From IMG/VR virus record IMGVR_UViG_3300046460_000420, positions 1 to 39,837 of that record: a stretch of DNA of 39,837 nt; one strand, 5' to 3'. Below the pieces are notes generated by a model. The model saw only the letters and a list, made by a program, of their open reading frames with translations, did no database searches and was not told where the DNA came from. A program made the translations under genes and the position numbers. This DNA comes from a virus. Shown here piece after piece: positions 1 to 39,837 of this stretch. Within the stretch, counting starts at the first letter, position 1. Each line of letters opens with the position of its first letter.

Positions 1-177
1 GTTTGGACGGCGTTCGACCCGAATGCGCTGGCTTTTGACATCACGGCGATACGGCGGTTTGCAGACGAGATCCTTCACACCAGCGATATTTTGAACCATG
101 CAAAAACGAGCATCTTCCCAGTGCCGCAATGGATTTTGGATCTGGAAAGCGAGATCCCCGCTATCTCCGTGAACTAA
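1..177 (+). CDS. 3' fragment of an unrecognised protein
   Basis: An open frame runs from the first base of the window to a TAA stop and gives the last 58 residues of a protein whose start lies outside. The fragment has a mixed, globular-looking composition and no motif I recognise. Its base composition is visibly more AT-rich than the early genes that follow, which suggests a separately acquired gene. It is followed by a long hairpin and then by the first 17-bp dispersed operator. It could be the end of a regulatory or moron gene, but nothing in the fragment shows this. Confidence 0.6.
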   Translation, partial: VWTAFDPNALAFDITAIRRFADEILHTSDILNHAKTSIFPVPQWILDLESEIPAISVN

Positions 178-219
178 GTTCGACCGAACCAGTCCGCTCA
201 AACTCCCAGGCCATACTAA

Positions 220-258
220 GCCCGTGACCGTGGTCTCCACTAGGGAGCGGTCACGGGC
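220..258. terminator. 11-bp perfect stem-loop after the first gene
   Basis: Bases 220-230 pair perfectly with 248-258, and an inner CTCC/GGAG stem (235-238 with 244-247) extends the structure. No T-run follows in either direction, so it is only a candidate terminator; a structural or protein-binding dyad is equally possible. It separates the partial gene from the operator-bearing start of the early gene row. Confidence 0.45.
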
Positions 259-274
259 GTCAAACACGCAGAGA

Positions 275-291
275 TTCAACATATTGTTGAC
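275..291 (+). promoter_or_regulatory. Dispersed 17-bp operator, site 1
   Basis: TTCAACA-TAT-TGTTGAC, a near-perfect palindrome 47 nt before the ATG at 339. The right arm runs into TTGACA (287-292), a good sigma-70-type -35 box, with CATGGT 17 nt further on as a weak -10. An operator over the first early promoter is therefore plausible. Confidence 0.7.
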
Positions 292-338
292 AGTACCGAT
301 ACAGGTGGTCATGGTGTTCCTCGCAGACGGAGAGCGCC

Positions 339-911
339 ATGACCACCGAGACACCGCCCGATAGCTGGGTTAAGGCCTGGGCCGGCAAGCCGATTGACTT
401 CGACATCCCGGACGGCGCCAAGGCGCGGCCGGCGATCTACGACGGCCACGTGCACGACGAGAATAGTCGGTTCAGTGTGGTTCTGACGGCCGATCAAATC
501 GACGCCGACCTCATGCCCTATCTCCACCACAACCCGCGCCCACGTGGCTCGTTCGGCGTCACTAGCGGACGCCGGGTCAAGGTCGTTCCCGTCGTCGAAG
601 TGGCGGGCTTCAATCTCAGCGCGACCGACACCGAGACGGCCGAGCGCTTTGCCGCGGCCTTCCCGGAAGAGGGCATCGTCGTACCGGCGAACAACGCGCT
701 GGACCTCCCGCCCATCGACCGCCTGGTACGCGAGCTCGCCCGGCTGGACGCCCTGAACCTGCCGCGTGACGCTGTCTTCGAGGGTCGGCGGATGGTCGTG
801 CACAGCATGGTCGCCGTGAAGGGCGTGAACTACGACCCCAACGTCAGGCACGGCTCTCCGCCAAAGCCGGACGCCGCCCTGTGGCTGCAGGGCATCACGC
901 TCTACCTGTGA
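339..911 (+). CDS. Unknown early protein (190 aa)
   Basis: First complete gene of the early row, preceded by an SD-like CGGAGAG (328-334) and by operator site 1. The product is soluble, acidic and 190 residues long, with no signal peptide, membrane segment or recognised motif. Position and spacing suggest it is the promoter-proximal gene of an early transcript. Function unknown; the frame is clearly coding from its SD, its lack of internal stops and its place in the packed row. Confidence 0.8.
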   Translation: MTTETPPDSWVKAWAGKPIDFDIPDGAKARPAIYDGHVHDENSRFSVVLTADQIDADLMPYLHHNPRPRGSFGVTSGRRVKVVPVVEVAGFNLSATDTETAERFAAAFPEEGIVVPANNALDLPPIDRLVRELARLDALNLPRDAVFEGRRMVVHSMVAVKGVNYDPNVRHGSPPKPDAALWLQGITLYL

Positions 912-918
912 CTCAGCT

Positions 919-935
919 TTCCACCTTTTCTTGAA
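919..935 (+). promoter_or_regulatory. Dispersed operator, site 2 (divergent copy)
   Basis: TTCCACC-TTT-TCTTGAA in the 42-nt gap before the ATG at 954. It is weaker than site 1 but close to site 3 and to the plus-strand reading of site 15; the three share CACCTTTT followed by TTGA. It ends 18 nt before the start codon and just upstream of the SD (CTGGAG). Confidence 0.5.
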
Positions 936-953
936 CCTCACCTGGAGACCACC

Positions 954-1457
954 ATGGCCATCGGACATCACGTAGACTTCGGCACGTCTAAGGAATTCCC
1001 CAACGACCCCATTCGCACCTTCTGGCCCTTCGGCACGACCGCCATCGTCACCGGCGGCAACGAAGGCATCGAAGTCAGTCAGTTGGCGGGTCGGTCGATC
1101 GGCGCCGACAGCTTGGCTTACTTCGTCGACCGCTTCGAGATCATCGCCAGCGCGACCATTCCCCAGCTCGACGTGCCGCCGGCGCCGACGGAACCCGTGA
1201 CCCCAATTGAACCGGAGTCGGCCTCGGTCGTGATGCTTCGCCAGCTGCTCGCCGAACGTCGGGCCGAGCGCGATCGGGGCGTGGCGGCGAGGACCCGGCA
1301 TCGAGAATTCCTGGTCAACCTCGAGCGCAAGGCCTCTGAGGTGAGGGACAAGGTTGCTGCGGACGACCGCCGCATCGTCGCCGCCATGGAAGCCGTCGCG
1401 GCCATCCTCGTCGACATCGAGAAGTTGGGCGGTCGGCCCGAGCCCGACGCGATCTAG
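954..1457 (+). CDS. Unknown early protein with C-terminal coiled coil (167 aa)
   Basis: The start follows CTGGAG at good SD spacing. The N-terminal half (residues 1-65) looks globular, a Pro/Glu-rich linker follows at about 72-90, and the C-terminal half (about 95-160) is rich in Arg, Glu and Ala with heptad-like spacing, so a coiled coil is likely. No catalytic motif is visible. It has its own operator-like site upstream. Function unknown. Confidence 0.78.
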   Translation: MAIGHHVDFGTSKEFPNDPIRTFWPFGTTAIVTGGNEGIEVSQLAGRSIGADSLAYFVDRFEIIASATIPQLDVPPAPTEPVTPIEPESASVVMLRQLLAERRAERDRGVAARTRHREFLVNLERKASEVRDKVAADDRRIVAAMEAVAAILVDIEKLGGRPEPDAI

Positions 1458-1470
1458 GCGCGCTCACACA

Positions 1471-1487
1471 TTCACCTTTTTCTTGAA
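1471..1487 (+). promoter_or_regulatory. Dispersed operator, site 3 (divergent copy)
   Basis: TTCACCT-TTT-TCTTGAA in the 53-nt gap before the ATG at 1511. It matches site 2 and the plus-strand reading of site 15 better than it matches the central consensus, so it belongs to a sub-group of the repeat. Confidence 0.5.
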
Positions 1488-1510
1488 TCTCAAACATCGG
1501 GACCAAACTC

Positions 1511-2182
1511 ATGACCGACCAACCCACTATCCTGATCCACGGGCCCCAGGGCAGCGGCAAGACGCGCCTCGCCAACTCGATCGCGGCCATGCTCCAAGTC
1601 ACCGGCTTCGCGACCGCCATCGCGGACGAAGGTGAGCCGCTGACGGAAGCCGACGTCGAGGGCGGGCCTGGCCCCCTCATCGAGATCCACACCACCAACC
1701 AGGCCGTGAAGGTGGGCGATCCCCCGTTCCGTCTGGACTGCCTGATCCCGGCCGCCGTCGTGTCGCCGTTCGAGGCGGTGCGCGAGCTCTATTCCGACAA
1801 GATGACGGTGCCCGGCGCCGAGGCGATCAACGCCATGGTCCGCGACATTCACGGTCGCAACGTCACCGCCGGCTGGTGGACCGACCTGAAGACGGGCGAG
1901 AGCCTGGTCGGCAAGCGGAACTTCGGCGAGCTGCTGTGTCTGGTCCATTCCGAGGTGAGCGAGGCCATGGAGGGCCATCGCAAGGGCCTCATGGACGACA
2001 AACTGCCGGCCAGGAAGATGGCCGAGGTCGAGCTCGCCGACACCATCATCCGCATCTTCGACATCGCGGGCGGCTACGGCTTTGACCTCGGCGGAGCCCT
2101 GGTCGAGAAGTTGGCCTACAACGCGACCAGGGAGGACCACAAGCAGGAGGTCCGCCGCCTCGCTGGCGGGAAGGCCTACTAG
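1511..2182 (+). CDS. P-loop / MazG-like nucleotide pyrophosphohydrolase fusion
   Basis: A 223-residue protein with two parts. Residues 1-90 begin with a Walker A loop, GPQGSGKT at 11-18, but are too short for a full AAA or kinase fold. Residues about 105-212 look like the all-alpha MazG fold: an ExxE pair (E148, E151) and an ExxD pair (E174, D177) can bind the metals used to hydrolyse NTPs to NMP and pyrophosphate. Phage MazG proteins are thought to adjust nucleotide or alarmone pools during infection. The N-terminal P-loop module is unusual for the family. The MazG assignment rests on motif and helix pattern only. Confidence 0.72.
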   Translation: MTDQPTILIHGPQGSGKTRLANSIAAMLQVTGFATAIADEGEPLTEADVEGGPGPLIEIHTTNQAVKVGDPPFRLDCLIPAAVVSPFEAVRELYSDKMTVPGAEAINAMVRDIHGRNVTAGWWTDLKTGESLVGKRNFGELLCLVHSEVSEAMEGHRKGLMDDKLPARKMAEVELADTIIRIFDIAGGYGFDLGGALVEKLAYNATREDHKQEVRRLAGGKAY

Positions 2183-2184
2183 CG

Positions 2185-2298
2185 ATGGCCCGCTGCCCCG
2201 TCTGTGGCGCCGCCCCCGGCGACGCCTGCAAGCCCGCTCACACCGACCGTTGCGGCTGGGATGTGAAGCCGCCGGTTCCGAAAAGGAAGGTCCGCTGA
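2185..2298 (+). CDS. Small CPxC zinc-finger protein (37 aa)
   Basis: The ATG lies 3 nt after the MazG stop, and the frame ends in TGATG, overlapping the next start. The 37 residues carry CPVCGAAPGDAC (C4, C7, C15) followed by H19 and C23, then a basic tail. This CPxC-PGxxC pattern is typical of small phage zinc-binding proteins thought to contact nucleic acid. It is easily missed because of its length. Coding is supported by the tight overlaps and the conserved-looking cysteines. Confidence 0.65.
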   Translation: MARCPVCGAAPGDACKPAHTDRCGWDVKPPVPKRKVR

Positions 2299-2402
2299 TG
2301 CGCCTCCCTAAGCGCCTCTATCCGTTCACGCCCTTCGGCTGGGTGCTCGTCGCTCAGTCGGTGGCGTGGTTCGGCCTGGCCCTCTTTCTGGCGCTCCAAT
2401 GA
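2298..2402 (+). CDS. Single-span membrane protein (34 aa)
   Basis: It starts in a TGATG overlap with the zinc-finger gene and ends in an ATGA overlap with the next. A basic N-terminus (MRLPKR) is followed by a hydrophobic span from about residue 12 to the end, so an inner-membrane helix with the N-terminus inside is likely. Small membrane proteins in early rows may act in superinfection exclusion or host takeover, but nothing here says which. Confidence 0.55.
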   Translation: MRLPKRLYPFTPFGWVLVAQSVAWFGLALFLALQ

Positions 2403-2692
2403 GCGGCCCTGCTGAACGCCTGACGTCCTTGCGTCGCAAGGTCGGCGAAAACCTGGCGACGGCTGGCGCTCTGCGCTCCGACGAAGCCGCGCGTCTGGAA
2501 TTCCTGCAACGCGCGATCGAGGTGCAGCGCGAGGTGGTCAAACTGGACGCCGAAATCACGGCCGCCCGTCCACCCTGTCGCATGTGCGGCCGCAAGGTCG
2601 TATCGCCCTGCAACGACGCCGAGGGCTATTACGAAGGCGGCCCTTGGGACAGTGCCTGCGAGACCTACGCGCGCGGAGGGGCGCGGCCATGA
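2399..2692 (+). CDS. Unknown protein with cysteine cluster (97 aa)
   Basis: The start is the ATG at 2399, which overlaps the preceding stop as ATGA; an in-frame upstream start at 2366 would run deep into the previous gene. The N-terminal 60 residues are helical and charged. The C-terminal part has CRMCG, then a Cys nine residues on and a last Cys near the end, which could bind one zinc ion. Function unknown. Confidence 0.72.
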   Translation: MSGPAERLTSLRRKVGENLATAGALRSDEAARLEFLQRAIEVQREVVKLDAEITAARPPCRMCGRKVVSPCNDAEGYYEGGPWDSACETYARGGARP

Positions 2693-2991
2693 CCGAGATC
2701 GTCGCCATCCCTCAAACCGAGCCCGTGGCCGTCGAGACCGGCGAAGGCATCTTCCTCGTTGCTCCCGATGGCACCGTGCTTGAGCGCCTGCGTGTTTCAC
2801 GATCCGCTTGGGTCTTGCAGCGCAACGACTTCCCCTTCGCGGTCTATCTCGACCAGGTCGAGGCCACGGCCGAATGCCTTCGGCACCGCGAGGAAGATCG
2901 GAAGTGGCGGGAAGAGAACGCCCACGTGGCCGACGTCCGAGTGTTTTGGAACGTCTACCAGGCGACGTTGGAGGGTGACGAATGCCCGTGA
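2689..2991 (+). CDS. Unknown early protein (100 aa)
   Basis: The ATG at 2689 overlaps the previous stop and follows a strong GGAGGG SD. The product is acidic and begins with a beta-rich half; the last 35 residues are charged and probably helical. No recognised motif. It overlaps the next gene by 10 nt. Confidence 0.75.
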   Translation: MTEIVAIPQTEPVAVETGEGIFLVAPDGTVLERLRVSRSAWVLQRNDFPFAVYLDQVEATAECLRHREEDRKWREENAHVADVRVFWNVYQATLEGDECP

Positions 2992-3209
2992 CCCACCAAC
3001 TCGAAAGCCTGCAGCACCTCCCTGCGTCAGGTCGCTATCTCGGCGCCAGGGTCAAGGTCTGCTTCAACTACGACACCAGCGCGCTCTACGGAGGCGTCGT
3101 GGTTCGCGACGACACGACCGAGCCTGGCCTGATGATCATCCGCCTCGACAGTGGCGAGCATCTGACGAGCCTGGAGTGCCAGTGGTCGCTGGACGGGGGA
3201 AACAGCTGA
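2982..3209 (+). CDS. Unknown early protein (75 aa)
   Basis: Preceded by a strong GGAGGGTGACGA SD inside the end of the upstream gene. The sequence suggests a small beta-rich fold with alternating hydrophobic residues (VKVCFNYD, GVVVRDD, MIIRLD). The stop overlaps the next ATG as ATGA. Function unknown. Confidence 0.75.
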   Translation: MPVTHQLESLQHLPASGRYLGARVKVCFNYDTSALYGGVVVRDDTTEPGLMIIRLDSGEHLTSLECQWSLDGGNS

Positions 3210-3412
3210 TGGCGTCCCACGACATCGCATCCATGCAACCGCACGATCGCCTTGGCCCGAGGCGCGCGCCGTTGAAATGGCAGCCACACTTCGAGGAGAA
3301 CCTTGCTCGGGTGCTCCCCAACCGCCCCGATATCTTCGTCGAACTGACGCTGGTCAATGGCCAGAGAGTCCGCGTGCGGGCCCTAAGCGCCGCTCGAAAG
3401 GCCGCTCGATGA
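3209..3412 (+). CDS. Unknown basic protein (67 aa)
   Basis: The ATG at 3209 overlaps the preceding TGA. The product is strongly basic, with an Arg/Lys-rich end (RVRVRALSAARKAAR), which could favour nucleic-acid contact, though no fold is recognised. The stop overlaps the next ATG in the same ATGA manner. Confidence 0.68.
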   Translation: MASHDIASMQPHDRLGPRRAPLKWQPHFEENLARVLPNRPDIFVELTLVNGQRVRVRALSAARKAAR

Positions 3413-3816
3413 CCACCCTCGCCTTCTCCGCCATTTTCGGCGTGACGCCCGGCTACGTCGAGCCGGCCTTCGAGCCGAGCGCCTGGACCGCCGAGCACAC
3501 CGTTGCGACAGACTGGGTCGCCTGCTGCGAGGCGGAATACCACAAGTCCGGGCTGTCGATCGGCGGTTTCGTCACCGCCGGCCGTGTCGCCTATCCGACG
3601 ACGTTCAGCTGCCCGGGCGCCGGCGAAGTCGCTGTCCAGGTCAACGGCGCCATGAACCCCGCCTTCTGCAACGACGCCGAGGCCTATCGCGCCGCCGTGC
3701 TGCGGGTCTGCGAGAAAGTCCGGGTCGCCCTAGCCCAGGAGACCGTGTTGGTGACGTTCACAGCCATCGAGGGCGTCTCGTATCTGACTTCGAGGGGTGT
3801 TCGGCATGTCGCATGA
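3409..3816 (+). CDS. Unknown early protein (135 aa)
   Basis: Start at the ATGA overlap with the previous gene. A 135-residue soluble protein with several cysteines (a CC pair near residue 37, others later) that are not spaced as a clear zinc site. Its end overlaps the next gene slightly. Function unknown. Confidence 0.75.
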   Translation: MTTLAFSAIFGVTPGYVEPAFEPSAWTAEHTVATDWVACCEAEYHKSGLSIGGFVTAGRVAYPTTFSCPGAGEVAVQVNGAMNPAFCNDAEAYRAAVLRVCEKVRVALAQETVLVTFTAIEGVSYLTSRGVRHVA

Positions 3817-4057
3817 ACTCGCAGCCGACATCGAAGCAACGCCCGAGGAGCAACGGGCAATCAACGCGCTCAAGCGCCTCGCCAAAAAGTGGCCGCGCTC
3901 GCTCTGGCTTTACAGCGCAGCCGGAACCCTTTGCGTCATGCAGGCCGACGAAAACGGCGAGCATCGCACAGGCGGCGGGGCCAGCGCCAACGATGGCATG
4001 GATCCCGACTACTGCCTTGAAACCATCAACATCCCAAACGATGGGGGCGATTGGTGA
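3806..4057 (+). CDS. Unknown early protein (83 aa)
   Basis: The ATG at 3806 is preferred to the in-frame GTG at 3797 because GAGGGG (3792-3797) lies at good SD spacing from it. The N-terminal 35 residues look helical and the middle has a short beta pattern (SLWLYS, TLCVMQ) ending in an Asp/Asn-rich tail. The stop overlaps the next GTG start. Function unknown. Confidence 0.7.
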   Translation: MSHELAADIEATPEEQRAINALKRLAKKWPRSLWLYSAAGTLCVMQADENGEHRTGGGASANDGMDPDYCLETINIPNDGGDW

Positions 4058-4203
4058 CCCGCAACGAAGCCCGCCACGCCATGCTGCCGGTGCTCGAGAT
4101 GTACGAGCGCCAGGCGGCGGGCCGTCTCGCCGGCCGGGGCCGCGAGCGCTATCAGCGACTGGCCGACGCCCTCCGCATCCTGATCCTGGCGAGCCCGCTA
4201 TGA
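4054..4203 (+). CDS. Small basic helical protein (49 aa)
   Basis: The GTG at 4054 overlaps the previous TGA, and the stop at 4201-4203 overlaps the next ATG. The product is 49 residues, Arg-rich and almost certainly helical (MYERQAAGRLAGRGRERY). The double overlap in a packed row is the main reason to accept it. Function unknown. Confidence 0.55.
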   Translation: MTRNEARHAMLPVLEMYERQAAGRLAGRGRERYQRLADALRILILASPL

Positions 4204-4661
4204 CCGCTATCAGAGCCTTTAAGGTGCTGGAGACCGGCGACGGCACTGGCGGCATCGTTTACGCCAAGACGAACGCCCAGGCCCGTCGCGAGGGCGCGCA
4301 GCAGTTCGGTAGTGGCGACTTCTTTGGTGTCGAGTGTAGCCGCGCGCCGCAGTTCGACCTATTCGCGGATGGATGGTGGATGGAATGCGAAGAATGTGGC
4401 GCTCATGCCCGAACGGATAGCGGTGGCGTCGATCTGGTAAGCGGGTTCTATTGCAGTGAGCACGCCGACGTCTACGCCTGGCGGGTTCCGCATGACCGCG
4501 CCCTCTGGCACCAGGATGACTTTGCCTGGACGTCCCCAGCATCATGGTGGCCGGCGACCGTGCTTGAGGCGCTGAAGGCGGACCCGGATGCCGGCGTCGA
4601 TCCGGCGCAGCGTGAGCACGAGGTCGAGTGCCTGGCCTCCATTGATCGGTGTTGCCGGTAG
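4200..4661 (+). CDS. Unknown protein with zinc-ribbon-like CxxC (153 aa)
   Basis: Start at the ATGA overlap at 4200; the longer frame upstream is a shadow of the previous genes. Around residues 62-85 a CEEC pair is followed by CSEH, a possible CxxC/CxxH zinc ribbon. Aromatic residues are frequent. Last gene before operator site 4. Function unknown. Confidence 0.72.
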   Translation: MTAIRAFKVLETGDGTGGIVYAKTNAQARREGAQQFGSGDFFGVECSRAPQFDLFADGWWMECEECGAHARTDSGGVDLVSGFYCSEHADVYAWRVPHDRALWHQDDFAWTSPASWWPATVLEALKADPDAGVDPAQREHEVECLASIDRCCR

Positions 4662-4667
4662 CGCAGT

Positions 4668-4684
4668 TTCAATAAAATGTTGAC
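4668..4684 (+). promoter_or_regulatory. Dispersed operator, site 4
   Basis: TTCAATA-AAA-TGTTGAC, starting 6 nt after the stop at 4661 and ending 59 nt before the ATG at 4744. The right arm merges into TTGACA (4680-4685), a good -35 box, so a second early promoter is likely here. The -10 region is not clear. Confidence 0.65.
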
Positions 4685-4743
4685 ATTGCGTCGCGGCAAG
4701 GCGAACGATAGCTTCTAGTCAAGACCACAGGGACTCAGGACAA

Positions 4744-4956
4744 ATGACCCTCGACGAAGCCCAAGCGCACGCGGACCGCCTGAACGCCGACGGCATCTGG
4801 CGCGATGAGTGGGGCTATTATATCGCCCGCGGCGGGCCTGAAGGCCGCTTCCCGGGCGAGTGGTTCGTAATGCGGCGCCCCAAAAAGACGGACGTCCGGG
4901 TCGCAGTTTTCGCGGACGGCCTGGTGTCGATCTCAGAGCGGGAGTGCGTGTTGTGA
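4744..4956 (+). CDS. Unknown early protein (70 aa)
   Basis: First gene after operator site 4, with AGGA just before the ATG. The 70 residues show a helix followed by beta strands rich in Trp, Tyr and Gly. This resembles small phage domains of unknown role, but no family is recognised. The stop overlaps a GTG start. Confidence 0.75.
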   Translation: MTLDEAQAHADRLNADGIWRDEWGYYIARGGPEGRFPGEWFVMRRPKKTDVRVAVFADGLVSISERECVL

Positions 4957-5321
4957 CCGACGACCACGTCCGCCGCATCATCAAGCGCGAGCCCGCGACG
5001 CCGCCGCATCCGCTGTCGATCAAGGTCACCTTCGATTGCGGCCACAGCTACACCGCCCATGGCGCCTTTGCTCGCCAGTACCAGAACAACGACGAGGCGG
5101 TCTGCGAATACTGCCTCAAGGGCAGAATGAGGTTGCCCCAAAAGATTCGCCCCCATCAGGCAGGCTGGCTGCGCCGATCGGACCTCGACACGCCTGATTA
5201 CGACATCTGGGAAATGCCCGACGGCGGTTTTCATCAGGCCCCTCCGGATCAGGAGCCTGTTCTGGAATGGCTGCCGTACGTTCGCATCACTGACGGTCGC
5301 AAATCTGAAGATCCGTCATGA
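4953..5321 (+). CDS. Unknown protein with Cys/His cluster (122 aa)
   Basis: The GTG at 4953 overlaps the TGA of the upstream gene and is the best start; the longer frame begins inside that gene. Residues about 28-56 hold CGH and CEYC, which could form a zinc site. The C-terminal half is acidic. The stop overlaps the next ATG. Function unknown. Confidence 0.72.
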   Translation: MTDDHVRRIIKREPATPPHPLSIKVTFDCGHSYTAHGAFARQYQNNDEAVCEYCLKGRMRLPQKIRPHQAGWLRRSDLDTPDYDIWEMPDGGFHQAPPDQEPVLEWLPYVRITDGRKSEDPS

Positions 5322-6019
5322 CCGAACGCGAGAAGATCGCCGCCCGCTGTCGGGCCCTCGCCGCCAAGACGGTTGCGAACGGCTGCACCGAGGCCGAGGC
5401 GCTTTCGGCCGCCGCCATGCTGGCCAGGATGCTCGCCGACCACAACCTGACCTTCGACGAAGTGCAGATGCGGGAGTCGCCGTTCGGCCGTCACACCGAA
5501 CGCCACGATGACGCGGTTGGCGAGCGCCTGTGGAAGGTGGCCGACGGGATCGCGACACTGACAGGCGCCGTCTATTGGAAGTCCCGGGCCGGCGTCTATC
5601 CGTTCGAGATCAGCTTCTTCGGGTTCGACCATGAGGTCGACGTCGCCCGCTATCTGCTGGAAATCTGCGCCCGCGCGATGCGCCAGGAGCACGCCAAGCT
5701 ACGTCGCGACTGGGGCCTGCTGAACGCCTCGGCCCAGCGCCGCAAGATCCTGCCGTTCCTGGACGGCATGGCCGACCGACTGCGGGAGCGCCTGGCCGCC
5801 ATGAAGCCGCCGGCGCCGACCGGCAAGGGACTGGTGGTGCTGCGCGGCGCGCTGATCAAGCAGGGCCTAGACCTCGCGGGCATCAAGCTCGACGAAGCGC
5901 GGGCCAGGCCTAGCCGTGACGCCGACGAGACCTATCTTGACGGCCGCCGCGCGGCGGAGCGGGTAGGCCTGAACCAGGGGCTCGCCGGTGGCGGCCAGAC
6001 GAGAGGGATGTTGCGATGA
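5318..6019 (+). CDS. DUF2786-like phage protein (233 aa)
   Basis: The first 50 residues follow the pattern of the DUF2786 helical domain: repeated Ala, an EAEA segment and a final LADHNLTFDEV. The middle part (about 65-150) resembles the DUF7168 region that usually follows it. Such two-part proteins are common in tailed phages and prophages, but their activity is not known. The C-terminal 80 residues are basic. It overlaps its neighbours at both ends by 4 nt. Confidence 0.7.
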   Translation: MTEREKIAARCRALAAKTVANGCTEAEALSAAAMLARMLADHNLTFDEVQMRESPFGRHTERHDDAVGERLWKVADGIATLTGAVYWKSRAGVYPFEISFFGFDHEVDVARYLLEICARAMRQEHAKLRRDWGLLNASAQRRKILPFLDGMADRLRERLAAMKPPAPTGKGLVVLRGALIKQGLDLAGIKLDEARARPSRDADETYLDGRRAAERVGLNQGLAGGGQTRGMLR

Positions 6020-6276
6020 CCGGCCGCCTAAAGCGCGTCAGCCCCGTCTACGAGCGTCGGGAGCGGGGCGACGTGGTGCAAATGGTCCAAGACCCGTTCA
6101 CCGGCGACTGGTGGTTCCGCCACCGAGCCGCGAAGCGCGTCTGGCTCTTCGGCGAGTGGAAGGAGGTTGTTCAGTTGACACCCTGGGCGCGCCCCGAAAT
6201 TCAAACCGGCGATCCTCGTTCAGGCGCAGAACTCAGCACTAGACAGGAGGCGGCCATGTTGCCGATCGGCGAATGA
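6016..6276 (+). CDS. Unknown early protein (86 aa)
   Basis: The ATG overlaps the previous stop. The product is basic with many Trp and Arg residues in the first 60 positions, suggesting a compact beta fold. No recognised motif. Its stop overlaps the next start by 4 nt. Confidence 0.7.
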   Translation: MTGRLKRVSPVYERRERGDVVQMVQDPFTGDWWFRHRAAKRVWLFGEWKEVVQLTPWARPEIQTGDPRSGAELSTRQEAAMLPIGE

Positions 6277-6698
6277 CCCACGTCTCCCACATCAACAACG
6301 TCCCGGTCTCCGACGAACCCCTGCTCACCGGCTGGGGCCGGCTCGGCGAGATCAAGCTGACGACGGTCAAGGCCATCCTGTTCGACTATCACGGCCGGGA
6401 GCTGTGGTTGGCGAAGAAGAACTGCGGCGTCTGGGATGGCCACTATTACGCCAAGACCTGGGCCATTGCCTCCGCCAAGCTGTTCGCCGACGAGAAGGCG
6501 GACGCCGACCGCAAACGCACCAAGGCCGAGGACCAGACGCCGTTCATCGCGGCGGGGTGCACCGGCAAGCAGGCGTTCGCTAGCCCCACGGACGCCAACA
6601 AAGCGACCAGGCGTTCGGCGGTGAACCTGATCTCCTACAAGTGCGAGCACTGCCGGTCCTGGCACATCGGACCACCCAAGCCGAGAAAACGCGCCTAA
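6273..6698 (+). CDS. Phage protein with C-terminal zinc ribbon (141 aa)
   Basis: The C-terminal 50 residues hold CTGK, then an Ala/Arg-rich helix, then YKCEHCRSWHIG. One Cys, a CxxC pair and a His form a likely zinc knuckle of a type often seen in small phage proteins. The N-terminal 65 residues are beta-rich (VKAILFDYHGRELWL). Last gene before operator site 5. A nucleic-acid contact is plausible but not shown. Confidence 0.7.
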   Translation: MTHVSHINNVPVSDEPLLTGWGRLGEIKLTTVKAILFDYHGRELWLAKKNCGVWDGHYYAKTWAIASAKLFADEKADADRKRTKAEDQTPFIAAGCTGKQAFASPTDANKATRRSAVNLISYKCEHCRSWHIGPPKPRKRA

Positions 6699-6701
6699 AC
6701 T

Positions 6702-6718
6702 TTCAACTATTTGTTGAC
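6702..6718 (+). promoter_or_regulatory. Dispersed operator, site 5
   Basis: TTCAACT-ATT-TGTTGAC, in the gap after 6698 and 53 nt before the ATG at 6772. As at sites 1 and 4, the right arm creates TTGACA (6714-6719). The shared site-to-start distance of about 47-59 nt at sites 1, 4 and 5 fits operator-covered promoters. Confidence 0.68.
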
Positions 6719-6771
6719 ACGCAATGCGGACCGGCCGCATGGTGAATGCAGAAGTCAGAGGGAAGACCGAG

Positions 6772-7026
6772 ATGCACAAGCCCACCCACTTGAAGGTCGT
6801 CGACATGGCCCCGACCGAAACTATTGAGCAGATGCAAGACCGGATCGCGCGCGACGCCGTCGGCCTAGCCGCCGAATTCACCGAACGCCTGGGTATCATG
6901 ATCGCCGACGCCGAGCGCCTGTCGAAGATCCGCGACCTGCCGGTCGGCATCCGCGAGGAAGTCCGTCAGGTTGGCCTGGCCATGAACCGCAGTCACCAGC
7001 GCATCGCGAACCTGCCGAAGCGCTAG
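6772..7026 (+). CDS. Unknown helical protein (84 aa)
   Basis: The ATG at 6772 is chosen because it follows AGAGGGAA (6757-6764) at SD spacing; the in-frame ATG at 6724 sits against operator site 5 with no SD. The product is almost wholly helical with regular Ala, Leu and Arg, as in small dimeric phage proteins. It is a one-gene unit: operator and probable promoter before it, a small terminator hairpin after it. Confidence 0.7.
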   Translation: MHKPTHLKVVDMAPTETIEQMQDRIARDAVGLAAEFTERLGIMIADAERLSKIRDLPVGIREEVRQVGLAMNRSHQRIANLPKR

Positions 7027-7033
7027 ACCCGCC

Positions 7034-7049
7034 GGGCGTTGTCACGCCC
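7034..7049 (+). terminator. Small terminator-like hairpin
   Basis: GGGCGT (7034-7039) pairs with ACGCCC (7044-7049) around a TGTC loop and is followed by ATTGTTTC. The stem is short but GC-rich, and it lies directly between a stop codon and operator site 6, so a transcript end here is reasonable. Confidence 0.5.
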
Positions 7050-7054
7050 ATTGT

Positions 7055-7071
7055 TTCAACATATTATTGAA
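7055..7071 (+). promoter_or_regulatory. Dispersed operator, site 6
   Basis: TTCAACA-TAT-TATTGAA, one of the best copies. It begins 6 nt after the hairpin at 7034-7049 and ends 20 nt before the GTG at 7092. It is too near the start to be a -35 region for a leadered transcript of that gene. Confidence 0.68.
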
Positions 7072-7091
7072 CGCATCACGAGGACCAACCT

Positions 7092-7718
7092 GTGAACCGC
7101 AATCACGAACCCGCCCAAGCCCGCTTCAAGCCGATCCTTGCCGACGGCCGCATCTTCGGGCACGGCGCCTTGCTCGCCCACCAGCGGCTGCGCGCCAAGG
7201 CCGACGCCCTGAAGGTGGGTTACGCCGATCTCGTCGAGCCCAAGAGGTCGCGTCAGGTCGAGCGTCGCATCGAACGGCTCTGGATGAAGCGCCAGGGGCA
7301 TCGTCCGATGCGCGGTCCGATGATCCAGCTGCCGAAGCGGCCGGCCCTGACACTGGTCGCCCGCGGCGGTGACAGTCGGGAACATGGTCCGACCCGGATC
7401 ATCAGCCACAAGCCGATCAGCAACACCGCCAAGCGGAGGGCGAAGGTTGCCGCCAGCCATGTGTTCGTGGGCGCAACCAGCGACGGATATCTGATCGACG
7501 ACACCGGTGATCGTCGCTTCTGGCCCATCGACACCGAGTCGGCTGCTGCCGAAGGCACCGCCATGCACCAGGCCGCGGAAGAGCACCTGAAGGCCACCAT
7601 CATCGACCCGACCGTCGCCATCAAGCCGAAGCGCAAGGCCGTGGCGAAGATCGACCAGTCCGAGCCCGAAGCGCCCGCCAAGCCGAAGCGCGTCCGTAAG
7701 CCCAAGGCCGACGCCTGA
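7092..7718 (+). CDS. Basic protein with VapE-like TGDRRFWP motif (208 aa)
   Basis: GTG start with AGGA 8 nt before it. The protein is strongly basic, with a Lys/Pro/Ala-rich tail (residues about 178-208). Near residues 125-150 it contains a hydrophobic strand (VFVGAT) followed by DDTGDRRFWPID, which closely resembles a conserved segment of VapE/virulence-associated-E-type phage helicases. The rest of that ATPase is missing: no Walker A is seen and the length is far below the family. It could be a remnant or a reused fragment. Function unknown. Confidence 0.65.
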   Translation: MNRNHEPAQARFKPILADGRIFGHGALLAHQRLRAKADALKVGYADLVEPKRSRQVERRIERLWMKRQGHRPMRGPMIQLPKRPALTLVARGGDSREHGPTRIISHKPISNTAKRRAKVAASHVFVGATSDGYLIDDTGDRRFWPIDTESAAAEGTAMHQAAEEHLKATIIDPTVAIKPKRKAVAKIDQSEPEAPAKPKRVRKPKADA

Positions 7719-7891
7719 TGGGTGCGCCCCAGTGGATCTTGGTAGCCGCGCTGGCTGGCACCGCCATTGGGGCGGTCCTCGCACACGGAAAACGCCAGGT
7801 GGTCATTCACGACCGCCGGCATCTTGCACTGGCCCTCGGCGCGATCGTCGTTGAGGCCGTGCTGCTGACCTGGGGAGGTTTCTGGTCATGA
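7718..7891 (+). CDS. Two-span small membrane protein (57 aa)
   Basis: It starts in a TGATG overlap with the previous gene and stops in an ATGA overlap with the GapR-like gene. Two hydrophobic stretches, about residues 5-23 and 35-52, are separated by a basic loop (HGKRQVVIHDRRH), suggesting a helical hairpin in the inner membrane. Function unknown; a superinfection or moron role is only a guess. Confidence 0.62.
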   Translation: MGAPQWILVAALAGTAIGAVLAHGKRQVVIHDRRHLALALGAIVVEAVLLTWGGFWS

Positions 7892-8208
7892 GCGACACCG
7901 ACATCGACGGCTTGCTGGCCCAGGCGGCCGGGGTGGGACACAACTCGGGCAGCGAGCCCCACGCCGACGTCTTGAATTCGACGGCCCAGGGCCAGCTGAA
8001 GTCCATCATCGACCGCGTCGAGCGCCTGGAGGAAGACAAGGCCGCCATCTCCGAGGACATCAAGGAGATCTATATGGAGGCCAAGGGCAACGGCTTCGAC
8101 GTGAAGATCCTCCGCAAGGTGGTTCGCATCCTGAAGCAGGACCGGGCGAAGCGCCAGGAGGAGATGGCGATCATCGACCTCTACCTGTCCGCCATCGGGG
8201 TTCTGTGA
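7888..8208 (+). CDS. GapR-like DUF2312 DNA-binding protein (106 aa)
   Basis: Residues about 33-106 match the DUF2312/GapR pattern: a first helix LKSIIDRVERLEEDKAAI, then IKEIYMEAKGNGFDVKILRK, and a last helix ending in LDLYL-type residues. GapR of Caulobacter is an essential nucleoid-associated protein that clamps overtwisted, AT-rich DNA and helps topoisomerases ahead of replication and transcription. This copy has an extra N-terminus of about 30 residues carrying VGHNSG. A phage copy may stand in for, or interfere with, host GapR. Family assignment is confident; the phage role is inference. Confidence 0.88.
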   Translation: MSDTDIDGLLAQAAGVGHNSGSEPHADVLNSTAQGQLKSIIDRVERLEEDKAAISEDIKEIYMEAKGNGFDVKILRKVVRILKQDRAKRQEEMAIIDLYLSAIGVL

Positions 8209-8211
8209 GCC

Positions 8212-8424
8212 ATGGCCGGTACGCTCCACATCCTCACGGTGTACGCGGCAGGCCGGCCAATCTTCGTCACTTCGGCCCACGACAAAGCCGGCATTGAGCA
8301 GGCCGCAAAATCAGCGCCAGCGGGGTCGGGCAACGGCCGCAATCGGGTGCGCGTCTGGGACCAGACGTCGGCGGAAGACACCGCCATCCGTGGCTGGATC
8401 GAACGCTCAGGGTACCGGCTGTGA
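8212..8424 (+). CDS. Unknown early protein (70 aa)
   Basis: Starts 3 nt after the GapR-like stop. A short beta-alpha pattern (HILTVYAAGRPIFVTSAHD then an Ala-rich helix) is visible, without known motifs. The stop overlaps a GTG start. Confidence 0.68.
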   Translation: MAGTLHILTVYAAGRPIFVTSAHDKAGIEQAAKSAPAGSGNGRNRVRVWDQTSAEDTAIRGWIERSGYRL

Positions 8425-8657
8425 CGCCCTCCGACCGCGTCCGCGCTGACCTGCTGAACGGCTTGGCCGCCATGGGTGACGCACTGGCCGACCGCGTCAT
8501 GAAGAAGGCCGCCCGCCGCCCCTACTGGTGGGAGGATCCTGAAGTGGCCTTGGCCCAGCGCGAGGCGCTCAAGGATCAGGCCATCGTCTTCAACAATCAC
8601 GCCATCGCCTGCCGCGAGCAGGCCGCCGGCATCCTCACGAAAGTCGCCACGTCATGA
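8421..8657 (+). CDS. Unknown helical protein (78 aa)
   Basis: The GTG at 8421 overlaps the previous stop. The product is helical, Ala-rich and charged, with a WWEDPE segment near the middle. No family recognised. The stop overlaps the next ATG. Confidence 0.68.
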   Translation: MTPSDRVRADLLNGLAAMGDALADRVMKKAARRPYWWEDPEVALAQREALKDQAIVFNNHAIACREQAAGILTKVATS

Positions 8658-9013
8658 GCAAGTCCGACCTGGATCCGACCACGCCGCCGACCCTTGAGAA
8701 GCTGTTCGCCGAGGTGAAGCAGATGGGGGCCCGCATCAACAATCTGTTCCATCGCATGGACGGCCAGTGGCAGGCGAACCTGCGCAGTCGTGACAACAAC
8801 AGCGTGTTCCAGTTTGGCTTCGGTCCGACGGCGTCCGACGCGATGCGCAGCGCCATCGCCAAATTTCGGCAGGGCGCAGGCGCCCGGATTGTTATGCATC
8901 ACCCCACGGATGACGAGCGCGATCCACGCGTGATCGGCTCAACCAAGGAGGCGACCGCGCCCATCCCACGCGACGCTCTGCCGGACGCCGCCATCGGCGA
9001 TCTCCTTTCGTGA
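8654..9013 (+). CDS. Unknown early protein (119 aa)
   Basis: The ATG overlaps the previous stop. The N-terminal 40 residues form a likely amphipathic helix, followed by a beta/alpha segment (FQFGFGPTASDAMRSAIAKF) that resembles small phage domains seen beside methyltransferase or replication genes. Function unknown. Confidence 0.68.
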   Translation: MSKSDLDPTTPPTLEKLFAEVKQMGARINNLFHRMDGQWQANLRSRDNNSVFQFGFGPTASDAMRSAIAKFRQGAGARIVMHHPTDDERDPRVIGSTKEATAPIPRDALPDAAIGDLLS

Positions 9014-9276
9014 ACGTCAGCGTGGGGAACGTGAACGTCTCGGCCAGCCCGGAAAGCGTGACCCTGCGGATGCGTCACGTCGTCGCCGGCCATCCAGGCG
9101 CAGTGCTGGCGTTCTCGGAAGCGGCTCGCCTCGTCGAGGTGCTCACCGATCTTGTGCGCCGAGCAAAAGTTAACGCCCCGACCGAGTCTGACGTAGACGC
9201 ACCCGACACTGATTTGCGGCCCTGTCGGCAGGTCGCGACTCCCAAACCCGTCGACATGGACGACCTTCTCGCATGA
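9010..9276 (+). CDS. Unknown early protein (88 aa)
   Basis: GTG start overlapping the previous stop, with the stop overlapping the methyltransferase ATG. The N-terminus is beta-rich with repeated NV/SV pairs; the end is acidic. Translational coupling to the methyltransferase is likely from the overlap. Function unknown. Confidence 0.66.
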   Translation: MNVSVGNVNVSASPESVTLRMRHVVAGHPGAVLAFSEAARLVEVLTDLVRRAKVNAPTESDVDAPDTDLRPCRQVATPKPVDMDDLLA

Positions 9277-10571
9277 CCGCGGTCACCCTTCATCCCGGCG
9301 ATAATCGCGTGTCCCTGCGTCGCCTGATCGATGCTGGCGTGCGCGTGCATAGCGTGGTCACCGATGCGCCTTATGGCCTGGTCAGCGTGACGAAGCGCTT
9401 CGGCAAGGCCGGCGCCGCCGCAGCGAAGTTTGGCACTGACGGAGCGTTCTCTCGCGCCTCGGCCGGCTTCATGGGCAAGGCCTGGGACGGGACTGGAATA
9501 GAGCGCGATCCCGAGTTTTGGCGGCTAATCCACGACATCCTGCTGCCCGGCGGCTACGTGTTCGCGTTCAGCAGCTCGCGGACCGGCCACTGGCAGGCCT
9601 GTGCGATGGAACTCGCCGGCTTCGTCATGCACCCGATGCACGGCTGGACGTTCGGCAGCGGCTTTCCGAAGGCTCACAACGCCGCGATGGCGATCGACAA
9701 GGCGCTTGGGCTCGAAGGTTCGAAGGTCGCCTCGGGCGATCCCGTCCGCCGCATTCGACCGGGCGCCGACCAGAACAAGGGCGGCTCCTGGGAGAAGTTG
9801 GCTGACAGAGAATATCAGCCGGGGACCTACGTGCCAGCCAGTCCCGAAGCTGCGGAGTGGGACGGCTGGGCTTACGGGACCCAAAGCCAGAAGCCTGCCC
9901 TCGAGCCGATTTATCTCGGCCAGCGCCCGTTCAGCGAGCGCACGGGCGCTGCCAACCTGATGCTGCATGGCGTCGGCGCGGTGAATGTCGCCGGCTGCCG
10001 CGTGCCCTTCGCCAGCGACGAAGACGAGCGCGAAAGTAAAGAAAAGAACCAACACGCGCAGTTCGAAAGCGGCCCAATGACCAACGAGGTCTACGGCAAG
10101 TTCACGAAGGACCGCGACGACTACAATCCACCTGGAAGGTGGCCCGCGAACCTCCTGCATGACGGCACCCACGAGGTGGCGACGATGTTCCCGCAAGCCG
10201 GCCCGGACTCGGCCGCGCGCTTCTTCAACTGCTTCCCGCCGGACATGGACCCGCTGTTCTACCAGGGGAAGGCCGGCAAAAAAGACCGCGCCGGCTCGAC
10301 CCACCCGACGGTCAAGCCGATCGCCCTGATGCAGCACCTAATCCGACACATCACGCCCCCCGGCGGCGTCGTCCTGGACCCGTTCGCGGGCAGCGGCACG
10401 ACAGCCGAGGCTGCGCGGCGCGAAGGCTTCGATTGCATCTTGATGGAGGCCGAGCCCGAGTATCTGGACTTCCTGCGTCAGAGGTTCGATCTGCCGGCGC
10501 CCAGGTTGTCCCAGGACATCCTGGATTTGCTCGGCGGCAGCACAGCCGACATCTCGGCCCTTCTTCAGTGA
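9273..10571 (+). CDS. Beta-class DNA methyltransferase (N6-A or N4-C)
   Basis: A 432-residue protein with the catalytic motif IV near the N-terminus (TDAPYGL, D31-Y34, a variant of DPPY) and the SAM-binding motif I near the C-terminus (DPFAGSGTT at about 369-377), preceded by HPTVKP. This IV-then-I order defines the beta class, which methylates exocyclic amino groups of adenine or cytosine. The large middle part (about 100-330) probably holds the target recognition domain. No restriction enzyme lies nearby, so it is an orphan enzyme. Likely role: protecting phage DNA or modulating host methylation. The target sequence cannot be read from the gene. Confidence 0.88.
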   Translation: MTAVTLHPGDNRVSLRRLIDAGVRVHSVVTDAPYGLVSVTKRFGKAGAAAAKFGTDGAFSRASAGFMGKAWDGTGIERDPEFWRLIHDILLPGGYVFAFSSSRTGHWQACAMELAGFVMHPMHGWTFGSGFPKAHNAAMAIDKALGLEGSKVASGDPVRRIRPGADQNKGGSWEKLADREYQPGTYVPASPEAAEWDGWAYGTQSQKPALEPIYLGQRPFSERTGAANLMLHGVGAVNVAGCRVPFASDEDERESKEKNQHAQFESGPMTNEVYGKFTKDRDDYNPPGRWPANLLHDGTHEVATMFPQAGPDSAARFFNCFPPDMDPLFYQGKAGKKDRAGSTHPTVKPIALMQHLIRHITPPGGVVLDPFAGSGTTAEAARREGFDCILMEAEPEYLDFLRQRFDLPAPRLSQDILDLLGGSTADISALLQ

Positions 10572-10604
10572 GTCGCTCTCGCGATATGCGACATAACGAC
10601 TCAC
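10568..10604 (+). terminator. Hairpin terminator overlapping the methyltransferase stop
   Basis: GTGAGTCG (10568-10575) pairs perfectly with CGACTCAC (10597-10604), and an inner TCGC/GCGA stem (10579-10582 with 10588-10591) makes a long hairpin. TTTCTATCTT follows. It begins inside the stop codon of the last early gene and is the natural end of the plus-strand early transcript. Confidence 0.6.
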
Positions 10605-10617
10605 TTTCTATCTTCGG

Positions 10618-10646
10618 TTGCCCTCAACCAATCGATAACCTCTAAA
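10618..10646 (+). promoter_or_regulatory. Candidate promoter for the junction gene
   Basis: TTGCCC (10618-10623) and TCTAAA (10641-10646) are 17 nt apart and about 50 nt before the ATG at 10695. It is a moderate sigma-70-like match, made more credible because a terminator lies just upstream and the gene needs its own start. Confidence 0.35.
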
Positions 10647-10694
10647 CGTAGCCACAAGCGTCACAGTAGAAAATTAAGTTCTGGGGAAAGCACT

Positions 10695-10964
10695 ATGAGC
10701 ACGAAGACTCAAACCGTAAACGATCTGTCTTTCGTGCTCGATGAGGGCACGACGACTTCATTTTGGAATGTTGCGCCGACCGGCGATTGGACCTCGGACA
10801 ACGAAATTGGTCGCTGTCACGCCGACGACTGCGTCGCGTACATCCAAGAGACTGGCAACCAAGCCGTGCTCGGCGCCGTCGTGCGGTCCATGATCGCCGC
10901 AGGGCGCTATACGGGCATTGAGGCAGGTTTCTCTGCGCGGATCGCAGCGCTCGCTATTTCTTGA
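10695..10964 (+). CDS. Lone junction gene, unknown (89 aa)
   Basis: An 89-residue protein preceded by GGGGAAA at SD spacing. It stands between the early terminator and the end of the late genes, and its last 11 nt overlap the end of the convergent minus-strand gene. The product is acidic, with two Cys in CHADDC near the middle. Separate promoter and terminator signals around one gene are typical of a moron. Function unknown. Confidence 0.72.
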   Translation: MSTKTQTVNDLSFVLDEGTTTSFWNVAPTGDWTSDNEIGRCHADDCVAYIQETGNQAVLGAVVRSMIAAGRYTGIEAGFSARIAALAIS

Positions 10965-11337
10965 TCCTGTCGGCGAGGACCAGGCCGACGGCGGCCAGGA
11001 AGGGCAACAGCCACGGCATGTTCTTCGACATCCAGGCCCACAACGTAGCCGCCCCCTTCGCCTGATCTAAATCGGACTCGAGCTTGTCGATGCGTCGGAA
11101 GGCGCCGCCGAGCTCGCCCTTCAACTCCTTGATGTCGTCCCCGTGACGCTGCTCCTGCAGCCGGGTGACGTCCGTGCTCAACTTATCCAGCTTGTCGTTG
11201 AGACGCTCGAGCGTCTTCGTCTGGGCTTCCATGTTCGTCGCGAATTGGCGGCTCTGCATGGTGACCGCGTCCGCCAGCTGGCGGATAGCATGGATTTCGG
11301 CCGCTGCCAGGGCGTCCGGCTTTTCGACCGACATCAT
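10954..11337 (-). CDS. Coiled-coil protein with C-terminal membrane helix (lysis region)
   Basis: Last gene of the late row. A long charged coiled coil (roughly residues 20-95) is followed by a hydrophobic helix (MPWLLPFLAAVGLVLA) and a short basic end. This layout resembles the XhlA type of haemolysin/holin-accessory proteins. The start is uncertain: ATG at 11337 follows GAGGA at long spacing, GTG at 11364 lies just after the o-spanin stop, and a TTG at 11418 would overlap the o-spanin by 50 nt. A lysis role is inferred from position and topology. Confidence 0.6.
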   Translation of the reverse strand: MMSVEKPDALAAAEIHAIRQLADAVTMQSRQFATNMEAQTKTLERLNDKLDKLSTDVTRLQEQRHGDDIKELKGELGGAFRRIDKLESDLDQAKGAATLWAWMSKNMPWLLPFLAAVGLVLADRIKK

Positions 11338-11368
11338 GATGGTGGGGAGTTCCTCGGGAGCCACGGGA

Positions 11369-11650
11369 TCAGTCCCGGCAGGTTTTGATGACGGGTTCGA
11401 CTTCGGCAGACCGAGCAATGCGTTGCTTACGGCCGGCGTAGACCAGCTGGTAACGATCCTCCGGTCCGGCCGCAGCGCGCAAGGCGGCGTCGGAGTCGAC
11501 GTACTCGGGCGGGTCGCCGAGCTTCTTGGGCACGCAGCTCGTCGGTACGGGCACCTTCACTTCGACAGTGCGGATGATCGGCTCGGGTGGTGCGGCGTGG
11601 GTGCAGGCGCCGAGGACGGCCGCAGCCGTAACGATCAACAGGGCTCTCAC
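11369..11650 (-). CDS. Outer-membrane spanin lipoprotein (Rz1-like)
   Basis: A 93-residue protein with a short signal peptide ending in a lipobox (LGAC, lipidated Cys16), then a Pro-rich stretch. In Gram-negative lysis such an outer-membrane lipoprotein joins the inner-membrane spanin and fuses the two membranes after the wall is degraded. It overlaps the i-spanin-like gene by 4 nt, the usual adjacency for a separated Rz/Rz1 pair. Cysteines at about 39 and 91 could form a disulfide. Confidence 0.72.
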   Translation of the reverse strand: MRALLIVTAAAVLGACTHAAPPEPIIRTVEVKVPVPTSCVPKKLGDPPEYVDSDAALRAAAGPEDRYQLVYAGRKQRIARSAEVEPVIKTCRD

Positions 11651-12063
11651 TTCAAGTCCTCCAGGACGCGCTCATCCATCTCGATCATCCGCTGACAGGT
11701 ATCCGCGCCAACCAGGGGGCGCATCAGGACGCCAATGCGGCGCTCGGCGGCCAGGGTGGCGGCCTGGGCGGTCGCAAGGCCCTGCTCGGCAGCGGCGAGG
11801 CGCTTCGCGCCCTCGGCGGCTTGCGTGGCGATGGCGGTGTTCTGGGTGCGGATCGCACCTTCCAGCATGGTGGTGTTCTCTCGGCACTGGGTGAGCATCG
11901 CCCCAAGACCTCGGATCGTCTCTTCGTGAGAGGCGATCTTGCGCACGTCGGCGCCGTGCTGGGCCTGGGAGATCATCAGGGCCACGGACAAACCGAGCGC
12001 TGCCGCGGACGCTACACCGGTTCCGATCTTCCAGGCTTGGGCTGCGAGCCAGGCCGCGATCAC
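11647..12063 (-). CDS. Inner-membrane spanin (Rz-like)
   Basis: 138 residues: an N-terminal membrane helix (about 8-32), then a long Ala/Glu/Gln-rich periplasmic coiled coil. Position directly after the endolysin and before the lipoprotein supports an i-spanin. It starts in a 4-nt overlap with the endolysin stop. The family is too divergent to name from sequence, so the call rests on topology and order. Confidence 0.68.
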   Translation of the reverse strand: MIAAWLAAQAWKIGTGVASAAALGLSVALMISQAQHGADVRKIASHEETIRGLGAMLTQCRENTTMLEGAIRTQNTAIATQAAEGAKRLAAAEQGLATAQAATLAAERRIGVLMRPLVGADTCQRMIEMDERVLEDLK

Positions 12064-12614
12064 GACGGCAGTCCTACGCGGGTGGCCATCCAGCCGTTGG
12101 TGAAGTTTTCGTTTTGCTCGCGGCCCTCGGACAGCTCAATGTACCGTGCGCCTTGGAGACAGTTCAGAGCCTTGAGCATGGTCGCCTCACCGGTCACCGG
12201 GTTGCGCTTCAGATAGGCGGCGAGTGCGCGCGCCGTGTCCTTTCCGACGGCGCCATCGACCAAAATGTCGGGATAGTCGGCCGCCTGGCGATTGAGCGCG
12301 TTCAGGGCGCGCTGCAGGAAGATCCCCGCCGTGCCTGTGCCCATGTTGATGCCGGTGTCGTAGACCTCGGTGGCGATCTTCTCGGACAGCGGCGCCAGCA
12401 GATAGATGCCGGGCTTGGCATAATATTTCGCGCGCCGGATCGCCTCGGCTTGGGCGGCCGTCATGTCGATCATCCGGCCGGCGTAGCCGTTCTCTCGTGC
12501 GACGGCCACAGTGATACCGTGGTTGGTTTCGCCGCCGCGATCGTTCGGATTGTTGCTGTAGCCGCCCTCGATCGCCTTGGTCGGCGCGTCGAGTTTGAGG
12601 AAGAGGTCAGCCAT
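12060..12614 (-). CDS. GH108 endolysin (N-acetylmuramidase)
   Basis: 184 residues. The N-terminal part has the family signature EGGYSNNPNDRGGETNHGIT, with the presumed catalytic Glu16. The C-terminal part (about 95-180) matches the peptidoglycan-binding domain usually linked to glycoside hydrolase family 108 (VDGAVGKDTARAL). It cleaves the glycan backbone of the wall. There is no signal peptide, so release needs the holin-like protein just upstream. It overlaps that gene by 8 nt. Confidence 0.92.
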   Translation of the reverse strand: MADLFLKLDAPTKAIEGGYSNNPNDRGGETNHGITVAVARENGYAGRMIDMTAAQAEAIRRAKYYAKPGIYLLAPLSEKIATEVYDTGINMGTGTAGIFLQRALNALNRQAADYPDILVDGAVGKDTARALAAYLKRNPVTGEATMLKALNCLQGARYIELSEGREQNENFTNGWMATRVGLPS

Positions 12615-12969
12615 TGGTCGGGCTTCCTTTGATCTCGACGGCGGTGTCCGCCGGAATTGTGAGAGTGGCGGTCGCGCCGTCAGTCGTGGGAGATGATCCC
12701 AGTTTGTCGACGGCGGACTTGAGCGTCTCGGTCTGCGCGACTTGGGCTGCGCGCGACGCGGTGTCGGCGCCGCCGAAGACCTTCCGGTAGACGGGGCCGA
12801 CCATGTTGCCGAACACGAAGCCGATGACCGTTCCGAAGACGACTTCGTTCTTGTCCGGGATGGCCCAGTGCAGGAGGGAGAATAGCGTCAAGTTGGCCCC
12901 GACCATCGCGCCGATAGCCAGGACCCGCTCAATGAAGCGGTCTTCGCGTTCTTGAGGGGTCTCGGCCAT
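12607..12969 (-). CDS. Holin-like membrane protein (120 aa)
   Basis: Start taken at the ATG at 12969, the first Met after operator site 7; longer frames run into the tail-spike gene. Two hydrophobic segments, about residues 16-36 and 42-60, are separated by a short loop (PDKNE), followed by a hydrophilic tail. This two-span layout directly before the endolysin fits a holin that opens the inner membrane. No clear SD is visible. Confidence 0.68.
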   Translation of the reverse strand: MAETPQEREDRFIERVLAIGAMVGANLTLFSLLHWAIPDKNEVVFGTVIGFVFGNMVGPVYRKVFGGADTASRAAQVAQTETLKSAVDKLGSSPTTDGATATLTIPADTAVEIKGSPTNG

Positions 12970-12991
12970 AGGTGGCGCCGCCGGGTTGATC

Positions 12992-13008
12992 TTCAACAAT
13001 ATGTTGAT
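12992..13008 (-). promoter_or_regulatory. Dispersed operator, site 7 (lysis genes)
   Basis: Read in the gene direction: ATCAACA-TAT-TGTTGAA, in the gap between tail spike and holin, 22 nt before the holin ATG. It sets the lysis genes apart from the tail genes. Confidence 0.65.
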
Positions 13009-13042
13009 CGTTACCCCAAACCTCGCCGAGCCGCAACAGCGT

Positions 13043-15265
13043 CTATAGGACGCGTCCTTGCATCCCGGCCAGCTGGTTGGCGATGCGGAAGCGCGTGTCT
13101 GGGTCTTCGGTCCGGTTCGTCGTGACGCCACCATAGAAGCGGCCGTAGAACCGCGCGCCGCCGTTCCCGTCCGAGAACAGACGCGCCTGCCCCGATACCG
13201 GATACGTGAGGCTGGGGACATCGGCGGCGTCGACCTTCACGCCGTCGTCGACCCGGAGCGTGGCTGGATACGATTGCAGCGCGATCACCGTGTCCTTGTT
13301 CAGCGCCGCGCCTCCATCGCCCGTATAGTTGTTGGGGTTGATGCGCATGGTGGCGTCGTCGGAACCCACAACGCCGACACGCCAGACTTCGTTGAAGCTG
13401 GGCGCCGACAACGATCGAGGAACGGAAATCAGGACCCGGCCGGCCGTGTCGATAGGCGCGCGACGAATAGCCAGCGCGGCGCTGACTTGTGCCCATCGCA
13501 GCGCGCCGGTCGCCCCGATGTTACCCACGGTGAGCCCGTCGACCTCAAGCCAGGTGACGCCGCCCTCTTGGCGAAGGATCGGCTGTCCAGAAACGAAGAT
13601 GACGTGATTGCCCTTGCCCGACCTGTCGTCCATCCGAGCGACGACGCCGTCGACTTCCGCGGCCAGTGTGCCGCCCGCGTCCTGCCACAAAGTCCCCGGC
13701 GCGCCCGGTTCCCACCAGGCGAAGTCAGAGGCGCTGATGTCCAGCGGACCGATGGCGTCGTCTGGTCGATCCTGGATGGTGATCGTGATGTTCTGCGGCG
13801 CCGATACGTTTCCGTTGGTGTCGTGCATGACGACTTGAACATGCAGCTGGTGGCTGGGTAGGTCGGGGTTCTCGTAGTCCTGACGCGGCAAACGCAGTTG
13901 CGATCCGAACTTTGAGAACGCGCCCAGTTCGCTTCCACCGACCAGCCGCAATTGCGCTACCTCGTTGGCGGTAATGGCCCACGACCCCAGAATGTTTTCC
14001 GCGACGGCGAAAGTGGCCGCCGAGGTGATCGTAGGCGGGGTCACATCTGCCGGGTTCAGTGTGGCGAACACGCCGGCCGGATTGACAGAGTCGGCATTTT
14101 CCACCGACGACAGCAGGGCGCCGCTCGGCTTCGTCACAGCTGTCGATGGCGAGACGGCGATAATCCCGCCTTGCTCGCACAGGAACACCGGGCTGGTGAC
14201 AGTCTGGGTGAATTCGCCACCATAGATCCGACACAGGGCTCCATTGAAGACGCTGACTTGGGCTTTGGAATAGGGGTTGGCTCCCGCGTTTTCAGTCGGT
14301 TCCAAGCCAACGCAATCGACCAGTTTCGACAGTCCCCAAAGCCTATAGTTGCGGTGATTACCTTCGGCCACGAACCGAACAACTTCAATCCCATCGCCTT
14401 TGTAGTCTATGCCGCCATCCGTGTTGTTCTTGGCGCCGCAGTCTTCGAGCAAGACATTGTAGTTTCCGCGCTCCCCTGCGAATCCATCCCCGTTCTGGTA
14501 GGCGTGCAAGGTGTCGATGTGATTATTGCCAAAGCATCGGCGGTAGGTGACGTCGTGCGCCGTCCCACCGAGAACAAACCCCGAAGCAAAGTTGTCTCCG
14601 TCCTGCCGCTCAGAATCCGCCAGGCAATCCTCAAACAAAATGTTGGAGCTGTTGTACTGCAACCGAGCGAAACGCTTGCTGTAGCCCCGACCTTGGCACC
14701 GCCGTACGACGAGGTTTGTGACAGACGCTGGCTCTCCGCCGCTCGATATTGTGTTTTCCAACAGGGTGTTTACGTTATAGGCAACAACATCCTCGATGGT
14801 GACATTGGACGCCGGCTCTCGGAAGCGAATGCATTGGCCGCAGTCATTGAACCGCAATTGGCGAATGTTCAAATTTGAGATTGCACCGAGGCGGAATATC
14901 TCAAAGCCGCTGGCTGCCCCTGCGATCCATGGGTTGGCTCGCGCACCGGTGAAAACGGCCTTAGCGGCCGTGCCGTTGGTGTTAAGCCCTTGGATGGTGA
15001 CCCGGGTGGCATCCGACAGCCCGCCAGCGGTTATGGAAATCGGCGTGGACGTAGCGATCGCGTAGGGCCCGAGGTCCGCCGCCAGGAAGACGACCCGCCC
15101 CAACGCTCGAGCCTGGATGATCATCGTATTGATCGCCGAGATCGGCGCTGCGTTCGCCCAGTCGACGCCCGTCATGGCGCCAGCGCCGGTCGGGGAGACA
15201 TATCGACCGACGAGGACCCCGGCGCGCGTGCGCGTAGACGTGGTCAGGATGTAGGGCTTCAGCAT
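13043..15265 (-). CDS. Tail spike with beta-helix and C-terminal lectin-like domain (740 aa)
   Basis: Residues about 60-370 repeat short strands with Asn, Gly and Asp turns (SNLNIRQLRFNDC, SNVTIEDVVAYNV, NILFEDCLADS), the mark of a right-handed parallel beta-helix of the pectate-lyase type. Residues about 390-500 look like a cadherin-type beta sandwich. The last 240 residues resemble a concanavalin/LamG-like domain (WWEPGAPGTLW, DDRSGKGNHVIF). Such spikes bind and often cleave surface polysaccharide and so set host range. The beta-helix part is more AT-rich than neighbouring tail genes, consistent with exchange between phages. Confidence 0.82.
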   Translation of the reverse strand: MLKPYILTTSTRTRAGVLVGRYVSPTGAGAMTGVDWANAAPISAINTMIIQARALGRVVFLAADLGPYAIATSTPISITAGGLSDATRVTIQGLNTNGTAAKAVFTGARANPWIAGAASGFEIFRLGAISNLNIRQLRFNDCGQCIRFREPASNVTIEDVVAYNVNTLLENTISSGGEPASVTNLVVRRCQGRGYSKRFARLQYNSSNILFEDCLADSERQDGDNFASGFVLGGTAHDVTYRRCFGNNHIDTLHAYQNGDGFAGERGNYNVLLEDCGAKNNTDGGIDYKGDGIEVVRFVAEGNHRNYRLWGLSKLVDCVGLEPTENAGANPYSKAQVSVFNGALCRIYGGEFTQTVTSPVFLCEQGGIIAVSPSTAVTKPSGALLSSVENADSVNPAGVFATLNPADVTPPTITSAATFAVAENILGSWAITANEVAQLRLVGGSELGAFSKFGSQLRLPRQDYENPDLPSHQLHVQVVMHDTNGNVSAPQNITITIQDRPDDAIGPLDISASDFAWWEPGAPGTLWQDAGGTLAAEVDGVVARMDDRSGKGNHVIFVSGQPILRQEGGVTWLEVDGLTVGNIGATGALRWAQVSAALAIRRAPIDTAGRVLISVPRSLSAPSFNEVWRVGVVGSDDATMRINPNNYTGDGGAALNKDTVIALQSYPATLRVDDGVKVDAADVPSLTYPVSGQARLFSDGNGGARFYGRFYGGVTTNRTEDPDTRFRIANQLAGMQGRVL

Positions 15266-15268
15266 CGC

Positions 15269-15637
15269 CTAGCCCAAACTGCCGGTGATCCACCAAATGG
15301 CGGAAACGCCATCGACATTTCGAATGCAGATCGCGGAGCCCCCAGCGCCCGGCCCTCCGGAGCTCGTGGCGCCGCCTTCGGACAGAAAGTCCGCGCCGCC
15401 TTCGTCTAAAAAGTCGATGGTCCCGGTGCCGAACTGCACCCAGCTGAACGCGGATCCGACGGCCGCGTCGCCGGGGAGTGTCACGTCGCACGCGCCCTCG
15501 AATGCGAGCAGCTTGCCGAGATAATTGTCAGCGTACAGCAAGTTGGATCCGCCGATCCACATGACGTTCGCGCCCTTGTACTGTTGCAATAGCTGCGCCA
15601 GGTCGGCGGCGATTTCGGGGTTGGTGATGCCGCTCAC
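15269..15637 (-). CDS. Small tail-associated protein (122 aa)
   Basis: It lies between the hub-proximal gene and the tail spike with gaps of 3 nt or overlaps of 4 nt. The middle holds a short tandem element (DFLDEGG then DFLSEGG) and a Gly/Ser-rich linker. It may join spike to baseplate or assist folding. No family recognised. Confidence 0.7.
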   Translation of the reverse strand: MSGITNPEIAADLAQLLQQYKGANVMWIGGSNLLYADNYLGKLLAFEGACDVTLPGDAAVGSAFSWVQFGTGTIDFLDEGGADFLSEGGATSSGGPGAGGSAICIRNVDGVSAIWWITGSLG

Positions 15638-15837
15638 GACGAGGACTCCTTCTCGACCACTTGGCCGGCGACGACGTGGTGCGTTTCACTGATTTCGATG
15701 CCGAAGAGCTCGGGCGGGACGGCTACCCACGGGCGCGCGGATGCCATGAGCCCTTCCATTTGCCCCTGCGTGATCCAGAGGATCGCGCCACTGGTCGAAT
15801 CGTCGGGAAGCGGTTTGAAAAAGGCGGCTTCGATCAT
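15634..15837 (-). CDS. Small tail-region protein (67 aa)
   Basis: The ATG at 15837 overlaps the stop of the tail hub gene (TGATG), which fixes the start; the longer frame upstream is a shadow. The 67 residues have a mixed fold and an acidic end. Function unknown. Confidence 0.7.
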   Translation of the reverse strand: MIEAAFFKPLPDDSTSGAILWITQGQMEGLMASARPWVAVPPELFGIEISETHHVVAGQVVEKESSS

Positions 15838-18800
15838 CAGTAAACCACCAGGCTGCTCAGAATTTTGTGGGTGACGTTCACCGACGAATGGCTGTTGAGC
15901 GTGACGGTGATCGTGATCGCGCCTGCCGCGCACGCGCGCGCGCCGGACATCGGCATCGAGGCTTCGCCGTTCGCGCCGCCGATCCGGTATTCCATCTCGC
16001 CGTCGATGTAGAGCTTCGCTTCCCAGGTGCGATCGCCACTGGGAAAGTTCGAGGCCATGTTGACGTCAGCGGTCACCATCGCATCCCGGGTCAAGATGAC
16101 GGTGTGCTCCAGGAAGACTTTTTCGGTGCCGTCGCAGAAGACGGCCGACACGCCCTTGCTGATGGTCGGGACGGCGGCGGCGTTCGGCGCCAACGAGGGC
16201 GTGTCGACCGAACCATGCACCAACAGATTGCCGTCTATTTCCACGTCAGCCCGGAAGCGCACTTTGCCCAGAGCGGTGTTGATCTCGAACACCTTGATCG
16301 GATTTTCGGGATCGTCGGCCGACACGACACCGAAGTTGTCGACCAGGATGTTCATGTCGCCCAAGGTGCCATCGTTGGCGATCACCCAACCGACGACATG
16401 GCCGTTGACGTCGAGTTGCAGCGTCGCGCGCGCCAGCGCACCGTTGATCGCCTCTCGAAGGAAGCCCACCGAGGCATAACCGTCACCAACCTGACTCTTG
16501 ATGTATTCCAGGCGCTGGGCGAACGTCTCGGTGGGCGAAACCTTGATGGCGTTGATGGCGAGCACGAAGGCTTCGTTCAGACCGTCGGCCGCGCCCAGCT
16601 TCTCCAGCGTCGTCTTCACGCCCTCGGCCGCCAGCAGGGCCTGGATGATGGCCTCGGCGTTGAAGTTGATGTCGGCGAAGATCTCTTCCGGCGTCCGGCC
16701 ACCGATGGTCGCCACGTCGCCGGCCACCGACGCTTCGGTGGTGATCGGATTGGGTTCAAGCGTTCGCCATTCGCCAAGTGGCGCGCCGTCGACCTGATAG
16801 GCGACATCGACGACGTAGGGCGTCAGGCCGGCCAGCGGAGCTAGGATGATGCGGATTTCCGTCGCAGCTCGCAGATCGACGGTCGGATGGAACACGTAGT
16901 CCACCGCGCCCGTGGCCTTATGGTAGCGGGCGACCAGGCCGGTGGCGTTGGCGTTGTCTGGCGAGCCGAAGATGATCAAGCCCGGGACCTTCGAGCCGTC
17001 CTCGCCGGTGACGGTGCCGGTGACCACCTGGAAGGCGTCCTCGGCGGGCGCGGCGACCGGCGACGGGGGCGGCAGGACCGGAGGCGGTTCGGGCGGCAAC
17101 GCGGCGCCGGCATCGGCCGGCAGACCCGTGACGGCGATCGAGTGCGCCTGTAGCGACCAAAGGCCGGTCCGGCGGGAGGCGACGCGGATCGTCAGCGCCG
17201 AATAGCGGGCAAACCAGGCCGCGGGCAGCGTGAGGCCGGACTCCGTCCAGAGGCCGCCCTGTTCGTAGACCTGGGCCCCACCTTGGTCGAACACGGTGAC
17301 CACGGTTTCCTGGGCGTATTCCGGCGCCACGCTGCCGGCATTCCAGCGGACGACCTGGCCGTCTTCCAGCAGGCGGTTGCGGGTGCTCCAGGTGATGGCG
17401 ATGTTGGCCGATCCGCCGATGGCCACAGCCCCGAAGCCCGTGGCGTTGACCTTGACGTTGGCCGGCCGCAGCGGAAGGTGGGGCCGCGCCGTCAGCGTGC
17501 CGGTCTCGATGGGCGCAAGCGACGCATCCAGCACGCCGAGTGAGGTGCGCGACAGCAGCTTGAACTCAGGACTCTCGCCCGCGGCGCGGCTATCCTGGTC
17601 GTCGGAAATCTTCTTGCCGGCGCCGACGAACCACATGGGGGTGCCGATGGGCCAGGCGCGCGGAACGGTGTCGAGCACGCCGCGGTTCAAGGTCCAGTCG
17701 AGGCCATCGTAGGAGTCGACCAGGGCCACTTCCATGCCCGCGTCGCCACCGGTCCCGATAAAGGCGAAACCACCAACTTCCGGGCCGATCTGCACGCCGC
17801 TCAGGTTTTCCAGGGCTAGGACGCTCGACGGCTCGGCCGCCATGGCGTGAACCAGCAGGATGCGGTCCAGCGTCGTCTTGGCGCCGGCGAGCTGGAAGCT
17901 GACCTCGCCGTTTGGCAGCGGCTGTTCGCTCATCAGATCGAAGGTGTCGGTGTCGAAGCCGGGCTGCCAGGCGAGGATGGCGGCGACGACCTCCGGATAG
18001 ACCAGGGTCCGCGCGTCGGTCTCCAGCAGCACCGAGGACGACAGGAACATCGGCAGCGTGATGATCTCGACCTGGGCCATCGGCGCCGGCTCTTCGCCAG
18101 GCTCGATCCACCCTGTGCCCGGCTGGATGTCGCTGATCGGATGCTCCAGCGAGAAGATGTCCTCGAGCAGAGTCACCTTGATCTTGGAATCGCCGATCTT
18201 GCCGTAGTCGGCGTCGACCACGCGAACGATGAGGTCTGCGATATCGTATTCCGGCCAGTCGAGGATAAGCACCTCGCCCGGCAGCGTGTCCCAGAACGTC
18301 CGGTCGAGGAGACCTTCGCCCGCGGCCAGCGGCGATGACGCCGAGCGAAGGTCCCGCTCCGCCACGCGCATGGCCAAGCCGCTGTAGCGGATGCCGTAAT
18401 AGTTGCGACTGTCTGGCGCCGGCGCGCCCTGCTTCTCGACCAGCGAGAGGTTCTGGACGACGACCGTCTCCTCTTCCTCGTTAGCCGGGTTGGTCCAGGT
18501 GACGGCGATCTCGTTGACCGTCTCGCCCCACATCTTCCGCTGGAAGCCGGACAGATCGGCGTTGTCGGGATTGATCCGACGAAGAGTCGAAACGTCGTAG
18601 TCGTCGCGAAATAACTTGAGCGTGTAGAGCCCTGTCCGCGGGTGAATGAAGAACGTCGCCTGGATGTGGTCGATGATCTCGCTAATGAAGTCCTGAACCG
18701 TCGCCTGCTTGGTCCAAATCATCGACAAGCCGAAACCTTCGGCGAACAGCGTGGTCGCGCATGTGATGAACGACGGACGGTCGATCAGCGAGGCTGGCAG

Positions 18801-19349
18801 TCCCAGGCCCCAATCGGTGTTCGTCAGGCACTCATAGATCATGTGCGCCGGGTTGGCGTCGGGGGCGTCCGGCGCATCGGGGTTCGCGATGAGCGCCATC
18901 GTCGTCTCCAGGCCCTTGGGGGACCGGGTGACGGTGGCGGTGATGGTCTGGGCGATGAGCGGGTTGTTCGACGACCACAGGAAGCCGCCGCCATACGCCG
19001 CGTCATAGGCGGTCGCCTTGCCGACGAAGAAGATCGAGGTGAGGCCGCGATAGCCTGGTGAGGTCGCAGTCGTGCGCCCCGACCGCGCCGCTAGGTGTTC
19101 GGGCATCGTCTGGTTGGAGCGGCCGGGCAGATAGTAGGCCTGGCCGACGACGCCGCCTTCCTTCTTCACCCCGCCGAACAGGTCCGGCTTGTTGATGTTG
19201 ATGCCCTGGGGCGACGTCACCGTCCCCTGCCACATCACCTTGCCGTTGACCGTCAGGCGTCGAAGGGTGTCGACGGGACCAGACGCGATCCCGTAGTGCA
19301 GCGACATGTAGTAGTTGGTGACCAGCTGCTTGGCGGACGACTTACCCAC
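15837..19349 (-). CDS. Tail hub / host-specificity protein (gpJ-like, 1170 aa)
   Basis: The N-terminal part (about 1-130) matches the start of gpJ-type hubs (YYMSLHYGIASGPVD, then LRRLTVNGK). The central part (about 170-420) is a phage tail-protein fold, residues about 430-830 contain repeated beta-sandwich segments, and the C-terminal 250 residues resemble DUF1983 (helical, then LGKVRFRADVEIDGNLLVHG). It forms the central tip of the tail and contacts the receptor. A segment commonly found at the N-terminus of such hubs is encoded apart at 19545-19772. Confidence 0.82.
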   Translation of the reverse strand: MGKSSAKQLVTNYYMSLHYGIASGPVDTLRRLTVNGKVMWQGTVTSPQGININKPDLFGGVKKEGGVVGQAYYLPGRSNQTMPEHLAARSGRTTATSPGYRGLTSIFFVGKATAYDAAYGGGFLWSSNNPLIAQTITATVTRSPKGLETTMALIANPDAPDAPDANPAHMIYECLTNTDWGLGLPASLIDRPSFITCATTLFAEGFGLSMIWTKQATVQDFISEIIDHIQATFFIHPRTGLYTLKLFRDDYDVSTLRRINPDNADLSGFQRKMWGETVNEIAVTWTNPANEEEETVVVQNLSLVEKQGAPAPDSRNYYGIRYSGLAMRVAERDLRSASSPLAAGEGLLDRTFWDTLPGEVLILDWPEYDIADLIVRVVDADYGKIGDSKIKVTLLEDIFSLEHPISDIQPGTGWIEPGEEPAPMAQVEIITLPMFLSSSVLLETDARTLVYPEVVAAILAWQPGFDTDTFDLMSEQPLPNGEVSFQLAGAKTTLDRILLVHAMAAEPSSVLALENLSGVQIGPEVGGFAFIGTGGDAGMEVALVDSYDGLDWTLNRGVLDTVPRAWPIGTPMWFVGAGKKISDDQDSRAAGESPEFKLLSRTSLGVLDASLAPIETGTLTARPHLPLRPANVKVNATGFGAVAIGGSANIAITWSTRNRLLEDGQVVRWNAGSVAPEYAQETVVTVFDQGGAQVYEQGGLWTESGLTLPAAWFARYSALTIRVASRRTGLWSLQAHSIAVTGLPADAGAALPPEPPPVLPPPSPVAAPAEDAFQVVTGTVTGEDGSKVPGLIIFGSPDNANATGLVARYHKATGAVDYVFHPTVDLRAATEIRIILAPLAGLTPYVVDVAYQVDGAPLGEWRTLEPNPITTEASVAGDVATIGGRTPEEIFADINFNAEAIIQALLAAEGVKTTLEKLGAADGLNEAFVLAINAIKVSPTETFAQRLEYIKSQVGDGYASVGFLREAINGALARATLQLDVNGHVVGWVIANDGTLGDMNILVDNFGVVSADDPENPIKVFEINTALGKVRFRADVEIDGNLLVHGSVDTPSLAPNAAAVPTISKGVSAVFCDGTEKVFLEHTVILTRDAMVTADVNMASNFPSGDRTWEAKLYIDGEMEYRIGGANGEASMPMSGARACAAGAITITVTLNSHSSVNVTHKILSSLVVY

Positions 19350-19548
19350 GGGCTTGGCGCTCGCGGATCTTGTTCACGACCTCGGCGGCCAACTCGTCAT
19401 TGGTCGCGAGCATGACGGATGCCATGATCCCACCCGCCATGAAGCCATGGAAGTCCAAGCGGTTGGCCTCAAACCATCGCCGGATGCCGCGCACGCAATG
19501 TCCGGTCTTGCGAATGTCGTCGATCGTCAGGTTGAAGTCTTCCATCAC
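19342..19548 (-). CDS. Conserved small tail-cluster protein (68 aa)
   Basis: 68 residues with the pattern HCVRG-RRWFE then LDFHGFMAGGI and a final LATND helix. I recognise this as a small conserved protein found next to tail-hub genes in many alphaproteobacterial phages; its function is not known. It overlaps both neighbours by 4-8 nt. Confidence 0.72.
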   Translation of the reverse strand: MMEDFNLTIDDIRKTGHCVRGIRRWFEANRLDFHGFMAGGIMASVMLATNDELAAEVVNKIRERQARG

Positions 19549-19772
19549 ACCTTCACCTTGAACGAGCTCATGTATTGGTCGTAATAACCAAGGCAGTTGA
19601 GCCCCTTGACTTCGATCGTTCCGAACACGACAGGCTTAGGCTTGCCAGCATCGGCCGTCGGTGCTTCCGATTGCTTGGCGGCGTCCGGCTTAGGTGTCTT
19701 CGGCTTTGGCGCAAGGGCGTACGAGACGACCAAGATCGCCAGTTGGACCAAAAGAGTGGTGATCCAAGCCAT
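19545..19772 (-). CDS. Membrane-anchored tail protein with a hub N-terminal motif (75 aa)
   Basis: An N-terminal hydrophobic helix (about 4-20) is followed by a Lys/Pro-rich linker and then KPVVFGTIEVKGLN. That last motif is what usually begins large phage tail-hub proteins (PVVFGT-type). It appears here as its own gene upstream of the hub, so the hub seems to be split in this lineage. The ATG at 19772 is 8 nt from the degenerate operator site 8. Confidence 0.65.
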   Translation of the reverse strand: MAWITTLLVQLAILVVSYALAPKPKTPKPDAAKQSEAPTADAGKPKPVVFGTIEVKGLNCLGYYDQYMSSFKVKV

Positions 19773-19780
19773 GGTTGCGA

Positions 19781-19797
19781 CTCAATAAAACGTCGAA
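19781..19797 (-). promoter_or_regulatory. Possible dispersed operator, site 8 (degenerate)
   Basis: Read in the gene direction: TTCGACG-TTT-TATTGAG. It overlaps the stop codon of the sulfotransferase and lies 8 nt before the next ATG. It is the weakest copy and may be chance, but its place in a gene boundary is like the others. Confidence 0.35.
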
Positions 19798-20330
19798 ACT
19801 CTGATGCCGAGCTCGGCCCAGAGTCGCTGCTGAAGAGGAAAGTCGATCGTCAGCGCTGCGACGTTCGGCTGCATCTGGATGGCCGCCAGTTGCTCGTGCC
19901 GAGCCGGATCAAACTCATCGTCGACAAGGTGCTGCCAGATCGCCTCGGCTTTCACCGGATCGAACAGATCGCACCAGGGGACGTGAAGCCCCTCGATGTC
20001 CCACAGCTGCTCGGCGTGGCGTTCGTCAATGGGAAGCTCGAGGCCTTGCTGCGTCAGTGAGTTTTGCACCTCGGCGGCATTACGGTGCAGGATAACCTTG
20101 CGGGCGGGGTGCGCATTCACCCATAGCGGCCATCGCCAAATGCCAGTGCAACTGACGCCGACCGGGAAGTCGGCCGGGTCGTCGCGCATCTCGTCCGCCT
20201 GTCGATCCCAGTCGGAATAGTGCGAGGTGTAGAGGGGGTCGTGTTCGCAATGGGCGCCTTGAGTCGACAGCCAGTTCGACGCCCACGTGGTGCCCGAACG
20301 CGGCAGGCCGATGATCATGAAGTCCAGCAC
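19782..20330 (-). CDS. Sulfotransferase-like protein (about 182 aa)
   Basis: FMIIGLPRSGTTW near the N-terminus is the PAPS-binding 5'-phosphosulfate loop of the sulfotransferase family. A second region (ARKVILHRNAAEVQNSL) resembles the 3'-phosphate-binding segment, where R-x-P-x(2,3)-S is usual but the Pro is replaced here. The protein is shorter than cellular sulfotransferases. Start uncertain: GTG at 20330 keeps residues before the first strand; ATG at 20318 is the alternative. It sits among tail genes with its own operator (site 9), so it looks like a moron gene. The acceptor is unknown; host surface sugar or a phage protein are possible. Confidence 0.75.
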   Translation of the reverse strand: MLDFMIIGLPRSGTTWASNWLSTQGAHCEHDPLYTSHYSDWDRQADEMRDDPADFPVGVSCTGIWRWPLWVNAHPARKVILHRNAAEVQNSLTQQGLELPIDERHAEQLWDIEGLHVPWCDLFDPVKAEAIWQHLVDDEFDPARHEQLAAIQMQPNVAALTIDFPLQQRLWAELGIRVSTFY

Positions 20331-20353
20331 GTCAGTTCGCCCTATCGGTAAGT

Positions 20354-20370
20354 TTCCACATAATGTTGAA
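20354..20370 (-). promoter_or_regulatory. Dispersed operator, site 9 (sulfotransferase)
   Basis: Read in the gene direction: TTCAACA-TTA-TGTGGAA, in the gap after the DUF2163-like gene and 23-35 nt before the sulfotransferase start. The gene thus seems to have been inserted together with, or next to, a regulatory site. Confidence 0.6.
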
Positions 20371-20382
20371 AGTCGGATCGCG

Positions 20383-21237
20383 TCAATAGTAGGTGTTGCG
20401 CAGCGCCAGTGGGTTCTTGAGCGGGATGTCCTTCTCGCCACCGTAATTGAAGATATTGTTGTGCAGTGCGATGCAGTCGTCAGTTAGGCCGGCCAAGTGG
20501 TTGCAGCCATAGATGACCTTCATCGACATTCCCCCGGTCAGGCCCACGGCGGGTCCGTCCAGCAGCAGCTGCTCATTGCTCGAACCCTTCAGCTTCAGGA
20601 TTGATCGGCTCTCTACACTGCCGTCGGCCGACGTCCATTCGGCCACGCCGTTGACGTACTTTGGCTTGCGGTCCTCGGGCGCCCAGCTGGCGTCCAGGGT
20701 GACGGTGGGCCCAGACACGCTGAGCACGTTGCGGACTGAGGTGGCGGCCTCGCGGTCGGCGCGGCACATAGGTCCATAGAGAACGTGGCCGCAGCCCAGC
20801 ATGTAGTGGCGACGCAACATCGTCCGGCGCATCGAGGTGGCGTAGGACTCCATCGTATAGATGGCCTCGTTACGCGCGCGCTTGTGGCCGAGCACGCGGC
20901 CCGTCCAACTGACCAGGAATTCGTTCGCCGGATCGCCAATGTGGCCCTGCCTCACGATGAGAGTGATCACCTGAGATGGGGGCGCGTAGACGAAGCGCCG
21001 TGCCAGGTCGACGTTCTGCGGGGTGCGGACCTCGATCGTCTGCTTGTCGAGGGTGCCAGATGATTTGACCGCGCCCATCGTGATCGGGATAGGCTGGTAG
21101 GTCTTGCCACCAAAGGTGATGGGCTCTTCGTGATCGGTGTAGGCGTAATAGTTGCTGACGTGCAGGCCCCATTGGAAATGGAACAGGGAGACAGGCTCCC
21201 CCTTCTGACGGCTGCTTTCGCGCGATCCGAACGACAT
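20383..21237 (-). CDS. DUF2163 / phage BR0599-type distal tail protein (284 aa)
   Basis: 284 residues. The N-terminal half matches the beta-rich DUF2163 region. The C-terminal part carries the cysteine pattern CGHVLYGPMC and later YGC, DDC, and HNNIFNYGGEKDIP followed by LKNP, the mark of the BR0599 domain. In related phages and gene transfer agents the equivalent protein is part of the distal tail or hub, connecting tube and fibre. It lies between the larger distal tail gene and the sulfotransferase. Confidence 0.85.
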   Translation of the reverse strand: MSFGSRESSRQKGEPVSLFHFQWGLHVSNYYAYTDHEEPITFGGKTYQPIPITMGAVKSSGTLDKQTIEVRTPQNVDLARRFVYAPPSQVITLIVRQGHIGDPANEFLVSWTGRVLGHKRARNEAIYTMESYATSMRRTMLRRHYMLGCGHVLYGPMCRADREAATSVRNVLSVSGPTVTLDASWAPEDRKPKYVNGVAEWTSADGSVESRSILKLKGSSNEQLLLDGPAVGLTGGMSMKVIYGCNHLAGLTDDCIALHNNIFNYGGEKDIPLKNPLALRNTYY

Positions 21238-21244
21238 GGCGCCC

Positions 21245-22435
21245 CTACTCCGCTGGAAGGTCTTCGATGGTTTGGATGGCGGGCACGGTTTGAGCGACGC
21301 TGTTGGTCTCGTACTCGAATGTCAGTTCGTCACTGGCGAACCGACAGGCCGGCATCCAAGACACCCGGCTAATGGGCGAAACGGCCACGAGGGTCGGCCA
21401 CGGGGTGTTGACGGTGATCAGCGTGTCTTCGCCAGCTACCGCGATATTGGTGATCGCCCGATAGATGCGGTCGCCGCTGCGCATCAGAACTTCCAAGGCG
21501 CGCTGCACGGTGTTGGTGGCGTAGGCATCGAACAAGCGGCGGCCGGCTACCAGGATGGTCGACGAGCCCGACACCATCGGGACCTTGGGCGCGATGTCCG
21601 CCAGGCCCGACGGAAGATAGAATTCTCCTTGGCGGCCCTTGGCCCGCTCGAACCAGCGCTGGATTTCCTGGATCTCGTCGGCCGTGGCGCCGAGGTAGCT
21701 GGCACGGAAGATTTGCGTGCCAAACTTCACGGGCCGGAAAGTGGCGATCTCGCCGCGGTCATAGTCGACGTTCTCCGACGGATAGGCGTAGGTGATGCCG
21801 ATGTTGTCGCGCCAATTGGGCAGGAGCGACAGAATGGCACGGCCGTTCAGGCTGATCGCGGCAGCGCCCAAGGCTCGCGCCGGTTCGGAGGCAGGCCTGA
21901 CGTTGTAGCGGATGGCCGCCGTGGCCGTCGTGTCGGTCAGCTGGGTTGTTTGGATCTCCCCTTCCAGCATTCCCTCAAGGCCGGGAGACAGGCGCGCAGA
22001 CTTCGGCCACGCCAGGCTTGGCGTCGTGAAGTGGACGTAGGGGGCCGCGACCGAGTCGATGATCTTCATCTCAACCCGGTCGCCGTCTGTCAGGAATACG
22101 GCCGCCCCCACAGCCGCCCAGTCTGGTATCGGCACGACCGAAACCTGATAGGCCGCATCCGGCGCGGCGGCGCTGAGCGCCACTTCCCTGGTTGGGTCGG
22201 GCAGGATCATCGGTGCGTTCTGGTGGTTGTCCATCAACGCGCGGAAGGTCTGCAAGTCGACCAGGTTGACGAGGCTGGAAAACTCGATCGACTTGCGAGG
22301 GGTATGCCGAAGGGCGCGGCGCTGCTCCTTGCCGGATCGGCTCAGGATGATCTCGGTCTTGAAGCTTAGCGTCAGGCGTACTGGGTCGACCCAGTTCACC
22401 GCGAACGGCCAAGCAATGTCACCGATCGCCGGCAT
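21245..22435 (-). CDS. Distal tail protein (396 aa)
   Basis: The segment EIILSRSGKEQRRALRHTPRKSIEF (split here as EIILSRSGKEQRRAL and PRKSIEF) is typical of phage distal tail proteins that cap the tail tube. Residues about 180-300 seem to repeat a similar beta sandwich. It is the first gene after operator site 10 and heads the distal-tail block. Length fits two Dit-like domains plus a C-terminal extension. Confidence 0.75.
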   Translation of the reverse strand: MPAIGDIAWPFAVNWVDPVRLTLSFKTEIILSRSGKEQRRALRHTPRKSIEFSSLVNLVDLQTFRALMDNHQNAPMILPDPTREVALSAAAPDAAYQVSVVPIPDWAAVGAAVFLTDGDRVEMKIIDSVAAPYVHFTTPSLAWPKSARLSPGLEGMLEGEIQTTQLTDTTATAAIRYNVRPASEPARALGAAAISLNGRAILSLLPNWRDNIGITYAYPSENVDYDRGEIATFRPVKFGTQIFRASYLGATADEIQEIQRWFERAKGRQGEFYLPSGLADIAPKVPMVSGSSTILVAGRRLFDAYATNTVQRALEVLMRSGDRIYRAITNIAVAGEDTLITVNTPWPTLVAVSPISRVSWMPACRFASDELTFEYETNSVAQTVPAIQTIEDLPAE

Positions 22436-22482
22436 GGAGTCCTCTCAGCATTCGAGGCGACCATAGCGGCGACGGCGAGAAT

Positions 22483-22499
22483 TTCAATATATTGTTGAA
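22483..22499 (-). promoter_or_regulatory. Dispersed operator, site 10 (distal tail block)
   Basis: Read in the gene direction: TTCAACA-ATA-TATTGAA, one mismatch from a perfect palindrome over the arms. It is in the 67-nt gap between tape measure and distal tail. TTGAAA in its right arm and TATGGT 16 nt later could form a promoter, as at the early sites. Confidence 0.68.
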
Positions 22500-22502
22500 A
22501 CT

Positions 22503-25500
22503 CTAGCCACCCATAGCCGCCTTGAAGCCCGCCGGATTGTTCCGCACCAGGTTCAGGATCGCCTTCTCGCCCGCCGACGTGTTCAGGCCCTGTTGCACCA
22601 TGTCCCCGGCGTCGATGGCGTTGATGATCTTGAAGACCGGCGCCTTGCCGCCGCCCAGGCCGCCGTTGGCGACGTGGCGAGAGTCTTGGCGGGTCAACAC
22701 CTCCTCGTCGCGCTCCAGGATCGCGGGGACCTCGCCTGCCCGCAGGCCAGGAATGCCGCCATCATGCAGGCGCTGAGCATTGGCGAACAGCGCGGCCGAG
22801 ACTGAACGCGAAGCGCCTCCGCTGCCTGCGATGCCGCCGGTATGCTTCACGGCGGCGGACACCGCGCTGGCGATTGCGCCGCCAATACCGCCCCCTCCGC
22901 CACCGCCGGCCGCTCGCAGCGCGTTCAGGATTGTCTGCTTGATGATCATCAGCGCGATCTGGCGCAGGAAGTCTGCGGCGAACTGCCGGAACGCGTCCCA
23001 CAATCCGTGAATGGCGTTTTCGCCATCGGCAAGGCTTTGCGCGAACTGATCGAAGCCATCGGTGGCGCCGGCGGCAAGCATTTCGTTGATGTCGCCGGCC
23101 GTCAGCCGGAATGTCCCGCCGAGCTCGGCGACCTTGCCGATGGTCGTGTCGATGGAAGCAATCGCCGCCTCGGCCTCAGGCCCGCCAAGGGAAAGCCAAA
23201 ACGTCTTGGCCGACTCAAGCGCTGCGACGAGCTGTACATTTAGGTCGGCGATCTTCTGGCGCAGAGCGTCCATTCGCTCGCCGTCACCATTGTCCTCTGC
23301 GGTGCCCAACTGTCCGAGCAGCGAGTCACGTTGTGAGGCGATGTTTCCAGCCTGCGCCGTGTAGCCGGCCGCCATGTCCCTGGTCGCAGCGGCTTTCAGA
23401 TCGTTGGGCAGGGTCTTGAGCCTGGCGATCGTCGCTTCGAGCTTGGGATTAAGCTCGGCGGTGCGAAGGGACTCGGAGAACGCGACGGCCGCCCCGGCAG
23501 CATTCTTCATCGCCGGCTCGAATTCGGCGTTGAGTTTGGCCAGGTCGAGGAGACCTTGCTTTTGAGTCAGATTGCCGCTCGCGACGCGATTATTGATGTC
23601 GGTGACAGCGTCGGCGCGCGACTTCTGCAGGGTGACCAGCTGCTCTTCGTACCACTGCTGCGTCGCCAGCTGCGCGAGAGTTTGGCGGTTCGCCTCGGCC
23701 TGGGCCCGCAGGGCGCCGAAATCAGCCGAGCCGGGCAACGCGGTCCGCTGCACCTTTTCCAACTTGGCCAGATAGTCGTCGACCACGCGGTTCACAGCAG
23801 CATAGCGCGAGGCCAGGTCGTCCTGCGCCGCGGCCGTGCCGTTGGTCATCGCGGTCAGATCGGATTGCAGCTGGCGAGCCTGGTCGGCGCGTTCCTGCGT
23901 CAGCTTTGCAAACTCGTCGTCTTCGGCGAGCTCCTTGGCCTTCTTGGCGGCGATGTCGGTCAGTCCGGCAGTCTGGGCGTCACGTAGCGCCTTCAGGCCC
24001 GCCTGACGAACGCGCTCGGCATCCTTCACCTCACCAGTAAGGAGCAGCTGCTCCTTCAGGTTGGCGATATATTCGTCATCCTTCTTGGTGTCGCGGACGC
24101 TAGGTTGCCCAGGCCCCGAGGTGACGCCGCCAGTGAAGAACTGATGGCCGCCACGCTCGAGGGTCTTCTTCGACGGATCGGCCCACGATGGCATGTCACG
24201 ACCCATGGCCTTTTGGCCACCGGGCGACACGAACAGCGTCGCACCCTTGGTCGGATCCGCGATCTTGCCTTCGAGCACCGGCAGGATGTTCTCCAGCGCC
24301 TGCTTGAAGCGATCGGAGTTGACGTCGATCGCGTCCCACTTTTTCCGAGCGTCGGACCCGGGAGCGCCGACGGGCTCGAACTGGTTCTTGGCGGTCACCG
24401 TGTCGACGCCGCTCTTACCCGTCGCGGCCATCCGGTTCAGGATCACGGCCGCGACGTCCTGCTGGCCCTGAGCGTAACCGGGTTGCGCCTCCAAGATCAC
24501 CGTCCGAACGATGGCGGAGATGTCGGCGGTGACATCGACCTTGCCTTTGCCATCCTTCGACCAGGAGATGCCGCCCACGACCTTCTGGTCGATGAAGTCG
24601 CCCAAGGGGCCACGCCCGCCGTAGCCGGTCGGCAGCGGTTTAGATTGCCAGTCCGGGATGCGGTTCACGCCGCCCGGCAAACCGCCGCCCCCTGCGGCGC
24701 CCTGAGCCTTGGCGCCGGGCAAGTTCTCGGCCACGTACTTCGCGAACTTGGCGAGCTCGCCCATCTCCTTGAGCGTGTTCTGAATGATGTCGGTGCGGCC
24801 CAGCCAGTCGAGGAAGGCCTTCCAGGCGTCGGTCACATCCTTGACGGCGTCGACCAGGGGGCCCTTGATCGTCTCGGCCCCGTCCTTCAGCTGCTTGTTC
24901 AGCAGACCGAGAGTCACGGCGCGCGCCTTCTCGCCCTCCCCGGCGTCGAACAGCGACTTGATGTATGCGCGCTGAGTCGGCTCGAGGAAGTTCAGCTCAT
25001 CGTCGAGTTTGGCAATGGCCTCGTAGCCGCCCTTGAACGCTGGCCCGATCTTCGCCGCTGCCGTCGCCAGGTCGGTGCCGTAAGCCTTGGCCAGGTTCTT
25101 CACCGCGTCGGTGAATGCCGTCAGCTGCTCGGGCTTGATGCCCTCGGTGACGAAGCCTCGCAGCGCCTTCTTAGCGTCGTCTGCGGCAAAGCCGGCATCC
25201 TCCAGTGCCCGCGTCTGCAGGGCCAGGGACTTGGCGCTGTAGCTGGCCCCGTCGGCCATGGTCGCCAGCAGGCCCGAATACTCACGCGTGTTGGTGCTGA
25301 GATCGGTGATGCGCTTGATCGCGAGCGCCACGGTGCCGAGGACGACGGCAAGGGCCAGAACGCGCGGATCCTTCGCGTATTTGACGATGTTCTCAATCAG
25401 CTTGGGGAACAGCTGCAGCACCTGGCCGCCCTGCTGAGCTGCCGTCTGCGCCAGACTGGTCCCACTAGCCAACTGGGTGAAAACGTCGTTCACCTGATAA

Positions 25501-26750
25501 CCGAGGTTCTGAAGTTCGTATGGCTTGAGGCCCAGAAACAGCCCCTTCCCGCCTGTCGCATTCTGCTTGCCGAATGCCTGGGCCGTCTTGTCGGCGACCG
25601 CCTTCAGATGGGTCTCCGCCGATGCCAATTCCTCGGCGGATATCGCGCCCTTCTTGTAGAGCACCTGGGCATCAGCGAGCTCGGCGTTCAGTCGCTCCTG
25701 GGCGGCCCCCAACGGATTGATTTGGGCGCGCAGCCGGGCAACGGCGTCGGCCTGGCTCACCACCTCGCGAGCGACCGCTTCGGCCGCCTCGGCCTCCGCC
25801 TCCATCCGCTTGCGCAGCTGACGCGAGAAATCGTCACCGGCCTGATTGGCGGTCAGCCCGGCCGTGTTCTGCCGTGCGGCCTCGATGCTCTTTAGTTCGG
25901 CGGCCTGCTCACGATAGGCCTTGGCGGTTTTCTCAGCAGCGGCGGCCAGTTTGGCTTGTTGCGCGACGGCTTCTGCCACTTCCGCAGCCTCGGCTTCCAG
26001 CCGTGCCCTCAGGCCCGACGAGAACGACGAGCCGGCTTGGCGCACACCGACGGCAGCATTCAAGTTATCCTGAAAGCGCTGAGCCTCGGCGCTCATCTTT
26101 GCGGCCACGGCCTGCTCGCGATACGCCTGAGCGGTTTTCGCGGCGGCGGCAGCCAGGGCCTTTTCCGCGCGAGCGGCCTGCTCGGCATCGGCGGCCAGCT
26201 GGTTCAGCGCGGCGCCGTCGCCGACGCTCTTCATGGCAACTTCAACAGCATTCGCCGCCGAACTGACTTCCTGTAGCGATGATCGCGCCGCGATCAGGGC
26301 GGTTTCCTGACGCTCCAGGCCGCTCACCAACTTGGACTGCTGGCTGACCAGACCGCGGTACGCGTCCTCAGTCGCCTTCAGGATGGGGGTGTTGACTGGG
26401 CCGATGAAGTCCGGCGCCTTGGTGGCTCGCAAGGCGTCGAGCGCGGCCTTGGCTGCGGTCATCTGGGCGGTGACGGCCTGATACTGGGCCTTGGTCTCAG
26501 CCAGTGTGGCCTTCTGCCGGTCGAACGCGTCGGCGGCCTTGTTGGCCTCGCCGTCGATCTTCCCGTAGGCCTTTTCGACAGCGCCCAAGGCATCCCGCAA
26601 TTGCAGGAGCCCGGACGCCGTGTCTTTGGAACCGCCCGATACGTCTTCTTGCGCACCAGCCAAGGTTTGAAGCGCCTTGGAGATCGACGAGATCACCTTT
26701 TGCGCTTCGTCTTTGGCCCGTATTACAAGTTCAGCGTCGCGACGGGCCAT
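22503..26750 (-). CDS. Tape measure protein with embedded SleB-like hydrolase (1415 aa)
   Basis: Length and composition are those of a tape measure: long Ala/Glu/Lys-rich coiled coils (about 1-400 and 900-1230), hydrophobic segments near 460-480 and in a Gly-rich region near 1280-1310. It sets tail length and helps DNA entry. Residues about 735-885 break the pattern and match a cell wall hydrolase of the SleB/Hydrolase_2 type (TVILEAQPG with presumed catalytic Glu754, then VAAVILNRM). This would open the wall locally during infection. It follows the chaperone gene by 1 nt. Confidence 0.88.
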   Translation of the reverse strand: MARRDAELVIRAKDEAQKVISSISKALQTLAGAQEDVSGGSKDTASGLLQLRDALGAVEKAYGKIDGEANKAADAFDRQKATLAETKAQYQAVTAQMTAAKAALDALRATKAPDFIGPVNTPILKATEDAYRGLVSQQSKLVSGLERQETALIAARSSLQEVSSAANAVEVAMKSVGDGAALNQLAADAEQAARAEKALAAAAAKTAQAYREQAVAAKMSAEAQRFQDNLNAAVGVRQAGSSFSSGLRARLEAEAAEVAEAVAQQAKLAAAAEKTAKAYREQAAELKSIEAARQNTAGLTANQAGDDFSRQLRKRMEAEAEAAEAVAREVVSQADAVARLRAQINPLGAAQERLNAELADAQVLYKKGAISAEELASAETHLKAVADKTAQAFGKQNATGGKGLFLGLKPYELQNLGYQVNDVFTQLASGTSLAQTAAQQGGQVLQLFPKLIENIVKYAKDPRVLALAVVLGTVALAIKRITDLSTNTREYSGLLATMADGASYSAKSLALQTRALEDAGFAADDAKKALRGFVTEGIKPEQLTAFTDAVKNLAKAYGTDLATAAAKIGPAFKGGYEAIAKLDDELNFLEPTQRAYIKSLFDAGEGEKARAVTLGLLNKQLKDGAETIKGPLVDAVKDVTDAWKAFLDWLGRTDIIQNTLKEMGELAKFAKYVAENLPGAKAQGAAGGGGLPGGVNRIPDWQSKPLPTGYGGRGPLGDFIDQKVVGGISWSKDGKGKVDVTADISAIVRTVILEAQPGYAQGQQDVAAVILNRMAATGKSGVDTVTAKNQFEPVGAPGSDARKKWDAIDVNSDRFKQALENILPVLEGKIADPTKGATLFVSPGGQKAMGRDMPSWADPSKKTLERGGHQFFTGGVTSGPGQPSVRDTKKDDEYIANLKEQLLLTGEVKDAERVRQAGLKALRDAQTAGLTDIAAKKAKELAEDDEFAKLTQERADQARQLQSDLTAMTNGTAAAQDDLASRYAAVNRVVDDYLAKLEKVQRTALPGSADFGALRAQAEANRQTLAQLATQQWYEEQLVTLQKSRADAVTDINNRVASGNLTQKQGLLDLAKLNAEFEPAMKNAAGAAVAFSESLRTAELNPKLEATIARLKTLPNDLKAAATRDMAAGYTAQAGNIASQRDSLLGQLGTAEDNGDGERMDALRQKIADLNVQLVAALESAKTFWLSLGGPEAEAAIASIDTTIGKVAELGGTFRLTAGDINEMLAAGATDGFDQFAQSLADGENAIHGLWDAFRQFAADFLRQIALMIIKQTILNALRAAGGGGGGGIGGAIASAVSAAVKHTGGIAGSGGASRSVSAALFANAQRLHDGGIPGLRAGEVPAILERDEEVLTRQDSRHVANGGLGGGKAPVFKIINAIDAGDMVQQGLNTSAGEKAILNLVRNNPAGFKAAMGG

Positions 26751-26751
26751 G

Positions 26752-27437
26752 TCAGTCCTCGGTTAGTTCTTGTATCTGGTCGGAGAAGGCCTTGAGACGT
26801 TTCTTCAAGTCCTCTTTCTTCATCCCCTGCTGCGGGATCGTCATGAGGGCCAGCTGCAAGAGCACGGCCTTCTTGGCTGCGATTGCGTCAGAGCGCCGAA
26901 CAATCATCTCGGCTTCGTCAGCAACCATCCCCAACGGATAAGACCAGGCGTCAAAGTGGCCGTGGTCCAACAGCAGGCTTATCTGTCGTCGGAGACCTTT
27001 GACCCAGTCTTCGAGGCTGAGAGGTTTTGAATCGCCCCCGACATTCCGCCCAGCACTCTTGCGACCGTCTCGATGACTTTTTTTGACGAGTTTTCTGTCG
27101 TGAAGGTCTGCTTGCCGATGGTCTCAAGAAGTTCCAGCTGCAAGGGGAACGGTAACTGCTTGGCCAACTCGATGGCTTCCTCGTCGCCGACGTCCGTCGC
27201 CAGGGCGATGATCTCGGCCGCGAAGTCAGGCGCTTGGTCCATGACCATGGCGCCGACCGCACTGGTGTCGTCGAGGTTGATGCCGCCGGCCATGGCCTGG
27301 TCGAACAGCACCTGGGCGACAACACGATTTCGACGGACCAAGCGAATGACGTCATCGAGCGAAACGCCCCTGACGGCGAGGGGGCCGCCAGGGGTTTCCA
27401 CGATGACGTCGAACGACTTAAGTGCTTTCAGTCCCAT
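26752..27437 (-). CDS. Tail assembly chaperone GT fusion made by -1 frameshift (228 aa)
   Basis: Translation starts at 27437. At the run of seven A (27084-27078, minus strand) a -1 slip moves ribosomes from the G frame to a frame open down to 26752. The product would be 120 residues of G followed by 108 residues. The second part reads on through SLEDWVKGLRRQISLLLD into the previously separate-looking 72-residue frame (TTG at 26970), which has no convincing start of its own. This is the layout of lambda gpG/gpGT, where the fusion recruits tail tube and tape measure. Confidence 0.85.
26979..27437 (-). CDS. Tail assembly chaperone G (152 aa)
   Basis: Product of unshifted translation: 152 residues ending at the TAA at 26979. 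The ATG at 27437 (MGLKALKSF) is chosen; the longer frame begins inside the tail tube gene. Ala/Leu/Asp-rich helices dominate. It lies between major tail protein and tape measure, the fixed place of the G chaperone, and carries the slippery run at residues 119-120 (KK). Confidence 0.85.
   Translation of the reverse strand: MGLKALKSFDVIVETPGGPLAVRGVSLDDVIRLVRRNRVVAQVLFDQAMAGGINLDDTSAVGAMVMDQAPDFAAEIIALATDVGDEEAIELAKQLPFPLQLELLETIGKQTFTTENSSKKVIETVARVLGGMSGAIQNLSASKTGSKVSDDR
27078..27084 (-). other. Programmed -1 frameshift slippery site (A AAA AAA)
   Basis: In the G frame the codons are TCA AAA AAA GTC, so the heptamer is A AAA AAA followed by G. Both tRNA-Lys can re-pair after a -1 slip. The -1 frame has no stop from here to 26752. 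A downstream stimulatory hairpin was not worked out. Confidence 0.82.
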
Positions 27438-27447
27438 GAAAGCCCCC

Positions 27448-28266
27448 TTAGGCCGCGATGGCCAGGCCGTTGCCGTAGAGACCTTCGAGCCCATCGCGCT
27501 CGAGCACCTCCACGGTGAACGGGATCTCGGCGAAGGCGTCGGCGCTCTTCAGCTGGATCTCGCCGTCCACCGTCAGCTTCACGTACGGCATGAACCAGTT
27601 CATGTTCTCGCCCTCCGCGTTGTAGCTGCGGTAGCGCAAGGTGCCCTCGACTTCGGTGTTGGCGGCGACCACGATGTTGCGCGTGGAGGTCTTGGTCTTG
27701 TAGCTGACCAGGATGTCGTCGCCGGGCGCGATGGAGCCGCCCACGAGCGGGATCACGTAGGCCTGCTCCATGTCGACGACATAGTCGGTGCCTTCGGTCT
27801 TGGTGACCGAACCGACCTTCACGATGACCTTGACCGTGGTCGAGGTGTGGAAGTCGAGATTGACGACGCCGGCCGGATTGTTGGCGCTGGTGCCCAGCTG
27901 ATAGGCACGCCCCAACACCACGTCGTTGTGGGGCTCGTCGGTGAAGGTCGCGCCGACCACAGAGAGCACTGCGGCCGAACCCATGAGGGCGCGCGCCATG
28001 TTCTGCGGGCTGATGATGTCCGTCGTGAACGAGCCACTGCGGGTCACCGAGGTCACGACCGAACGGTTGCGCTTTTTCGTGCCGCGATCCGACCCCATGT
28101 GCTCGATCTTGGTCGTCGCGACACCCAGGCCGAAAGCCGTCGAATGGCCGATGTACTCCTCGCCACCGCTCGGAGTAGTGGTGCCGGGGAGGAACGGATC
28201 GAACCACAGCTCGCCGTTCCCGAGGGTCAGATACTTGTTACCGGATTCCAGGTCGGCGGAAGCCAT
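27448..28266 (-). CDS. Major tail tube protein (272 aa)
   Basis: A 272-residue beta-rich protein just before the chaperones, in the position and size range of major tail proteins. Segments such as GEEYIGHSTAFGLG, TVKVIVKVG and EIPFTVEVLERDG fit the tube fold plus an inserted Ig-like part. It would form the hexameric rings of the flexible tail. GGAG lies 7 nt before the start and operator site 11 is 22 nt upstream. Confidence 0.82.
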   Translation of the reverse strand: MASADLESGNKYLTLGNGELWFDPFLPGTTTPSGGEEYIGHSTAFGLGVATTKIEHMGSDRGTKKRNRSVVTSVTRSGSFTTDIISPQNMARALMGSAAVLSVVGATFTDEPHNDVVLGRAYQLGTSANNPAGVVNLDFHTSTTVKVIVKVGSVTKTEGTDYVVDMEQAYVIPLVGGSIAPGDDILVSYKTKTSTRNIVVAANTEVEGTLRYRSYNAEGENMNWFMPYVKLTVDGEIQLKSADAFAEIPFTVEVLERDGLEGLYGNGLAIAA

Positions 28267-28287
28267 GAGGTCGCTCCTTGTTGAGGG

Positions 28288-28304
28288 TTCACTAATATGT
28301 TGAA
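28288..28304 (-). promoter_or_regulatory. Dispersed operator, site 11 (tail tube block)
   Basis: Read in the gene direction: TTCAACA-TAT-TAGTGAA, 22 nt before the tail tube ATG and just upstream of its SD. It is too near the start to be a -35 element for this gene. Confidence 0.65.
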
Positions 28305-28311
28305 ATTGCCG

Positions 28312-28836
28312 CTACGCATAGGGATTGTTCAGGTTCTCCGCTACGCCCAGCGTTACGGTCAGCCAGAAGTGGGCCTTGGCTGACACGAAGGTTTCCGGGG
28401 GGCGCACGACACCACCGCCGAAACTAAGCGACCGGACCTCGTTGCCCTGGCCGCGTCCCGGGCCCATGCCCAGCACGTTCGGGGTGCGGCCGGCCTCACC
28501 GAGACGGTTCTTTTCCTTGATCAGGCAGCGCTTGGCGTCGCCCATCAAGCGGTGGCCTGGATCGGTTGGGTGAGTCGGATCATCGTCGACCCATCCCTGA
28601 AGCAAAAGCTCCCAATCGCCGACGCTGCGGTCGCCGCGCACCTCCTGATCGGGCTGAAGCGGCTGCTCCAAGATCGAGAGCATGGGGATTGGGTCATCGG
28701 CGCCGAACCAGTCACGACCACGGAAAACGGACGTCGCAAGGTCGTGCCGATACCCGTTAGCCACCGTGATAGACCGAAGCGCGTCGGTAAGCGCGATGAG
28801 CACTCGCAGACGGAAGGGATCTTCGAAATCGGCCAT
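28312..28836 (-). CDS. Tail terminator / completion protein (174 aa)
   Basis: 174 residues, in the lambda gpU position directly before the tail tube gene. A helix-strand pattern at the start (LRVLIALTDALRSI) and a strand FWLTVTLGV at the end fit the tail-terminator fold. It would cap the tube and join it to the head. The assignment rests mostly on order and length. Confidence 0.68.
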   Translation of the reverse strand: MADFEDPFRLRVLIALTDALRSITVANGYRHDLATSVFRGRDWFGADDPIPMLSILEQPLQPDQEVRGDRSVGDWELLLQGWVDDDPTHPTDPGHRLMGDAKRCLIKEKNRLGEAGRTPNVLGMGPGRGQGNEVRSLSFGGGVVRPPETFVSAKAHFWLTVTLGVAENLNNPYA

Positions 28837-28837
28837 G

Positions 28838-29449
28838 TCACAAGTCCAGTTTCAACAGACGGTGGAACTCGTCTTCGAGGCGGTCAGCCATGCTGGGCGC
28901 GATGTCCTGGGCGACACCCCGATCGCCGCCAAACACTTGATTTACCGAGGGCCCAAAAAGTAAGAACAGGTTCTTCCCGATTGGCAGCGGCTTCCACGCG
29001 CCCGTCGGAGGCCCGCCGGCTGTCCGAACGGCCAGCCCTTTGTTCCCGGACCGCAGCTGGAAGATGAAGGCGCGCCCTATGGTTTTAGTGGTGTCCTTCA
29101 CCTTGACCTTCACGCCGCCCTGGCGCTGGCGGGCGGCCGGGGCCGTGCTGCCGACCACGAAGCGGGCCAGACTGGTGGGACGATCGCGCGCCGCGAGCAC
29201 AGCGGCCAGATTGCCCACAGACGCCCGGCTGGTCACGCCCAAGCGCGGTTGTCCCTGGCCATCGAGCTCAGTGAGATAGCGCGCCGGGAAATTGATCTGC
29301 TCTCGGATCTCACGACTGGCGACGGCCCGCGCGTGGTCGACGGTCTTGTTGATGGCACGATAAGCAGCGACGGCGACGGCGCCTGCGATATCCTCAAGTC
29401 CGTCTCCGGTATCGAGCCCCTCCACAGCTACGATGTAGGGCTGCGTCAT
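28838..29449 (-). CDS. Minor tail protein Z-like (203 aa)
   Basis: A helical N-terminus with repeated Ala/Arg (AAYRAINKTVDHARAVASREIREQ) followed by a basic beta-rich middle with R and K clusters matches the gpZ-like minor tail family. In lambda gpZ acts at the head-tail joint. The position between connector and terminator genes agrees. Confidence 0.7.
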   Translation of the reverse strand: MTQPYIVAVEGLDTGDGLEDIAGAVAVAAYRAINKTVDHARAVASREIREQINFPARYLTELDGQGQPRLGVTSRASVGNLAAVLAARDRPTSLARFVVGSTAPAARQRQGGVKVKVKDTTKTIGRAFIFQLRSGNKGLAVRTAGGPPTGAWKPLPIGKNLFLLFGPSVNQVFGGDRGVAQDIAPSMADRLEDEFHRLLKLDL

Positions 29450-29826
29450 CAGACGAACTCCGCATCGATGTGGGCTTGGGTCATGACCGTGAGGTTGGCG
29501 GTTTGGGTGATGCCATCCGGCTCCTCGATCACGCCCAGTCGGTAGCCTTCTCGCTGACCAGAAAAGGACTCGGTCGCGTCGACCACGAAGAAGGCGTTGC
29601 GGACGGGGGCGACCTCGGAGCGCAGGAAGATCGCCTTGGGCTGGACGTCGGACCGCTCGGCGGCCGGTATGCCCTTCAGCTCGCCGAGGCGATCAAATTT
29701 CGTGTGTATCCGCACGGTCACGGGCAACGCCTCTGCGCCACGCACGGCATAGTAGTTCGCGGGGACCGACATCCGTTGATGAAGGTCCCCGCGAGCGCGG
29801 GTCTTGATGTCCCGCATATGGTTCAT
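29449..29826 (-). CDS. Head-tail joining protein (125 aa)
   Basis: The ATG at 29826 overlaps the previous stop (TGATG); the longer frame upstream is a shadow. The product is 125 residues, beta-rich, and sits in the lambda FII position. A stopper or adaptor role between portal and tail is likely. Sequence alone does not settle the family. Confidence 0.65.
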   Translation of the reverse strand: MNHMRDIKTRARGDLHQRMSVPANYYAVRGAEALPVTVRIHTKFDRLGELKGIPAAERSDVQPKAIFLRSEVAPVRNAFFVVDATESFSGQREGYRLGVIEEPDGITQTANLTVMTQAHIDAEFV

Positions 29827-30284
29827 CAGTCGAGCAGACCGCCGGTGGCGCCAGCCGTCAGCTTGGCACGATGGTCGGAAATCCACGCCTCGGCCGCTTC
29901 CCTGGTGTCGAGGCCGTCGACCAATCGCTCATCGCCCTTCAGCACGGACCACTTAGCCGCGCCTCGGAACTTGGTGGTCAGGCCGTCGTCAGTGTCCGAG
30001 GCGCCGCCTGCGGCGTGCGGAGTCGGAGCGACGGGCTCGCCGGTCAGGATCGACGGGATTTCCGGCGCGACCTTGGCGGCGATGCGTTCAGCGGTGACGG
30101 TCGAGCCGCCATCGTCTTCGATCTGAGCCTTGTCGACGTTGGTGGCGGGACGCACGGCGCCCTGCTTTTCGAAGTCGGCGTAGTGGGCGTCGGACATGTC
30201 GACCACTTGGCCCGCCGGCACGGTCTTCAGTTCGCCGTCCTCGACATATTGGAGGGTGTGTTGAGCGTAGGCGGTTTTCGCCAT
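29826..30284 (-). CDS. gpFI-position head protein (152 aa)
   Basis: An acidic 152-residue protein following the major capsid gene, with a small N-terminal beta domain, an Ala/Pro-rich linker and a C-terminal helical end (TREAAEAWISDHRAKL). In lambda the gene at this place (FI) helps packaging. The homology is positional. Start ATG at 30284, 11 nt from operator site 12. Confidence 0.65.
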   Translation of the reverse strand: MAKTAYAQHTLQYVEDGELKTVPAGQVVDMSDAHYADFEKQGAVRPATNVDKAQIEDDGGSTVTAERIAAKVAPEIPSILTGEPVAPTPHAAGGASDTDDGLTTKFRGAAKWSVLKGDERLVDGLDTREAAEAWISDHRAKLTAGATGGLLD

Positions 30285-30295
30285 GACGATTGATC

Positions 30296-30312
30296 CTCAA
30301 TAAAAGGTTGAA
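30296..30312 (-). promoter_or_regulatory. Dispersed operator, site 12
   Basis: Read in the gene direction: TTCAACC-TTT-TATTGAG. The end of the repeat overlaps the likely SD (GAGGAT) of the gene starting at 30284. A protein bound here would affect elongation or, if bound to RNA, translation, rather than cover a -35 box. Confidence 0.58.
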
Positions 30313-30349
30313 GTTGTGGGGATGGACGTGCGCGCCCACCCCCGTCCGA

Positions 30350-31441
30350 CTAGCCGAGAACGCGGGCCTTGAGGGTCCGGTTCGGGTTTGCCGGGATCAT
30401 CAGCGGCGCGGCTTGCGTCATGATGAACCGCGCCGACGGATCGGGCTGGTTCCACATCTTCGCGAAGCGGCGAAGCGGCTGGATGCCCGCGTCCTCGTCG
30501 AGGATGGCGCCATAGGCCGGAACACCATCGACGCCGCCGCAGGTCAGCAGGACGTCCTTGGAATTCATGATCGGCACGACGGAGCCGTCGTCGTTCTGGA
30601 AGCTGCCGGTGTAGACCCAGCACTTCACGCCAGCGCCCATGGTGCCGACATAGGTGATGGGACGCTCGACGCTGGTCAGGACCAGGCCGCGCTCGAGGTC
30701 GACGTTGGACCCCTTCACGGTCAAGTCCATCAGGTCTTTCAGTTCGGAGTCCTTGCGGGCGACCGCCCAGGCAGCCGCACCGAAGATGATGTCCGTGAGC
30801 ATCCCGCCGAAGGCGGCGGCGCCCATCGTATCCGACCAGGCCTGGATGTTGCCGACGATTGAGACGCCGCTTTCACCCCAACGCGCACCGGCGCCCAGGG
30901 TGATCGTGTGGCCGGCATCGCGACCGAAGTCGACGATGACCGACTGACCGGGCGTGCCGTCGTCACGGTAGTAGGTGATGGTCACCTTGCCATCGAGAAT
31001 GGCTCGGGCGGCCATCCAGTCTTCCAGCTTGTCGATGGCGCCGTCGTGGAACCGCAGGATGCGGGCGACTTCGCGATCGTACCGGGCCTTCGGCGTCATG
31101 ATAGCGCCGCCGGTCACCGAGCCGGTCAGGACTTCGCCGGGCATCCGGTGAAGCATCTCCGAGGCCCGCACGGCGTCCTTCGGCTTGGTGTAGGCCGGCT
31201 TGAACGACTGCAGGCTCTCGCCTTGACGGCGATAGATGGGCTTACCCTGCTCGGTCGGGATCATGAACGGCGCGATCTTGCGCTGGCTCGGGATCTTCTC
31301 GAACAGGATCTCTTCCGTCGGCGACAGGAAGGTGTTGCTCGCCGGGAAGAAATTGTCCCGGAAGAAGGCCGTTGGCGCCTCGTTCCGAAGGTCTTCTTGC
31401 ACCCGCAGGAGAGTGCGGGGGGTATACAGATCGAGTGCCAT
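30350..31441 (-). CDS. Major capsid protein (lambda gpE-like, 363 aa)
   Basis: The ATG at 31441 (MALDLYTPRTLLRV) is taken; the longer frame reads back through the decoration gene. 363 residues, close to lambda gpE. Typical features are FFRDNFFP, the segment with MIPTEQGKPIYRRQGE, and a C-terminal end rich in Pro and Asn after MIPANPN. It forms the icosahedral shell with the decoration protein encoded just upstream. Confidence 0.88.
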   Translation of the reverse strand: MALDLYTPRTLLRVQEDLRNEAPTAFFRDNFFPASNTFLSPTEEILFEKIPSQRKIAPFMIPTEQGKPIYRRQGESLQSFKPAYTKPKDAVRASEMLHRMPGEVLTGSVTGGAIMTPKARYDREVARILRFHDGAIDKLEDWMAARAILDGKVTITYYRDDGTPGQSVIVDFGRDAGHTITLGAGARWGESGVSIVGNIQAWSDTMGAAAFGGMLTDIIFGAAAWAVARKDSELKDLMDLTVKGSNVDLERGLVLTSVERPITYVGTMGAGVKCWVYTGSFQNDDGSVVPIMNSKDVLLTCGGVDGVPAYGAILDEDAGIQPLRRFAKMWNQPDPSARFIMTQAAPLMIPANPNRTLKARVLG

Positions 31442-31487
31442 TGGCTTTCGCCCCTTTCGTGGAAATTTGGCTAGGTCCGTCCGACGC

Positions 31488-31910
31488 TTAGGGCGCGGGG
31501 AACGTGGCGGCGGTCGGCCGACGGATGACGATTTGCGTCGGCGACGGGGCGCCTTCGAACGCCAGGCGCTTCTTGGTCGGCGTGTCGTAGGACGCCGGCC
31601 ACTTGATGCGGTCGGGATTGAAGACGCCGGCACGGAACACGCCCGACCGCGCGGTCGAGTTGGCCCCGGTCACGATGTCGACCGTGGTGATGCCGGCGGC
31701 CGGCGCACCGGCAGCGGCGACGTTCCAACGACCGGAGGTCGCGACCACGGGCGTCAGAGCGGGAATGTTGACGTTGTCGGCGAACCACTCGTCGGTCGTG
31801 ATCTGCCCGGGGCGATCGCCGGTGATCAGCGGATCGGTCTGGGTGATGGTGTCGGTCCACGAACCGGCGATGCCGGCAGTCGTGTCGCCGTTCGGGATGT
31901 CGATGGCCAT
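31488..31910 (-). CDS. Head decoration protein (lambda gpD-like, 140 aa)
   Basis: 140 residues, between protease/scaffold and capsid as in lambda. The segment FRAGVFNPDRIKWP and the Gly/Ala/Pro-rich beta composition are typical of gpD-like trimers that clamp the expanded shell. Confidence 0.82.
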   Translation of the reverse strand: MAIDIPNGDTTAGIAGSWTDTITQTDPLITGDRPGQITTDEWFADNVNIPALTPVVATSGRWNVAAAGAPAAGITTVDIVTGANSTARSGVFRAGVFNPDRIKWPASYDTPTKKRLAFEGAPSPTQIVIRRPTAATFPAP

Positions 31911-31951
31911 TTTGCGGGCTCCCTTTCGGAGGTTGGCGCGGGTTGTTGGAG

Positions 31952-32392
31952 TTAGGCGGCCTTCGCCGGCTTGCGACCGATGCTGGCCAGGATGCTGGTG
32001 GCCGCGGCGTCATCGTCGCTCACCGACGCGTCGTCACCGCCGCCGTCGGCGCCGAGGTCCGGGTTGCCGGTGTTCTGCATGGCGGCGGCGAAACCGTTGT
32101 CGCCCGTAGCGGCAGCAGCGGCGGGCGCGGCCGGGGCAGCGACAGCGGCGGCGGCCGGCAGAGCGGCCAGCAGGCCCTTGGCCTGGTCGGAGCTCAGGTC
32201 GGTCGTCAGGGCCATGACCAGCGCGGCCGGCTGGCGATCCTTGGCCTCATCCAGACCGACGATGGCGCTGATGCGAGTACGTTCGGCTTGGACGCCTTCG
32301 GCCTTGCCAGCGGTGACGCCTTCAGCGCGAGCGGCGGTGACAGCGGCGTCGTGGGTGGCTTGATCGACACCCGTGGTGGTGGTTGCGGACAT
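31952..32392 (-). CDS. Nested scaffold protein from an internal start (Nu3-like, 146 aa)
   Basis: Inside the protease gene, an in-frame ATG at 32392 (Met294, MSATTTTG) follows a perfect AGGAGG (32403-32398) with 5 nt spacing. It would give the C-terminal 146 residues alone: helical, Ala/Glu-rich, then an acidic tail and a basic end (RKPAKAA). Lambda makes its scaffold Nu3 from the end of gene C in the same way. A GTG directly before the ATG is an alternative start. Confidence 0.75.
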   Translation of the reverse strand: MSATTTTGVDQATHDAAVTAARAEGVTAGKAEGVQAERTRISAIVGLDEAKDRQPAALVMALTTDLSSDQAKGLLAALPAAAAVAAPAAPAAAAATGDNGFAAAMQNTGNPDLGADGGGDDASVSDDDAAATSILASIGRKPAKAA

Positions 32393-33271
32393 CACGTCCT
32401 CCTCTTCATTGTCGTTGGAAAGTTCGACCGCGAATGCAGCCAGGGCGTCGTCGAACGCGCCGATGGAGTCGGCGAACCCGTTCGCAACAGCTTCGGGAGC
32501 GGTGAACGTCATCGCCTCGGTGGCCCGAACGGCGTCTTCGTCCATCCCCCGGTTCCGGGCCACGGTGGCCACGAAAATCGAGTAGGGGTGCTCCATCTTC
32601 TCTTCGAAGCGCTTCAGCACGGCCTTGGACAGCGGCTCGTAGGAGTTGCCGTCGACCTTGTGCGCACCCTTCTTGATCCAGGTGATCTTGACCCCTTGGT
32701 TGTCCATCGCCTGGCTGACATCGACGTGCATCGACACGACGCCGACCGAACCCACACCGCCGGTGCGCGCAACGGTCACGGTGCCAACGGTGATGATGGA
32801 GAAGCCGGCCGAATAGGCGCTCTCGTTGGCATAGCCACGAACCGGCTTGACGTCCTTGAGGGCCCACATCTTGTCGACGAGGTCGAAGTTGCCCGCGACC
32901 ATGCCGCCGGGGGTGTCGCATACCAAGGCGATGCCCTTGACGGCCGCGTCGTTCATGCCGCGCAGGTAGGCCTGCCAGATGTACTCGTAGCCGGTGGCCC
33001 AGCCGCCCATGGCGTAGGGGAAGTTGTTGAGTAGGACGCCCTTGACCGGGATTTGCAGAATACCGTCACGGACGACATACGGCCGATAGTGGACGGTCCA
33101 GCTGTCGGTCGACCAGAAGTCGTCATTGCTGGCCATCGTCTCCGACAGCGCCTTCATGGCGTCCGGCTGGGCCATGAGCCCGGCGATGCAGCCTTCGAAG
33201 CGATCCTGCATTTCGGGCGCGACCAGGGCGGGCACGCCAGCGAAGCGCTTGAGCAGCGGGGAGCTATGCAT
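31952..33271 (-). CDS. S49-family head maturation protease fused to scaffold (439 aa)
   Basis: Residues about 60-265 are a ClpP/SppA-fold S49 peptidase. The nucleophile is Ser154 in AYSAGF, and Lys205 in AHKVDGN is the likely base. CDTPGGMVAG (118-127) is the usual oxyanion-region strand. The last 145 residues are Ala-rich, helical and acidic, as in a scaffold. As in lambda gpC/Nu3, the protease would process the portal-containing prohead. The N-terminal 8 nt overlap the portal gene. Confidence 0.88.
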   Translation of the reverse strand: MHSSPLLKRFAGVPALVAPEMQDRFEGCIAGLMAQPDAMKALSETMASNDDFWSTDSWTVHYRPYVVRDGILQIPVKGVLLNNFPYAMGGWATGYEYIWQAYLRGMNDAAVKGIALVCDTPGGMVAGNFDLVDKMWALKDVKPVRGYANESAYSAGFSIITVGTVTVARTGGVGSVGVVSMHVDVSQAMDNQGVKITWIKKGAHKVDGNSYEPLSKAVLKRFEEKMEHPYSIFVATVARNRGMDEDAVRATEAMTFTAPEAVANGFADSIGAFDDALAAFAVELSNDNEEEDVMSATTTTGVDQATHDAAVTAARAEGVTAGKAEGVQAERTRISAIVGLDEAKDRQPAALVMALTTDLSSDQAKGLLAALPAAAAVAAPAAPAAAAATGDNGFAAAMQNTGNPDLGADGGGDDASVSDDDAAATSILASIGRKPAKAA

Positions 33272-34994
33272 CTTCTTTTTCCCCGTCGGTCTTTTCGTCG
33301 TCGAGGGCGGGGCCGCCGTTGTGGCCCATCTGGCCCTTGGCCTTGGGCTCGACCCAAAGGCCGGCGGCGACCAGCATCCGCTTCTCGCGGGCGCGCTGGC
33401 GGATGATCTTGCGGAAGTCGAGGCCCAAGCGGGCGCTCTCGATCTCGATCGTCGAGATGCCGGCCTCGATGCGAAGGATCGCGGCCTCGGTCTCTTTCTT
33501 CTCGTCGATCTGGCCGCGGCTCGCGCCGATCCAGTCGCACGCCGTCAGCGCCTCGAACATCATGTTCAGGACGCCATTGGAGTAAAGCATCCCGGCCTTG
33601 TTGGCGGGGAAGGACTTCAGTTGGTCGGTGTTGATCGCCTCTTCCAACCAGCAGCGATAAATGTGCGTCGCCAGGCGGTCGGCGACGGCCTTCTTGCGCG
33701 ACTGCATGAACTTCCAAGTCTCAGTCATCGCCGCGCGCGCCGAGCTGTAGTTCGTGTTCGTGTAGTCGCGGCTCAGCTGCTCGTAGGAGACGCCCAGGGC
33801 GCCGGCGATGTAGCGCAGCAGTGACTGTTCGAACTCGCTGCCGAGGTCGCCGCCCTGACCGGCTTGGTTCAGGTTCAGCTTCGACCCGGGCGGCAGATGC
33901 GGGATGCGCACGCCGTCTAGGTGCAGGTTCTTCGACTTGCTGGTGTAGCCGGCGACCGTCTTCAGATACGACCGCATGTAGTTTTCGATCGCGTCGGTGA
34001 AGCCCTCTTCGCCGCCGCCCGTCGCGCCGAGGCGTTGGAAAATTTCCTCGGTCGGCAGATCGGACTCGATGGTCGCGGCGTAGGTCGCGTTCGTGACGGC
34101 CTTTTGCAGCGCGATGTCGCGGAAGCGCTTGGTGACCCGGCACTCCTTCAGCGCCGTGACCATCTCCGAGATGCCGCGCGTTTGGTCGGGGCGGAACTGC
34201 TCGATGATGTGAATGAACTGCATCCGGCCCCAGGGCTTCGTCTTGGGGACGCGCTTCCACTGGTAGGCTTCGCTGTTCAGCCAGTCGTTCGGATGGGCCT
34301 TGCGGACGTGGTAGGCAATGGGCGCGCCGAACAGATCCTGCTCGACGCCACCGCGCATTCCGGGGCGCTCCATCTCACCAAGCGGGTTGGACAGACGATC
34401 CGGGTCGATCATCTGGAAGGCGGTGTTGAACGGCCGGGCCTGGCCCTTGAGCCATTCGACCGACGTCGCGACCTCGCCGCCCTGGACGTAGACCCCCAGG
34501 GCCAGGCGGATGAAACCCGTCAGGGTGTTCATCGACGAGGCGTCCATCCAGTTGTTCGGGCTCTCGGCCCACAGGGTGAACTTAGCCTCGACTTCCTTCT
34601 GGAAGGCCTCTTCCCACGCCTCGGTGAAGCCCAGGATGTCGGTCTCGGGCTTCGCGTTCAGCGTGAACTGCGAGCCGACGATGTTGTCTTTGTGCAGCGT
34701 CGCGCCGCCGGCCACATAGCTGTCGTTGCGCAGGGTGTCGCGCACGCGGCCGTCGATGACCTGCTTCTCGGGAATGATGTCCTGGTCGACCGTCTGGATC
34801 GGCGAGTCCCAGGTGGCCATCATCCGGTCGACCGACGACGAGCCGTCGTAGGCCGCGCCGCCCATCACCCGCACGCCCAGGTCGCCGGACATGCTGTCGC
34901 CGCCCCCGCCCGCTGGGACCACGGCGGACGGGGACGACGCTGCGAGCGGGGTTGCCCCCGCCAGCAGGGCTTCGATGTCTGGAGCGAAGCTCAA
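33264..34994 (-). CDS. Portal protein (lambda gpB-like, 576 aa)
   Basis: 576 residues, typical for lambda-type portals. Recognisable parts are VQGGEVATSVEW, the FNTAFQMIDPDRLSNP segment, the RPDQTRGISEM loop, and ALGVSYEQLSRDY followed by NYSSARAAM. It forms the dodecameric gate for DNA packaging and exit. The C-terminal end carries MGHNGGPALDD, a short motif also hinted at in the GapR-like protein, then a charged tail. Confidence 0.9.
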   Translation of the reverse strand: MSFAPDIEALLAGATPLAASSPSAVVPAGGGGDSMSGDLGVRVMGGAAYDGSSSVDRMMATWDSPIQTVDQDIIPEKQVIDGRVRDTLRNDSYVAGGATLHKDNIVGSQFTLNAKPETDILGFTEAWEEAFQKEVEAKFTLWAESPNNWMDASSMNTLTGFIRLALGVYVQGGEVATSVEWLKGQARPFNTAFQMIDPDRLSNPLGEMERPGMRGGVEQDLFGAPIAYHVRKAHPNDWLNSEAYQWKRVPKTKPWGRMQFIHIIEQFRPDQTRGISEMVTALKECRVTKRFRDIALQKAVTNATYAATIESDLPTEEIFQRLGATGGGEEGFTDAIENYMRSYLKTVAGYTSKSKNLHLDGVRIPHLPPGSKLNLNQAGQGGDLGSEFEQSLLRYIAGALGVSYEQLSRDYTNTNYSSARAAMTETWKFMQSRKKAVADRLATHIYRCWLEEAINTDQLKSFPANKAGMLYSNGVLNMMFEALTACDWIGASRGQIDEKKETEAAILRIEAGISTIEIESARLGLDFRKIIRQRAREKRMLVAAGLWVEPKAKGQMGHNGGPALDDEKTDGEKEDA

Positions 34995-35209
34995 CAGAAC
35001 ACCCGCATCGGGCCGACGTTGACCGTGCAGCCGGCGGCCGTCGCAATCTGGTTTTTCAGGCCTTGGATATAGAGGGCCAGAAGACCCGCATTGGCGACGG
35101 TGTACGACACCTTCTCGCCGTTCTGGTCGACGTACTCGCGCACCGACTTGCCCGTCATCAGCGCGTGATACGAGGCCTCGGCGTCAACAAGCATTTCGGC
35201 GAGGGTCAT
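34991..35209 (-). CDS. gpW-like head-tail joining protein (72 aa)
   Basis: The ATG at 35209 (MTLAEMLVDAE) is used; the longer frame from 35272 reads through operator site 13 and a dyad and is not credible. The pattern helix, HALMTGKSVREYVDQNGEKVSYT hairpin (given in parts: HALMTGKS, DQNGEKVSYT), helix is that of gpW, a small protein that plugs the portal before tail joining. It overlaps the portal gene by 4 nt. Confidence 0.82.
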   Translation of the reverse strand: MTLAEMLVDAEASYHALMTGKSVREYVDQNGEKVSYTVANAGLLALYIQGLKNQIATAAGCTVNVGPMRVFC

Positions 35210-35217
35210 GCGATCCA

Positions 35218-35247
35218 ATACCTGGGAGGTCGGCGTTACCCAGGTAT
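35218..35247. promoter_or_regulatory. Perfect 9-bp dyad before gpW
   Basis: ATACCTGGG (35218-35226) and CCCAGGTAT (35239-35247) form a perfect inverted repeat with a 12-nt spacer, between operator site 13 and the gpW start. It could be the binding site of a second regulator or an mRNA hairpin whose base is 8 nt from the start codon. Confidence 0.5.
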
Positions 35248-35248
35248 A

Positions 35249-35265
35249 TTCACTAAAACAGTGAA
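35249..35265 (-). promoter_or_regulatory. Dispersed operator, site 13
   Basis: Read in the gene direction: TTCACTG-TTT-TAGTGAA, with perfectly matching TTCACT/AGTGAA arms. It is the left member of a pair whose centres are 37 bp apart, between terminase and gpW. Confidence 0.65.
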
Positions 35266-35285
35266 AGTGCAATAGTTAGTTGATT

Positions 35286-35302
35286 GTCAACATTTAGTTG
35301 AC
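35286..35302 (-). promoter_or_regulatory. Dispersed operator, site 14
   Basis: Read in the gene direction: GTCAACT-AAA-TGTTGAC; the perfect arms extend to TGTCAAC/GTTGACA (35285-35303). It begins 4 nt after the terminase large-subunit stop. This is the only place with two sites in tandem. Confidence 0.68.
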
Positions 35303-35305
35303 AGT

Positions 35306-37441
35306 CTAGCCAAGTTGATCGGCAAGATCTTCCATCGACACATCCGAGCGCTTTTTCTCGGCGAAGCGCGGCTCGGCCCCAGCCTGGCTGACCAAGTCAT
35401 TGAGGTCCCACACCGCCGCCCAGCTGGGAGGCTTAGCCCAGTCGATGCTTTCGATCCGAATTGTCGGCGTCAGGCAGATGCCTTCGGCGTAATAGAGCAG
35501 GTCCCAGGCCTCGTTCTTCCGGCCCTTCTTGGGATCGTCCCAGCCATTGGGTCCGCGTACTTCAGCGGTCAGCTGAGAATAGAACCAATCGGGCGCCCAT
35601 GTCGGATAGCGAACCATGCCGCCGCCGGCCTCGAAGCGTCCGAGCTTGTTGAATGCCTGGTCCTTCAAGATGTCCGAGTTTAGCAGCCAGACGGGTTCAT
35701 CGCCGCGCGCGGCCGTGAAGCGGTCTTTCCGCTCGGCGTCAGGGAAGGAGTGCCGCACGCGCGGCGCCGACTTGCTCGACGCGCCCTTGACCAGGATGAA
35801 GCGCTTCTGGTGCCCAGGTGTCCAGTTGGCGTATTCGAGGGTGCCCTTGGGCGGCCCCTCCCCGAGATAGCGCCAGAACGCATAGGCGTTCGTCGTCACG
35901 CCGGCCTTGCCGCCGGAGTCCGACGACGTCAGCTTGATCTGCATCCGGCGTCCGGAGCCGTCTGCCAGCGGATAGGTCTTCTCGATCACCTGGGGAATCA
36001 GCAGATGCCAGTCCTCGGGATAGGCGGCCGGGTCGATCAAGTGATAGTCGCCGCGCTTGTCGGTTTGATCGATCCGATCTGACTTGCGGATCTTGAACAT
36101 ATCGATGACCGTGGTGTCGTTGCCCGGGCCGTGGCCATGCACCTGTACGACAAACGCGGGCTTGGCGCCGGCCTGGACGTCGACCGAGGCCGTGAGGAAC
36201 CGAACCCAGTCGGGCACGGTCGGCTCAGCCATCGTCGAACCCCAGTCCTCGGCCCGCTCCTTCAGCTGCTCGGGGAGACGGCTGGCCTTTAGGGCCTTGG
36301 GCACATACGGGTCGCCTTGGTCGGCGTTGACCGTCTTCTTCAGGGGGCTCTCGTCGCCTGTCGACGCGTAGGCCTTCTCGGCGTTGAGGTGATTCAGGAC
36401 GATGTCCGACCAGTCCTGCCAGTAGGCGGCTGGGCCCTTCATCCAGAACGAAGCGATCTTGGACCGGAGCGGTTTCATGCCGTTACGCGCGACAATGCCG
36501 CTTTCGGGCATCCAAATCATGCCCTCGCGCACCCACCGGCCGCCATTGTTCAGTTCGTCCTTCATGGACGCTTCGATCACGCAGCCGTTGTTCGGGCAAA
36601 CCATGACGACGGCCTCGGCCGACTCCATGAAGTCCGAGCTCTCGGGGAAGCTCAGCGTTTGGAAGGTCGGCTCGAAGGCCTCCTTGCAGTCCGGACATTG
36701 CCAGTTCAGGCGCCGGCGATCGCCGCGGTTATAGAGCTCGAGGATGCCCTTGGCCGGCGGCGCCTCATGCGGGCGTTCCGGGCTGGGCCGCCAGTTGGGG
36801 TCGGTAACCTCCTTGCCGGGGGACGACTCGGCCACGGTCATGGCGAAGCGCTTGAAGGTGGTGCCGCGCTTCGCGGTCAAGTCGAAGGCGTTGCCCTCGC
36901 CCTCGATGTCGTCGGCGATGCCGTCATAGTCGGGGATCCAGTGCCGCTGCACGGTCTTGCCGCGCAGGTTAGACACCGTCGGCCAGGTGACCTGCAGGCG
37001 CATCCCGGACAGGAAGCGCTTGTCGTACACGTTGTCGTTCTGGCGGCCTGGGACCAAGCGGTTCCGCACCTCGTCGCTGGCGTTGAGCATCCGCGTCAGG
37101 TCAGCCAGCGACCAATCCCGGCCGGTCGACTGGGTGTTGTGGACCAGCAGCATGTCCGATGGATCGCAGACCACGCTGTAGGCGAGCCAGTTGAGGAACG
37201 CCGCCGACTTACCGGTCCGGGCCGGGCCGACGAACACCATGCCCGTATGCTCAAGGCTGGTGAGCGTCTCCATCGGCTCGATCAAGTAGGGGGTCTTCGT
37301 CGGGTCCCATGGCCCCGAGTGCGAGCCGGGCGACCTGACGATGTGATATTTGTGGCCGGCCTGCGGGACTGTCAGGCGCTCGGGCGGGCGCACGGCCTGC
37401 GCGCTCGCAACGATCATGTCCTGGATCGTGTGGAACGTCAT
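35306..37441 (-). CDS. Terminase large subunit (GpA family, 711 aa)
   Basis: 711 residues, the usual length of lambda gpA-type terminases. The ATPase half has a Walker A-like loop GPARTGKS (72-79), followed by the expected strand-helix order. A zinc ribbon (CPDC, then CPNNGC) lies near residues 250-290. The C-terminal nuclease half has conserved-looking acidic positions (SVDVQAG, SSDSGGKAG, NEAWDLLYY). It cuts concatemers at cos sites and drives DNA into the head. It overlaps the small subunit by 4 nt. Confidence 0.93.
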   Translation of the reverse strand: MTFHTIQDMIVASAQAVRPPERLTVPQAGHKYHIVRSPGSHSGPWDPTKTPYLIEPMETLTSLEHTGMVFVGPARTGKSAAFLNWLAYSVVCDPSDMLLVHNTQSTGRDWSLADLTRMLNASDEVRNRLVPGRQNDNVYDKRFLSGMRLQVTWPTVSNLRGKTVQRHWIPDYDGIADDIEGEGNAFDLTAKRGTTFKRFAMTVAESSPGKEVTDPNWRPSPERPHEAPPAKGILELYNRGDRRRLNWQCPDCKEAFEPTFQTLSFPESSDFMESAEAVVMVCPNNGCVIEASMKDELNNGGRWVREGMIWMPESGIVARNGMKPLRSKIASFWMKGPAAYWQDWSDIVLNHLNAEKAYASTGDESPLKKTVNADQGDPYVPKALKASRLPEQLKERAEDWGSTMAEPTVPDWVRFLTASVDVQAGAKPAFVVQVHGHGPGNDTTVIDMFKIRKSDRIDQTDKRGDYHLIDPAAYPEDWHLLIPQVIEKTYPLADGSGRRMQIKLTSSDSGGKAGVTTNAYAFWRYLGEGPPKGTLEYANWTPGHQKRFILVKGASSKSAPRVRHSFPDAERKDRFTAARGDEPVWLLNSDILKDQAFNKLGRFEAGGGMVRYPTWAPDWFYSQLTAEVRGPNGWDDPKKGRKNEAWDLLYYAEGICLTPTIRIESIDWAKPPSWAAVWDLNDLVSQAGAEPRFAEKKRSDVSMEDLADQLG

Positions 37442-38244
37442 TCGAGGAGGCTGCCGATCTCGTAATCGACCTCCTCGGGCTCGGCGATAGGATCGACGGC
37501 CTTGCTGCGGGTCTGCTTCGCGGCCGGCATGGCGATCAGCCGCTCATGGATGTCGGTCTGCAAGGCTGAGACGTTGCCCATCAGCGCGGCATACTGCTCG
37601 GTCGACATGGCCGCCTTGCCAGGCAGGTTCTCAATCCACAGCTGGGTGGCTTCCTTCAGGTTGATGAAGAGGTCACCGAAGACCTGCAACACATCCTCAG
37701 TGGCCCAGGCGTCGGCGGCTTCGAGCTCGTACTTGAGCCGGATGCGCTTGGCCTCCCAGTAGGTCTTGTTGATGTGGTTGGGCAGCTTGGCTGGGTCTAG
37801 CGACTTGATGTACTCGTCCATGTCCATTTTGGGCTTCACGAGAAAGCCGGACGCCTGAACGAAGTCGTAGACCGGCCGGCCGTTGCCGGCGTTGCCCAGC
37901 GACGGACAGCGCACCAGGCGCTTCTTCACGGTCTGGGGATCCATCCGGAAGACCTTGGCCAGCCAGTTGACCGTGACCGGCTGGAGGAAGTCAGCCCAGT
38001 CCGGCGCCGTGCCCTGCCCGGCCGCCGCGCGCGAGATGTCCTTCTGCGTTAGCTTGGCCTTCGCGGCCTGCAGCTGTTCCTCGACCTCCTCGTTGGTCGG
38101 CCGGCCCACGCGTTCCCTCGGCGGCGCATACGAACTGCGCCCGCGCTTGGGTGCCTCAGGCGCCGGTTCGACGACGATCTGCTCGATTGGATTGGGATCC
38201 GGGTCCGGGGCCACGGCGGCGTCCAGTAGGTCGTCGATGTTCAT
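37438..38244 (-). CDS. Terminase small subunit (Nu1-like, 268 aa)
   Basis: A Pro/Glu-rich N-terminus, then a winged-helix DNA-binding segment (VNWLAKVFRMDPQTVKKRL, about 92-112), then a long helical part that would dimerise and bind the large subunit. The layout fits the DUF1441/Nu1 group. It recognises the cos region. It overlaps both the alpA-like gene and the large subunit by 4 nt, so all three are probably one transcript. Confidence 0.82.
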   Translation of the reverse strand: MNIDDLLDAAVAPDPDPNPIEQIVVEPAPEAPKRGRSSYAPPRERVGRPTNEEVEEQLQAAKAKLTQKDISRAAAGQGTAPDWADFLQPVTVNWLAKVFRMDPQTVKKRLVRCPSLGNAGNGRPVYDFVQASGFLVKPKMDMDEYIKSLDPAKLPNHINKTYWEAKRIRLKYELEAADAWATEDVLQVFGDLFINLKEATQLWIENLPGKAAMSTEQYAALMGNVSALQTDIHERLIAMPAAKQTRSKAVDPIAEPEEVDYEIGSLLE

Positions 38245-38462
38245 GCGAGCAGGTCACCGATCTGCGGGTCAATCTGATCCCAGAGCCAGCGGTCGACCAC
38301 GGCCTTCGGCCAGACCGAGGTGCGGTATCCGAGCTTCGCCGGCTTGGGGAAGGTGCCTTTCCTGATCCGCCGATAGAGCTCCGACTTCGAAAGCCCGGAC
38401 CGCTCGCGGACCTCAGGCAGGCGAAGGAAGCGTGTGTCGGCGGTTGCCCCCTGGCTGATCAT
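38241..38462 (-). CDS. AlpA-family regulator or excisionase (73 aa)
   Basis: The pattern RFLRLPEVRERSGLSKSELYRRI then GTFPKPAKLG and VWPKAVVDRWL is the AlpA winged-helix family (written here in pieces of the motif). AlpA proteins activate prophage genes or act as excisionases. Placed at the head of the late genes, translationally coupled to the terminase and near the integrase, it could do either. Operator site 15 lies 33 nt before its start, so it is probably under the same control as the other blocks. Confidence 0.85.
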   Translation of the reverse strand: MISQGATADTRFLRLPEVRERSGLSKSELYRRIRKGTFPKPAKLGYRTSVWPKAVVDRWLWDQIDPQIGDLLA

Positions 38463-38494
38463 TGGCGTCCTTCGGTTCGTGCTCCGGAAGCATA

Positions 38495-38511
38495 TTCACC
38501 TTTTTGTTGAC
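38495..38511 (-). promoter_or_regulatory. Dispersed operator, site 15 (start of late genes)
   Basis: Read in the gene direction: GTCAACA-AAA-AGGTGAA, 33 nt before the alpA-like start. TTGAGT just upstream and the TATGCT after it could be promoter parts. Its plus-strand reading is close to sites 2 and 3. Confidence 0.6.
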
Positions 38512-38593
38512 ACTCAAGGCAAGAGTTGAAATCTTGTCGTCGCCGCTCCTTGATCCCTCGCTGGGCGCGGCCGGCTGATCGTGACGCGATCGC

Positions 38594-38622
38594 GGCCCTG
38601 GCGCCTCAGCAACGCCAGGGCC
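38594..38622 (-). terminator. Integrase terminator hairpin
   Basis: GGCCCTGGCG (38594-38603) pairs perfectly with CGCCAGGGCC (38613-38622) over a 9-nt loop, beginning 6 nt after the integrase stop. The stem is very GC-rich but has no T-run. It would keep integrase transcription out of the late genes. Confidence 0.6.
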
Positions 38623-38628
38623 CAAGCA

Positions 38629-39837
38629 CTAGGACAGCAGCGAGGCGATTTCCGATTTCTTGTCCAGGTAGGCCGACCACCAGGCCATCATGGCGGTGCG
38701 CTCCTTAAGCCATTGGGCTGAATTATAAGCCGCCCGCACCCGGTCCTCCTCGACGTGTGCCAGCTGCATCTCCACCCAGTCGCTATTGAAGCCGTTCTCA
38801 TTCAGCACGGTCGACGCCAGCCCGCGCATCCCGTGAACGGTGGCGCGGGAATGCAGACCGAGTCGATAGAGGCAATAGATGAGCGTGTTGGCGCTCAGCG
38901 CCCCGTCGCGACTCTTGCCCGGGAAGACGAACTGGCTCTGCACGCGCATCGACGCGGCGAGCTGCGCGGCCTCATCCAGCAGGCGGACCGCGCGCGGCGT
39001 GAGCGGCACCAGGTGTTCGCGGTGCATCTTCATTCGCTCAGGCGGAATGCGCCACACCGGGTTCGGTCCGCGCAAACCCTCGATCTCTGACCACTGAGCG
39101 TAGCGGACCTCGCTGGTGCGGACGAAGGTAGTCAACACGAAGTCCAGCGCCAGGCGGGTCATGGCGTCGCCGTCATAGGCGGCCAGCTTCGTCATGAAGT
39201 CCGGCAGGTCGCGTTCCTTCAGCGCGGCGCGGTGTTTCACCCGGGGCTTGGGTTTCAGAGCGTTGCCTAGGTAGGCGGCCGGGTCGATCTCGGCCAAGTC
39301 GTCGGCGATGGCATAGCGGAACACCTGGCTAATCGACTGGCGGATGCGCTTGGTGATGTCGAGCGCGCCGCGGGCTTCGACCTTCCGCAGCAGGGCCAGG
39401 ATGTTCGCCGACTTGATCTCGATCAGGGGCAAATCGCCGATAGCCGGGTAGACGTCCTCGACGAGGCGATTGCGGATGCGCAGCATGTGGCCGGCGGACC
39501 AGACGTACGTCTTGCTGCCCAGCCATTCCTCCGCCGCCCACTTGAACGTCGGCAGGCCCTGTCGCTTGTGCTCGGCGACCTTCTTGGCCTCGCCTGGGTC
39601 AGCACCCGCCTCCAAGACCTTCTTGGCCGCGTGGCGTCGATCCCGCGCCTCGGCCAGTGTCACGACAGGGTAGGCGCCGAACGACAGTGTCTTCTGCTTC
39701 CCGCCGAACCGATAGGCCATCCGCCAAAGCCGACTGCCGTTCACCGGCACGAAAAGATAGAGGCCCTCCGAGTCGGACAGCTTGTAGGGCCGCTCCTTCG
39801 CCTTGGCATGACGACAGGCCAGTTCAGTGAGCGCCAT
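38629..39837 (-). CDS. P4-type tyrosine integrase (402 aa)
   Basis: 402 residues with the DUF4102 N-terminal domain (about 1-90: KLSDSEGLYLFV, FGGKQKTLSFGAYP), a core-binding domain (95-180) and a catalytic domain with Arg240, Lys270, His335-x-x-Arg338, His361 and the nucleophile Tyr371. All catalytic residues are present, so it should be active. P4-type integrases usually recombine at tRNA or tmRNA genes. The ATG is the last codon of the window, so the attachment site lies outside. The gene has its own hairpin terminator. Confidence 0.95.
   Translation of the reverse strand: MALTELACRHAKAKERPYKLSDSEGLYLFVPVNGSRLWRMAYRFGGKQKTLSFGAYPVVTLAEARDRRHAAKKVLEAGADPGEAKKVAEHKRQGLPTFKWAAEEWLGSKTYVWSAGHMLRIRNRLVEDVYPAIGDLPLIEIKSANILALLRKVEARGALDITKRIRQSISQVFRYAIADDLAEIDPAAYLGNALKPKPRVKHRAALKERDLPDFMTKLAAYDGDAMTRLALDFVLTTFVRTSEVRYAQWSEIEGLRGPNPVWRIPPERMKMHREHLVPLTPRAVRLLDEAAQLAASMRVQSQFVFPGKSRDGALSANTLIYCLYRLGLHSRATVHGMRGLASTVLNENGFNSDWVEMQLAHVEEDRVRAAYNSAQWLKERTAMMAWWSAYLDKKSEIASLLS

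Follow-up and report, generated by a model that had tools for sequence, protein, structure and literature searches.

Where a short repeat is scattered through a phage genome and some of its copies stand almost against a start codon, what can a protein bound to those copies do? The question is raised by the window studied here, the whole stretch of 39,837 nucleotides analysed, a 39.8-kb virus contig with about 15 copies of the near-palindrome TTCAAC-N5-GTTGAA. An earlier note on this DNA had set the late copies, as too near to start codons to be -35 regions, apart from sites 1, 4 and 5, which form promoters, and had proposed that at least part of the set acts on elongation, on transcripts from upstream, or on ribosome access.

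Sites 11 and 12 are not -35 regions

The two late copies at issue, and a weaker putative copy between them that may be a chance match, are as follows.

28289..28303, - strand: site 11, near-start, 22 nt before the major tail protein gene 27448-28266
28852..28866, - strand: weaker putative copy, 15 nt before the tail terminator gene 28312-28836, in the end of the preceding gene
30297..30311, - strand: site 12, near-start, 12 nt before ORF 29826-30284, the gene after the major capsid protein

On the - strand, site 11 and what follows it read TTCAACATATTAGTGA-accctcaacAAGGAGcgacctc-ATG, with the ATG at 28266 and a separate Shine-Dalgarno sequence in between, and site 12 reads TTCAACCTTTTATTGA-ggatcaatcgtc-ATG, with the ATG at 30284. 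The gap of 22 nt at site 11 is the one that had been claimed, and the 12 nt at site 12 differ from the claimed 11 by an amount that depends on where the site is cut. The described overlap of site 12 with the Shine-Dalgarno was also recovered, the last two bases of the site falling within the likely sequence GAGGA. The earlier note had argued that no leadered transcript of the next gene can come from these sites. Indeed, if either were a -35, with a spacer of 17 nt, a -10 of 6 nt and about 7 nt from there to +1, the 5' end would fall about 32 nt downstream of the site, inside the gene, so that even a leaderless mRNA is excluded. Ribosome access gained no support, the RNA of sites 11 and 12 taken alone being unfolded (0 kcal/mol). 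An RNA hairpin at these sites was also considered and rejected: near-start copies break the pairing and keep the upstream half, and the hairpin is thus not a conserved feature.

Copies of the repeat in the window

Allowing up to three mismatches, TCAACAWWWTGTTGA has 18 matches in the window compared with 0.35 in shuffles. TCAAC-N5-GTTGA with at most one mismatch has 12, of which 10 fall in the non-coding 6.3% (p = 6e-11). Sites are dispersed genome-wide and largely restricted to gaps between genes, the early genes lying on the + strand and the structural genes (terminase, portal, protease, capsid, tail) on the - strand in a Casjensviridae-type arrangement. An exact 16-mer scan of viral contigs was discarded, as it returned mostly AT-rich chance matches. 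The other copies are listed below with their distance to the next start codon.

276..290, + strand: site 1, promoter-type, TTGACA -35 at the site end, 48 nt before ORF 339-911
920..934, + strand: site 2, near-start, 19 nt
1472..1486, + strand: site 3, near-start, 24 nt
4669..4683, + strand: site 4, promoter-type (TTGACA), 60 nt
6703..6717, + strand: site 5, promoter-type (TTGACA), 60 nt (counted to ATG 6778)
7056..7070, + strand: site 6, near-start, 21 nt
12993..13007, - strand: site 7, near-start, 23 nt
19782..19796, - strand: site 8, near-start but weak, 9 nt before a tail assembly chaperone gene
20355..20369, - strand: site 9, near-start, 24 nt
22484..22498, - strand: site 10, promoter-type in the late arm (TTGAAA, 16 nt, TATGGT), 48 nt
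35250..35301, - strand: three-copy cluster between terL and the gpW-like head-tail joining gene
38496..38510, - strand: copy at the xis/AlpA-like gene 38241-38462, inside the -35/-10 spacer TTGAGT-17-TATGCT

For site 5 the start was taken as ATG 6778, which has a Shine-Dalgarno. Directly before site 1, at about 212-258, there is a GC-rich inverted repeat (CCCGTGACCG/CGGTCACGGG), possibly a terminator that insulates the early promoter.

Sites 1, 4 and 5 end in TTGACA at 48, 60 and 60 nt from their starts (47-59 had been claimed), and sites 6 and 7, which had been placed at about 20 nt, lie at 21 and 23 nt. The proposed division into two classes holds insofar as the geometries differ and the near-start copies are not -35 regions. 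Lateness is the part that fails: the copies at 920, 1472 and 7056 belong to the early arm and yet have starts 19, 24 and 21 nt away. What separates the two classes is how far the next gene lies, not lateness. Moreover, the set extends beyond site 12, to the three-copy cluster at 35250-35301 and the copy at 38496, both apparently promoter-type by their sequence. The copy at 35250 is straddled by TTGCAC-18-TATACC, which is likely a late promoter with its operator.

The palindrome in temperate Casjensviridae

TerL and portal of the window share 49-58% identity with Casjensviridae members, and the order of the structural genes matches that of RHph_X2_30; a search of viral contigs with the capsid protein found no relatives. 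TerL relatives, which were chosen without regard to the motif, carried the palindrome. In a blind ranking of 5x1024 palindromes (half-sites of 5 bases, spacers of 3-7 bases) in non-coding DNA, TCAAC-N5-GTTGA, or the same palindrome one base outward, came first or level first in the window and in the temperate relatives RHph_X2_30, AchV4 and YMC16, phages of Sinorhizobium, Achromobacter and Klebsiella (alpha-, beta- and gammaproteobacteria). RcRios, AH2 and DSS3-P1 gave different half-sites, less clearly. RHph, AchV4 and YMC16 hold 22-38 scored sites, compared with about 3-4 in shuffles. The share of sites in non-coding DNA, itself 5-8% of the DNA, is 10/12 in the window and 22/32, 12/25 and 9/15 in the relatives.

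Several positions recur. The gap upstream of the major tail protein gene holds a palindrome in the window and in most of the relatives examined. In the window, RHph_X2_30, AchV4 and YMC16 its distance to the start is 22-25 nt (in the last it is a weak copy, with a second copy 4 nt from the start), and DSS3-P1, RcRios and SS2019XI carry palindromes with other half-sites in the same slot. A site also occupies the terL/gpW-like gap of RHph_X2_30, AchV4, YMC16 and others. The site before the AlpA/xis-like gene recurs in relatives, with the spacer geometry of the window copy at 38496 in RHph_X2_30 and AchV4. In RHph_X2_30 the counterpart of site 12, matched by gene order alone, is 32 nt away from its start.

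In the window (35205-35310) and in the matching gaps of loci L142, L144 and L149, the palindrome lies within the -35/-10 spacer of a likely late promoter before the gpW-like gene, an arrangement found in several Casjensviridae.

Chi, of the same family, has no such palindrome, and neither an integrase nor such a repressor in the 50 kb read. Partition or host-factor sites were set aside because Chi does without them.

Distance to the start codon and promoter geometry

We compiled 83 sites from four phages, each at most 80 nt upstream of a start, and scored promoters with a sigma-70 matrix from E. coli, perhaps a poor fit for alphaproteobacteria. At gaps of 48-80 nt, 18 of 24 sites are promoters, the downstream half being the -35 with a -10 at 16-18 nt, compared with 5 of 45 that have promoter geometry of either kind at 30 nt or less; the median promoter score is 8.0 in the former and about 0 in the latter (p = 1.5e-7). 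At 31-47 nt, 9 of 14 sites lie inside the -35/-10 spacer and the -10 starts about one base after the site, as at the gpW-like and xis-like genes. More than half of the sites (45/83) are thus within 30 nt of a start and, judged from sequence only, 40 of these 45 lack promoter geometry.

In 34 further loci, promoters again prevail at 48-80 nt (41/48) and the difference between near and far sites recurs (p = 1e-9), with 15 of 42 near sites promoter-like by either geometry under automatic gene calls with noisy starts. The spacer-type pattern at 31-47 nt was not repeated in these loci (3/9, with the same noisy calls).

The DNA upstream of near-start sites has a promoter signal not above that of shuffles (p = 0.11), and a consensus search for promoters between 27400 and 38700 found none. 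Near sites had seemed to be preceded by higher promoter scores than site-free gene starts; this was dismissed as a composition effect, as it vanished against shuffles of the same DNA. Since near-start sites come without upstream promoter signal, their best target would be the elongation of transcripts begun further upstream.

Where the gap is 3-13 nt, GGTGA, GTGGA or GAGGA frequently makes up the downstream half (among others in loci L142, L144 and L149), and this half matches the anti-Shine-Dalgarno over 4 bases in 13 of 17 cases, compared with 11/34 and 7/27 further away. The overlap at site 12 arises because the downstream half doubles as Shine-Dalgarno at such gaps. One short stretch there would serve the ribosome in RNA and the repressor in DNA, which explains the overlap and looks like dual use of scarce space; control of the ribosome by the repressor does not follow from it. 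A general one-way orientation of the sites (35:5 in the four phages at gaps up to 40 nt) was abandoned, the ratio being 51:46 in 28 other loci; the bias holds only at gaps up to 13 nt, where the Shine-Dalgarno accounts for it.

A candidate binding protein

The window has the xis-like gene 38241-38462 and an integrase gene that reaches the end of the contig.

38629..39837, - strand: tyrosine integrase gene, running to the right contig edge

The temperate relatives encode, close to the integrase and next to a helicase gene, an HTH protein some 230 residues long; in AchV4 and RHph this candidate repressor is AchV4_0078 and QXV73608, respectively. By analogy, the window's own repressor gene would lie just off the contig, and its cognate protein is predicted from those of the relatives.

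We examined 91 loci that encode a homologue of the HTH protein of AchV4 and ranked palindromes blindly where the DNA sufficed; in many loci the sites were too few for a ranking. The half-site changes with the recognition helix: S[HPAGR]EAVRKWF goes with TCAAC, SQEAVRKWF with ACAAC, SPNTMSKWF with TCACC and AETVRKWFAGETFP with TCACG. A at position 1 of the half-site accompanies a helix Gln in 6 of 8 groups compared with 0 of 16 without it (p = 2e-4; near-duplicates were merged by hand, and two Gln loci are exceptions). This co-variation makes the HTH protein the likely binder, and we strongly infer from it that the palindromes are bound by the phage's own repressor.

The repressor of the relatives belongs to HTH_3. 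In an AlphaFold model (mean pLDDT 87) its N-terminal domain resembles 434 Cro, and its C-terminal fold is nearest to I-Ssp6803I and Holliday junction resolvases (PD-(D/E)XK), a marginal resemblance with a best E of 9.5e-4. No cluster A repressor structure appeared among the sequence hits or among the best 50 by fold. The C-terminal domain of AchV4_0078 (L147:7056-7751) and its homologues is modelled as PD-(D/E)XK-nuclease-like, apparently without the catalytic ExK; a nuclease-like C-terminal domain would be unusual in a phage repressor. In the early region of the window, 7888-8208 encodes a protein with a GapR-like DNA-binding domain (PF10073).

Discussion

The reading that we consider probable is that the lysogeny repressor occupies promoter operators and, in addition, stoperator-like roadblocks within operons. 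A two-domain HTH repressor, encoded beside the integrase, would bind palindromes of two kinds. At promoter sites, where the palindrome is the -35 or lies between -35 and -10, binding would stop initiation, at the early promoters 276, 4669 and 6703 and at the late ones 22484, 35250-35301 and 38496. At sites 11 and 12 and the other near-start sites, bound repressor would halt polymerase that had started at a phage promoter further upstream or had come in from the host; we infer this roadblock action from the geometry, and near-start sites would thereby have a silencing effect in the lysogen. Their position could result from confinement to short intergenic gaps, in which the downstream half may double as Shine-Dalgarno. 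For L5, stoperators are reported to be intergenic, and a halt to elongation was proposed as their action (PMC3029335, PMC9283540). An HTH repressor that binds palindromes does not necessarily stop elongation, however, since CI and Cro of lambda and CI of phage 186 reportedly make weak roadblocks (PMC10310618).

Near-start sites could instead be ordinary operators, placed over the +1 or the early transcribed region of unrecognised upstream promoters and blocking initiation or clearance. This is apparently the case at the repressor's own gene, where TTGACT-17-TATCTG directly precedes the site in AchV4 and TTGACA-17-TAGATG is found in YMC16; these two near-start sites seem, from their sequence context, to be operators over +1. 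Furthermore, the E. coli matrix may describe alphaproteobacterial promoters poorly. For near-start sites at large we hold the explanation to be unlikely: their upstream DNA as a group does not exceed shuffles (p = 0.11), sites 11 and 12 show no promoter signal while the same matrix detects promoters at most far sites, and several near-start sites lie within runs of co-oriented structural genes. Long-range loops or prophage compaction could be the main purpose, with near-start placement merely reflecting available non-coding DNA. The spread of sites over the whole genome, mostly in gaps, would suit this, and looping is able to strengthen weak roadblocks (PMC10310618); it is nevertheless quite improbable, as individual slots, such as the one upstream of the major tail protein gene at 22-25 nt, are kept across phages about 50% identical, and compaction alone would not call for this.

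Translation-linked start-associated elements acting on ribosome access, like the SAS of cluster K mycobacteriophages, would fit the nearness to starts and the GGTGA, GTGGA and GAGGA halves at 3-13 nt, with their anti-Shine-Dalgarno match in 13 of 17 cases. We give this very little probability, for the same palindrome makes promoters elsewhere, the RNA of sites 11 and 12 has no fold by itself, the half-sites co-vary with a DNA-binding helix, and Chi, which translates its genes too, has no such palindrome. Binding of a phage activator or another regulator (Cro- or YdaS-like) rather than the repressor seems just as far-fetched. Further small HTH genes are present, for instance AchV4_0071 and AH2 gp77, and Cro-like proteins often share operators with the repressor, but the co-variation concerns the helix of the integrase-adjacent protein.

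A broader proposal, to which we give about an even chance, is that temperate Casjensviridae independently evolved a stoperator-type immunity, with a dimeric HTH repressor whose nuclease-like C-terminal domain has decayed, palindromes that are operators or roadblocks according to distance, a specificity split into TCAAC, ACAAC, TCACC and TCACG groups, and fixed slots. No paper came up in a literature search for the family together with repressor and operator, most subscription journals being outside its coverage, and the palindromes go without mention in those parts of the AchV4 and Rhodobacter phage papers whose text was searched. Stoperator silencing is established mainly in actinobacteriophages. 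If the proposal is true, a second case in an unrelated family, with another repressor and with symmetric sites, would suggest that dispersed roadblocks are a general means of prophage silencing. Promoter and near-start sites in one genome would offer a natural test of initiation versus elongation control by one protein, and the relation of helix to half-site across groups would be useful to predict superinfection immunity of temperate phages from sequence.

Cluster A stoperators (L5, Bxb1) number two to three dozen and are dispersed, mostly in short gaps between genes; some stand at promoters and others inside operons, and their consensus varies by immunity group and correlates with the repressor HTH (PMC3029335, PMC9283540). 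The sites described here resemble them in being dispersed and mainly intergenic, in standing both at promoters and within operons, and in having a group-specific consensus. They differ in being 15-bp palindromes with no general orientation rule, as opposed to 13-bp asymmetric sites of fixed orientation, and are presumably bound by a dimer, as opposed to a monomeric repressor with a Stoperator domain. The repressor of the relatives is unrelated to L5 gp71, its C-terminal fold being PD-(D/E)XK-like, and the hosts are proteobacterial. The system would work like stoperators but departs from them in two defining features, the asymmetric oriented site and the L5-type repressor.

The SAS/ESAS of cluster K mycobacteriophages are also conserved repeats just upstream of many start codons (PMC3203893). 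They are asymmetric and were tied by their authors to translation initiation, whereas the Casjensviridae palindrome makes promoters as well and changes together with a DNA-binding protein. The 22-bp repeats of T1-like phages (T1, TLS, Stevie), dispersed and intergenic, were compared to stoperators by their authors (PMC11447400, PMC4319613); unlike the palindromes of the temperate phages considered here, they are asymmetric and belong to virulent phages.

The 434 operators share with our sites an HTH_3 repressor, palindromic half-sites and a helix Gln that goes with A at position 1, the half-site being ACAA in 434 and ACAAC here. Operators of 434 are confined to one control region, whereas the Casjensviridae sites are scattered through the genome and lie inside late operons.
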